A stretch of 64,000 nucleotides of DNA. It comes from Crambe crambe. Its lineage: Eukaryota > Porifera > Demospongiae > Poecilosclerida > Crambeidae. Shown here one piece after another: positions 1 through 64,000 of this stretch. A program made the translations under genes and the position numbers. How positions within the stretch are numbered: position 1 is the first letter of the stretch; each line of letters opens with the position of its first letter. The notes under the pieces are model-generated. The model worked only from the letters and a program-made list of their open reading frames with translations. It was not told the DNA's origin and did no database searches. Location of the stretch: NCBI GenBank assembly GCA_963924555.1, contig OZ004596.1, positions 6,458,139 through 6,522,138 of the forward strand. Reading direction: 5' to 3'.

Positions 1-113
1 TGTCTATATATTTAGACAGGTTTTTGTCCTCAGTTTCATTTAATTATTTGTTTATCGACCTTTCACCCCATGTGTCTATGACTTCATATGTGCTGCATCT
101 CTCCTATGTTCAG

Positions 114-3100
114 GTACGTCGGTTGATGGTGGTGTGGTGGTGATGGAGTTATCTGATGAAGGAGACTTTTTGCTTGCTATTGAGCGTTACACAGATGCCA
201 TTACACTCAACAAAAATAATCACGTTCTCTTTAGCAATCGTTCGGCTGCTTATGCTCGTGTAGGGAAATTTTCTGAGGCACTGGAAGATGCTCAAAGGTG
301 TCACGAGCTCAAACTTGACTGGCCAAAGGTGAGAGGTATTATTTTATCTTTTGTTATTGTGGCTATTGGCCAAGCCAAGTTAAATATCAGCCAAGTCCAT
401 CAGCATGTGGATATGTGGATGTCAACATGTTTCTGAAAAGTGTGCTATGTCCTTGTAACTTCCTCATATTGGGGACTTGAAAGGAGTGTAGGTGTCTTTT
501 ATTTGGCAACAGGGTCCCGTACTTTCCATAGTTTGGGAGTGCACAACTTTTTTTGGAGAAACAATTATTGTAGACTACAGTAGTGAGTGTTTGGAGATGC
601 TCTTTCTGTTTTTATTTTCAGGGTTACTACCGGTTGGGCATAGCCTACCAAGGCTTGGAGATGTATGAAGAGGCGATGGCTGCCTATGCAGAGGGTTTGG
701 TTTCTGACCCCAAACAAGGCTCCATGCTTCATGGGTTGATAGAAGCAATGCTCAAGTCTCCTTATAGAGGTATTAATTAAGCATGGGGTTTAGATGTACT
801 ATGAACTTTTCACACTTGCATACATGTAGGGAACTTTGGACCAAAGTTGGAGAAGTTTGAGACTCTTAAGTTGGACAAGAATCCATTTATCATTACATCA
901 GTGATCGGTCAAGAGCTGCAGAGTGCCAATCGACCAGAGTGTGCAGTAAAAATTCTTGAAGCTGCTCGTTCTATCGGCACTGACAGCTTGAAGTTAGAAG
1001 CATCGTTGATGCAGGCCTTGGGACGAGTTCACTGGCTACTCTCCAACACTGAAAAGGCTCTGCTGTACATGGAGAAGGACCTAGAAATCAACAATACACT
1101 CAGTGATGACATTGGCTGCTGTCGAGCTCATGACAACCTTGGTATCGCTTATTTTTCTCTTGGACGGTACGAAGAGGCCATAAAGCACCACTCCGAACAG
1201 TTGTCGATAGCACAAGCCAGAGGAGAGTTATTGGAGATGATCAACTCTCTCACTCGACTCGGCAATGCTTACACCAAACAAGAGGATTATGTCAAGGCCC
1301 TTAGAGCCTACAAAGATTCTCTGAAACTCTCTAAGGATAGTGGCGATCATGTGCTGATAACCAGAGCCTTCAGCAACTTGGGCAGGACCCAACTCAGCAA
1401 CAATGATGTGGAGAAAGCCATCATGTGGCACCATCAGCACCTCACCTTTGCCAAAGAAACCAAGAACAAGCTAGAAGAGGCCGAGGCATATGGCCATCTT
1501 GGGCATGCTTGCTTCGTCAAAGGCAACTACGAGCAATCTATGATGTTCTATCAGCAACTTTTGTCGGTCGCTGTGCAACTGAACGACATGAACCTCAAGT
1601 CTCGAGCATATGGAGGAATGGGGCATGCTAACAAGGCAATGGGCAACCTTTGGCATGCACAGAGCTGCCGCGAGCAGCAGCTAAAGTTGTGCAAAGACAT
1701 TGGGGACGAGGAAGGGCAAGCCAGTGCTCTCGGCCACCTGGGACACATACACAAGGCCTCGGGAAAACTTGCTCAGGCAATGCAGTTCTATTCAGACAGT
1801 CTGCAGTTGGCAAAGAAGCTGAAGGACAGAAGTGGAGAGGGAAGGGTCTATGCTAATCTGGGGAGCTGTCACATCGCCCTTGGTAACTATCGTGAGGCGG
1901 TTGGATACTACCAGCTGGAACTGAACATCTCACAAGAAGTGAAGAACAAAAGTAACGAAGCCACCACTCTGGGCCACTTGGGTACTGCCTATTTGGCTCT
2001 GGATAACTTGGACTTGTCCTTGGACCACTTGCAGAAGAGTTTGAAGCTGGCCCGTGAGATTCAGGACAAGACGGTCGAGTGTCAGGCCTTGAGCAATCTG
2101 GGCCACTACCACACCTCTACTAAAGAGTACACAGATGCCCTGCCACACTTGGAGAGAGCACTCAAGTTGGCCCAGGAACAGAAAGATCACGTCAACGAGA
2201 GCAAAGTGTGTCACAACTTGGCATTGTGTTATGAAGCACTGGGGAATTACCAACAAGCCATCAAGTACTACCAGCACGATTTGATGGTGGCCAAAGAAGC
2301 ACAGGATAAGGAAGGCATGACCCATGCTTGTGAGAAGCTGTTCAGGGCTCATGCTGAGATCGGAGACAAAGAACAAGCCGAGATTTACCGTAAAAAGGTC
2401 CACACCATTGCAGAGGACATTCACAACACTTCTGGCAAGTGCACCTTCTGGAATCAGATTGCAGAGGATGCCCTGGGCTCTGGGGACAACGACAAGGCCA
2501 TCGAGTATTATGAGAATCTCCTGAAGGAAGCCAAGAAAGAGCAGCATCAATCTTTTGAGGGTCTGGCTTATTGTGGTTTGGGAAATGCTTACCTTGCTCG
2601 AGGTGACTACGAGCATGCACTTAGCTATCATCGTCGTGACTTGAGCATTCGTAAAGCCACAGGAGACTCAGTGGGCGAATGCAATGCATATGGTAACATG
2701 GGTGCGGCTTGCAATGCACTGAGTCAGCACACACAGGCAGTCGACTGCTATGAACACCAGTTGACATTGGCCAAGCAGCTGGAGAATGTTGTCCTAGTCA
2801 CCAAGGCTTACGGCTGTCTAGGCATTGTTCATCGTAACATGAAGAATTTCCAAAAGGCCCTGCACTACCACCAACACCAGTTGTCCAGTGCTCTAGCCAT
2901 GAACGACAACATAATCGAACAAGCCAGTGCTCATGCCAACCTGGGAGACTCTTTTGAAGCAGTGGGTGACTACCAGGAGGCAGTTAAGCATCACGACCAT
3001 CACTTGATGTTGGCTCAGCAGGCTAAAGAGGAGCTGGTGCAGATTCGTGCATTGAGTAGCCTCGGGAGAGCACACAGAGGCCTGGGGAACCTCAGAAGAG

Positions 3101-6100
3101 CCTTGTTCTTCTTTGAGCAACAGCTGAAACTTGCCAAGGGCTTGACTGACGAGTACATAGAAGCCGAGTGCTATGCGGACAAGGGAGGCATTCAGATGTA
3201 CCTGGGTGAATATGGTGGTGCTTTGGAATCCTTCTCCTGCCAGTTACAGCTCTCTCGACAACTCCAGGACGCCTTCAGCGAGGCACTGGCTGCATGCGGC
3301 TTGGGAGAAGTTCACGCTCGCCTTGGCAATCACAGGGAGGCCATCGACTATCACAAGTTGGACTTGAGAATCTCTAGTGCTCACCAGTTTGTTGATGGTG
3401 AAGCTCGTGCTCTGGGAAACATTGCGGAGACGTACGAGTCAATCAGTGAGTACAAGAATGCCGTTGAGTACAGGGAAAAGCAGCTTATAGCAGCAGATAT
3501 ATTGCAGGATGGTTTCGTCAAGGCTCTTGCTTTCATAGGGCTTGGTAAGGTCCACATCAAGCTAGCAGAGTACAACCGTGCCATCACACTACTGAAGCAG
3601 GCCCTCAGTCTCATAGTGGACAAGTCCTCGGAAGCCGAGCAACACACTCAAACTGAGATTGAAGCTGAAGCCAAGATTCGTTTCTACCTGGGACAGGCTT
3701 TTTACTACCAGTGTCATTATGATGCATCGGTGGTGTACCTGCAGAAAGCCCTACCACTGTTTGAACACATGAGACAGCATGTGGGTCACTACGACCATGC
3801 CACGAAACAGACCCTGGAACTCTACCCCCTCCTCTTCCAAACACTGGTCAACACCCTGGTCAAACAAGGCAAGGTGGAAGAGGCATTAGAGATGGCCGAG
3901 ATGGAGAGAAACAGAGCTGTTGTCGAAGCTCTGACGCAGAGAGAAGTCAACCAACAAGTGCTGAAAGCCAGTGGCCTCTTGAAACAGTTCAAACCCAACT
4001 CCAGTTGGATCCAAGAAGCTATCGATACCATCCAGACACAAGTTCTCTACTTTTCCGTGGCCCTCAACCATGTCTTCATCTGGTTACTTCACCCAAAGAG
4101 TGGCGTCGTGCAGTTTCAGAAGGTCGACATGACAGACTTCAATCTGCCTGGTTCAGATAATGCTTCGGTGTACAGTGAGAGCAGTGCCTCATATGTCCAA
4201 CCCCTTATCGACAGCGTATCTGCTGTTCGTGAAGCTCTGGGAGTGGAGCAACGCTTCAGACTCTCTGCAAAGAGCATCAGTTCTGGTATTTCTGATGATT
4301 TTGATTCTGGGGAGGACAGTGAGTCACTGGTGGGCTCTGGCTCCAACTTATCTGCTCCTGCTTTCCGGCAAGCCAAGGGAAGAGAGATGACCAGTGGCAA
4401 AGGTGGTTCTTCCCGCCAAATTAACATGCAACCCATCCATGAGCTCTACGATATCTTGATCAAGCCAGTGGAATATGCTTTGCCCAGACCTTGCGGTGGG
4501 TCAGTGGGAAGGTTAACTATCATCCCCGACAAAGAACTCTATCTGGTCCCATTCAGTCTGCTCAAGGGAGAGGGAATTTCGGAGTGTCTCTATGAGCGCT
4601 ATCACCTCCAGTTTGCTCCCTCTCTCCAGTCACTTACGTTGGCTAAAAAACCCCCAAAGACCACTCAAAAGATAAATAATGATTCCAAAATGCTTAATAG
4701 CAGTGGTTCCTCTGTCAAAGCTAGTTTTCAACGCTTGATCTCATCAGTTTCTAGTTCTGGTAATGAAGTCAATGGGACATCAGAGAAAGGAGCACTAGTG
4801 GTTGGATGTCCTGCTGTGCCTCTAACTGCCACCAACTCTAACTGGCAGTCTCTCAAAGGAGTAGAGAAAGAGGCTAAACTCATTGCAGACTTGCTTCAGT
4901 CTCCAGCCCTTCTCTATCGTTCTGCCAATAAGGATCGTGTAATGGAGCAGTTGAGTTCTGTGGACTGCATTCATCTGGCTATCAATGTTTCCTGGAATCG
5001 TTGCGAGATGATTTTATCGCCCACTAATACCAGATGGGGGAGTTCCGAGCTGTTGGATGGGAGGATAGGGCAAGGGAAAGCGAGGGTTGGCAGTGTTAGT
5101 GGTGGTGATGGGAGTGTACCAGATCCCAGCCATTATGTGGTGACAGCTGGTGAAGTAATGGACAAAAGACTGACTGCCAAGCTAGTGGTACTGAGTGCTG
5201 GTCACCGCAGTGAATCTCCGCGTGTGCCTTTCAAAGGACTGATGTGCATGGCTCAAGTCTTCCTATCAGCTGGAGCAGAGTGCGTTCTCCTTCCTGTATG
5301 GCCTGCTAGCTTTCAGGCCTCCAGGCTCATGATGAATGCCTTTTATAGCAGCTTGATTTATGGCAGCAAGGCGAGTAGAGCACTGCGCTATGCCATGCAG
5401 GTCAGTTGAGTAGTCTCTAATTGTTCTTGTTGACAAGTGTTTGTTTTCTGTTTGGTGATTGCAGGTGGTGCACACCAGTGGCAAGTATGGGCACCCTGCC
5501 AACTGGGCTGGTTATATGCTAATGGGTAAGGATGTTGTGCTACGCGATCGCTCGTTGGATTTGGCAAAGAGTATTCGCCGTATGTTGCAGTCTCCTTCAG
5601 ACCATCTAGTGGCTACTCTTCAGCTTTTACAGAATATGGTACATCCATAGTGTGTAAAGGTGATGTATTTTATTTATTCACTTCATATATTTTAGATTAG
5701 TAACTCTTTAAAGAGAATTGCCCAGGCTGATGGGTTAGCAGAACCCAAATACACTTCACGGCAGGTCGTGGAGGCTAAAGTAGGACAAGTTCAGGGGTGG
5801 GAGGACCTGCTGACCTATACTGGATTCCATTTCATTGGACCCATGAAAGAGGTCCCTGCTACCATTGTTTTTCCTGAACACGACGACTCGGGACTGCAGC
5901 GAAGGGCTATTAGACATCTGGAGGCACTTTTAGGCCTTCCCCAGGCCTGTCTCAAACCACTGGCCATTCTCAGCAAGCAGCCTGAAGTTGCAGCCCCATT
6001 ATTCAGCACAGTACGTCTCTTATTATTTCCATACAGAATGTGGTAATTACGTTAGACTCGTGTATGACTGTAGCTTCAAAGTGCAAAGGTCACACTGGAA

Positions 6101-6423
6101 AGTCCTGATGAATTTCAGCAAGGGCTGCATGTCCAATTGGAAAAGGACGTGTGGGCAAATGCTGGAGTCCGAGAACTCTTCCATAAATTGAACTTTGAAC
6201 CTTCTCAACAAGATCTTCATGGTCCATGGGTGACCTTATCAGCACCTATGGTCAAAATAGACCGCAAGACGCTCCACTTTGCAACCACTGCAATCACAGC
6301 TGTGTTTGGTGAGTATTTCGGTTTGATTGATACACAACTGTGATATGATTATGTGTAGGCCCAGAACACGCCTCGGCATCCACTGCACGGAAATCCACGA
6401 TTGAGACTTCAGAGTTATTATAG
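114..6423 (+). CDS. TTC28: TTC28-like protein: TPR array plus CHAT domain (5' end possibly outside window)
   Basis: The reading frame joins exons at about 114-328, 622-769, 830-5400, 5465-5638, 5696-6009, 6073-6308 and 6358-6423, roughly 1,900 residues. The first exon encodes a TPR pair including NRSAAYARVGKFSEAL. The 4.57-kb third exon encodes more than 20 degenerate 40-residue TPRs of the LGxAYxxxGxYxxAI type. These are followed by a caspase-like CHAT domain (ELYDILIKPVEYALP, LTIIPDKELYLVPF, GAECVLLPVWPASFQASR). Domain order and wording match vertebrate TTC28, a large TPR protein linked to the midbody and cytokinesis. The human protein has a long extra C-terminal tail that is absent here, where the frame ends soon after the post-CHAT segment (KIDRKTLHFA). 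Exon 1 follows a splice acceptor at 113, so the true start may lie upstream; the first ATG in frame is at 143. Whether CHAT is proteolytically active cannot be judged. Confidence 0.9.
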
Positions 6424-6685
6424 CTCTAAATTCATCCTGCATTGCATGTGTTTTACTCTTTCAGTTGATTAATGTATTTAAATCACTTGAACATCCTCAA
6501 TATATCTATTCTTCTTTCCTGTTCTTAATTTTTGCATCCTGTTATTAAGGGGTGTGTTGGGGGTATTTCGGTCATGTGACAGGTAGCTCAATCTAGAAGG
6601 TAGTACGCTAGATCAATCCAGGTAGGACTAGGGGCTGGGAAAGTTGTATTTTAACGGTCAAAGAGAGGACTGGCTACTAATCGTA

Positions 6686-7932
6686 ATGGAGACTGTGATG
6701 GGAGAAAAAAAAGAAGCATCGGTCCTGGAACGCCCCCTCGAACGCCCCTTGCATGTCCAGACTCCTCTGCTCAAAAGCAAGAAGCTGTCAGATAAAGCCG
6801 GATGTTCTGTATGGCTGAAACTTGAAAATGTTCAAAATTCAGGCAGTTTTAAAGCACGAGGTCTTGGATACCTCAGTCAAAAGGTAGTTTTCCTAGCTAC
6901 AAAGTGATGTCGAGTTTATATACAGTATTGCTATTGCCCCTTAGGCAGTGCGAAACGGTTGCACTCAGTTTGTTAGCTCATCTGGTGGCAATGCGGGACT
7001 CGCTGCCATATTCTGTGCCCAAGAGCTGAAGCTGCCCATCAGTGTGGTTGTCCCAGAAACCACTCCTGATTTCATTGTGGAGAAGATGCGTAATGAAGGG
7101 GCCACTGTAGAGGTGGTGGGAAAGGTAGGTTGACAGTATTAATAGCAAAAAGTTACTGTATTTTTTTAAAGGCATGGGATGAGGCCAATATCAGGGCACT
7201 CGAGATAGCTGCTCAGCCAGGGGCCACTCTGATTCATCCCTTTGATCATCCTGACATATGGTAAGCCCCTGTGATATGTACTACTAATCAACAGAACTGG
7301 GATGGGACCCGGACATGTGTGCAGGTATGGGCATGCCACCATTGTGGAAGAGGTGAAGGAACAGTTGTATGGAGTGCAACCTGACCTGATGATTGTCTCT
7401 GTGGGGGGAGGAGGCTTGATGAATGGTGTGTTGGAAGGGCTGCATCGAGTTGGCTGGGCTCATGTTCCACTGCTGGCCTTGGAGACACAGGGAGCAGACA
7501 GTCTCAATGCTTGTGTCAAAGCTGGTCAGTGGGTAGCACTCGACGAGATCACAAGGTTAAAATATACATGTACAGTAATTTATAACATCTAGATGATGGT
7601 TTCTTTGATTATTTTTTAGCATTGCTCGTTGCTTGGGGGCAAAGCGTGTGTCCAAGGTTTCCTTCGAGTGGCTCTCTCGTCACAATGTGATATCTTGTGT
7701 GGTATCAGACACTGATGCAATATCTGCTTGTGTAAAAATAGCAGACGACCACAGAATCTTGGTGCCTCCTGCATGTGGAGCTTCACTAGCAGCTTTGTAT
7801 GGTGACACTATCCCCCAACTCCAGAGCCAAGGACGTTTACCAAAGGAGATGAAAAACATAGTGTTGATAGTATGTGGGGGTAATGGTGTCAACTTGGACA
7901 CCATCATGCAGTGGAAGACTCAAATAAGTTAG
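6686..7932 (+). CDS. SDS: L-serine dehydratase / L-threonine deaminase, PLP-dependent
   Basis: Five exons (about 6686-6883, 6945-7124, 7172-7260, 7325-7555, 7620-7932) give a fold-type II PLP enzyme. Visible signatures are NSGSFKARG, whose lysine forms the Schiff base with PLP, the substrate loop SSGGNAG, the glycine-rich phosphate loop VGGGGLMNG and the C-terminal VCGGNGVN. Enzymes of this family convert L-serine to pyruvate and L-threonine to 2-oxobutyrate with release of ammonia, in the cytosol. Length (about 330 residues) and the wording around LPPACGAS-like VPPACGAS favour SDS/SDSL over serine racemase or bacterial-type threonine deaminase. There is no ACT domain. An ATG at 6644 is also in frame and would add 14 residues; I chose 6686 because the sequence upstream of it has no family similarity. 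Its 3' end faces liprin-beta across 116 bp. Confidence 0.9.
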
Positions 7933-7963
7933 GCGACCAACCTCAAGAAATCTTTTCAACTCA

Positions 7964-7984
7964 TTTTTTTTTTTTTTTTTTTTT
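7964..7984. repeat. Poly(T) run between convergent genes
   Basis: An almost pure T run of about 20 bases lies in the 116-bp gap between the stop of the dehydratase gene and the stop of liprin-beta. It is a simple homopolymer and may serve the minus-strand 3' end as an A-rich segment. Confidence 0.8.
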
Positions 7985-8048
7985 AATGGATCAGTTATAC
8001 ATGATGATTGTAATGCGGGAAGAGTGAATATGGGTATATATAAGGTTG

Positions 8049-10350
8049 TCATGGTGTAGGATATCTCGTGGGGACATCTGCAACGATGGAGGACTCTAGA
8101 TCTATAGCTGGTACAGGAGCACTTGGGCCTGAATCAATGAGAGATCGTATGCACATGACTAGCATGAATGACTGTGGAGTATACCTGAAGGGGGAAACTG
8201 ATCAAGTGGAAGAAGGAATTGCTCTGAACCTTCCTTCTTTTGCCCTTTGCTCTTGTAGTTGACAGACCTTGAACGGTGCCGACTGAAGCCACTGGGAACT
8301 TCGGTAGGGTCCAGAGCCACAAAGGACTTGTTTTGTATTGCGTCTACTTTGTTCTGTGCAGCAACTGGACCAATCAATTCCATAAATTTTCTGGAAAGGT
8401 GTTTTCTGATGATGGTCTTGGATTGGCTTATGCCTAGAGCACGGGCCAAACTCTCACTAGTGAAATGAACTTCCAGAAGCTAAAATAGTAAAACTAGTTA
8501 ATAATAGAACGTAATTATGATGGGTAGTAAATACCATAACTGCTCCATGGATGCCTTTAGTGTCCAAACCACTAACATACTCGTCCAGCTCAATGCTGCA
8601 CACCCAGTCAGCTACATCTTTGGCTGTCCAGTGAAGCAACTTTTGGGAACCATGTTTCTTCTCTGCACAAGTATCCTTCAAGTAGTCCTTATCATAACGG
8701 CACATTCTACATTGTCATGGAACCACACACCATAATAAAACTACAAAGGAGCCATCAAATTAACCTTAGGGCCTGAAGGGCACATTTTATACTGACAATG
8801 TGGAACGGTGTAGTGATATCCAACAGTCTCAAGTCATCCACAGTAATCACGTTCAACATGCGACCATCAAAACGGGCATCCCTAAAGGTCCTCTGAAACT
8901 GTGGAAGGCCAATATCCAGCAACCACTGTCCTACCCATTCATGATCTAGTTCTGACACAGGAGATGAGTCTGGTCTCAAGGCATCTTCTACTGCTAGTTG
9001 TAACTTCTTACAGTGAAGGCTACTCAAAATACCTATTTGCTACAAATATCATCAGGCAAAAGTGGAAAGACATGGCCCAAGTGATTCGATTCTTACCACT
9101 AAGGGCTGGTAGCTCTTTTCAGCCACTAAATCTGTTAGATTTTCCCCCGACAGGTGTTTGTCTTCAAAGAGGTCACAGTACATTTCCAATCCTATGGTTT
9201 TGATCCATTCTACCAGTTTCCCAGTATCTTTGGCACAGAAAGAAATTGCTCGAGGGCTGTGACGACAGTATACATTGATAGTCAGCAATCCTTCTAAGCA
9301 CAAGAAAGTCATTACTTGGCTGAGCGTTGACTAACAAGGTCAGTGGTCTGCAGTGAAGCAGTAGGACGGTCTTTCCTTCCAAAGGCCCTTTTAAAACTTT
9401 TCTTGATGCCCCTTCTGCGGTGAGGAACAGCTTCAGGAGCCCTAAGAAGGCCTTGTTTGCCTCGTCCTGCCTGCATGCATTTGAGTGATAGACATTTGCA
9501 CTTTCAAGAAGCCAACAGTATGCAATTCATTCAACACACTAGCTGTGTGCTTCATAGAAGACTTACCTGAATTTGGTCCTGTAAGTGTCTCAATTCCACT
9601 ATATGAGGAAATGAAATCAATTTCCTTTAAGGAAGTGTTGAAAATTACCTTCCTTGGTGGATAGGGAAACCTTGGCAATTCGCAGCTGTTCACTGGTCTC
9701 ACGTAAGTGTTGATCTTTTTCCATGCATTTCCTTTCGGTGTTTGCCATCTAGATCAACAAGGAGGACAGTAAGACTGATATGATAATAGTCGTTACCTTA
9801 GCAGATAATTTTGATGTCTCTTCCTGACTAATTTCTAGCTGTTGTTGGAGGGACACCACTTGACCTAGTAGTTCCTCCTTGTCATGGATCAATTGACGAC
9901 TGTGTTCCTGGAGGTCAGGGTCAGGGTACACCATGCAGTAATTTGATGTGGTATAGGTATTGTCACTCACCAAATCAATACCTCCTAACCAGGACACGAT
10001 GCCTTCCTGTACAGCAGTGGGGACGCAGTCGCGAGGGTGGTCAGACTCAAACTGTGCAGGATTGTTTTGTTTCTCCCAATCTCCGATCAATTCACTCAGC
10101 TGCTCACAGTGTTCCAATATGGTTAGCACTAAGGGATCCGAGCTTAATACCGGAGTTTCAGGAATGGAAGGCCTGTATACCGGTATTCATCGAGATTTAT
10201 GACAGACTGGAGCCCTCTAGCTAGCTATAACCTGAAGTCTCCTATCAGTCCATCCATTTTCTTTAATGCATCTGCAAGCAGTTGCTGTGAGGCATCATCT
10301 TCGTCCCCTACAACTGCAGGACTAAGAGAGTCTCCATAACGAACAGCCAT
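8049..10350 (-). CDS. PPFIBP1: Liprin-beta (PPFIBP1/2-type SAM scaffold)
   Basis: The protein starts MAVRYGDSL and soon carries LLADALKKMDGLIGD, which matches the conserved liprin-beta N-terminus. A coiled coil follows (LQEHSRQLIHDKEELLGQ). Three SAM domains come next: LVEWIKTIGLEMYCDLF (about 9165-9225), EWVGQWLLDIGLPQFQ (about 8895-8945) with DGRMLNVITVDDLRLL, and DVADWVCSIELDEYVSG (about 8570-8625). The segment after the third SAM contains LSRKFMELIGP, also typical. Beta rather than alpha is favoured by the short coiled coil and this third-SAM ending. Liprins bind LAR-type receptor phosphatases and organise cell-adhesion and presynaptic sites. The last exon (about 8049-8170) is a best guess from splice signals, ending RYPTP. 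Many introns are near 60 bp. The gene lies head-to-tail with the OSBP gene 110 bp upstream. Confidence 0.85.
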
Positions 10351-10460
10351 CGCTATGTGCTAAATTGTTCTATGCCGCATGATGTCATTCCACGTCACTT
10401 AATTAATTAACAGTGAACTTTACTATTATAATAGAACATTAACACAAGAGAACAAATAAG

Positions 10461-13400
10461 CTAGTAAATATCAGGGAGGTTGAGCTGGTCCCAGTTGCCT
10501 TTTGCTTTCGCTTCCCAGTAGCCACCTTTGTACACATGCCTCATGGTGTTGGTCAAATGGTCATATTCTTTGGAGAACCAGACAGGTGTAATTGAGGATT
10601 CTTTTTTCAAACGTTCTGCCTCCTCCATATTTCCTGCTGCAGCAGCTTCTGCAGCCTTTGCAGCCAGAGCTTCTCTTGTCCTTCGTCTTGCTCTTTGCTT
10701 TTCCTCAAGTTTCACCTATGATGCCATGATACAGGATGACAATACAATATTATATAGTTCATGTAATTACCTTTTCTTTGTTGGCCAGATCAAAATCCTG
10801 CTCTTCCATGACCCGAATATCTGGACGGAGCCGGCAGTCTGTAGGTGCCACGCCTGGTTCTGGCTCATTCAGGGAACACGTAAATTCAGAGAATCCATAC
10901 ATTAACTCCCTACCAGTTCTAGAGCAAGAAAGCATTTCAGAGTATGCACAATTAAAAAAAGTCAAGACCCACCTTGGAGGGTCTGCTCTCCACAGTACTT
11001 GAGGTGGTTCAGTTACTACGTTTTTGCCCTCTCCCGACACTATCTTTGCCAGTGTGAATGCTTCATCCCAATGGCCTCCAATCAAGTAGTGTAGAGTTCC
11101 AGAGCCGTCATTCACATTACCCGATATCTGCAGTGTTCAACAAGTAATTCCTACAGCAGCAGTGATCTCACAAACCCAAAATTACCCTTCGTTGCTGTTC
11201 TCTGGAAAAATAGCTATAAGCATGGCATTTCAAAAGACACTCTTCCCCAGTTGTATGATTAACGATTTTCACATCTCCAGACTACAAGAAAATGAAGTAA
11301 AAACTTCATTATTATAATGTCCAACAGAACACATACCTGATCGATCCACAATTTCCCCACAATGATGTTATGAATAGTAGTGGCGGCTTTATTTGAAGTA
11401 TAGTGGCTTTGGCTACGGTGCATCACAATGTGGCAACCACCCAGAGGGTAGCATACAAGGTACTTTCCACGAAACTTGGAGGCCACAGTGTATTCTTGCC
11501 AAAATGTCCACTCCTTGTGCTCCACATGCATTGCAAACATGGGAGGGTGGTGGCTCACCTTCAATCATTAGTCATAATAGTCTTAGTAATGAATAAATTA
11601 CATGCCTCTTCCGTACCTGCTCTAGAAAGACCCTCCATCCATGCTCGGCTCTACGATCACACTCGTAGGTCTCATACAATAGTGGGTTGAATGGCTTTCC
11701 TACTCTGTAAGCAGTAGAAGCATAACACGAGCACATAAAAGCTGCCACATATGCGGCTTCTTCCATAGTGTTGGAACACTGTGCAGCTTTAGTCAACAAG
11801 TGAGAATACAACAAATCTTCTGTCATCCGTTCCAACATAGATACTGGCTCATTGAAGTTTACCTGTGGGAATCACACAGTATATAACTAGCTGGCAGCAA
11901 TTGGCATACTGACAGGCATTGGTATTTTGGACAAGTCCTTTCCAATGCAGTTCTTCATGACACTCCAAAGATTGAGTTTATGACTGGGCTTAGGAGGGAT
12001 GGTAGTTCGTCGTACAGCCAAAGTGGGGACAGAAGCATTCTCAAGGAAGCTAGGAGAAGGTCCAGCAGGCACCTGACAAAGAGTATTACTAAATGTTAGT
12101 TGGACTAAGAGGATTACACTTACCACCATTCTACGATCTGAAGATACTTGAGGAAGTTTCTCTCTCACATCACTGTCTGAAGTTGATATCATTGCAGTGG
12201 AATCATTAACTGAAATAGTGCTAATATTTCGTCTGTGGCCCACAGCAGAGCCTTCGAGCATGCATCTATTAAAGGGAAGGGTAGGGCCTTTATCAGTGGC
12301 CCTCTTCAATTCTTCTGCAAAGATCTCTGGAGCGTCAAAAAACTTGTCATCGTCGTCAGAGTCTGACTGTCCTCTATCAAGCTCCATTGCAGGCTTCTTT
12401 CCTTTCACTTCAGCCCCCACCTCTCCAGCTACTTCATCAAAGCTTGATGCGTCAACACCAAGAGGAGCAGCATCAGACGTCAGAGGAAATACCGAGAGTC
12501 TTGCCTCATCTTCTAGCCCATGCATCTGATTGGCCAGTGCTTCCATATTTTCTTGGAGCTGGAGACGCAAGGAGTGTTCATGTTGTAGTGCACGAGACCA
12601 TCGTCGCTCTGTGCCACGTGCTTGGACCATGAATTCTTCGGCTGCCTGGATGAAAAATAGCATTACATACGGAATTATAGCGACTCCTTGAAGACGGGCT
12701 GATTTGCTTACCTTCACCATTGCACCTAAAGTCAGTTTCAGTAGGGCAAATTTTTCCTTTGGTTTTGTGCCTGCACTTGCCCCCTTGCTGGAACCACTCT
12801 CCAATTCAGTGGTCAATTTGGACAGCTGGTGGCTGTTCTTCACTACTAACTCATAGGCTGTGCTCAGTTCTTTCAGCTTCTCTTGCAATGCTGCAAGTGG
12901 GTCATCAACTGCTGCCCCTGCCCCTGCAGTTCCTTCTGACTCATCCTCAGACTCATCCTGGTCATCTGACACATCTGAACACAAATATACGTGAGAATAG
13001 CGGGAACCTGTTTATATAGTGGTCCCACAGGGGAAATTGAAATAGCATACATCATCATTCTTTCACCTGAGTCAAGCTTCTTGATGGCTTTGGTTTTAGC
13101 CAGCTCCAAAGCAGTGACCCACCTCTGTCGCTCTACTTCATTGAGTGCACGAAGGTGGTAGACTTGTGAGGGGCCATTGGTAATCATGAAGTTGGTGGAA
13201 TCTATGGTATCAATGAATGCTGCAGCCAGGTTTATGGTCCCCCGACAAGTATGTGCCATCTCCTCCTGTGTCCTATAGTGGACCCAGATGAAGCATCAAT
13301 GTGAACCTCCTCACCATAGTCCACCACAATTATTCATTCATACCTGTAGTAAGAGAGCAGACCATTAGACAGGACGAACCATCTCCTTTGGTAGCCCTTA

Positions 13401-13477
13401 ATGTAATTTGTCCACTTGAGTAGCCAACCACGAAACTGCTCAGGGCACGTCTTGCCATCCGGCATATTTACACTCAT
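10461..13477 (-). CDS. OSBP: Oxysterol-binding protein (PH domain + ORD)
   Basis: The N-terminus is a PH domain ([20 protein letters not shown], then [17 protein letters not shown]) nearly identical in wording to vertebrate OSBP/OSBP2. The middle contains [14 protein letters not shown], which fits the FFAT-type motif for VAP binding, though the exact core is DDKFFDAPE. The C-terminal lipid-transfer domain shows [12 protein letters not shown], the family signature around VSHHPP (about 11550), and a basic tail [15 protein letters not shown] before [13 protein letters not shown]. The protein exchanges sterol for PI4P at ER-Golgi contacts. The start at 13477 is the first ATG ahead of the PH domain, with a second in-frame ATG at 13465. 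The ankyrin repeats of long ORP1-type proteins are absent, so this is the OSBP group. It shares a 163-bp intergenic space with POP5 on the other strand. Confidence 0.95.
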
Positions 13478-13640
13478 TGGTTCCTTCTTCCTCGTTCCTT
13501 CACTTCACTATAGTAAAGCCCAGGTAGTTTGGGCTTGTCACCCCGATCCCTGCATCGATAGCAGCCGTTTAATAAAGTTCATGGGCGTGGTACATGGTGA
13601 ACGTTCACGCATGCGTACTATCTTATAGGATTTGATCAGC
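13478..13640. promoter_or_regulatory. Shared promoter region, OSBP(-)/POP5(+)
   Basis: Only 163 bp separate the two divergent start codons, so both core promoters must lie here or overlap. It contains a partly palindromic ACGCATGCGT (about 13608-13617), close to an NRF1-type core. No TATA box is evident. Confidence 0.55.
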
Positions 13641-14264
13641 ATGGTGAGATTTAAGAATAGGTATTGTACTACTACCACGATTCTTTTTGATTACTGTGCG
13701 AAATTATATTTATTTACTTCAGGTATTTATTAATAGAATGGAGGTTCTCGTCCCCAGAAATTGGACAAAAGTTGCTGAACAAAAAGAATGCTAGAACAAT
13801 TCTGAATTTCTTTAAGAAAGGAGTTCAGGCGTTCCATGGTGATTATGGACTAGCCTGTGTCCAACACTCTCTTAATGGTGAGATATAGGCTGTATACAGT
13901 ATGCATTAACCTCCTTTCTCTTTGCAGTAAAGTACTTCAACGTATCTACTCTAGTGACAATTCTTCGTTGTCCACGAGCTCATTATCGTGCTGTTTGGTC
14001 TGCCATCAGTGGCATAACTTTGTGTGATGAGGAACCCTGTTCGCTGACACTGTTACATGTAGGAGGTACCATACTCTCCTCTCAAAAAGCTCTGATCAGA
14101 CACAACTCTGCTCTACTTAAGAAAGAAAGTGGGTGCAACAGTTGGTAAGGATCACTTGTCATACACACCATGCAACACAGTACTGCAGGCAGGAAAGAAA
14201 AGAGAAAGTAGAGGAAACATTTATCAAAGGAAGACTTGGTCCTGCTGAAAATGTTGATTGGTGA
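13641..14264 (+). CDS. POP5: Ribonuclease P/MRP subunit POP5
   Basis: The protein begins MVRFKNRYLLIEW, the POP5 start signature. It continues HGDYGLACVQHSLN, VSTLVTILRCPRAHY, VWSAISGITL and LHVGGTILSSQKALI, which align with the human protein in order. The four exons are about 13641-13660, 13724-13878, 13927-14144 and 14185-14264; the last supplies the charged tail ending PAENVDW. POP5 is a core protein of RNase P (tRNA 5' maturation) and RNase MRP (rRNA processing) in the nucleus and nucleolus. Length (about 155 residues) is normal. The stop codon is 14 bp from the stop of SBDS on the opposite strand, so the two 3' UTRs must overlap. Confidence 0.93.
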
Positions 14265-14278
14265 GCGTAGTACACAAG

Positions 14279-15193
14279 TCATGTCAACATTTCATCTCCT
14301 TCCTCAATATCTTTCAGGCTCAGGACTTCAATACTTCCCCTCCCTTTTGTGCCTTCACGCACCTCTTCCTCAAGCTTCCTATAGTGTCCAGGGTCTATTA
14401 AACACACCTGCACAAACACATCTGTATTGTTATACTGTTCCACAGTCACTTACTGTCTTACCATTTCCAATCCTCCTCCGCTCCACTCCTCGTCATCAAT
14501 TGTCAGCAAGTTCAAAATTTTTTCTCGAACAAGGCGAACTTCTTTTGCTGGTAGCTGGATTCTCAGCCGCATTTTGGCACGCTCTATTGACATGTCTTGT
14601 TTTAACAGGCGAATAACTTCTAGTGCCTGTTGTTTGCTCCCTTTACTTGGCCTGACTGAGTAGTGAATGTCCTTCATTGCACGTTCAATGACACCCACTG
14701 GGTAAGGACGCTTGCTGTCTGGGTTCACACACTTCTCAGCTACAATTGTAGCGATATCTCTGAACATGGAGTCCAGATGTGTTTGTCTCTCTCTATCTGA
14801 CACTTGCAGTTCACCCTTGGCTAGAATCTGCAGTGATGTATGACTGCAGTTGCATGACTTGTCAGCAAGTAACAAACCTGAATGCAAACATCAGTTTCAT
14901 TATCTGTGCCAAATACTCTAGTTAGATCCTCTTTCTTTGCCACTAAACCCTTGGATACATTGGTGAACACAGCATGGGTTTGCAGCACCTCGTCAATGTC
15001 CTTCTCACTGGAGAACGAGAACATGGTATGGTATGGTTGTAGCAAGCTATCTATTCTTTTAATACGTTTTATCTCTCCACGACAAAACCTTGTTCTTGTA
15101 GCAGGCAATTTCAAAACGCTTCCCAGCCTTTTTGATACGGACCACAGCCACATTAGTCAGTCTGATCTGATTAGTAGGAGTGAAGATTGCCAT
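14279..15193 (-). CDS. SBDS: SBDS ribosome maturation factor
   Basis: The protein opens [19 protein letters not shown] and continues [14 protein letters not shown], the almost invariant SBDS N-domain. [41 protein letters not shown] and a C-terminal [11 protein letters not shown] follow. SBDS works with the GTPase EFL1 to release eIF6 from late 60S subunits. The intron after codon 44 uses a GTATTA donor at about 15072; splicing there gives WRDKTEKDIDEV, which lines up with the human sequence. All parts of the three-domain fold are present, with length near 250 residues. The start codon lies 35 bp from the MOCS3 start on the other strand, and the stop lies 14 bp from POP5. Confidence 0.97.
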
Positions 15194-15228
15194 CTTGTGA
15201 GTGTGAGCTGGTAAGTAGTCGCCTAGTG
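15194..15228. promoter_or_regulatory. 35-bp bidirectional start region, SBDS(-)/MOCS3(+)
   Basis: Only 35 bp lie between the divergent start codons. Either the two transcription start sites overlap, giving complementary 5' ends, or start sites lie inside the partner gene. An additional in-frame ATG for the MOCS3 side at 15187 lies inside SBDS codons. Confidence 0.6.
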
Positions 15229-16912
15229 ATGGAGGCTGGATTAAGTCGAGTTGAGATAGGGAGATACAGTCGACAGTTGATTCTGCCAGAGTGGGGGGTT
15301 AAAGGTCTGCTCTATAATTCTATAACCACCATTATTGATTGCAATCTTCTCCCAGGTCAAGCTCTAATCAAATCGACCTCGGTGCTGGTGGTTGGTGTGG
15401 GAGGTCTAGGTTGCCCTGCCAGTCTCTACCTCACTGCTGCAGGGATAGGCAAGTGCTTAAGGCACAGTCGAGTGCATGTGATAATTATCACGGTACTTAT
15501 AGGTCACTTGGGTTTGCTTGATTACGACAGTGTGGAGTTGAATAACTTGCACCGACAGGTCCTGCATACTGAACAGAGCGAAGGGACTAGCAAAGTTTCC
15601 TCTGCCAAAAATTCTCTGGCTGCGTGAGTATCCACTAGCTGTTTGTCAGCAATGTCATTCTGAGCTTGTGTAAAAATCTAGGGTCAACTCTTTGGTAAAA
15701 TGTAGCACACACCATCTACTGCTGTGTAAAGAGAATGCTCTGGATATTCTCTCTGGGTAAACTCTGGAATATTTTATGGTGAATGTATCAACAGTGTGTT
15801 TCAGTTATGACATAGTGTTGGACTGTACAGACAACGTGGTCACTCGTTATCTGCTGAACGATGCCTGTGTTCTGTTGGGGAAGCCACTGATATCTGGTAG
15901 TGCTCTGAGATTTGAGGGTCAGCTGACAGTGTATCATCATCAAGGTGGTCCCTGTTATCGCTGCTTGTTTCCCAAGCCTCCACCAGCTCATACTGTCACC
16001 AACTGTTCAGAGGGTGGCGTTTTAGGTCCAGGTCACGTCAGCTGTCTTACTCTTACTGTAATCATGTGCAACTTGTTGATGCAGTGCCTGGGATGATGGG
16101 AACGATGCAAGCTCTAGAAGCACTCAAAATAGCAGCTGGTACTGGATGTATCCTTGGCATAATTCCTATACTGAAGCATTATTGCAAGTGCGGATAACCT
16201 TGACTAGTGTTTGCAAAGCTGTGCTGACAGAGAGAATGTTGGTGTTTGATGGATTGACAGCATCTTTCAGAACTGTGAAGTTGCGGCCACGCCAATCTAA
16301 CTGTAGTGTGTGTGGGGAAAACCCCTCCATAACTGGGTTGATAGACTATGAAACGTTCTGTGGCTCTTGTGCTAATGACAAAGTCCATGATGTGTCTGTA
16401 TTGAATGATACAGATAGAATCTCGTGCACTGACTACAGATTAGTACTAGATTCTGGTCAGAAGCACCTCCTGATTGATGTAAGGGACAAAGTGGAGTTCC
16501 AGATTTGCCATCTCCATACTGCAACCAGTATCCCATAGCTACAGCGTAAAAAACCAACCCCATATTGCTATTTAACCTTGACTTTCATTTCAGACCTGCC
16601 ACTGAAAGATTTACAGACTGATATGAAAAGTGTCACTTCCCAGCTGGTGGACAAGTTTGTGTCGAAGGAGTTGCCAAACGATTCCGGGTCAGGTACATCG
16701 AACCCTTTCCCCCTCTGTATGTAAAAGATTTCCCCTTTTCAGTGTGCGTGTATGTGTGCTGTCACCGTGGAAATGACTCTCAACATGCTGTAGTACTCTT
16801 GAGAAAGGCCTTGACAAAAATATTACCTTCTACTGAAGTACTAATCAAAGATTTGAAAGGTGGTTTGGAAGAATGGGCTAATACTGTGGACAACTCCTTC
16901 CCCAAATATTAG
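15229..16912 (+). CDS. MOCS3: MOCS3/UBA4: E1-like adenylyltransferase with rhodanese domain
   Basis: The E1-like domain shows [15 protein letters not shown], the nucleotide loop [24 protein letters not shown] and [14 protein letters not shown]. The thiol-transfer cysteine sits in [12 protein letters not shown] zinc site is formed by CYRC (about 15955) and CSVCGE (about 16307). The rhodanese domain follows, with active-site loop CCHRGNDSQ (about 16763) and a terminal [17 protein letters not shown]3 activates MOCS2A for molybdopterin synthesis and URM1 for tRNA wobble-uridine thiolation. The start at 15229 gives the family-typical short leader; an upstream in-frame ATG at 15187 would overlap SBDS. 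Introns of 60-100 bp interrupt both domains. The stop is 23 bp from the PEX6 stop on the other strand. Confidence 0.95.
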
Positions 16913-16935
16913 CATTGAAATATATAAAAGAGCGA

Positions 16936-19900
16936 CTAACTTGAAATTCTTGCTTTAATGTTTTTGTACTTGGAGAGTTCCTCAGGAGTAATGGATGGTC
17001 TCAGTGAGTCAAGGGCCAACAGGAAGTCTCCCTGTTCTACCACTAACTTGCCTCTCCACTCTTCATCCACAGCGTTCCCTGTAGGTGTAGGCATGCATAC
17101 TTTTAATGTGTCTAAATGAGACTAAGGCTATACCTGCTTCTAATTGATCAATTTGCCTGCGTAGTGCTGAGAGCATAGCATCTGAGGAGAGAGCATACAA
17201 GTCTGCTCCAGTCAAGATTGCGGGACATTTCATTGCCAGGGCACCAAGGTCCACATCGGGGGATAGGTTAAACTTGCGTGTGATTGCTTTCAGGATCTTC
17301 TCTTTGGATTCAGCATCCTCATTCACTCCCAAGTACACCAATCTGTCAAAGCGCCCAGGACGCAACAAGGCAGGATCCAGAAGGTCTGGTCTGTTAGTTG
17401 CTCCAATCATGAAGACGTCTTTAGTGCTGTGCAGCCCATCTAATTCTGCCAGCAGCTGTGAGACAACCCTGTCCATCACACCTCCAGAATCCCCACTATG
17501 ACCACGATTAGGTGCTATGGAGTCCAACTCGTCAAAGAAGATGACACATGGAGCACATCTTCTAGCTCGTCCAAACACTTGCATTGTGCACAGACTGATG
17601 TGATCAGCAAGTTAGAAGGAGGGAGTGAAATACCTTCTCTGATGTTCTCTTCACTCTGTCCCACGTACATGTTGATCAACTCTGGTCCTTTCACACTATG
17701 GACACACACACGCACGCACACACACACACACGGGGTCACTGTAAAATATATTGGGTCATTGTTAACCACCTGAGAAAGTTGAGAGAACATTCAGTGGCCA
17801 CAGCTTTGGCTAGGAGAGTTTTGCCAGTGCCTGGGGCTCCATACAGCAAAACACCTGATCGACGTAAACCAGAGCCGAAAAGATCCGGATAGTGAAGAGG
17901 GAGCTGAATTGTATCCAGAATTTCTTTCTTCGCCTCTGCAAGGCCACCTACATCCTCCCAATTGACACTGGGGATCTAAGGTGTAAGCAGATGTATAAAC
18001 TTTACACCATCCATGAACACCAGAAGTGCAGTGCCTTTGGAGCTCCAATGGAGTCAGAATGTTGAGAGTGCAGGATATCCAAAGCATCTTCCAAGTGATT
18101 TCTTTTCAGAACCACACCGCTGATGGCTATGTCTTCAATATTGCACGGTCCTGCTTCAGAGCTGCAACAAGAAATATCACCACGGTCCCCTTCAAGTGTG
18201 ACTTAACTAACCAATGATTCAGAGTTTCTCTGACAGCAAGGTCGAATGCTTGGCTGAAGAGGGCTACAAAATCTCTGAGTACATGACCAGCAGTTGACTG
18301 GGCCAAAGATGTGAAGTCCACGTTAGAAGAGAGGTGATACGATTTGGAGAGTGACTTGAGCATCGCCGATCGCTGGCCTTGGGTGGGAGCAGAGACTTGC
18401 AAGTGATGCAAAAAACAGGATTGGACACGGCCTGGTATTTCTTCTGATCTGGAAGTCAAGCCGACCACTAGTGCAGGGAAGTCACTGGAACGATTGAACT
18501 CGTTTACTTGCGTCATGTAGGATTCAAAGAGGGAACTGACGCGTGGCTCTGTTACAAAGAAAACTTCTATTTTGCCATTGTATTTCAACATGCAATGACA
18601 CACCTTCTTGCGACATGTTTTTCCTTCCAATGATGTGAATATTAGAAAGAATGATAACCACAGGAGTATACAAATTAGCTGTCAAGAAATGAGCTGTTAC
18701 ACACTGAAGTAACTGATTCTTTACTCACCGTTGCTCATATCGTTTCTAAATTTCTTTTCTGTAAACGCAAGATTGTCACTAGTGAATTCGTGGCAATTAA
18801 ACTATGAGAGGATGAAATCAGGTGATCGCAGGCATCAATTAGCGACTCACCTCCATTATATGCATACGGCAACGACGGGCCACAGCACGGACAATAGTCC
18901 GTTTCCCCACTCCTGGAGGACCTGTGACCAGCACTGAAGGGCAGCGACGAGGCTGCGTGGAACTACTCGATGGGGAAGATTGTGTGGGTTTTGACACGTA
19001 CATACACTACGAGAATACGAGAGTCCATTAGTACCTGACTGCCTTGAAGGCAGGGAGAAAAAATTTGAATAGACTGTTGGCATGGTGTTCAAGTCCAGGG
19101 GGATGAATGGATAGGAAAAGGTTGGGTTCTGATAGGATCGAAGGAGGCACAATGTCTGGAATGTAGCTGTGCTCTTTGGCATCCTGCAGCGTGTAAAATG
19201 TGCTACATACATACGTATTGCATGGATGGACGTATCCACCTTCATAATGCACTCGGATTTGATGTTAGCTTCTATAGCAGCAGCACCATTGGTGTTGGGC
19301 TCCAAAGAGCACACCATGTAGCGGCGAACACATCCTGTAATGGATATTTATAGCTAGGCGAACACATAGTGAAATTACTGACCAGTATTGGTCGTGACTT
19401 TGAAGACTTCACCGACACTCAGAAATCTGATCATGTAGCGATATCGGGTCAATTACTCACCAGTAAGATAGACATGATTGTGACTCACACTGAACGCTGA
19501 TTAAAGAAATCATAGATAGGGTGCCTCAAACTGAGTCGCTCAGCCATTGCCGACTCTTGTACTTGTACCTCTGGGTTGGAGACTTCGGCAATTTCAAGAA
19601 TTTTCACTGCAGGTAGTGCATTCTTAGCTTTTGCTTTCTAGATTTGTAGAGAAATGTCTAGTCATATCAAACATTCTCAAACTTTAGCTTACCTTGATAT
19701 TCAAATAGTAATGCCTGGAAGGGGAAAGAGTTTCTGGGAAGAGGAAGAAGAGGAGTTCTGGGTGCACATAAGCAACTGTAAGAGCAGCAGTATCACAGTC
19801 CACACCCAAACCAGAAGGAGGTACATAGCGTTCCAATTCATATTCATCTTCATAGAGGAAGGCAATGGCCATGTGGACGGTTTCCCTCTTGTCTTGCTTT

Positions 19901-21033
19901 GAAGTAGAGAGAGGAACAGTGAGATCAGTGAGGTTTGAAGGCACTTTTATGCCAGTCAGCTTTGCTGGTTCTACCAACACGTTCTGACAGTGAAAGATGC
20001 CATGTTTTGTGGCAGTTTCCTTTGGTAGGACAATGTACTGATTTTGCAACTTGTATGGAGAAACACCAACTGCCTCGATCACAAAGCTGTCAGATAATGC
20101 CGCTTCCTTGCCGACACCATGAAACTCCGATGCTGAAGCTGCTGAACACAAGTCACGTCCTTCGTCTCGAGCAAGTTTATGCTGTGAAGAAGGTAACGAG
20201 ATGTTAGATAACGGTAGAATTGTAATGACCGTATTCTTTGTTATTTTTCCTTGCAAAACAGGAACACATTCCATCACTTGAAAAGTCAGCAGTGAGTCTT
20301 CATAGTTGCCAGAGTCAGAACTGAGACTAGCTGTGAAAGTGAACTTGAAGTCTTGGTGCATTATTATGGATTCCTTTTCTGATTTCTGGTAGATTTGGGC
20401 TACTACGTCTCCAGCTTGGGAAATGATTTGTTGGTGTGTCAATCCATCCAAGGGAGCCAGCAATACCTGCTCAAGGATGGTAGGATTGTACCAGCGAAAC
20501 CAAATGGACTCACGAGTGACAAAGCCAAATGTCTCCAGGAAATGTTGTGAGGACAGAAGTATAGTCGGTTCACTTTCGTGAGGTAAACCGGTCGAGATTT
20601 GGAGTTTTGAGAGAGTTATCCCAATTTCATTGAATACCTCGTCAAAATCGATGCATTCGTCAGATAAAGGTGCTGCCAGAATGGCTGGAAAACGACAATT
20701 TGAGTGGTCAACAGCATGCAGCGTGCACCCTGATGGACTGGGAGTAACATACTCGTTGACATACTGATACGTGTTCAAATGACCTTGTTTACACAAAGCA
20801 ACTGCCCCACAGTCACTCTTACTCTCTGAAGACACTTCAAGTATCGGATGAATCAATTTCATGGGATCGTCTTTCAGTTGAGGAAGGTATGAAGCTTCCA
20901 ATAAAATTCCAACTCGCCATATTCCCGGCTGAAAGTAGAAGGAATACTCGCCTACCGACATGACAGTCGTCCACTTTGCATTGAGAGGAAAAACCACACC
21001 CATAAGCATGTAATTATAAAAAACCACACCCAT
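16936..21033 (-). CDS. PEX6: Peroxisomal AAA ATPase PEX6
   Basis: The C-terminal D2 ATPase module is unmistakable: Walker A GAPGTGKT (about 17840), [18 protein letters not shown], Walker [34 protein letters not shown] and [17 protein letters not shown]. The first ATPase module (D1) is degenerate but keeps GPPGVGKRT near 18920. The large first exon (about 19690-21033) encodes the PEX6 N-domains, weakly conserved. PEX6 pairs with PEX1 in a hexamer that extracts ubiquitinated PEX5 from peroxisomal membranes. Possible start codons in frame are 21033, 21009, 21003 and 20961. A 15-bp stretch encoding MGVVF occurs twice near the start, so the first or third methionine may be used. The frame lies directly behind, and in phase with, the stop of the upstream gene. 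Confidence 0.9.
17701..17732. repeat. (CA)n/(GT)n microsatellite in a PEX6 intron
   Basis: An imperfect CA dinucleotide run with two CG interruptions lies between the exon carrying the D2 Walker A motif and the next exon. It is intronic and has no coding role. Confidence 0.85.
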
Positions 21034-21045
21034 AAAAAGAGCTAA

Positions 21046-23663
21046 TCATAGAGATTTACAAGTGTTCCTGGAAATTATTTTAGACTTTGTTTTAGAAGCT
21101 TCAGTTCGCAACCTGGTACTTTCTTCTCTTTCACCTAAAAGTGCATAGACAATGCTGCTAATATTGAAGAGACGTACTGTTTCCATGTGGCCTTGAGGAT
21201 ACACTGCCTGCAGCATCATAGTTGCCAAGCCAGAATATTTTTTAGCCGCTAAAAAATCACCGACACAGAGATGTGCATGAGTTACATCGATTAGCACACT
21301 GGCCACAAGTCTTTGCTGCTTCCGAGTAACTTTACCACTGGGCGGTATGGATTGATAAGATGCTAGTGCTTCTTCATACAGTTGTTTGCTCTGCTGCTTC
21401 TCTCCCAATTGACCACTTGCCATGGCAGTGGAGGAAAGGGCATTACCAACATCTTGAGCAAATTCCTCTCCAGCCAAACGGGCAGGTATTTGTTTGTACA
21501 CCTGCATAGCAGATTGCAAGAGTTCTTTAGCAGGAGATGGCTTATTAAGCGATAGATAAAAATTGGCCAAGTCAGTAAGGGAACGAGCTACGACCTGACT
21601 TTGAGTTCCATATAATTTTTTCTGCTCAGCTATTAATGCTCTATACTCGGTTACAATACTACTCTCCGACAATTCTGAAGAGGGATTACTTATCATTTCG
21701 GCTACAAGCAGTGACATATTGATTGCAAGTTGGTCAGCATGTGAGAGGAGCGGATGCGTCTTTATTGCTTGTAAATGAGGCACCAAGTACTTCTTCAAAA
21801 GGAAACCGTCTACATCACCCTTGGCAGCTCTAAGTGCAGAAGTCAAGGAGGAGACAACTCTGTGATAGTGTGACACAATATGAAGATATTGAGAGTGACT
21901 GAGGTCGTCGGGCACCAGAGTGCCAACTTTAGAGTCTTTGACCAAGACGCCATTAAATTCTGCTCGAGTCAGCACGCCAGGAGAAGATAAACCAGGAAGC
22001 CGGTGGTGAAACATTTTTAACGACTTCTTCTCATCGAAACTTCGGTACTGTTTGAACCATGCATTCTCCTCAAATTCTTTTGCTTCCTTTAGAACGTGAT
22101 CTCGATCTAGCTTTTGACAAGTATCCGAAAATAACTGTGGGAGTCTGTCAAAGGCTACCGAATGAACCCTTACAAATTCAAAACTTCCATGACAGCAGCG
22201 TTGGAAAGAGAGAATAGGAGAGTCACGAAGAAACGTTACTTCATCTTGAGAAGCAGCTAGCAGTTTGGCTATGTCTTCATCTGTAGGAATATCAGGTCGC
22301 CCAAATGGGAGGATCGACTTGATGTAATTCCAGCCAGAATCTTTTCCTACTGGTGGTTTAATCTTGTCAAGAAAGGGATCCAGAGGAGGTGGTGCCAGTG
22401 CCTCATCGGTTATGGCAAAAAATTTTGTACCCAGATGAAGAGGCAACACTGACACAATGAGAGGACAGTCCAGAGCACACGATCCAAGGAAGTCAAATGT
22501 GTGTCTGAGACGAGAGTCTGAAACAGCAAACTCAAAGTACAGATCCAGTGCTGCTTGCAAAATGTCTACGTCTGAGCGTGCCTTTAGAGAATTGGCCAGT
22601 AATTCCTGATATGACACTAAAATTGTGTTCCATTCAGATGAAGGTAGGAGTGAGCGATACATTTTGATTGTTGTTGCAGCCAGAGCAATAGCCATTGGGT
22701 GGTGATGCAAACTTTCAACGAGAGAGATCAGTGCCGACTTGCTTGGTGGAGACTGAAAATTGCCAATAGACTCCAGCAACTCCGAGGATTGCCTTTCACT
22801 CAATCTAAATAGCAAAGAAAAAAGACTGCGGTATAATTTTTTAAAAATGTTACGAGATACCTTGAAGAAACAGGCAGAGAGCTGTCCCCGTGTCGAGGTT
22901 TTCTACTGGTAACAAGAATTGTACCAAGAGCACAAGAATCATCCAAATATTTTCCAACCAAACTGTGGAAAACAAATTCAGTCTTTTCTGTCAAATTATC
23001 CATCACTAACAACCATGGTAGCTGGGTCGATGCCAGTTTAGAAATTACAGCACTGAAAAGACTTTCTGAGCCCGATGTCTGAACTTGCTGCAGACCCAAA
23101 CTATGGGCAGCTTCGATGAGAGAAAGTTCCATCAGTTCAGGGGAGCCTATATCTAAATAGAGCACAGTAGGGAGAACAGCTTTCAGCCCAAACCACTTGT
23201 AATGGGAAGCTGCATAATGATCACTAAACTGGCCGACCAGCTGGGTTTTCCCTGATCCTTCAGATCCCGTCACATAAACCACTGGACAGGTTCCTTTGTG
23301 ACAAAGTCGGGATTCCTCAATTTTATCTTGTAACTGCAGGATCAGCGAGTCTCTCTTGATCGTGTGATGCGCACACGATGGAACGAGCATGGACACAGAA
23401 GGTGCTGCAGTTTTCTTTTTCTTTTTATATAGTTCCATACCCACAGTTGCTCCAATTACAATTGCACAAAGGGATAGAGAAAACTTGATGAATGGATCAT
23501 TTCTTACAATTCTCATCCCTTTCTCCAAGACACTTGGTTTCGATACATCCTGGAAATGCACCTTTGACTGAAAAAGACATCTCTTATTAAGAAGTTGATG
23601 TTTTCTTAGAAAATGAGGCATCTGAGTCGTTCCTTGAAGGCGTAAAAACTTTCGAATCGACAT
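21046..23663 (-). CDS. Unrecognised membrane-anchored STAND-type P-loop ATPase with helical repeats
   Basis: Two exons (23663-22861 and 22804-21046) join in frame to an 853-residue protein. Residues 1-50 are rich in Arg, Lys, Leu and Gln with almost no acidic residues early on, like a mitochondrial presequence. Residues 58-77 form a hydrophobic segment (FSLSLCAIVIGATVG) followed by KKKKK. The P-loop GSEGSGKT is at 133-140, a Walker B-like LPWLLVMDN at about 215-223, and a sensor-like GTILVTSRKP near 246, the layout of STAND ATPases (NB-ARC/NACHT class). The C-terminal half is helical with TPR-like pieces (TDLANFYLSLNKPSPAKELL, ALASYQSIPPSG, VLIDVTHAHLCVGDFLAAKK). I know no named orthologue. 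A perfect NRF1-type site lies 25 bp upstream, which agrees with a mitochondrial role. Peroxisomal or ER anchoring is possible instead. Confidence 0.72.
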
Positions 23664-24157
23664 GGCGATGTCACCTAGAATTCTTCACGCGCATGCGCAC
23701 TTTAACAAGTCACGCCACGTGGACTGGCCGTTCGCGCGCGCGAACTAGCTGGAATATCAAATGCAAATCATGTGAGCGAATTTCCACTGAAAGTTTATGA
23801 CCTGCATGGTGACATGAATAAAGTATGAATGGAAGTAGAAGAGATTTAAACGACCATCTTCTTCGTTAATAGCCAACAAGCAGGTTCGAGAGAACGCTTT
23901 GGTATAGCTAGAGCAACTAGCTACATAGCTAGCTAGCTTGCTTGGAATATACTCGAGGGATAGAGTGAGGGTGCCGGGAGCTTAATCTACCTATGCTTAT
24001 CTACGTTGAGCCGAGGTGTAACTATTTAGCTCTTATGCTGTCACTCTGGTAATTGTTAATGACTGAAGGTGAGTTTTCTAGATAACTTTCTAGTGTAGAG
24101 ATGTCAAGATATTACTTTTACTAATAGGAAGAACAGGCAGCCAGAAAGCCCAACAGT
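23664..24157. promoter_or_regulatory. Bidirectional promoter region, STAND gene(-)/LIS1(+)
   Basis: This gap of about 490 bp holds a perfect NRF1 consensus, CGCGCATGCGCA, at 23688-23699. An extended E-box, CCACGTGG, is at 23715-23722, and a 16-bp perfect palindrome GTTCGCGCGCGCGAAC with an E2F-like core is at 23730-23745. A splice-donor-like AAGGTGAGT lies near 24066 with acceptors before 24158, so a non-coding LIS1 leader exon is likely. Confidence 0.6.
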
Positions 24158-26120
24158 ATGAGTAATACCAAGTTCTTTCTGTCATCCAAACAGAAGGATG
24201 AACTGTACGTCTGTTCACTTGGTTAACTCCATATAGAGCACACTTGTAATATATCTCAATAGGCACTACGCCATTGCCGACTATCTAAAGTCGCAAGGTT
24301 ATGACCAGGCCCTGGAGTCATTCATCAAAGAGTGTAACATGGTATGTTTGGTTAGACTCAAACGTTCCCACCCGAAAGAGACCATTTCACATACAGAGAG
24401 AGAGTGGAGCAAGTAATGCAAAGTACTCTGGACTTTTGGAGAAGAAATGGACATCTGTTATTCGTTTGCAGCGTAAGGTTATGGACTTGGAGCAGAAATT
24501 GTCTGAACTTCAGAAGGAATGTGTGGAGGGAGGGGCAACTCGAAAGACAAGGCTTGCAACCGACTGGATTCCTCGACCTCCCGAAAGGTAAGCGGTGAAT
24601 TTGTTTAAGGTGTTGCCGTTATTGTATTATGCACCCCGGCCCAGATACGAACTGAGCGGGCATCGTGCTCCAGTTACTAGGGTCATATTTCATCCAGTGT
24701 ATAGGTTTGTTAGCCCCACTTTATTCAAAAGTCGATTTAATATACTTTTAAATGACGTAGTTTGATTTTGTCTGCATCTGAAGATGCCACAATCAAGGTA
24801 TTTCATGGGATATATCTAACTGAACTATCAGTTTTATAGCGTAACAATGGTGCTAGGTTTGGGATTACGAGAGTGGGGACTTTGAACGGACCATGAAAGG
24901 CCACACTGATGCTGTTCAGGACATCACTTTTGATCATACTGGGAAATTACTAGGTGAAATGACCCCCCCTCCCCTCCCTCTGCATTCAAGATTAATGATA
25001 ACTTGTAGCTTCCTGTTCGGCGGACATGTCCATCAGACTTTGGGATTGTAGCACATATGAGTGTATCAGAACCTTGCAAGGGCATGATCATAATGTGTCT
25101 TCACTCTCCTTCATGCCCTCTGGAGACTTTCTCGTCTCATCGTCTAGAGATAAGACTCTGAAAATGTGGGAGGTGGCTACTGGGTATGCTATTCTTTGTG
25201 TTGATAGGTACTTTGTAAGGACGTACCTTGTCCCTATGCTAACTAGATACTGTGTCAAGACATACCTTGGTCATAGAGAATGGGCCAGAGAAGTTCGAGT
25301 CAGTCCAGATGGTACGTTTTGTCTCATTAGTTGTGATTATTCATTGGACACCGGTGTGTTATCTTGTTTAGGTTCTTTATTAGCAAGTTGTTCCAATGAC
25401 CAGGTATTTTTTAGCATGATCTACCCACCATAATTACATGTTTTTGTTTTGTTGTAGACCATACGAGTGTGGGTAGCATCAACAAAAGAGTGCAAGGCAG
25501 AATTGAGAGGGCACGAACATGTCGTAGAGTGTATCTCATGGGCGCCAGATGTTGCCTTATCACATGTTGCTGAAGCTTGTGGCATTGAGGTGAGAGTCTT
25601 TCATAATTTGTGTAGTAAATTGTTTCGAGACTTGCCCTACGGTGGACGTTTTTAATTTGTAGAAGAAGAAGGGAGGTCCTACCCCCGGCCCTTATCTGAT
25701 ATCTGGTTCACGAGACAAAACCATCAAGGTGTGGGATGCATTAACTGAAGCCTGTCTCATGACTCTCGTGAGTTGAGTTCACGTTTTTACTCGTGAGAAT
25801 GAATGGAATTCTTTGTAGATTGGGCACGACAACTGGGTACGTGCTTTATGCTTTCATCCTGGTGGAGGGAAGGTCATAATTAGCTGTGCTGATGATAAAA
25901 CGATAAGAGTGTGGGACTTCAAGAACAGACGGTGCCAAAAGACTCTGGAGGCTCATACTCATTTCGTGACAACACTAGGTCAGTCATGCCGGATGTCACT
26001 CGATTCGAATCATTGTTAATTTTTGTTTATTCACTTTTTCTTTCAGACTTTCACAAGTCTGCTCCTTATGTCGTGTCGGGGAGCGTAGACCAAACTATCA
26101 AGATATGGGAGTGTCGCTAG
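24158..26120 (+). CDS. PAFAH1B1: LIS1 (PAFAH1B1), dynein regulator
   Basis: The LisH motif ([20 protein letters not shown]) is followed by a coiled coil ([20 protein letters not shown]), the linker DWIPRPPE and seven WD40 blades. Typical blade sequences are [93 protein letters not shown] and the terminal [17 protein letters not shown]1 opens and activates cytoplasmic dynein and is a subunit of PAF acetylhydrolase 1B. About ten short introns interrupt it. The start at 24158 gives a leader of about 16 residues ([16 protein letters not shown]), slightly longer than human. Full-length and intact. Confidence 0.97.
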
Positions 26121-26604
26121 TGTGCCCTTTGCTAGCTAGATTTATAGGGTTTGAAAACATCACTGTAACATCTGATGGCTCAATATGATGTTGTCTGGGG
26201 TTGGCAGGCAGTGCAAGTGTAGTTGAGTGCAGCAGGGAATGTTCACCTTTTATGTATCTATGTCTTTTGTGCTGTATGTTTTCTTTGAAAGTTCCTGTGT
26301 CAGTCTTTGTTGTCATGTGGTGCACACTAATCAAAATATTACACACTATTGAATTCTATTATACAGAAAAGGTAATTTATTTGTGACATGAGTTTTATAA
26401 TAATGCTGTTGAAAATTATTTTGTATGATTCACTGCACATGTTCAGTTTAGTAGGTGGGGTTTCGTGGTCAGCTCGGTTAGAACATGAATGCACAAAGTA
26501 GCTACCTTTTTACTAGAGCTGTTACCAGGGTGCAATTGATATAGAATCAAATGTTGCTTGATTGCTGTATAGAAGCAAGCTAGCTGGGATCTCTTGCTGG
26601 ATAA
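26121..26604. other. Intergenic, LIS1 to first ERK gene
   Basis: This 484-bp AT-rich stretch should contain the LIS1 3' UTR and the promoter of the downstream MAP kinase. I see no gene, repeat or clear motif in it. Confidence 0.5.
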
Positions 26605-28219
<1,615 letters not shown>

Positions 28220-28434
28220 CACACAATTATTCTTCAAGTGACACTACATTGCTCAATATTCAATCATCCTCATTGCAATTTTTGATGGATAAAGTGAAAT
28301 AAATAATTGTTATTGATTATGAGTTTCTATAACGTAGAAGTGTATATGTAATGTAACGTAAAAAAATTCATAATACTTTGTTGTGCAAAAATAAAATCCT
28401 TTCTTTACTGACATCATACTATCTCGTCTTTGCG

Positions 28435-30254
<1,820 letters not shown>

Positions 30255-30455
30255 GATCTGCCACCTACTGACGTACGTGTGTTACTGTATTCGATGATTG
30301 GTAGAACATCCGGAATGCTTGCTTCCGCCCACACTAAGTGAACTTTGCACTTCCCACGTGCATCTTGATGACGGCACATGACGTTTCATTTGGCATGTAA
30401 ACAAGAACCAGCCAGCTAGTGGTGATACAGAGTCTTACAATCGCCCGTCTCTGCC
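30255..30455. promoter_or_regulatory. Bidirectional promoter region, ERK copy B(-)/YPEL(+)
   Basis: This 201-bp divergent spacer contains opposed ETS-type cores, CCGGAA at 30310-30315 and CTTCCG at 30322-30327, and an E-box CACGTG at 30355-30360. This set is typical of housekeeping bidirectional promoters. No TATA box is seen. Confidence 0.5.
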
Positions 30456-31108
30456 ATGGGGAAAAGAAAATTTCAGGATTACATCCCTGACGGATGTCAC
30501 CGTCGATACAGTTGTGTCCATTGTCGTGCACACTTGGCAAACCACGATGAATTGATATCTAAAGTGAGTCACTCGGAGACCTAACTGGCTGTAGTCATGG
30601 ATTTTTTCATAATTTCGTGCAGTCCTTCCAGGGAAGTCAAGGAAAGGCTTACTTGTTTAATAAAGTGTGAGTTTTGAATCGTAGGACAGCTAGGACTATC
30701 TAGCTAATTTACGAGCCATTGATCTAGCCAGCTAGACCATAGAGGTTGTAGTTCAATTGTAGTGAATGACCTGATTGAATAGTAGCGTTCGAGTAATCTG
30801 CTACAAATCAGGAAGGTTGTTATAATTGCTAGAGTAAATATCGGTTGTGGACGAGCAGAAGAGAGAATTCTGCTGACTGGACTCCATGCAGTGGCTGATA
30901 TATATTGCAATTCATGCAGAACTACACTTGGTTGGAAATACGTGAGTGCAGCATCCAGCGTAGTCAAGCACCTGGGTGGATGTCAGTAATCTGTTGGCAC
31001 ACAAAATTCATTTTGCAGGAACACGCATTTGAAGCCAGCCAGAAGTATAAAGAGGGCAAATTTATAATAGAAGTGGCTCACATGGTCAAAGAAAATGGCT
31101 GGCACTAA
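30456..31108 (+). CDS. YPEL1: Yippee-like zinc-binding protein (YPEL1-4 type)
   Basis: Exons give [20 protein letters not shown], then [63 protein letters not shown] and [20 protein letters not shown], ending KENGWH. The paired CxxC motifs (CVHC and CNSC) bind one zinc in the yippee fold. The ending is of the YPEL1-4 class, not YPEL5. Function is poorly defined in animals; roles in cell-cycle and senescence control and centrosome association have been reported. The gene is about 120 residues long with four exons, and an intron of over 100 bp splits the segment before VNIGCG. It converges on PPIL2. Confidence 0.93.
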
Positions 31109-31326
31109 GTATAATCATTCACATCATCCTTGCAGGCATTACAGTTCACACGCTACTCATTCAGTTTACTCATCTTTATTCACAAAACTAAGTCACCATA
31201 AAATGTCATCAGTTTAACTCTCTCCCCTCCTGTCACCTAATCATTTTCTTGTGTCATTTCCACTCAATCACTCACTGATCATTATAATACATGAAGAAAA
31301 AGAAAGAAAAAAGTGTCCAGAGTTAC

Positions 31327-33955
31327 TTAAGAAATCTCGTGTTTGGACTTTTTGCTAACAACAGGCATTCTTTCTTTTGCAGGTCTTTTGCCAGGTCTTT
31401 GAAGATATTTACCCACTTTCTTACTATCTGAAGTCTGTCGTAGCAACGTTCACTTACAAGTGTACTGGTAATGGGTGAAGAAAACAAACCGTTTTGTCGT
31501 CCTTTGAAGTTGGGAAGCTAGTGGATTCACTGGGACACTTGCTTTCCTCTATTATCTACAAAGTTATAAAGTAATGTTATTATCCACATTCAAGCCCTTA
31601 CTTTAAGCTCAGCCTCTTCGTATGGATCAACAAAGACGGTGCAATTGGTGATGACGATATCTTCCTGCAGCATGTATGTTATACATGGCAATCAATCGTA
31701 ATACTGTCGAGACCCAATGCAAATATTGACCAATGGTTTGTCGTGGCGGTCAGTAGCAACTTTCTCCATCTCTCCCAGTGCTTCCAACCCTCCGACGACT
31801 CTTTCACATTACAGAGAAACATGAACTCTGTCAGACTTCAACGATGGAGTTTTACCTTCCAAATACAGTGTGTTTTCCATCCAAATGTCGACAGGAACGG
31901 TAGGTGATGAAACTGCAAACATGGTGTTTGTAAAGTAATTAGTATCACATTTGCCTCAACATTTGACATATTGCAAGTCAAAGTGAGGCAAGGTGGAAGG
32001 TTAAAAGCTTACAACTGAGATTTATTGGTATTTGGGCCACTATTTGCCATGCTTAGAATTCCACGACCTGAGTATATAAAAGGTAAAATTATCCTATTAC
32101 ACATAATGTCATACCTGAATGTGTCAAGTTAGGTCTAAATTCATCTTTAAATGATTTATTCCACATCGACCGGCCTCCTGTGATAAGATAGATAACGATC
32201 ATAGTGGTACAGCAGCACACGCACCTTTTCCTGTACCAGTAGGGTCACCACCTTGAATCTGAATCGAAATAGACGATCTCTCCCACATAAATACACATCA
32301 ACATACAAAGTCAACCAACTTGCCATAAAATTCTTTATCGAACGATGGAATACTGCAGGAACACAACATTCACGGCAGCGAAAGGTATCATTCATAGCAT
32401 ACCTACTTGTACTGTCGTAACTGCCCGTTTTGCAGAGACCAATAAAGTTATGGCACGTTTTTGGTACAAGATCACAATGTAGTTCCATGTTGAGGTCTCC
32501 AAAGGACGTGTGGAGTCGAACATAGCCTTTCTTTTTCACCATTTGATAAAGTAACGTGTCATGGTCAATGACGGCTAAACAGAAAAAAGTACATGTCTAG
32601 CAAGCAAGAGAAGACGAAGAAGAGAAACCTGCTTCATTAACAGTCTGTGGAGCCACAACAGTAGAGGTGAAGCCAGTCGATACATTTCCAGTGGAATAGT
32701 GGGCCTTAACATCAATCAAACAAGTCATCACCACAATTTCAACCAATGCACGACTCGACTCACTCTCTTTTCGGAACTGACTGGTTGAGAAGACGGTCTA
32801 TCCTGATCGATACTTCGATCTTTCTTTATTTCCTGCATTTATACAGAGCAGCAAATAAAGACAATTTAGATGATAAACTTAGCTTACTGGAAACTCCTCA
32901 GCTAGAGCTTCTAGTGTGGCTTTGGTTTCTGGGTTCATTTGCCTCACTGTCGATGGAGCTCCACTTGATGTCTCTCCATCTGCATTACCTGTATGAACTA
33001 CCATTTCAATAAGAATTATACACACCTTGATTCATCCCTTGCTTCACGTGGTGAAAAGTCGATATGTCCCATTTCTCAGGATGTGAAGGATCTTGCAGTG
33101 TCATAATATCATCCCGTGAAAAATTTTCATCAGTTAAAAGATCTCTTAGATTATGAGTTTTTAGATTGAGCCGATCAATAGCCTGAAAAAAAAAAGAAGA
33201 AAAAAAAAAAAAAAGGCTACAATCAAATATATTAGTTTCTGACCAACCTCATACGAGTACACATTGCCTGTAGTGCGAATGGCTACTATATGCGAGTTGT
33301 CGTTGAAGACAGAATAGGTCACTGGGCAGTGATATTTACCTATAAATGGAATTAAAAGAAACAGTCATCAAAATACAGGAACATTACCATCTGAATTCTT
33401 GTGATATTCTATTTTTGTAAGATCCTTGACGCCGAGGGCCTGCAATTATCACAGCCAAGAGATTAAAAGTATTAGAATATAGAACATTGAGTTCTACCTT
33501 GCCAGTAACTGGGCTCACACCGTGCTTTTTAATATACGTGAGTATATGATCGAGATCAAATACTATCCCTTCAGGTGTAGCATAGGGATTTTCAAATGGC
33601 TGGAGAGAAAGACTAACAACAACAATCCTAGTAACAACAGCAAAGAGGGAATAATGCAAGCATCATACCTGCAACAGTAAAATGGCAATTTCTTAAATGA
33701 GCTTCCATGACCGCTAACTGTATAAACAAAATGTGGTTAGTTCACGAGATCTCCCTCTAATACTATCACAACGACACGTACACAGTCCTTTTCACTTATT
33801 AAATAAGTTTTTTTACCTGCTGCCTTCTTTCCTCCGTAAAAGGTACTCCATTCAGTGGCAGTTAGGTACCTTGAAATGGAGATTAATTGTAATAAGAATT
33901 CTCATTTTATTGGTCTCATGTACATCTTATCTTTTTGGTGCTGCTTCTTCCCCAT
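31327..33955 (-). CDS. PPIL2: PPIL2 (Cyp60): U-box cyclophilin of the spliceosome
   Basis: The protein starts MGKKQHQKDKMY, the PPIL2 hallmark. The U-box region includes PFENPYATPEGIVFDLDHIL and SPVTGK. The cyclophilin domain begins KKKGYVRLHTSFGDLNMELH and DLVPKTCHNFIGLCKTGSYD. The basic tail ends KYLQRPGKRPAKERMPV and KKSKHEIS at 31327. At least ten introns of 45-110 bp break it up; one contains an A-rich run at 33182-33213. PPIL2 is an atypical proline isomerase with ubiquitin-ligase capacity and a component of spliceosomal complexes. It is divergent from LUC7L3 (132-bp gap) and convergent with YPEL. Confidence 0.92.
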
Positions 33956-34087
33956 CTTCACTAGCTAGCTAGCTAGCTAGCTAATAGTAACTCGTTAAAC
34001 AATATGCAATGTCGAAACTTAATACTGACGACCACTACCTAATTCAAACTGCGTGCGTGCGCGCGCACGTGTTTTTGGAATTCGAAA
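33956..34087. promoter_or_regulatory. Bidirectional promoter region, PPIL2(-)/LUC7L3(+)
   Basis: The 132-bp spacer between divergent starts has a (CTAG)n palindromic tetranucleotide run at 33959-33984. It also has an alternating purine-pyrimidine GC run at 34050-34071 that could adopt Z-DNA and ends in the E-box CACGTG. Confidence 0.5.
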
Positions 34088-35949
34088 ATGGCTAACGAGG
34101 CAGCAATGTTGTTGGATCAGTTGATGGGCACTACCAGAAATGCAGTACCCGGAGAAAACGCTAAGGAATTGGGTTACACAGATGAAGAAGTTTGCAAGTA
34201 TCACCTGTGTGGATTTTGTCCTTCTGAGTTGTTTATCAACACCAAAGCTGAAGCTGCCATAGGTAGGCCAGCTAAGTTAGTTTCAGGTAGCTGTGATTAA
34301 GATATCATATGGGTATTCATAGGGCCATGCTACAAAGTACATGATGAACGTTTAAAGAAAATGTAAGTGTGCCTAATGGCAAGTGCCTAGGTAATTCAAT
34401 GGTCGTGTAATAACAGGTATGAGAACAGTTCCGATAAGGAGCGCTATGGATATGAAGAGATATTTCTATCGTATTTGGAGCGTATCATACGAGATTTAGA
34501 TCGCAAAATTGAACGTGGGCGGGAAAGGCTTCGACGTAGTGCAGAAGCTAAGCAACGGGTATGGCAATGTAATAATTATGAATCCACTACTTACTTTGCA
34601 ATACGAATAGTCTTTTGGTGGCGGCCCAGGAGGGTGCTCTAGTGACAAGCTGAAGCAGCTGAATGAAGAGATAGAGGGGCTGGTTGTAGAGGTTAAGAGT
34701 CCTACTGTCAGATGAGAGTTATTCTGTATGACTTTTTTCCTCCTTCCCCTGACAGTTGCAGCAATTAGGTGATTTGGGACGAGTAGAGGAAGCTCAAGAA
34801 CTCATGATGAAACTAGAACAGCTCGAAAGGGAAAGAGAATCTGAAAGGTTGGCTACTACAGCATCAGGTCCAAAGGTAATGGATGATCCTCGTCAAAGTG
34901 ACGTTTCAATATTAAAAATAAAAGGTCTTGGCTGGATTCGAACTCGATAACAATGATTTCCACGAAAAGATGGAATTGTGTGACGTCTGTGGATCCTTCC
35001 TCGTCATCGGAGATACTCAGAGTCGTGTGGATGCTCACCTTCTGGGCAAGCAACATATCGGGTTTGCCCGCATCAGGACGACTATAGCAAATTTGAAGGT
35101 ACACCATCAGTGTAGACAGTGGCATAGTTCAAGGTGATAACAACTTTATGCGTTATTTAGTGATGACCAGTTCAGTCTGTCGTACTATACTAATGTTAAA
35201 AAGTTGTGCTACGTTGTATCAGGTTAGAATCAGAGGTTAGTGACAGCAGAGTTCATGTTGGAGGGAGAATAATTTTCCATTTGGTGTCTGGCTGGTAATA
35301 GTAATTACCATTGGTTGCTCTAATTTTTTATCAGTTGAAAAAGGAGGAGAGATTTAGAGCAAAACAGGAGCTCAACTTGCGTCGACAGCAAGAACAGGCT
35401 GAAGTCCGTAGCCGTCGCAGACATTCTCATCGCAGTCGATCCAGGGAAAGAAGGAAGTCTTATCGATCTCGTTCTCGGGACAAGAGCCGCAAGGAGTCTC
35501 CATCACATGCAAGGAAATCGGAGGGGAGGAGGAAGAGGTCTTGGAGCAGATCCCAGGATAGGAAACGATCACGGAGTAGATCCCAAAACAGGAAGAAGTC
35601 ACGGAGTAGATCTCGGGACAGGAAGAGGTCACGGAGCAGATCCAGAGGCAGGAAGAGGTCACGGAGCAGATCCAGGGGCAGGAAGAGGTCACGGAGCAGA
35701 TCTCGGGGCAGGAAGAGGTCACAGAGCAGATCCAGGGGCAGGAAGAGGTCACGGAGCAGATCTCGGGGCAGGAAGAGGTCGCGGAGCAGATCCAGAGAAA
35801 AGGACTCGCACCGGCGCAGATCCCGGGACAAGCGATCTCGCTCCAGATCAAAAGGGAGGAAGAAGTCTCCATGCAAGTCTAGAAATCGAGAGAGATCACG
35901 TTCCAGGTCCACTGAAAATTCTGAAGGAAAGGTTACTGAGGAACACTAG
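34088..35949 (+). CDS. LUC7L3: LUC7L3-type U1 snRNP splicing factor
   Basis: The start MANEAAMLLDQLMGTTR is followed by the first zinc finger segment VCKYHLCGFCPSELFINTK and PCYKVHDERLKK. A coiled coil follows (EEAQELMMKLEQLERERE), then a second C2H2 finger in LCDVCGSFLVIGDTQSRVDA with GKQHIGF. The wording is closer to LUC7L3 (CROP) than to LUC7L/LUC7L2. The last exon (about 35335-35949) is an arginine-serine domain dominated by copies of GRKRSRSRSR. LUC7 proteins stabilise U1 snRNA pairing at 5' splice sites and influence donor-site choice. It is a nuclear-speckle protein. The frame ends KVTEEH. Confidence 0.93.
35560..35800 (+). repeat. 30-bp minisatellite coding the RS domain of LUC7L3
   Basis: A 30-bp unit (core AGGAAGAGGTCACGGAGCAG) is repeated about eight times with few changes, encoding (G/D)RKRSRSRSR. 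Because the period is a multiple of three, other frames and the opposite strand also stay open; those are by-products of the repeat. Confidence 0.9.
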
Positions 35950-36092
35950 AAATATAGGTTTGGACAGCACTGACCAATGCAGGGCTAGCAAGCTTGAGAT
36001 AGACGTTTATAATACATGAAATTAATCAAGCAATCAGAAGGGGCGGTGCAACGTTGATGCGCGTTATAAGGAACTAGGCTATAGCAAGCATA

Positions 36093-37495
36093 ATGGAAAG
36101 GTCGGTGGTGGGAACGGAGGATGCCGTTGTGGCTTCTCAAGGCGACAAGATCCGTCACTTATCCCAAAAGAAAAAGAAAGTTGCGATAGAAGAAGAGGAA
36201 TTCACCGAGGTGCTATCTATATCCAGTTAGCTAGCTTTTGTTTTTAATAGTAGTTTTTTTTTGTAGGCATTGACTACCATCATTCGTCGCGATTTCTTTC
36301 CCGATGTGGCCAGACTTCAGGCTCAGGTAGAATTACTCGACTCCAGTAATAATGTTGGAGGAAGTGTGTTGTCCGAAGAAAGGACTGCGGATGAAGGTAA
36401 CCTGGGTAACGACACACCTCAAATGTGTAAAGGCTCTCAGAAAGATGCAGATACACTAGGTCTAGATAAGTTTTTGAACAAGTACGAGAGTGAAGACGAC
36501 GCTTCATTCAGCGACATGCTGGAAAAATCTCGTGAAGTTCACCAGCAGAAGCATGCATGGCTCAGCCACAAAGAAGAAGAGTACTCTTTGATGGGTGTAG
36601 ACAAACCGGCCATTACTGACGGTCGTGAAGTGCAAAGGCGGGCCGGATTAGATTCGTGGAAGTACACTGCAAAAAACTCACTCATGTATGTCCCCGATAG
36701 TGCTGATTTCAGTGCGTCGGAGATGATCGACAGGGCAGCCAAGACACAGCAAATAGCACATCCCAATACACGGTTACCTCGACATTTCGTTCAGAAGGTT
36801 GTATTGCCAGACAACCAGAAGAAGCCTACACAAGATAAAATTGGAGTCGACGGGAAAATCGTATCAGACGATAAAAGTCCAAAGGTTAACGGATATGGTT
36901 TTATAGCCACACCTCGTATCGTTCCAGGTATACGACAGTGATGGCAACAGTCCACCCCGTAATTTTGGTGTATAATAATCGTAGGTGTGGATGCATCTCC
37001 TCTGATGACATGGGGAAGTGTAGAAGGGACTCCACAGAGACTCGATACAGAAGTCGTTCCCCCTCCTGGCCCGTCATTCAAAATGCCAAAAATTCCCGCA
37101 AGGGAAAAAATGGCTATAAAACTTGCAGATGAAGTAGCCAAGGCAAGTAGACAAAGAAAAAAGATTGTTGCTGCAACTGCCAGGTGAGTAAATGTACTCT
37201 AAAACTATCGTTAAAATCTGTCATTGTTTTATGCAGTCCGTCTTTGCTAAGAGAGAGGCTTGGAACTACACCATCGAAATCAGATAGATTGCGGTTACTC
37301 TCTCCTGCTGCCAGAAAATTGATAGGTCAAAAAACAAGACTCTCTTCGGATCCAGCATTAAATGCTATCTATAGTCCTCAGCTCAGTGTACGCAGTAGTG
37401 GAATAAGAACACCCGATATCAGATCAAAAAGAACTCCAGTTCACACTAGTACTACTTCTCTAACGGATGACTTATTGAACCTGAAAAAAAATTGA
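36093..37495 (+). CDS. ESS2: ESS2 (DGCR14) splicing factor homologue
   Basis: Exon 1 encodes MERSVVGTEDAVVAS and EEEEFTE. The next exon continues ALTTIIRRDFFPDVARLQAQ, the ES2 family signature. Further matches are SEDDASFSDMLEKSRE, HAWLSHKEEEYSLM, WKYTAKNSLMYVPD, VNGYGFIATPRIVPG, PLMTWGSVEGTPQRL and a C-terminal TTSLTDDLLNL. These align in order with human ESS2, a nuclear protein of the spliceosomal C complex that aids 3' splice-site use. Length is about 420 residues in four exons. It lies 143 bp behind LUC7L3 and 61 bp ahead of the SEC14-like gene on the same strand. Confidence 0.93.
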
Positions 37496-37556
37496 TGTAA
37501 TATCCTGTCTTCTTTCATAATATGTATTCGTATGTGTATTTTTGCTATAAGCATTC

Positions 37557-39223
37557 ATGGCTACCAATCGGCAATTGGCTACCAAGTTGACTCCCGAGGA
37601 GAAGGCTGCTCTGGAAGAGTTCAGCGCTTTAGTGGACAGCATACCTAATAAACCGGAGAACGACTATCGCTATTATCTTAGATGGCTTAGGGCTAGAAAG
37701 TTTAACGTGAAGAGAGCCGTGGAGATGTTCAGAAAGGTATTAACGGTGATGTTAATTTGCATGATATTTCAGCACAATTCACCCTTTCTAGCACATGGAA
37801 TACAGGGCACGCTTTAGAGCCGATGAAATTCTCGAAGAGTGGACCCCTCCGGAAGTGTTGGTTAAATGTTTTCCTGGAGGATTCTTTGGTGAAGACAGAG
37901 GTGGTCACCCTGTGTGGTATGATAATATGGGAAACTTGGATTACAGGGGTGAGTACAGCGTTTTTCTTCACTTGAATAGTAGGACCTCGCGGTACTTACT
38001 GTAGGGTTGCATAGATCGGCGAAGAAAGAGGATATTCTCAAGTATAAGTGCATGCAGTGTGTACTGTGCGACAAAGTATTGAAGGACAAGTCTGTTGAGG
38101 TTAGTCCACATACATAGCCCATTATACGCTTCACAAGGACTCGTATCGTGCTGTAGGAAGGTCGCTACATCGAGACTATCTCCTGCGTCTTGGACTTTGA
38201 AAATCTAAGTTTCCAAAAGCATTACTACTGGCCTGGTTTGGAAATACTGAAAGATGTAATGGGTGCCATAAAAAAAGCATCTGCTGGCTGGTGAACGCGT
38301 GGTTCTTTTTCAGGTGCTGGAACAGGTGATGGCTAATTCTCCGGAAAGAATTGAGCAAGTCTTCATAATCAGAGGTAAGATTATCTGTGAGTCCCTTTAT
38401 AACTGTAATGTACAGGATGAGCAGCCCCTGCAATATTCTCTTATGGCTATAACCTGATCAAACACATCTTTGACGAGAATACACGCAAGAAAATTTTAAT
38501 TTTTGGAGGTAAGAACGTAAAGCAGGTTTTGAAAAAGTTTTAGTGCGTGTTCGTTATCCAGCCGATTGGAAAGAAGACCTTCAAAAGTACATCAGTCCAG
38601 ACCAGCTACCACAGGTGTATGGCGGGACGAGACGCGAACCCGATTCACGGTGTTCAGACTATGTGTGTAAATACTGATTGAAGGGGATCCTTTCACCATC
38701 CTTACTTACTATTGTTATCAAGATAAATCACGGCTGTGACGTTCCTCAAGAGTACTACTTTACTAACCTAACTGAGAAAAGAAGGGACGATATGGACAGA
38801 GTCACTGTTGGTAGAGGAAGATGTCACGAATTGGTATACGAGGTGACACAAGAGGGAAGCATACTGCAGTGGGAGTTCATTACTTCAGAATATGACATTG
38901 GCTTTGGTATCTCTCTTTCAGTTCATGGAAATGCAGTGGAACTGGTGAGAGAACTTGCTGATGCATGGTTAAAACTTTCCATACCTTTTGCTGCAGCTCC
39001 CCCTCTCCCGCTACAACAGTCACCTAGAGCCCGAGGTAGGACAACACTGCTGTCAGCTGTTGGGGAAATGTGAGAATACTGATTCTTCCACTATATGTTA
39101 CAGCATCTCATTTTGGTGTATCTAGATGTGCTCAAGTTTGACAATTCATTCAGTTGGACTCGTTGCAAAGAAGTCTATTATTCTATCAAACTACAGCCTC
39201 CAGCAAAGACCTTAGCTACATAG
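37557..39223 (+). CDS. SEC14L2: SEC14-like lipid-binding protein (CRAL-TRIO + GOLD)
   Basis: The CRAL-TRIO N-lobe reads [20 protein letters not shown] and [16 protein letters not shown]. The lipid pocket region includes [60 protein letters not shown] and [13 protein letters not shown]. The C-terminal GOLD domain contains [31 protein letters not shown] and a last exon with [20 protein letters not shown], ending at 39223. At least ten short introns are present. The SEC14L2-4 group carries tocopherol, squalene or phosphoinositides and may couple lipid sensing to vesicle traffic. The start ATG is only 61 bp behind the ESS2 stop, so it must use a very short promoter or be cotranscribed. Confidence 0.92.
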
Positions 39224-39263
39224 TCGTGTCATATCAGTGTAAAAAATTAAATTATAGTGCAAT

Positions 39264-39331
39264 AAACTCCTTGTCAGACAAATATTAAACAAACTCCTTG
39301 TCAGACAAATATTAAACAAACTCCTTGTCTG
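39264..39331. repeat. 27-bp tandem repeat spanning a stop codon
   Basis: Two full units and one partial unit (39264-39290, 39291-39317, 39318-39331) share the core AAACTCCTTGTCAGACAAAT. The stop codon of the minus-strand kinase gene (39312-39314) lies in the second unit, so the repeat overlaps the last codons and 3' UTR. Confidence 0.9.
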
Positions 39332-42300
39332 ACTTTGTCCCTCCATGAAGTTTGAAAGGTCTTATAAAACCATGGCCAGTAGCAGCAGGAGACCGAGCTG
39401 GTCTCGGTGGCGCCGAAGTACTCAAAGTAGAACCACGCTGAGCAGAAAACTTGAGAGAAAGAGGCTCAGCTGCTACGTAATAAAAATCACCACTTCCTTC
39501 TCCGATGTCTTTGGCAAGATTTGGGTAACTTTCTAATTTCAATTTTCTAGGTGTCTCCAGTAGTCGAGCAAGAAAAAGTTCAGGCCTACAAAGGAAATAA
39601 CGGCCATCAAACTAGGCTTATTGTTGTTTTGTCGGAGGTCTTACACTTTCCCAGGGCGAAGACCAAAGTTGCTGTAACTCGAACTGTCCATAAAAATGAA
39701 GGGCTTGTTCTGCTGCAAGTGAAACAACGCCGGGATGCTGGATTTGCTTTTCAAGGTCTTGACGGAATTAAAAAGTACAACGTCTCCCTTCTCATATCTG
39801 CAGATTTAATATTAATAACAGAGGTTACGACGATATCTTCACTCAAACTCACTCGCTTGGTCTCCCAATTTTCACTAGTGCACTATTAGAAGTGATGGCT
39901 GCTAATGGAGGGGAAAAAAAAAAATAATCCATGCCTTTTAGCACTGTAAAATAGTCCTTTACCATTGGTAGACTTTTGAACTGCACTCTCTAAAGAGGGG
40001 ATGCTGCTGCTCACAGAAGTAGCCAGCTGTTGGGCCATGGGGAGCAACTTTTGAAGGTCATAGGGCTCTATATCAGTAGGCATTGGAATGACAGAATAAT
40101 CTGCCAAGAGGTTGGGGTAAAGAGCACTCTGTCCTCCAGGTTTCACGTTAGCAGAAGCATCTGAATTTGGACTAAGGGAGAGAGAATAAAGATTATACAG
40201 CAATGGGTCAGTTTGATTGCCAACCTCAGTTGGTTAGCTACATCACAAAAGTGCTTGAGTTGCTTTGCGAGGTTCTCCATAACTTTCACACTTTCACTAC
40301 AAGTTACAAGCACGATGGGGTCACTAGATTGACTGTTGGCGAAAATCTTACTCTGACTGCTTGGCAGAATCAGAATGCAAATTGGCTGCTTTGCTTGGTA
40401 CCAAAGTGCTTTCGACTTCAGATACGGTGTCATTCTTTTGTGCTCTAAGGGATGTCAACTCGACAAATAACTGGGTTTTTTCCTCAGTCACGCTGCCGAG
40501 CTGAACATTAAGTTGCTCGACCTCTCTCTTGAGATTATCGACAACGGTAGGATCAGCAGTGGCTTGGCCAACTGAATGGTGTGCCCAGCCTCCAGGTGGA
40601 GGTGGTGGCGTAGCTTGAGCTTTCCGATCTTGAACTTGAGTACCCTGAAAGAGGTTCTGTGACTAATGTATTTTTTGAACCATCTTACTTACAGTAAAAC
40701 GAGATCTCAATATAGTACTACGTTCAAGAGATGCCTTATCGAGAAGGTTACTTGCAGTTGCACACCTCTCGAGAATGACAGATGCCCTTGCTCTCAGATC
40801 CCAGACCTCAGTCAGAGCACAGCTGAATCGTACGAGTTGAGTTTTTATATTTTGAGTCACTTTAGTTACTTCCCGAATACAGTCGGTCTCAATCTCTTTG
40901 CACGTGGATTGGACGAGATCTTTCTGCATTTGTAACAATTGGAAGCCGTAAACACTTACGGTATACGAGGTCGTGAAAAAACTAACCCGGATTTTTGGGA
41001 GCTTCTTAGCACGTTCAGAAATTGACGCGACAGTCTTTGAGATCTCCTCCTTGTTGAGGAAATTGGTAATCGAAGGAACAGGTTTAGCACTGAAAGCGTT
41101 TAGTTCATCCAGCGTCTGCTTCAGCTGAAATTTGGAGCATCATTTAATCACTGATTGGAGACGGGCATGACAAGAACAGATTAACCTTGGATACAGTAGC
41201 TGTCATCGTAGCAGTAAGTGCAGAGAGTTGACCGTGTTCCTGGCTACCAAGAGAGAGTAAGTCTTCATTTAACCACTGAGATGCCAGAGACAGCTTAGCC
41301 AAGGCTTGGTAAACTTCACCCAATAAGGACGGATAAACACCAGAGCTGAATAACTCGACCTCACGAGATGTGAATTCGACTACTTCTTCAAGTCCTTCGA
41401 GTTGCTTTCTTTGCTGTGACCCCATGTAACCAATCATGTGCACGATCTCGTCAGCAAACTTTTGCTACAATACAGTAGATTGGTAAAATATCGAGAGAGA
41501 GAAAGAGATTTTAGCATACCTCGGTAATAAGGTTGACAATGGTCATTTCGTCATCGACACAGTACTCTATAACAGCATTAAAAGCAAGTCAGTGCAGAGA
41601 GTAATTTAAAAGGAAAATGACATACTCAGTGGAGTGAAACAGGTTAGATCAGGTAACAGATGCGTCTCCTTCAATTGGTTGACTGAGAGCAAGTACAACT
41701 TTGCATGACCTTTAGATCCACCTGATTTCTGAAGAAGCTCGACAAATTGATCTTGGGAAATTATCTCGTTTGGAACGATGCAGTGAGAGCAGGTGTTAGA
41801 GAACAAGACCTGTCCATTAAGGGGTATGTGCCACTGAATGTGAACCTTTTCGGCCAATATTTCAGCCCTGGATAGAAATATCGATTTCGTGTACTATTGT
41901 TAACTACACATGTGCGAGGACTAACGTAAGTGTAGGATCCGAGATGATCTTCAAAGACGTCCCATGAAGTACATTAATGACTTCGATTTTTGAACGAATG
42001 ATGTCGTCAACAGTTTCGAAAAATTCAGTGAAAGTCATCCTTTCCCTTGGATCCAATTTGAGCATGGAGCACAACAAGGTCTTCATCTTATCACGAAAAG
42101 ATCTGATAGTAAACAATAACAGTATTATACAAACACAGCCACTATATGGACGACTTACTCAGATAAGCGCTCATTGACGGAAGGTGGTAATTCGTAAATG
42201 TAGTTAATTTTGCGATTGGGAGCACGTTCGAAAGCTATGGCATCACCTTTATGCTTTAAAATCCGTGGGATATCTTGAAGTTGCTGCATTACACATCATA

Positions 42301-43396
42301 ACAGGGTAACAGTGGAAAAAGTTTAAATAAATTGTTTCTTACAGCATAAAAACCACACTGGCCGACTAAGACCTTATACAGGAGAGCACCTATCGACCAA
42401 ATGTCTACTTTGTCATCGTAATGCTACAATCGGTAAAGACGATAAGAACACTCATTTACAGAAGGTAGTAGTAATACATACCTCTCCAGGGTGAAAAACA
42501 CAAGATAATGCTTCGGGAGCCTAATGGACGAGAGTAAAAGAGATCGTCTCAACATAATCGTGTGACATTACCATGAAAACTGGAGTCCCTGCAAGACTAG
42601 TCATGTCGATGGCTTTGTTACCTTCGTCCTTAAAGTGACGAGCAAATCCAAAATCTGCTAACTTTATCTACAGAAAATTAGCAAACAATCAAGTGAAATG
42701 GCTCATTATACCAGCTCACCATCATTTTTGAAGTGGTTTGATGGCGTTTGATGAGGATATTGCCTGGTTTTAAATCACGATGGACTATGTTTTGATCCCT
42801 GAGAGCTTTCATTCCCTGAGCTACAAATTGTGCAGCGGTTACTCCAGTCAAGAGCTCGAAAATTTAAAATCTTACCTAGTTGATGCAAGAATACTATTGT
42901 GCTTTCTTCATTGAAAGGATCGACTTTAACGAGGTGATCCAAATCATAGTCACATAGCTCCATAACAAGAACTATAAATTGCCTCAATTCCTGAATACAG
43001 AAAACAGTTGCAGACACATTGAGAGTGAATGCTGTACTGCCAGAGTTCTATAATATTTACCTGGACGTGAAGAAGATGAACTACATATTCACATCCCCGA
43101 AGAATTTTAAGAATACGGATCTCCCTTTCAAGGTTTTCTCGTACCTTTGGATCTTGCTTGAAATACTCCTTGCGCACTACTTTCACGGCAACCTCAGTAT
43201 TACCGTCCTGCAAATCGACGATAGATTCAAAATTCTTAAACAACTAGTAACGTACATTGGTCCATCCCAGGTAAACTTCACCGAAAGAACCTTTACCTAT
43301 TTTAGTACCCAGATGCCAGACATAGCCTTCGCAGTGAGCCAAATCTTGAGGGCAAACTCTCTTGAGCTGACTTAGCTTTGGCCTAGACTGACTCAT
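39312..43396 (-). CDS. ULK/TBK1-type kinase with FIP200/ATG11-like claw domain (apparent fusion)
   Basis: About 17 exons on one strand join in frame to roughly 1,000 residues. The kinase domain is complete: GKGSFGEVY, VAVKVV, MELCDYDLDHLV, IVHRDLKPGNILI (KPGN as in TBK1/IKK-epsilon), ADFGFAR (as in ULK/ATG1), GTPVFMAPEAL, VDIWSIGALLYKVLVG and DPRERMTFTEFFETVDDI. A segment in the position of the TBK1 ubiquitin-like domain follows (EKVHIQWHIPLNGQVLFS). A helical region (about 40660-41460), a Pro-rich linker (TPPPPPGGW) and a coiled coil (DNLKREVEQLNVQLGSVTEE) come next. The C-terminal exons read YEKGDVVLFNSVKT, KPFIFMDSSSYSNFGLRPGK and GDFYYVAAEPLSLKF. They follow the pattern of the FIP200/ATG11 claw (GDLVL, YFLHS, LKPGE, FYRVKAVSW). 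The kinase/scaffold assignment is strong for the kinase and moderate for the claw. Splice phases are consistent at each junction I checked; the short exon near 39855 is the weakest. Confidence 0.78.
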
Positions 43397-43491
43397 ACTT
43401 ACTACCAGATGGCAAACACAATCGGTCGATCACGATATAGCTAGGTAGGTGGTGCCACACCCAACTCAGCTTGACACTAGTTCAGCCAGCA
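43397..43491. other. Upstream region of the kinase-claw gene
   Basis: The presumed promoter is confined between the start codon and the inverted repeat that begins at 43492. No recognisable core element is visible. Confidence 0.35.
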
Positions 43492-43559
43492 AGGTCACAT
43501 GGACCAATCAGATTCATGCTGACATCATTGCCTACAAATCTGATTGGTCCATGTGACCT
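43492..43559. repeat. Perfect 23-bp inverted repeat (hairpin)
   Basis: The arms 43492-43514 and 43537-43559 are exact reverse complements (core GGTCACATGGACCAATCAGA) around a 22-bp loop. Each arm contains an ATTGG/CCAAT box. It may be a short foldback element or the termini of a very small MITE. Confidence 0.9.
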
Positions 43560-43639
43560 CGGCGTCTGAAGTATAGTACTAGTGGTATCAGCACAGGCTG
43601 ATACAGTATCGAATCCAGGTTGTTTCAGGGCTGTATCAA

Positions 43640-44900
43640 GTGACTTATAACATCGTAAGCGCCCAGGACTTGTATCCCAATGATGACAAATGGTTAAGGT
43701 AGATTGGGGTAACTTGGGACACTCTTACTACAAATAATGATATCTCTGCAACCGCTTTAGCTATAAACAAGCTTTAAGTTGCAAGAGATCACTTTTCTAG
43801 TCTGAGCTAAAGATGATTGGTATTGCTTACTAATTAATTGGCTACAATTCGCCCATGTGTAGTATGCAGAAATCCCTTTCAGGATAACTTGGGACACTGC
43901 ATGTCCATGCAATTTTGACAAAGCTTAAACAGTGCGCTATGCATGTTTTGCTGACTTATCACTTTTTAAAAAAAACACAGATCATTATGAAGCGTTATCT
44001 CAGTGGATAGAATATTGATAGATCAGTTCAGTAAGTTTGAAGTTATTTTTTCTTGCGGTCTTGTAAAATCAGCAGAGTGTTTAGGGCTGCTTATTACCAA
44101 CAGAGTAACCAAAGCACTCTAGACTGGCTTCAGAGAGAGACAAAGCATAAATATTTACGTGTGCAAAATAAGATCTTGAAACTTAGTAATCTCGAAGCAA
44201 GATTGAAATATAACTCCACCGTCCCAAGTTAAAAATTCTTTGAATTCCATTAATTCATTAAGGGGTTATTACCATAATACAATATCTTGAAAACCGTCAG
44301 AGGAAATTACAGAATACCATATCTCAAAAACCATCAGAGAAATAACAGATATACAATATATCCCTACAACATATTTGAAATTCTTTGAATTCCTTTAAGT
44401 CATTAAGGGGTTATTACCGTAATACCATATCTCGAAAACCATCAGGGGGATTTCTATGAAATTACATACTAGTAATTCATTTTAAGTATCTCAAAAACCA
44501 TCATGACGTACAAACAATGTGAAACATTTGACAGTGAGGCAAGTGCTTCAAATCTTGCTGTGTCAGGCAGTCTACATACATAGAAAGCTGAGAGACAGAG
44601 TCATGTAAGTGGCAGGAAGCTCCATACAGAAGCTGTAAATGCTTACCACAAGCACTTAGATAAGCCGAGGTCCTACAATCCACTTTGATAAGCTTAGAGC
44701 CTATGTGACAAAAGGCTGTATTACGATCCACTTTGATAAGCCCAACCACCTCTGGGGTTCTTTACATATCTGAAATTCTTCAAATTCCATTGGGTTGTTA
44801 TCGTAATACCATATCTCGAAAGCCATCAGGGGGATTTCTATGAAATTACAGATATACAATAATTATTAGTTATTAAGGGGTTATCACCATGCTACCACAA
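43640..44900. repeat. AT-rich dispersed repeat cluster
   Basis: At least five diverged copies of a block around ACCATATCTCGAAAACCATC followed by a G-rich GGGGGATTTC occur between 44260 and 44850. Another copy lies near 48025-48065. The left part contains GGGGTAACTTGGGACAC near 43706, and an inverted-like GTCCCAAGTT near 44222. No gene is visible. Confidence 0.7.
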
Positions 44901-45106
44901 ATACATTTGATTGCTATTGGTAAATTCCAAAAAATTGGGAAAAAATTTGAAATGAATTTTTTAAAGTCAGAAGTGAATCATAGCTAATGTTTCCATTTCT
45001 AATGGTCCAACCTTTGTGCTGTGTGTGTGTCATTAGTACCACCTTCTGTACTGTTGCATACTTTATCACTATACCATCCTTCCATGGTGAAAGTAGTAGC
45101 ACTGTA

Positions 45107-45231
45107 CAGTAGTTTGCAGAACAGTTGTCAAAGATAGGCAGCAGCTCTGGAATACCATTATAGGGCTTTAAAAACATTTTATTACTTTCAAGGCCACCAC
45201 CTGATGCAAGACAACTGTTCTACAAACTACT
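45107..45231. repeat. TA-flanked inverted-repeat element, family A, copy 1
   Basis: The left end CAGTAGTTTGCAGAACAGTT (from 45107, preceded by TA) is mirrored by ACAACTGTTCTACAAACTAC near 45211-45230. The centre contains AAGGCCACCACCTGATGCA, shared with the copies at 48.4 and 55.6 kb. It has the form of a short non-autonomous DNA transposon. Confidence 0.75.
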
Positions 45232-46905
45232 CACTAGAACCATAGCATAGCCGGTTTGTTGAATGACGGTCATAACCACTGGCAGTCAAAGACTGAAGGA
45301 TCAGCCAATGCAGAAGCTGAAAGTACATGCAATGCACCCGACTGCTGCTGATGCCTAATTGGCCTTGCCGATTATGTATCAAGAGAGTTGGGTCAGCTAA
45401 TACCGTCTACTAAAGTGTGTGGTCAACTCAAACAAGCTACGTACGTAGGTAAGATTGTGTGACAGATGTAGCTATAGTGTTTGCTATCATCATCTACTGA
45501 AGTGTATCATCGTCTTGAACCAGTGACTATCAAATATGCAAAGCTGCATGAACATTTTTCAGATCTCGATGAAGAAATGTTGATGTAAAGGAGAAACTGA
45601 GATCAAAGAAGACAAGGAGACGGACACATTTACATTATAATGATGACACTGATGATTGATATTCAGATAGGAAGGGTATAGGGTTATATAAAACTGTTGA
45701 TGCAATTTAATTGTGCTGCAAGTAGTTTTAGAGTTACGTTTACCTTGTATCATCACTGATATTATTCAAACTCTTGTAGTGATCACTTTAGTGGAGAGAA
45801 CAAACCTGACCCTTCTGGTACCCAATTGACAAAGCCAATTAGGCATCAGCAGCAATCAGGTGTATTGGCTGATCCCCTAGCTTCGAGAAAAAGGAGTCTA
45901 AGCTTGTTGCAGATGGTAGTGCTTTGTCAGTTGGTTGGAATACATGAAGTCTGCCAACAAACTTGCTATAGGGCTCCTACTTTGCATACACGTATATATA
46001 AATACTGCATGAAATACAATAAACTCCCTCTAATCGGGATCCCTGAAATGAGGTAACCCCTGTATTCAGGAGGTCTTACATTTGGACAACAACTTGCAAT
46101 ATTCACTGTAATTACAACTGCAGCTAAGACAGTACCATGAGGCTGGACCCAATATTTCAGGTTGGTTGTGTATGCAGCAGGAAGCCCTCAATTGTACAAA
46201 AGGTTTGAGGTCCTACAGTTTGCACAACTGCATATTCAACTGACTACCAGTCACACACTGGCTACATACCACGAGTTATACTTGACCTCTGACCTGAAGG
46301 ACTAGTGAGGACGACATGTCAGAGTTACTACTTGGTTTTCACTGCACTACACATTCCAACACTTTCCAGCACGATACGACAACTATGCACTGTAATGTAC
46401 TGGGATCTTTGGATTTGCTGACCCAGCAAAAATATTGAACAAGACAACTTACAGCATGATATCCTCACACTGCAAATAGACAGCACACAATCACGACAGC
46501 ATAAATTCAACAGGAACGTAGTGACTAAATAGGACCTAGCTCTTGAGAAAGCTAGTGTAATTCTGCTGCTTGGAATGCTTGTTATTGAACATTAAGTAGA
46601 TAGCAAGGTGTAGCCATATTGACTGTACATACATGGACTTTACCAACAAACCTCCTACTTTAACAGGCTTCTTTACATACATGTATACTGAAGAGCTCCT
46701 ATTCTAGCTTAGCCAGAGCTCATGTCAATACTGTTCAATACAGGTCAATCGCTGCTCGTCCTTGCAGCCACTCCTAGTGAGTTTGTCAATGTGTGGCTTT
46801 AGCCTCATCCCCAGGCTCTTCATGTGAAAAGGGGAGGTTCCTTCCCCTTCCCTTTTTTGTGCAGAGAGCATGGGAACGATGCTAGGTTTGTTTATGATGC
46901 CTGGG
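45232..46905. other. Repeat-derived intergenic sequence
   Basis: This stretch holds diverged copies of blocks seen elsewhere in the desert. One is a CTGCTGATG-containing block near 45340 that recurs at about 48265, 49015, 49965 and 51435. Short open frames exist, but none shows family similarity or splice-supported extension. Confidence 0.5.
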
Positions 46906-47178
46906 CTAGCCACTTAACTCTACCAAGTCACACAACAGGTCTCGTACTCCATTGTCTGGAATCCTTGTACGTTGGCGACAGGCAGGGCAGGTTGGGATTG
47001 GATCTGACCACCTACTTCCTTGCCGCCTTTCTTCTAGTAATATACCTCTCCTTCCCTCACGATAAGCCTCTCTGATTTCCTCTTTTTGGTGGAGTTTTGG
47101 AAGATATAAACCTTTGGTGAGATACTCCACTGCATTTTCAATAAAGAGAATCTCTTCTTTTTGTTTCTCAGCAGCCAT
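46906..47178 (-). CDS. Possible first exon or orphan small gene (90 residues)
   Basis: The frame starts MAAEKQKEEILFIENAVEYL and is rich in Lys, Glu and Arg, with a later CPAC. I do not recognise it. In its favour, a perfect CRE palindrome TGACGTCA lies at 47268-47275, about 90 bp upstream, in a short GC-richer patch (GCGCGCGCTGCGC near 47200), and a good donor, GTAGGT, lies inside the frame near 47015. Against it, it sits in repeat-rich DNA and has no visible downstream exons. It may be a relic. Confidence 0.3.
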   Translation of the reverse strand: MAAEKQKEEILFIENAVEYLTKGLYLPKLHQKEEIREAYREGRRGILLEERRQGSRWSDPIPTCPACRQRTRIPDNGVRDLLCDLVELSG

Positions 47179-47267
47179 ATTTTATTCATTTGCTAGTCCT
47201 AGCGCGCGCTGCGCTGTTTGTTGCATGCATGTACATGTGTATATGTGCGCGTGCATGCTTATTTTCG

Positions 47268-47275
47268 TGACGTCA
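47268..47275. promoter_or_regulatory. Perfect CRE palindrome TGACGTCA
   Basis: This exact ATF/CREB consensus lies upstream of the orphan minus-strand frame that starts at 47178. A single 8-mer can occur by chance; its location in a GC-rich island is the only support. Confidence 0.4.
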
Positions 47276-47429
47276 TCAAATGTCCATTCGCGCACGCATG
47301 CATGACATGCACATGCGCACTCGGTACACCGCACACGATTATTTCACCCGGTTCGCGTATTATCACGCAATCTATAGAAGGGAGTTATCAACTTTTATCT
47401 AAATACGCAGCAAGGATTTATCAGCACCT

Positions 47430-48420
47430 ACCTGTGTAGAACCATAGATAATTTTTTTAATTTTTTATTTTTAACGTTGCTCAGCAACTGAAATATAAAG
47501 ATGTAGAGAGGAGAAGTAAATAATAAGAAAAGTGAGACAAAAGGTTAGGGCCCTAGTGATAATGCATTGCGTTCACATAGCATGCGCACTACGTCAGGCA
47601 TGACCAAGTGGAGAGTGCTGCCTCCTGTCATTTTTCTTTCTTTTTTCCCACTATGAGTAAGTAGCCAAACTTTGTAGCTACAAGAGAGTATCAAGTACTT
47701 GGTGCATCGGTGGGCTAGGGTGTTATGCCCTTGCACTAGTCTTGTTTCCAGATTATGTACATCTTGGGTAGAGGCCATCTGGGGACTTTAGCAGGGCTGA
47801 TCCAGGATTTCCTTGGATGGTGGCTGGTGTTGCCAGTAGACCATATTCCAATCTTACCATGTGGCCTATTTTGGCTCGTGTTACAGCTATTTAGATCCAT
47901 GGAAAAAGGACAAAAGCAAATAAAGCTACGTATATAGCTCTTGTTCTGAACTGCAAAGTAAGCCGTCAGCTCACTCGCTGAACTAGTATATCCCCACAAC
48001 ACATGCGAAATACTCAAGTCATTACCGCAATACCATAATATCTTGTAAACCATCGGGGGGATTTCAATATACTAGTATATCCCTACAATATTTTTGTGAT
48101 TAAGCGGTTATCACTATGTTTGAGTGCTATTGGTAAATTCCGAAAAAATAGAAAAAAAAATTGACTGATTTTTAAAAAGTCGAAAGTGAATCTAGGCATT
48201 AGGTCAGGCATTGGACATGAAGCTGAAGGATCAGTCAATGCGAAGTTGAAGGTTCAATATGCAATGCCGATTTCTGCTGATGCCGTGCCAATTGGGTTTG
48301 CTATCAACACCTGTGATTAGCTTGGTAAGATTGGGTCCAACCCTAGTTTGTGCTGTGTGTGTGTCATTAGTACCACCTTCTGTACTGTTGCATACTTTAT
48401 CCTTCCATGGTGAAAGTAGT
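47430..48420. other. Repeat-rich intergenic sequence
   Basis: This contains a diverged copy of the ACCATAATATCTTGTAAACC-type block (about 48030). A segment at about 48349-48423 also occurs at 45018-45100 (core TGTGTGTCATTAGTACCACC). No gene is seen. Confidence 0.55.
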
Positions 48421-48423
48421 AGC

Positions 48424-48520
48424 ACTGTAAAGTAGTTTTGTCAAACATAAGAATAGTTATAAGGCTTAGAAAACACTTCAAGGCCACCACCTATCCCTGC
48501 CCTGCCTGATGCAAGACAAT
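48424..48520. repeat. Degenerate family-A element
   Basis: An eroded left end (AAAGTAGTTTTGTC) and the shared internal CAAGGCCACCACCTATCCC place this with the elements at 45.1 and 55.6 kb. The right inverted end has been overwritten by the adjoining minisatellite. Confidence 0.55.
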
Positions 48521-48737
48521 ACTGCAGGTTACAGGAAGTTACAGGAGGTTACTGCAGGTTACAGTAGGTTAACAGAGGTTACTGCAGGTTACAGGAGGTT
48601 ACTGCACATTACAGGAGGTTACCGGAGGTTACTGCAGGTTACAGGAGGTTACTGCACGCTACAGGAGGTTACCGGAGGTTACTGCAGGTTACAGGAGGTT
48701 ACCAGAGGTGACTGTAGGTTACAGGAGGTTACAGGCA
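48521..48737 (+). repeat. 10/20-bp minisatellite, GGTTACAGGA / GGTTACTGCA
   Basis: About 20 alternating decamers (GGTTACAGGA, GGTTACTGCA and one-base variants) run head to tail. It translates as a repetitive open frame, but the reading frame is a by-product of the array. Confidence 0.95.
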
Positions 48738-51700
48738 GTGGCGGATTCAGGATGTGGGAAAGGGGGGTCGCGTAGGTACCAAATGACAGTCTAAATAGTA
48801 TTTCCATTGGGGGTTTTCTCCACTCGAGGGTGCTCTCCAGGCGCTTCCATCTCCCGAATAACCTCAAAAAAGGCGGTGGTTTGATTCGAGGCTGATCTCC
48901 TGGTGCTTCCATCTCCCTGGGCCTCGGTAGCCAGTGGATGGCTCCATAACTAACTGGGCCAAAAATATCAAGACGAATGGACAAGAAACTGAAGGTTCAA
49001 TATGCAATGCACCCGATTTCTGCTGATGGCTAATCGGCAAGGCTGATTACGTATCAGAAGAGTTGGGTTTGCTATCATCATCTACTGAAGTGTGTCGAAT
49101 CAGCTATTGTGTGTGACGAATGTAGCTATAGTTATAGCTAAAAATTCCATTCCCAACCTCGTGTTCACCTTCTTAATTAACAAACTGGTTTAATATAGAC
49201 ATTTTAACAAACTAGCTATTGGAAACATCAGTTATAGCTATTTAAACTGCCATTTAAAAACTATAGCAAAGAACTTACGTAGGGGGGATTTAGCTTGACA
49301 CGAGGCTCATCCATGGTGCTTCCATTCCCTCTGTGGCTTGATTCGAGGCTGATCTCCTGGTGCTTCCATCTCCCTGGCCAAGTCGATGGCTCTAGACGTT
49401 CAAAATGGGCGGCTATGAAAACAGCTCAGTGACTTTATATACTGATCATTAGTTGTACGTAACTGAATAATAATAAACGAATACAAGTTAACAAAATAAC
49501 TACACAGATGACGATTGATATAGATATAGGAAACATGGTCTTCAGATAGATTTTCCAAATCACCATGGAGCTGATTTCAAGGGAGCTGACATAGGTCTAC
49601 TGCATTCAAAGACAAGGACCGAAACAGTGTCTGCACAATGGATAGGAAAGCTGTGGTAGAACTATGGTAGAGCCATCAAGTTAGAAGATTTGCTATTCAG
49701 ATAGGAATAAGGGCCATCTGTGGTATACACACAACAAAAATTAATTATAAGGTGGTTTTTGCTAAGACTGGAAACATCAGTGTACCTACAGTTGGAATGG
49801 CTTTTGAAACACAACAGCTACAGCTATTTAGACTGCCATGGATCGATAAACCATATAACCGACCAAAATGGGGTGGAAAACTGTCATGACGAATGGACAA
49901 GAAATCGAATTCAAAAAATGTCACGTGTGAATGGACAAGGTTCAACATGCAATGCACCCGATTTCTGCTGATGGCTAATCAGCAAGGCTGATTACGTATC
50001 AGAAGAGCTACTGAAGTCTGTGATCAACTCGAATCAGGTACGAAGGTAAGATTGCGTGTGTAGCTATAGCTAAATATTCCATTTCCAACCTCGTGTCCAC
50101 CTACTGCATAACTTTAACAAACTGGTTACGACATTTCAACAAACTGGCTATAGCCAATGTAACTCACCTACGTCAGAAATGGAAACATCAGCTATAGCTA
50201 TTTAGACTGCCATTTAACAAACTGGCTATAGCCACGGACTTACGTAGGGGTACCCGCTTGGAAAGAGGATTTATGTCACGGTGCTTCCATCTTCCTGGCC
50301 CTCAAGAAGAGGCTTTCTCGAGGCTGATCTCCTGGTGCTTCCATCTCCCTGGTCTCAGTGCCCAGTCGATGCTCCATAGGGCTACGAAAACAGCTACACA
50401 GTGACAATTGTTCTGAAGTAGATAAAGTCATAAAATAATAATAATAACGAATACAAATTAACAACAAAATGATATAGGAAAGCTGTAGCAGGGCTATGAT
50501 CTCCAAATCTGATTTCGAGGTAGGCCTATACTGTATTCAAAGACAAGATGCATATTGGACCAAAACAGTGAGAATCGAGGGTCTGCACAATTGATATTCG
50601 GATAGGAAGCTGTGGTAGAACTATAATAGAGCCATCCGTTAGAAGATTCATATCCAGCTAGAAGATTAAGTCGACAATTTATATTCAGATAGGAATAAGG
50701 GCCATCTGTGGTTCCAGCTAGAATATACACACAACAAAAATAAATTGTAATGTGGTTTTTGCTAAGACTGGAAACATCAGTGTACCTACGACAGCTACAG
50801 CTATTTAGACTGCCATGGATTGACGAACTGGCTATATGCTAGGAAATCAGAAATGGAAACATCAGCTATAGCAATTTAGACTGCCATTCAACAAAAAGGG
50901 TATAACCATTGACAACCATTAACAAACTGGCTATAGCCAATGTGGACCATCAAAAATGGAAACATAAGCTATGTGGCTGACATTTATTTAACAATCTAGC
51001 TATAGCCATTAACAAACTGGCTACAGCCAATGTGCCTACGCTTGGACCGAAATACAAGCCATGGAAATACCATTTAGACTGCCGTTTGGTACCTACAGTA
51101 AGGTAGGATCATCAGAAATGGAAACATCAGCTATGGGACCACCAAAAATGGAAACAAGCCACATGATAAAGCTGTTTAGATCAAACTGGCTATAGATAAA
51201 CCTGCAGTTGGGATTGTTAAGAGGTTTTCCACTCAAAGATGCTCTCCAGGCGCTTCCATCTTCCTAGGCGGCCTCTTCTTGGTGGTGGTTTGATTCGAGG
51301 CTGATCTCCTGGTGCTTCCATCTCCCTGGGCCTCGGTAGCCAGTTGATGGCTCCATAACTAACCAACCGAAACGGGAACCGAATTCAGAAAATGTCATGC
51401 ATGAATGGACAAGAAACTGAAGGTTCAATATGTAATGCACCCGAATCGGCAAGGCTGATTATGTATCAGAAGAGTTGGGTTTGCTATCATCATCTACTGA
51501 AGCATGTGACTACAAAGTATGTGTAGCTATAGCTAAAATTCCATTTCCAATCTCGTGTCCACCTTCTGCATAACTTTAACAAACTGCAAAATGGCTATAT
51601 AGCCAATGTAACTTCTCTACATTTGGACTATCAGAAATGGAAACATCAGCTAAACTGGCTATAGCCACGAACTTCTGTAGGGGTACCTGGTTGGAAAGAG

Positions 51701-52480
51701 GATTTATCTCAGAGGCTTTCTCCTCGGTGGTTTGACTTGAGGCTAGCCCTAGCCCTAGCACTCCATAACTAACCGATCAAAACGGGCTGGGAGCGGCTAG
51801 TGGCAAGCTACGAAAACAGCTCCATCTTGAATTGTTCTGCAGTAGCTACTTTACTGATCAAAGTCATAACTAAATTATACAAGTTAAACTACACAGATGA
51901 CGATCGATATAGACATAGGAAAGCTGTAGCAGGGCTATGGTCTTCAGATGACAAATCACGATGGAGCTGATTTTGAGGGAGCTCACATAGGCCTACTGCA
52001 AGATGCAAATTGGATCGAAACAGCGAGAATGGAGGGTCTGCACAATTGATATTCGGATAGGAAAGCTGTGGTAGAACTAGGGTGGAGTGTATCTACAGTT
52101 GGAATGGCTACGGAAACACAGCTATTTAGACTGCCATTGATTAACAAACTGGCTATATGCTATAACCATGAACCAGAATGCCATTCAACAAAAAGGCTAT
52201 AACCACTATGAACAATCCATCAACAAACAATGTACCTACAGTTAGACCATCAAAAAAAATGGCTATGTGGCATATTTAGACTGTTTAACAAATGGCTATA
52301 ACCACTTAACAATCTAGTTATAGCCATTAACAAACTGGCTATAGCCAATGTGTCTACGCTTGGACCGAAACATCAGCTATGGAAATACCATTTAGACTGC
52401 CATCTGGTACCTAAAGTAAGGTAGGACCATCAGAAATGGGAAACATATCAAACTTTAACATAGAATAGACGGTAAAGGGT
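48738..52480. repeat. Nested dispersed repeats of the gene desert
   Basis: Two motifs recur many times. One, GGCTGATCTCCTGGTGCTTC with downstream CATCTCCCTGG, occurs at about 48891, 49348, 50322 and 51299. The other, AACTGGCTATAGCCA and variants, occurs more than ten times between 50100 and 52350. Blocks around GGAAACATCAGCTAT and TTTAGACTGCCAT accompany them. The pattern is a diverged complex satellite or nested copies of one long repeat. No coding sequence is supported. Confidence 0.75.
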
Positions 52481-54344
52481 TTTAACCAATTAGGCATCAG
52501 CAGAAATAGGGTGTCAGTATAAGCTTGTTTCAGCTGCAAGTCGGTTGGAATATATTGTCAAGTTTTAAGGGAGCTCACCTAGGCCTACTGCATTCAAAGA
52601 CAAGAAACTGAGGGTCCGCACATGGCACAGAGTTATACTTGACCTCTGACCCAGTTGGTTGTCCAAATGTAAAGCATAAATTGACTGCAATAAAAACTAT
52701 TGAGGAAAAGCCACACATCTATTCAGGAACAGCCTCAAGTTTACACAGCTCTTTCAGATTTTGCATCTTACAAACTTGCAATTCACTGTACAACACAAAC
52801 ATACAGGAATGGCAGGTTTGAAAGAGTTGACTCAACACACACAGTCACCATCTACGTTACATGGATAATTAAAGATCCTTACTTTACTACAAATTCCAAC
52901 ACTTTCCAGCTCAATACGACAACTATGCACTATAATATACTGGGATCTTTGGATTCACTGACCCAGCAAACAAGACAACTTACAGCATGATATCCTCACA
53001 CTGCAACATACGACCTAGCTCTTGAGAAAGCTAGTAAAAAGTGTAATTCCGCTGCTTGGAATACTTTTAGACATCGTAGAGACAGGCTTGGTAGGGGAGT
53101 ACATAATAGTACAAGACGGCCTGAACCCATCCACGTCTACTCGTTGGATATCCCAGGTGGTGTGGCTTGGGATCCATGCTGGTGGGTTCGCTCCACCTGC
53201 AGGTTACCTACGCTCAAGCCCAATGCCATAATCATAATGGGTGACATAATGGATGGGTGGGTTCATTATTTCGATTTGGCTCTAGCTCATAATTATAACG
53301 ATGCCCCACCTGTGCTGTAACACACAACTTGGCATTAATACAAGTTTCTGATATGCTCTGCAGAAAGGTCAGACAGTGGTCACCACAGGCCACGTCTCGG
53401 CTTCAAGTCGGTTGTCCAAATGTAAAGCATAATATTCAGGAACAGCCTCACAGATTCTTTTGGACAACCAACTTTGCAATCTTATCCTCACTATCGATTG
53501 CCATCATACCTAATTTCAATAATCACACCCATATTACCAAACTACTTTACTCACAAAGAGTGATTGAATGCCACATTATAGGTTTTCTATTCAAATACAA
53601 TGGGCCCCAATACTGCAAACCCAGTATACTGGCATAGCCTTCTAAAGGGAATCAGTTTACTAGAAATCAGTTGGCAGCACACTGGTCAGTTATAGTCTCT
53701 TATTAACAGCATACAGCTCATCAACACTATCTGAGTTTGCTAGTGTGCTGACCTTCACTCTACTATGCCAACAAAAGGTGACAGTAATAAAGGTGATGAG
53801 GCACATGCAATCAGCATCCGTGCCACCATCCCTATAGGCCCTAGAGTTGAAGGCTTGTTGTAACTATGTCACTATGTCAATTTTAATAGTGAAGGCTGTG
53901 GCATGCCAAAATATAATCATTCTTATTGCAGTGTGGGTCTACATTTATGCCTGATATGCTCCAATCATATAACGCCAGATAATATCAGATATAAATAACA
54001 TGGTCTGCACTCGTCCATCGTGTCACCAATATTCCATCCATGCTGGTAATAATTATTAATGGGTGACATGGGTTCAGGCCACGCTATTTCAGTTTGGCTC
54101 TAGCTCCTAATTATAATGGTATAATTTTATGCTCTGCAGAAAGGACTGATAGTGGTTACCACAGGTCTAGGGCTAGGTTGTCCAAATGTAAAGCACGATA
54201 AAAACTACTTCACCACAAGGTGTATTAAAATTCACATCAAAGAATTATTAGGTTAACCCTAGAGAGTAAAGTGCCATAGAGGTGGTTTTCATTTGCCACT
54301 AAAGCAATATCAGTCATATTTCCATACACCGCAAACCAAGTATA
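52481..54344. other. Repeat-derived intergenic sequence
   Basis: This contains one of three copies of a block with GGGATCCATGCTGGTGGGTT (about 53168, 54778 and 55539) and scattered fragments shared with 46.2-46.5 kb (TTCCAACACTTTCCAG). No gene is supported. Confidence 0.5.
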
Positions 54345-54537
54345 AGGTAAAGCGGGGCTATTTTGAATGGCGGGTAATTCCGTATTTTTCAAATATTTCT
54401 GAAACTACCGAAGCTTCTGAGCTCAATGTTGGAGGATATAATCTACTATAATAGTAGAATATACCTTTCAAAATAGAGCTCATAAGGTCGAGGAGTTTTG
54501 AAAATATTTGACCCTACGGAATAGCCCCACTTTGCCT
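54345..54537. repeat. TA-flanked inverted-repeat element, family B (193 bp)
   Basis: The ends AGGTAAAGCGGGGCTATT and, on the other strand, AGGCAAAGTGGGGCTATT match at 16 of 18 positions. Imperfect pairing continues inward (TCAAATATTT, GAGCTC), so the element folds almost completely. TA dinucleotides flank both sides (54343-54344, 54538-54539). A related repeat copy at 55231-55260 has the same flanks with a single TA and no insert. Confidence 0.88.
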
Positions 54538-54575
54538 TACTGGCATAGCCTTCTAGAGAGTTATCCCAACCCTGC

Positions 54576-54637
54576 GGCTTCTAGTCAAAGCACTGTCTTA
54601 TCAACAGGCTTCTAGTCAAAGCACTGTCTTATCAACA
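54576..54637. repeat. Tandem pair of about 32 bp
   Basis: The segment GGCTTCTAGTCAAAGCACTG plus CTTATCAACA is directly repeated. Single copies recur near 56108 and 56223, followed by the same CATCAACACT-type sequence. Confidence 0.8.
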
Positions 54638-55577
54638 GCATCAACACTATGTTGACCTCATGGGAACAGTCAACCACCTGTCGATGAGCTGTTGAGGTCC
54701 TACTGTGCTGACCTTCACTGCCAGGATGCCCATTTCTGTGATTAGCCAACAACACGTAAGAACTTTATCCTGGCTTGGGATCCATGCTGGTGGGTTTGCT
54801 CCACCTGCAGGTTACCTAACTCAAGCCCATGTTCAGGCCACATATTAATTCCATTTTTGCTCTAGCTCATAATTACAACTTTGCATTCCACACACGTTTC
54901 TGATATACTCGGTGTATTAAAATTCACGTCAAAGAATTATTCCTGCCAGCCGGTGGCATTGAACACCCTTTGGGGAGTGATATGCTATTGGCTACCCATA
55001 TTGCATCTACACCTTTCTAAGACCATTACGAATCAGGATACCTTTGAACGAGCCAGGTGTTAGTCTCAGATAACATTAACCCCAGAGAGTAAAGTTGGTT
55101 TTGATTCGCCATTCAGTCCACTAAAGCCCCCTCCCTTCTCTGACAGCTAGCAGTTACTACATCAATTCCTCTCTCTGCGTTATTCTGTCTGTTCCCAGAT
55201 TAAGATACTACAGACTTGTTCATTCACATTTCCATACACTCCAAACCAAGTATACTGGCATAACCTTCTAGAGAGGAAAGTTTACTATCCACGTGGTTTT
55301 CTAGAAATCTTAGTCTCAAAACACTCAATTGACTAGAACTAGCCTCAAGAATGTCCCTCATGGAAATAGTCAACCAAACTATATACCTGCTGACGAGCTG
55401 TTTAGGTTAGAAGCTAGTGTGCTGACCTTCACTGTACTATGGCAAGGATGCCTAGGATGGCCATTTAGCCAACAACATGATATTGTAGGCAAGATGGTAA
55501 CATGTCTACTGGGTTGGATATCCCATGTGGTGTGGCTTGGGATCCATGCTGGTGGGTTTGCTCCACCTGCAGGTTAC

Positions 55578-55758
55578 CTACAGTAGTTTGCAGAACAGTT
55601 GTCATGCATAAGGCAGAGATAGGCAGCGGCTCTGGAGTAGCTAGTGGCTAAGAACAATAGGGCTATGAAAACATTTTATTGTTCCCCAGCCACAAATACT
55701 TCAAGGCCACCACCTATCCCTGCCTGATGCATGACAACTGTTCTGCAAACTACTGTAG
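55578..55758. repeat. TA-flanked inverted-repeat element, family A, intact copy
   Basis: The terminal inverted repeats 55578-55608 and 55728-55758 are perfect over 31 bp (outer core CAGTAGTTTGCAGAACAGTT). Taking TA as the duplicated target, the element proper is 55581-55755. Empty versions of the same flanking repeat, AGGTTACCTA followed by CTCAAGCC, lie at 53201-53220 and near 54813. It contains no open frame for a transposase. Confidence 0.93.
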
Positions 55759-55759
55759 C

Positions 55760-57100
55760 TCAAGCCCATAATTATAATGGGTGACATAGCCCTGAACACA
55801 CTGACCCACACACACTAATTTAGATTCTTGCCCTGCAGAAAGGTCAGACAGGTGGTTACTACAAATTGACTATTCAGGTAAGGCCTCAAGTTTACACAGA
55901 TTTCGATTGGACAACCGACTTGCAATCTCATCCTCACTATGGGTTCCCCCATAGGAGACTGCATGATACCTAATCACACCCATATTACCAAACTACTTAA
56001 GTCAAAGAATTATTCCTGCCAGCCAGTGAAAAAGGTGCCACATTTAAAGATTTCCATATTCATGTGGTTATTCCGATACAATATGCCCCACGGTCAGTTA
56101 TCACTGAGGCTTCTAGTCAAAGCACTGTCTTATCAACAGCATCAACACTGTGTTGACATCATGAACAGTCAACCACCTGTTGAATAGCTGTTGAGATCAA
56201 AGCAATAAAAACCTGCATCTATTCAAAGCACTGCCTTATCAACAGCATACAGCTCATCAACACTATCTCCACCTCAAGGGAACAGTCAACCACCTGTTGA
56301 CTAGCTGTCGAGGTTGCTAGTGTGCTGACCTTCACTCTACTATGATGGTAGAGTGGGGGCTTTTCCCCCTCAAAGTTTAGAAGGTGACAGTAATAAAGGT
56401 GACGAGGCACAATAAATTTTACGATTGACAGTGACAGCAACTACCAATGTAATCTTGCACAGCCAGCATCCGTGCCACCATCCCTAGGCCCTAGAGTAGA
56501 AGGCTTGTTGTCACTATGTCAATTTTAATAGCGAAGGTTGTGGCATGCCAAAATATAATTCTTATTGCAGCAACAGTCTGTGGGTCTACATTTATGCCAA
56601 TATGTAGAGATATGCTTTTTCCCCCTTCCTATTATATAATGCCAGAACCCTTGCCCTATTATGCTCAACCGAAATACCTATCATGCTTTAATAAAAAAAT
56701 CTGGGCAAGAGCAATAATTTTGATTCCTACATATATACATATAGGATTGTAGGCACTAGACATGCGTACTTGCATGCAGCTGCCTGCCACCTCTATAATT
56801 AACTCAACAGCAAAGCACAAATAATGTGGCCTGAACTCGTCCATTATGTCACCGATGATATTCCAAATTATAACGGGTGACATAGGGGCTAGGATCCCAA
56901 TTCAAGATCAGCCTTGGACAACCGACTTGCAATCCTCTCAATCTTATCCTCGCTATGGGTTCCCTGAAGGAGACATGCTTATCATACCTAATTTCAATAA
57001 TCACACCCATAATTATTACTGTATTTAGTTTTGCAATTAATCCATTAATTGCAGACATTAACAGCTTCCTACATGCAGCTGCCCCGGCTGAAGTTGTTTT
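55760..57100. other. Repeat-derived intergenic sequence
   Basis: Further diverged copies of desert repeats occur here (for example CAACCACCTGTTGA blocks near 56170 and 56285). No gene is supported. Confidence 0.5.
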
Positions 57101-57104
57101 TGTT

Positions 57105-58078
57105 TTCATGTTTGAAAACAAGGGTACACAAATAGCTAACACCTGTGTGTACAACAAGATGGATGGTAGACTAGCTTGTTTCATTTCTACGTTTTTTCAA
57201 AGATTGTAAGTGCTAGGCTTATCTAGGTGGATTGTTGGCCACGTTAGGCTTATGGAGGCAACACATTAGCTAACAGCTTCCTACATGCAGCTAATAGGCA
57301 ATCACATGCCTTTTCCATGCAATTTGGGTATAATTGCATTGGAAACTGTCTAAAATTGCACTCGGCTTTGCCTCAATTACCTAGCCAGTTTCTCATGCAA
57401 TTATACTCAAATTGAATAATATTCACATCAATGGATGATTCCTGCCAGCCAGTGAAAACTTGCTACAAAGGAAGTTGATGGCTATTCAAATACAATTGAC
57501 TATATGCTTATAGTGACAGACAATATACATGTCACGATACAGCCAGGCTTGTTTCAGATAATAGGCATCGACAGAGAGTAAAGTGCCATAGAGGTGGCTT
57601 TCATTTGCCATTCATGTTTGAAAACAAGGGTACACAAATAGCTAACACCTGTGTGTACAACAAGATGGATGGTAGACTAGCTTGTTTTATTTCTACGTTT
57701 TTTCAAAGATTGTAAGTGCTAGGCTTTTGGCCACGCTAGGCTTATGGAGGCAACACATTAGCTAACAGCTTCCTACATGCAGCTAATAGGCAATCACATG
57801 CCTTTTCCATGCAATTTGGGTATAATTGCATTGGAAACTGTCTAAAATTGCACTCGGCTTTGCCTCAATTACCTATACCCAAATTGAATAATATTCACAT
57901 CAATGGATGATTCCTGCCAGCCAGTGAAAACTTGCTACAAAGGAAGTTGATGGCTATTCAAATACAATTGACTATATGCCTATAGTGACAGACAATATAC
58001 ATGTCACGGTACAGCCAGGCTTGTTTCAGGTAATAGGCATCGACAGAGAGTAAAGTGCCATAGAGGTGGTTTTCATTC
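57105..58078 (+). repeat. Tandem direct duplication, about 0.5 kb unit
   Basis: The segment from 57105 is repeated from 57611 (offset 506 bp) with very high identity. The second copy lacks two short stretches, near the GGATTGTTGGCCACG and CAGTTTCTCATGCAATTATA positions of copy 1. Both contain a GCAATTTGGGTATAATTGCA inner palindrome. Confidence 0.9.
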
Positions 58079-58079
58079 A

Positions 58080-59140
58080 GTCCGCTAAAGTGGCTTCGTT
58101 ACCAGCTGGAGGGTCTTAATTATACCACATCTTTAAACAAATTTCCAGTGACACTGTTACTATAACAATTCCTCTCTCTGTGTTATCAAACAAAGTATAG
58201 AGAGGAGAAGGGTCAGTTTACTATCCACTCAGTTATCACTTGATTACCCAAAGTCAACCATTTCTGTGATTAGCCAACAACATAATGGGCCTATACTTTA
58301 GTAGGTAAAGGTGATGAGGCACAATAAGCCTCAAGATTGGCAGTGACAGCATTGGCAGACACGTTGCCTGTCTGGTCTCTAACCTATTTCTTTGCCTCAT
58401 TTCAGACCCCGTGTCGTAGCTCCAACAGTTTCATTCAAATCTGGTGTCTATTAAAAGAAAGGCTACGTCTGCCAATGCTGTTGCTGCCAATTTAGAGAAA
58501 ACAAAATCAAATTTGAGATTTACTGTCGGGGTAATTCACTCATTACACCCACTTGTACCACTGGACAGCATTCCACACACTAATTAATTATATCATCCAT
58601 ACAATCCTCACCAGAAGGAGACAAAAATAGCATCCATCATAGTAGCCGGTAGCGCTCCAGTTCAAACCAGTCCTTAAGCTGGCTTGCCTGCAAGGGGGAT
58701 AAACTCACTTAGCATTGATATTAGGGTCAAAGGTCAGGCCCAAATTAGCTATATAATATCATCTTCTAGTGGCATAGCCAACCCAGAGGAAGAAGCAGAC
58801 ATGTCACGAAATACTGTATGTGATCCAGTCCTGGAACACACAACTTGGCATTCCATTACACCACGAGTCTGCTGTCCAAATGTAAAGCACAAATTGATAA
58901 AATAAAAAACTTACAATCGTCCTTGCAATCTTGCAATCCTCTCCTAACTATGGGTTCCCCGAAGGAGACACGGTAGAGGTAGGGAGAAGGAGAGCAGCGA
59001 TCGATCCAACAATGTGGGTCAAGGGTCAAGTCCAAATTAATCTACGTCACGTCTAGCCTCTACGTCACGTCAAGCCATTTGATGTGATATAATTATGACG
59101 CGTATCTATGGCCTTTTGCTAGAGAAACCTATTTGTCTGC
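58080..59140. other. Intergenic sequence left of the terminal gene
   Basis: This holds an inverted pair related to GGCAGTGACAGCATTGGCAG (58348) and CTGCCAATGCTGTTGCTGCC (58467), suggesting another foldback element of about 140 bp. No gene is supported. Confidence 0.5.
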
Positions 59141-59141
59141 C

Positions 59142-59940
59142 TGCTGCTGGACTTCAGCTCGTTACTGTCGCTCGTTACTTAACTTACTGTCAATCTGTTA
59201 GTTCTGCTCTCGGCCTTCTTCCCGTTAACTGGTAAGTGTACTGGTAAGGTCTGTTCCTTGGGTGAGCTATGACTAATGGCGTAAATTACTTGCTAATCGC
59301 CTGCATTTCTCTATCAAATTTTTCACAGTTGGAGCTGTTTGCTGGCCTTCTTCTGTTTTATACTGGTAAGAAACACTTTTGCAGCTAACTAGTCTACTCT
59401 TGTTGTCATTTATGTAATGGTTGTTCCTTGGCAAAATTGTCAAATTTGAGACTTTTATTGCTAGCTAGGTTATTAAAATATTTCATTGTGTGAATTAAAA
59501 TATTTCATTGTGTGGCACTCAACTGTAGCTAGATACAAGCTAAAAACCGCAACTAACAGGCAAAACCCGTCACAATTGCTAGATACTTATATATTTCATT
59601 GTGTGGTAGCTGTCACTGAGTCTCCCTCTCGCTTCTGCCTGCTGCTGGACAGTATCCTCTTCAGCTCGTTACTGTCAGTATCTGTGTCTTCTGCCTTCTT
59701 CCCGTTAACTGGTAAGTGTACTGGTAAGGTCTGTTTCTTGGGCGAGCTATGTTACAATTACTTGCTAATCACCTGCATTTCTCTATCAAATTTTTCACAG
59801 TTGGAGCCGTTTGCTGGCCTTCTTCTGTTTTATACTGGTAAGAAACACTTTTGCAGCAAACTAGTCTACTCTTGTTGTCATTGTAATGGTTGTTCCTTGG
59901 CAAAATTGTCAAATTTGAGACTTTTATTGCTAGCTAGCAG
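59142..59940 (+). repeat. Direct duplication containing leader-exon-like sequences
   Basis: Two copies, at about 59142-59466 and 59636-59940, share nearly all their sequence. Each contains CCGTTAACTG followed by a GTAAGTG donor, a TTTTTCACAG acceptor, a 37-bp exon-like segment TTGGAGCTGTTTGCTGG... and a second donor, GTAAGAAA. Their position, 150-950 bp ahead of the next start codon, suggests duplicated non-coding 5' exons. Confidence 0.75.
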
Positions 59941-60083
59941 CAACCATAGCTTACTAGCTAGATTTTTTTTTTGGCAAAATATTTTGTGGTCATTCTTTTT
60001 CTACTTGGTATTTAATTTGCTGTTGATTTTTTGTGTGTGGGTGCTAGGACTGACCAAGGGCTAGAGCGAGGAAGACTAACGAT

Positions 60084-63000
60084 ATGTCAACAAATAAGGA
60101 AAGAGATGGTGAATTACATATTATTACATTATTATTATCGTATTATTATTTTCTCCAACTGTTTGAATAGGCTGGAAAAATTTGTTTTCAAGTGTGAAAC
60201 CAGATGGTTATCATGGCAGCCGTAATCTTGTAAATGAACTTATGAAACTGCCTTGTGTAACTCATCCATTAGAGATATATGAAAATTGTCCCATTGAGGT
60301 AAGAAGAGCTAGTTACATCAATTGTACCATTGGCTATGCGCTTATCCTTGAAATTTGATACTATTAGTACCTTGTTAAGCACTTCAAAAAACTACTACAA
60401 GAACTGGAAACAACTTTTAGAATGGATCATGGCGACATTGCTGAAAAAATTGCATTTGCTATCGTAAGTACTCGACATATCTCAGAGTAAATGTGACCGG
60501 ATTTGCAGATTCCAAGAAGCGTCCATTAGCGTTTCTGAAAAAGCCGAGTAAGCTACGTAAACAATTCCGTGGCAAAAATGATGGGTGGAGTTTCGAAGTT
60601 ACTAAAGTTAGAAAGAGGCTAATTTCTTGCCTTCTGGCACTGAGAAGTGCCAACTGAACCTCGGGGACAGCTTGGTCAGTTTGTGTCCGAGCGCACGAGT
60701 TAAGAGCCTACTTTAGTTCTGATGATTTTCCATGCGCCTTTCAGCTATTGGAATCTCTGTGCACAAAGTTTTCATGGCTGACTAGCTGACTTTAGCGCTT
60801 CATTTGAAGCCTTTGTACTTTAGTCTGAGCTCCAAAATTTGTCTGTTTTTTGTTCAAGGATCATAGTTGTCACTTGTGCTATGAAATTTTTTTGCCTAAT
60901 TTTGGGTCAACTGACTGAACGCTGGCCTAACACATTAATTTCGTCGCCGAGTGGCTGGTTTTCGCAAATCTGGTCACAAATGCGGAATTTTCTGTTATTA
61001 CTAACTCTGGTAATTACTAACTCTGTAGAAACCTTGTGGTGACGACAAGCCATTGTCAAGTGATGCTTGTTCATCTAGTGCAGGTGAAGATGTGGAGGTA
61101 GGTTAACATTGGCACCTTATTGGTTTTACATGGCTGTTTGGTACGACACAGGTAGAGTCTATTGCTAAGAAAATACGGAGTGGTAAGTGCATGTGTGACT
61201 CTATAGATGGCTGTACTCGGTGTATTGAGTGGGTACGAGCAGTATATGTATTTTGGTAATACGATACATAATTATGCCTATATTATGTACGTGTCTATTA
61301 AACATACTGAATTTCCAGCTGATAATATTACCCTAGGGCTATCAGAGTGAAAGTTGTGTGTTAGCGTGTACTACCCTGCAGTAGTGCCAGTGTCAATTCC
61401 TACGAGTAGGTATCTACTGCTGTCCTATTAATTCATGCATGCTTGAACACCGATTCACTTTAGAACACAGTTAAATTGATTTGTAGACCTCATTTTCTTA
61501 ACCTACCAGGGTTTATCAAGAGCCTATGGCACTTGGTACCATGTGGTGGGCAGCAATTAGAAATTTTGTCCGTGGTAACCAACCAACCCGGTGTGTGTTA
61601 AAATAGAAGACTCTTCAAAAAACCATTACGGTGAAAGCTAGTTTTTCGCCTCTGATGCTAGTAAGTACCAACTAAAGCCTGGACAAGGTACCGAAGGTAG
61701 CGTAGAAAGCTTAGTTCATATTTTCAAGCGCATAAGCTAGAAAGCCTACCTTAGTTTTGGTGATTTTCAGCTGATGGATTTTCCGTGCATAAGCTTTCAT
61801 GGCTGACTAGCTAACTTCAGCAATTCGTCTTTCTACCTTTGTCCAAAACTGTTGCTATGCTCTAAATAAGTTGGTCAAGTTGACCAACGGGATCCAAGTT
61901 ATTTAGAGACCCTCGAGCCTTTAGTACACCCCAGGGCCCTCGGGTCTCTAAATAACTTGGATCCCTAGGTCTCTATAATGTGGTGTTGTGTAACAATGGT
62001 GACAACTCGTCGGTGTTTAACATGCGTGCCGAGACATACAAAAGTTTAACTTTTGTTAGTAGTACTAGCATAATCTTCTTCCTCCATTTTTTCAGTCTGC
62101 TACCCATCACTTGGAAACAAAAGTGTAACCCAAATAGCCACAAAAGACTTGCCTTCTCGTTTGGCAGTAACTGTGCCTGTGTATAGCCACCCGATTTGTG
62201 TAGACATCTACAACGAATATCTTTCAATAAAGAAACAAGTAAAGGAGAAGAAAACGAAACTATCTGCCTTTGGCTACGATTTTGAGATCGAAGAGGTTCA
62301 GAGATGCTCGAACGACATCCAATGTGCCCTTGATACGTACCAAAAGAGGGAAGAATCGTTCAACTTGTCGGGACGTGGTGTCATGGCGTCTGGTCTGTTG
62401 AGGGCCTCTGAATTAACTTACACCGCCCGATTAGTTAATATTTTGGGGCCCCTCGCATTCCCTGACCCGAACGTTGGCTGTATACTCCATCAGATGCCTA
62501 CGCGCAAAAGAGAAGTGGCCACCGGTAACCCCGAGTTGGCAGATGGGTATTGTTGTGGTTTGATATATGGTGAACTACACGCACCTATGGTAAGTTGGGA
62601 CACAAAACTGTCCGATATGGCACATGCTAGGAGGACAAGCATCTGTCATAGCGTCAATCTAGTGCAAGTTAACCACAACTACAACAAGTGGCCCGTTCTC
62701 TTATCCCTGCCTAATACAGTAGAGGGAAGGATGAGTTTAGAAGTCCACATACCAGTTAGTAATTCTATGTGGGTTTGTCCGGTATTATCTAAATCTCCAA
62801 CTGATGTGGAATTTCTTTGCCTGATTGCTGCGTCCATAAGAAAGGTCTGTTTGGAGCAGAGAGAGTTTGAAACTGAATCTCCATTGGATCACATGCTGCC
62901 TATGAAGAATGCGAAACCTTTAGGGCTGAGCTACAATGTGACGGACTGCCGAACGTATCTTTTGCCTGATAATTGTGTATACAAGTATTACGAAAAGAAA

Positions 63001-63495
63001 GATTTGGTGGTTTCTCCTAATGTGGAGACCGTAAAAAAATATGGAAGTCTATCAAATGTCTCGCTAATTAATGTCACTAATGATGGATCAATCGTTGCTC
63101 TGAAGTATGACTACATCGAAGGTACTCACGAGATTACAAATGTAAAGCAGTTGATTGGTGTACTCAAAACGTTAATGATGCTCCACCGTAACAAGCTAGT
63201 CCATGGTGATGTCAGGGCATGCAATGTAATCTTCACTTCCTCCTCTAGCCACCTCATTGATTACGATTTAGTCGGGAAGGCGCACACCGCAAGATACAAG
63301 GTACAATACCAGTTCTTTGAGGCTGAACGGCATCAGGATGCTAGAGCTGGGATATTGATGGAAAAGGAGCATGACAGATATGCTTTGTCTCTGGTGCTCG
63401 AACGACAACTACCAGACGCCACTGAAGTGATAGCGAAACTAAGGGACATTCAGATTGACTTGGGTAGTATAATAAAATACATTGAACATTTGTGA
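60084..63495 (+). CDS. Crinkler-like degenerate kinase protein
   Basis: Six exons (60084-60108, 60171-60298, 60368-60463, 61029-61097, 61152-61182, 62096-63495) sum to 1,749 nt, an exact 583 codons including the stop, for 582 residues. The start reads MSTNKERDG. Residues about 430-560 form a kinase-like fold: LHRNKLVHGDVRACNVIF (HGD instead of HRD) and HLIDYDLVG (DYD instead of DFG). ERHQDARAG and EKEHDRYALSL follow. This set of motifs recalls the kinase-like C-termini of Crinkler-type (CRN) proteins and related fungal and sponge families. The middle contains ELADGYCCGLIYGELHAP, which resembles a PD-(D/E)xK nuclease strand with the lysine lost, a weak suggestion. Partner and substrate are unknown; secreted effector, nucleic-acid-targeted or pseudokinase roles are all open. 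Confidence 0.75.
61888..61965. repeat. Perfect 24-bp inverted repeat inside the last intron
   Basis: Arms 61888-61911 and 61942-61965 are exact reverse complements (core GATCCAAGTTATTTAGAGAC) with a 30-bp loop. A second small palindrome, GTTGGTCAAGTTGACCAAC, lies just upstream (about 61869-61887). Confidence 0.9.
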
Positions 63496-64000
63496 TTTCT
63501 CGTGTATATTCAGAGTAGTGTTTGGCTACCACTGTGTTAAGCATATTTCACCATAAACAGCAAGTTTGTGCAGCACTATATGGGAAGTGATTGGGGATGT
63601 GCCAAATGGCAGTCTAAGGAATATTCAGATTGACTTGGGTAGTATAATGAAATACATTTGTATATTCACAAGTGAATATTCGAAAAAGAAATCAGTAAGT
63701 GTAATCACTAACACATTTTGGCCACTATGAGTAGTTTGTAGCTAGAACAATTTTCTTGCATCTAGCCTCGTCCCCAGGCTCTCAATGAAGGGGCGGGGCG
63801 AGAGAAGAAGAGAGAGCCTAGTATCCACTGCACATCCTGTTAAGGCCACTTAAAATTAATTATTAGTTTCTCATCCTTACCACATCCTGTTTTTAATGCG
63901 GTGTGCGGGTACTTATTATTTATTATGTAACCTGTTTATTTTAGGAAATAGAACAAGGTCAACAGTACAAAGTATTACACTGAATATTAAATATGAATGA
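63496..64000. other. 3' flank of the Crinkler-like gene
   Basis: Positions 63619-63657 repeat, with one or two changes, the coding end of the gene at 63447-63485 (ATTCAGATTGACTTGGGTAG). Near 63763 lies CTAGCCTCGTCCCCAGGCTC, a dispersed repeat end also seen at 46802. No gene is visible before the window ends. Confidence 0.6.

Follow-up and report, generated by a model that had tools for sequence, protein, structure and literature searches.

A sponge kinase with an IKK/TBK1-type scaffold and a predicted FIP200-type claw: a candidate early-branching lineage of the IKK family

Introduction

Kinases of the IKK/TBK1 family carry a C-terminal segment that binds NEMO or TANK. The FIP200/ATG11 family, which occurs in fungi, plants and animals, consists of scaffold proteins that have no kinase domain and possess a long coiled coil. 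A cryo-EM study describes the N-terminal half of FIP200 as resembling the TBK1 scaffold and suggests an evolutionary link (Shi et al., 2020, PMC7337493). A literature search, with most subscription papers and preprints outside its coverage, returned no paper on a fusion of such a kinase with a claw, and a review on NF-kB in early animals that appeared in 2026 (PMC13042239) contains neither of the terms 'TBK' and 'claw'.

Here we describe a gene from the sponge Crambe crambe, located in a stretch of 64,000 nucleotides of contig OZ004596.1 that was analysed as a whole and is referred to as the window. We read its product, the claw kinase, as a member of a third, early-branching lineage of IKK-family kinases that was kept in all four sponge classes and in which a kinase, ubiquitin-like domain (ULD) and helical scaffold of the IKK/TBK1 type continue into a claw of the FIP200 type, and we give this reading a probability of roughly 0.68.

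Results

The coding region extends over 39312..43396 on the minus strand, as do all features of the gene given below, and its 20 exons are spliced in frame into a protein of 1002 amino acids. All 19 introns are of the GT-AG type, measure 48-70 bases each and keep the reading frame. The start codon at 43396 is preceded by an in-frame stop and represents the sole methionine between this stop and the kinase domain; the stop codon lies at 39312. Kinase, scaffold and claw belong to one in-frame gene. The gene model and the domain anatomy together bear out what the initial annotation had proposed, a kinase, a scaffold of ubiquitin-like and helical dimer type and a FIP200/ATG11-like claw within a single gene.

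The search for related proteins with the kinase region among 5.8 billion proteins gave 3365 matches with E<=0.001, and sponge proteins rank top among the best 120. Sixteen relatives were aligned. They include proteins from Amphimedon (P0002), Dysidea (P0005), Sycon (P0007), Corticium (P0008) and Oopsacas (P0010 and P0021), as well as P0001, whose gene name, Em0015g1136a, is one of Ephydatia. The remaining nine are entries without species name, of which P0003, P0004, P0006, P0009, P0014 and P0023 were placed with sponge proteins in trees and P0015, P0016 and P0022 by their likeness to Oopsacas. Since the named species cover Calcarea, Homoscleromorpha, Hexactinellida and Demospongiae, it follows that the ancestor shared by all living sponges had the claw kinase. 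Two divergent members occur in Oopsacas, one of 909 aa (P0010) and one of 778 aa (P0021), the latter without most of the linker. A profile search with the 16 relatives scored 7992 candidates, and the best 120 comprised 15 proteins of the sponge set and one sponge-like fragment of 375 aa, the remainder being kinases such as ULK, TBK1 and IKKepsilon; within these 120, the Pfam family ATG11 (PF10377) was found in the Sycon and Corticium rows and in no further protein. Among the matches listed, the combination of kinase and claw thus appears to be confined to sponges and to species-less entries that group with them. P0011, P0013, P0020 and P0024 were discarded as relatives, because their sequences show that the high scores are due to several kinase domains, and P0012, P0017-P0019 and P0121 were taken from Pfam lists to be of this multi-kinase-domain kind.

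The claw was found in 14 of the 16 relatives; the gene models of P0001 and P0009 lack it. By eye, the P0001 model stops near the position of the exon 17/18 boundary of the window gene, as would be expected if the claw kinase were two adjoining genes read as one, or the product of a wrong exon join. We consider this extremely improbable, since a frame maintained over 19 introns, none longer than 70 bases, leaves no space for a promoter and a poly-A site and since both parts are joined in 14/16 relatives. The P0001 model is probably incomplete, given that the start of its ULD is missing as well. Moreover, P0004 (918 aa) is encoded on a contig of 2885 bases and P0006 (854 aa) on one of 2837 bases; contigs of nearly coding length could hardly be derived from intron-rich DNA, which supports single transcripts in these relatives.

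In the surroundings of the gene, the convergent neighbour on the plus strand (37560-39223) ends at about 39.2 kb and encodes, as judged by eye, a SEC14/CRAL-TRIO-like protein with a GOLD-type end, a piece of which matched PF13897 below the cut-off (E 2.8e-5). Also on the plus strand and recognized by eye are a LUC7-like gene that ends in a long tail of RS repeats (34089-35950) and an ESS-2/DGCR14-like gene (36093-37496), of which a 39-residue piece gave no Pfam match over the cut-off. A tandem repeat with a period of 27 bases, with two full copies and a partial third (39261-39333), overlaps the final codons of the claw kinase and extends into its 3' flank. Upstream of the start lies an inverted repeat (43478-43573) with arms of 37 bases that are 86% complementary, carrying by eye two facing CCAAT-type boxes.

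The kinase domain (residues 28-311; 42015..43315) is complete (PF00069, E 7.5e-56), contains the catalytic motifs K56, HRD (148-150) and DFG (173-175), and is 64-76% identical to that of P0002-P0004. It is followed by a ubiquitin-like domain (about residues 320-425; 41556..41990), for which the profile of the relatives matches PDB ubiquitin with E 0.0012. The structural model of P0002 has a beta-grasp-like order at this place, and P0006 matches Pfam Ubiquitin_2 with E 0.0021, below the cut-off of that family. An hhalign comparison of the sponge tails with the FIP200 N-terminus yielded a weak match in the ULD only (probability 7.5). The next segment (about residues 426-660; 40624..41555) is a helical scaffold. 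Modelled in a relative, it has a fold of the IKK/TBK1/FIP200 type and comes structurally closest to IKKbeta, with IKKalpha and FIP200 differing by no more than about 1 Z. In the model of the short, glass-sponge-like P0014 the scaffold scored Z 14.2, barely above unrelated helical proteins (12.5). The order of kinase, ULD and helical scaffold or dimerisation domain is that of the IKK/TBK1 family. After a proline-rich stretch, a short coiled coil is predicted at about residues 688-732 (40408..40542) by weak coiled-coil Pfam matches below the cut-off, with helix 365-398 of the P0002 model given in its support. In contrast to FIP200/RB1CC1 and the ATG11 family, the protein thus combines a kinase with a very short coiled coil, of about 45 residues according to these weak matches.

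The claw domain occupies approximately residues 856-960 (exons 18-20; 39441..39869), and the model of a relative indicates that it is the C-terminal claw fold of the FIP200/ATG11 family. When ten relatives were scanned with PF10377 (cut-off 22 bits), P0007 (28.5 bits) and P0008 (28.9 bits) passed, P0010 and P0005 matched more weakly and six gave no match. Single-sequence searches with the window claw, and with the tail in the protein database, found nothing; matches were obtained only with the profiles and models of the relatives. A claw profile trained without glass-sponge members recovered all seven glass-sponge-like proteins among 437 sequences with E values of at most 2e-6; shuffled sequences reached 0.039 at best. 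In total, the 14 claws consist of seven training members and seven found independently. With a profile built from human, Sycon, Corticium, Dysidea and P0006 only, the window claw reached E 0.043 and P0003 0.2, the best shuffle being at 0.23. The window claw was absent among the matches listed for the human claw alone as query (E up to 4.5), and no claw was among the structure matches listed for the P0014 model.

The use of PF10377 alone is insufficient for the recognition of this domain. Its 11 matches in the genome of the same sponge were considered as FIP200 candidates, and the seven that were read (L009, L013-L016, L032 and L033) were identified by eye as integrase frames of retroelements; L010-L012 equal L009 in score and span, and the eleventh match lies at C1:6625789. 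Frames resembling an integrase C-terminus scored 18-25 bits, some of them above the cut-off, and matches at 22-25 bits are a source of false 'ATG11' labels. The seven matches to PF04108 in this genome were likewise rejected, since to the eye they are membrane proteins or coiled-coil proteins of another kind.

The residues of the FIP200 claw that bind p62 were taken from Turco (2019, PMC6477179). With the loop alignment being unsure, R1573 is represented by R or K in two, R1584 by R in three and F1574 by an aromatic residue in five of ten sponge claws, the window claw included, and the window claw has none of the three equivalents. The F1582 position is aromatic in 9/10. Since the p62-pocket residues are mostly different, the ligands of the sponge claws may differ from those of FIP200. 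PDB titles name structures of the FIP200 claw with peptides of NAP1, TNIP1, CCPG1, optineurin and ATG16L1, some of which are TBK1 adaptors.

In contrast to TBK1/IKKepsilon and IKKalpha/IKKbeta, the window protein not only adds a C-terminal claw but also has ULK-like DFGFAR and APE motifs in its kinase. A mixture of KPGN, as in TBK1, and DFGFAR, as in ULK, had been noticed previously and is indeed present. Ser192 of the sequence SLAGT (42596..42598) aligns with the activation-loop serine of TBK1 (SLYGT), Ser172, and a serine occupies this position in all 14 aligned claw-kinase rows. An insert of about 20 residues (254-273; 42185..42244) is seen in the spacing from DxWSxG to a conserved R, which amounts to 82-89 residues in claw kinases (14/14), 88-89 in TBK1/IKKepsilon (15/15) and 84 in IKKbeta (2/2), versus 62-64 in ULK (11/12, the remaining fungal row having 118) and 59-64 in other kinases (8/8). 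Insert, SLAGT serine and KPGN point to the IKK family, their value as family marks being our reading of the alignment.

Separate kinases of this family were looked for in the same genome, as the initial annotation had advised. A TBK1-type gene is located at about 3.76 Mb of C5 (L038, C5:3752500-3762000, minus strand), where the TBK1 query is matched with 62% identity over residues 157-233; seven kinase pieces follow each other in order over TBK1 residues 3-327, and ULD-like and scaffold-like frames come next by eye. The IKKbeta query gave generic kinases on top and, lower, an exon-sized match of 42% identity at about 6.88 Mb of C9. This locus (L042, C9:6878500-6888400; about 2669-3565, plus strand) contains IKKalpha/beta-type exons with an NCCGL motif that cover IKKbeta 37-191. 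Within the 9.9 kb examined, no exons for the second half of this kinase turned up, which could point to a gene fragment or to long introns. Searches of this genome with PF12063, PF21127 and PF18394 gave no match; they had no positive control, and PF18394 also missed the C5 gene. L017, the best PF18396 match, which set off the TBK1_ULD model, is by eye a tandem pair of RBR-type E3-like frames, of which the first begins in a ubiquitin-like manner.

The IKKalpha/beta-type exons on C9 bear on the question whether the claw kinase is the NF-kB kinase of the sponge, its claw being a relic or a binder of other peptides and autophagy not its task. Databases label relatives as 'IKK subunit beta-like', the modelled scaffold comes closest to IKKbeta, within about 1 Z of IKKalpha and FIP200, the cargo-pocket residues are mostly lost as far as the unsure loop alignment allows, and an IKK is reported for Amphimedon (PMC3517549). 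Against this stand the IKK-type exons elsewhere in the genome and the retention of the claw in four sponge classes, and we regard such a role as unlikely.

The final tree was calculated from 51 rows, including 14 claw kinases; P0015, P0016 and P0022 were left out, and P0001 and P0009 were kept despite their claw-less models. With a thin IKKalpha/beta sampling (two vertebrates), ctenophore and other early-animal IKK rows missing and the C9 pieces covering 45% of the columns, the claw kinases formed one clade (100/98). In earlier trees with fewer rows, the window kinase was nearest by tree path to P0003, P0004, P0002 and P0001. In the final tree, TBK1 and IKKbeta formed another clade (98/91), outside which the claw kinases branch, and all three stood together against ULK (96/91). 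The C5 gene fell into the TBK1 clade (100/100) and the C9 pieces grouped with IKKbeta (100/99). The support for the placement varied with the rows used: in the first trees the claw kinases adjoined TBK1 or were left open, without IKK they were sister to TBK1 (99/96), with two IKKbeta rows the support was 76/89, and it rose to 95/89 and then 96/91 once the TBK1 and IKK pieces of the same genome were added. A grouping of the claw kinases with ULK (p-AU 0.098) or with IKK (p-AU 0.212) was not rejected; a single clade of claw kinases and the C5 TBK1 was rejected (p-AU 9e-25).

It could still be argued that the protein is a true ULK/ATG1 kinase fused to a FIP200 scaffold, replacing the separate ULK1-FIP200 complex. 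Like ULK1/ULK2/ATG1 it has DFGFAR and APE motifs, the single-sequence PDB search placed ULK2 (126 bits) and ULK1 (122 bits) on top and TBK1 lower (83 bits), with IKK absent among the best 60 of 2674 matches, and the ULK placement in the tree survives at the p-AU given above. However, the insert found in 14/14 claw kinases is missing from 11/12 ULK rows, the tail is a different one, the tandem MIT domains of the ULK C-terminus (PF12063/PF21127) had no match in the window protein (E<=10) or in ten relatives (E<=1), and the tree speaks against ULK with 96/91. We consider this fusion very improbable. The earlier designation of the kinase as 'ULK-type' is wrong or unproved: pairwise scores speak for it, but the insert, the activation-loop serine, the order of ULD and scaffold and the best tree point to the IKK family instead.

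Discussion

Our analysis favours an early-branching IKK-family lineage with a FIP200-type claw. If the tree holds, the grouping of this sponge's own TBK1 with its bilaterian counterparts places the divergence of the claw kinases from TBK1/IKK before living sponges. The best tree, with the claw lineage outside TBK1 plus IKKbeta and the ULK placement at the p-AU of 0.098, is also compatible with the earlier suggestion of an 'ancestral intermediate'. In its full form, this would mean that the claw kinase preserves the form from which the entire IKK/TBK1 family arose, a ULK-like kinase fused to the scaffold and claw of a FIP200-like partner, and that TBK1 and IKK descend from it by loss of the claw. 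We put this forward tentatively, as clearly less than an even chance.

A fusion within the sponge lineage would account for the architecture differently: an IKK-family kinase would have acquired the FIP200 claw on a branch kept only by sponges, and the architecture would be uninformative on the origin of TBK1 and FIP200. The claw kinases found among the best 120 of thousands of matches are sponge proteins or species-less entries grouping with them, and the distribution of kinase-less FIP200/Atg11 over fungi, plants and animals implies that the scaffold with a claw came before the version with a kinase. On the other hand, the best tree has the claw lineage branching before the divergence of TBK1 and IKKbeta, and with the sponge's own TBK1 placed among bilaterian TBK1 (100/100) this lineage would be older than sponges, even though the claw itself might have been acquired on it at a later time. 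We rate the fusion as a serious possibility that falls somewhat short of even odds.

Beyond the domain anatomy, we infer the function of the claw kinase throughout. The peptides deposited with the FIP200 claw, together with the main role of Atg11 in fission yeast, given by Pan (2020, PMC7511232) as the dimerisation of Atg1, lead us to propose a self-contained unit in which the claw finds a cargo receptor or adaptor, the scaffold dimerises and clustering activates the kinase. The scaffold would form a dimer as in IKK, TBK1 and FIP200, and the claw would bind short motifs in cargo receptors or adaptors, where its ligands may not be those of FIP200. Clustering at the cargo might then allow the two kinase domains to phosphorylate each other at the SLAGT serine, and the active kinase might phosphorylate receptors and autophagy factors, perhaps also regulators of NF-kB. 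Elsewhere a bridge is needed, provided by NAP1, TNIP1 and similar adaptors that attach to the claw of FIP200, whereas the claw kinase would be recruiter and kinase in one chain.

The finding also concerns the labels given to sponge proteins. Amphimedon 'IKK subunit beta-like' (P0002) and Corticium 'TBK1-like' (P0008) have the same architecture as the window protein, the claw is unnamed in both titles, and PF10377 is precomputed for P0008 and not for P0002. Labels of the type 'IKK' or 'TBK1-like' can thus denote a claw-bearing protein in sponges, and conclusions on early NF-kB signalling that were drawn from such labels need rechecking.

With an IKK-type kinase, a shared scaffold and a claw in one chain, this protein allows phylogeny and biochemistry to address how the IKK/TBK1 immune kinases arose and how they are tied to autophagy. 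If the ancestral reading is true, sponges still carry the intermediate, and the recognition of autophagy cargo would have been the original job of the IKK/TBK1 immune kinases. The combination is a possible relic of a common origin of immune kinases and autophagy machinery.
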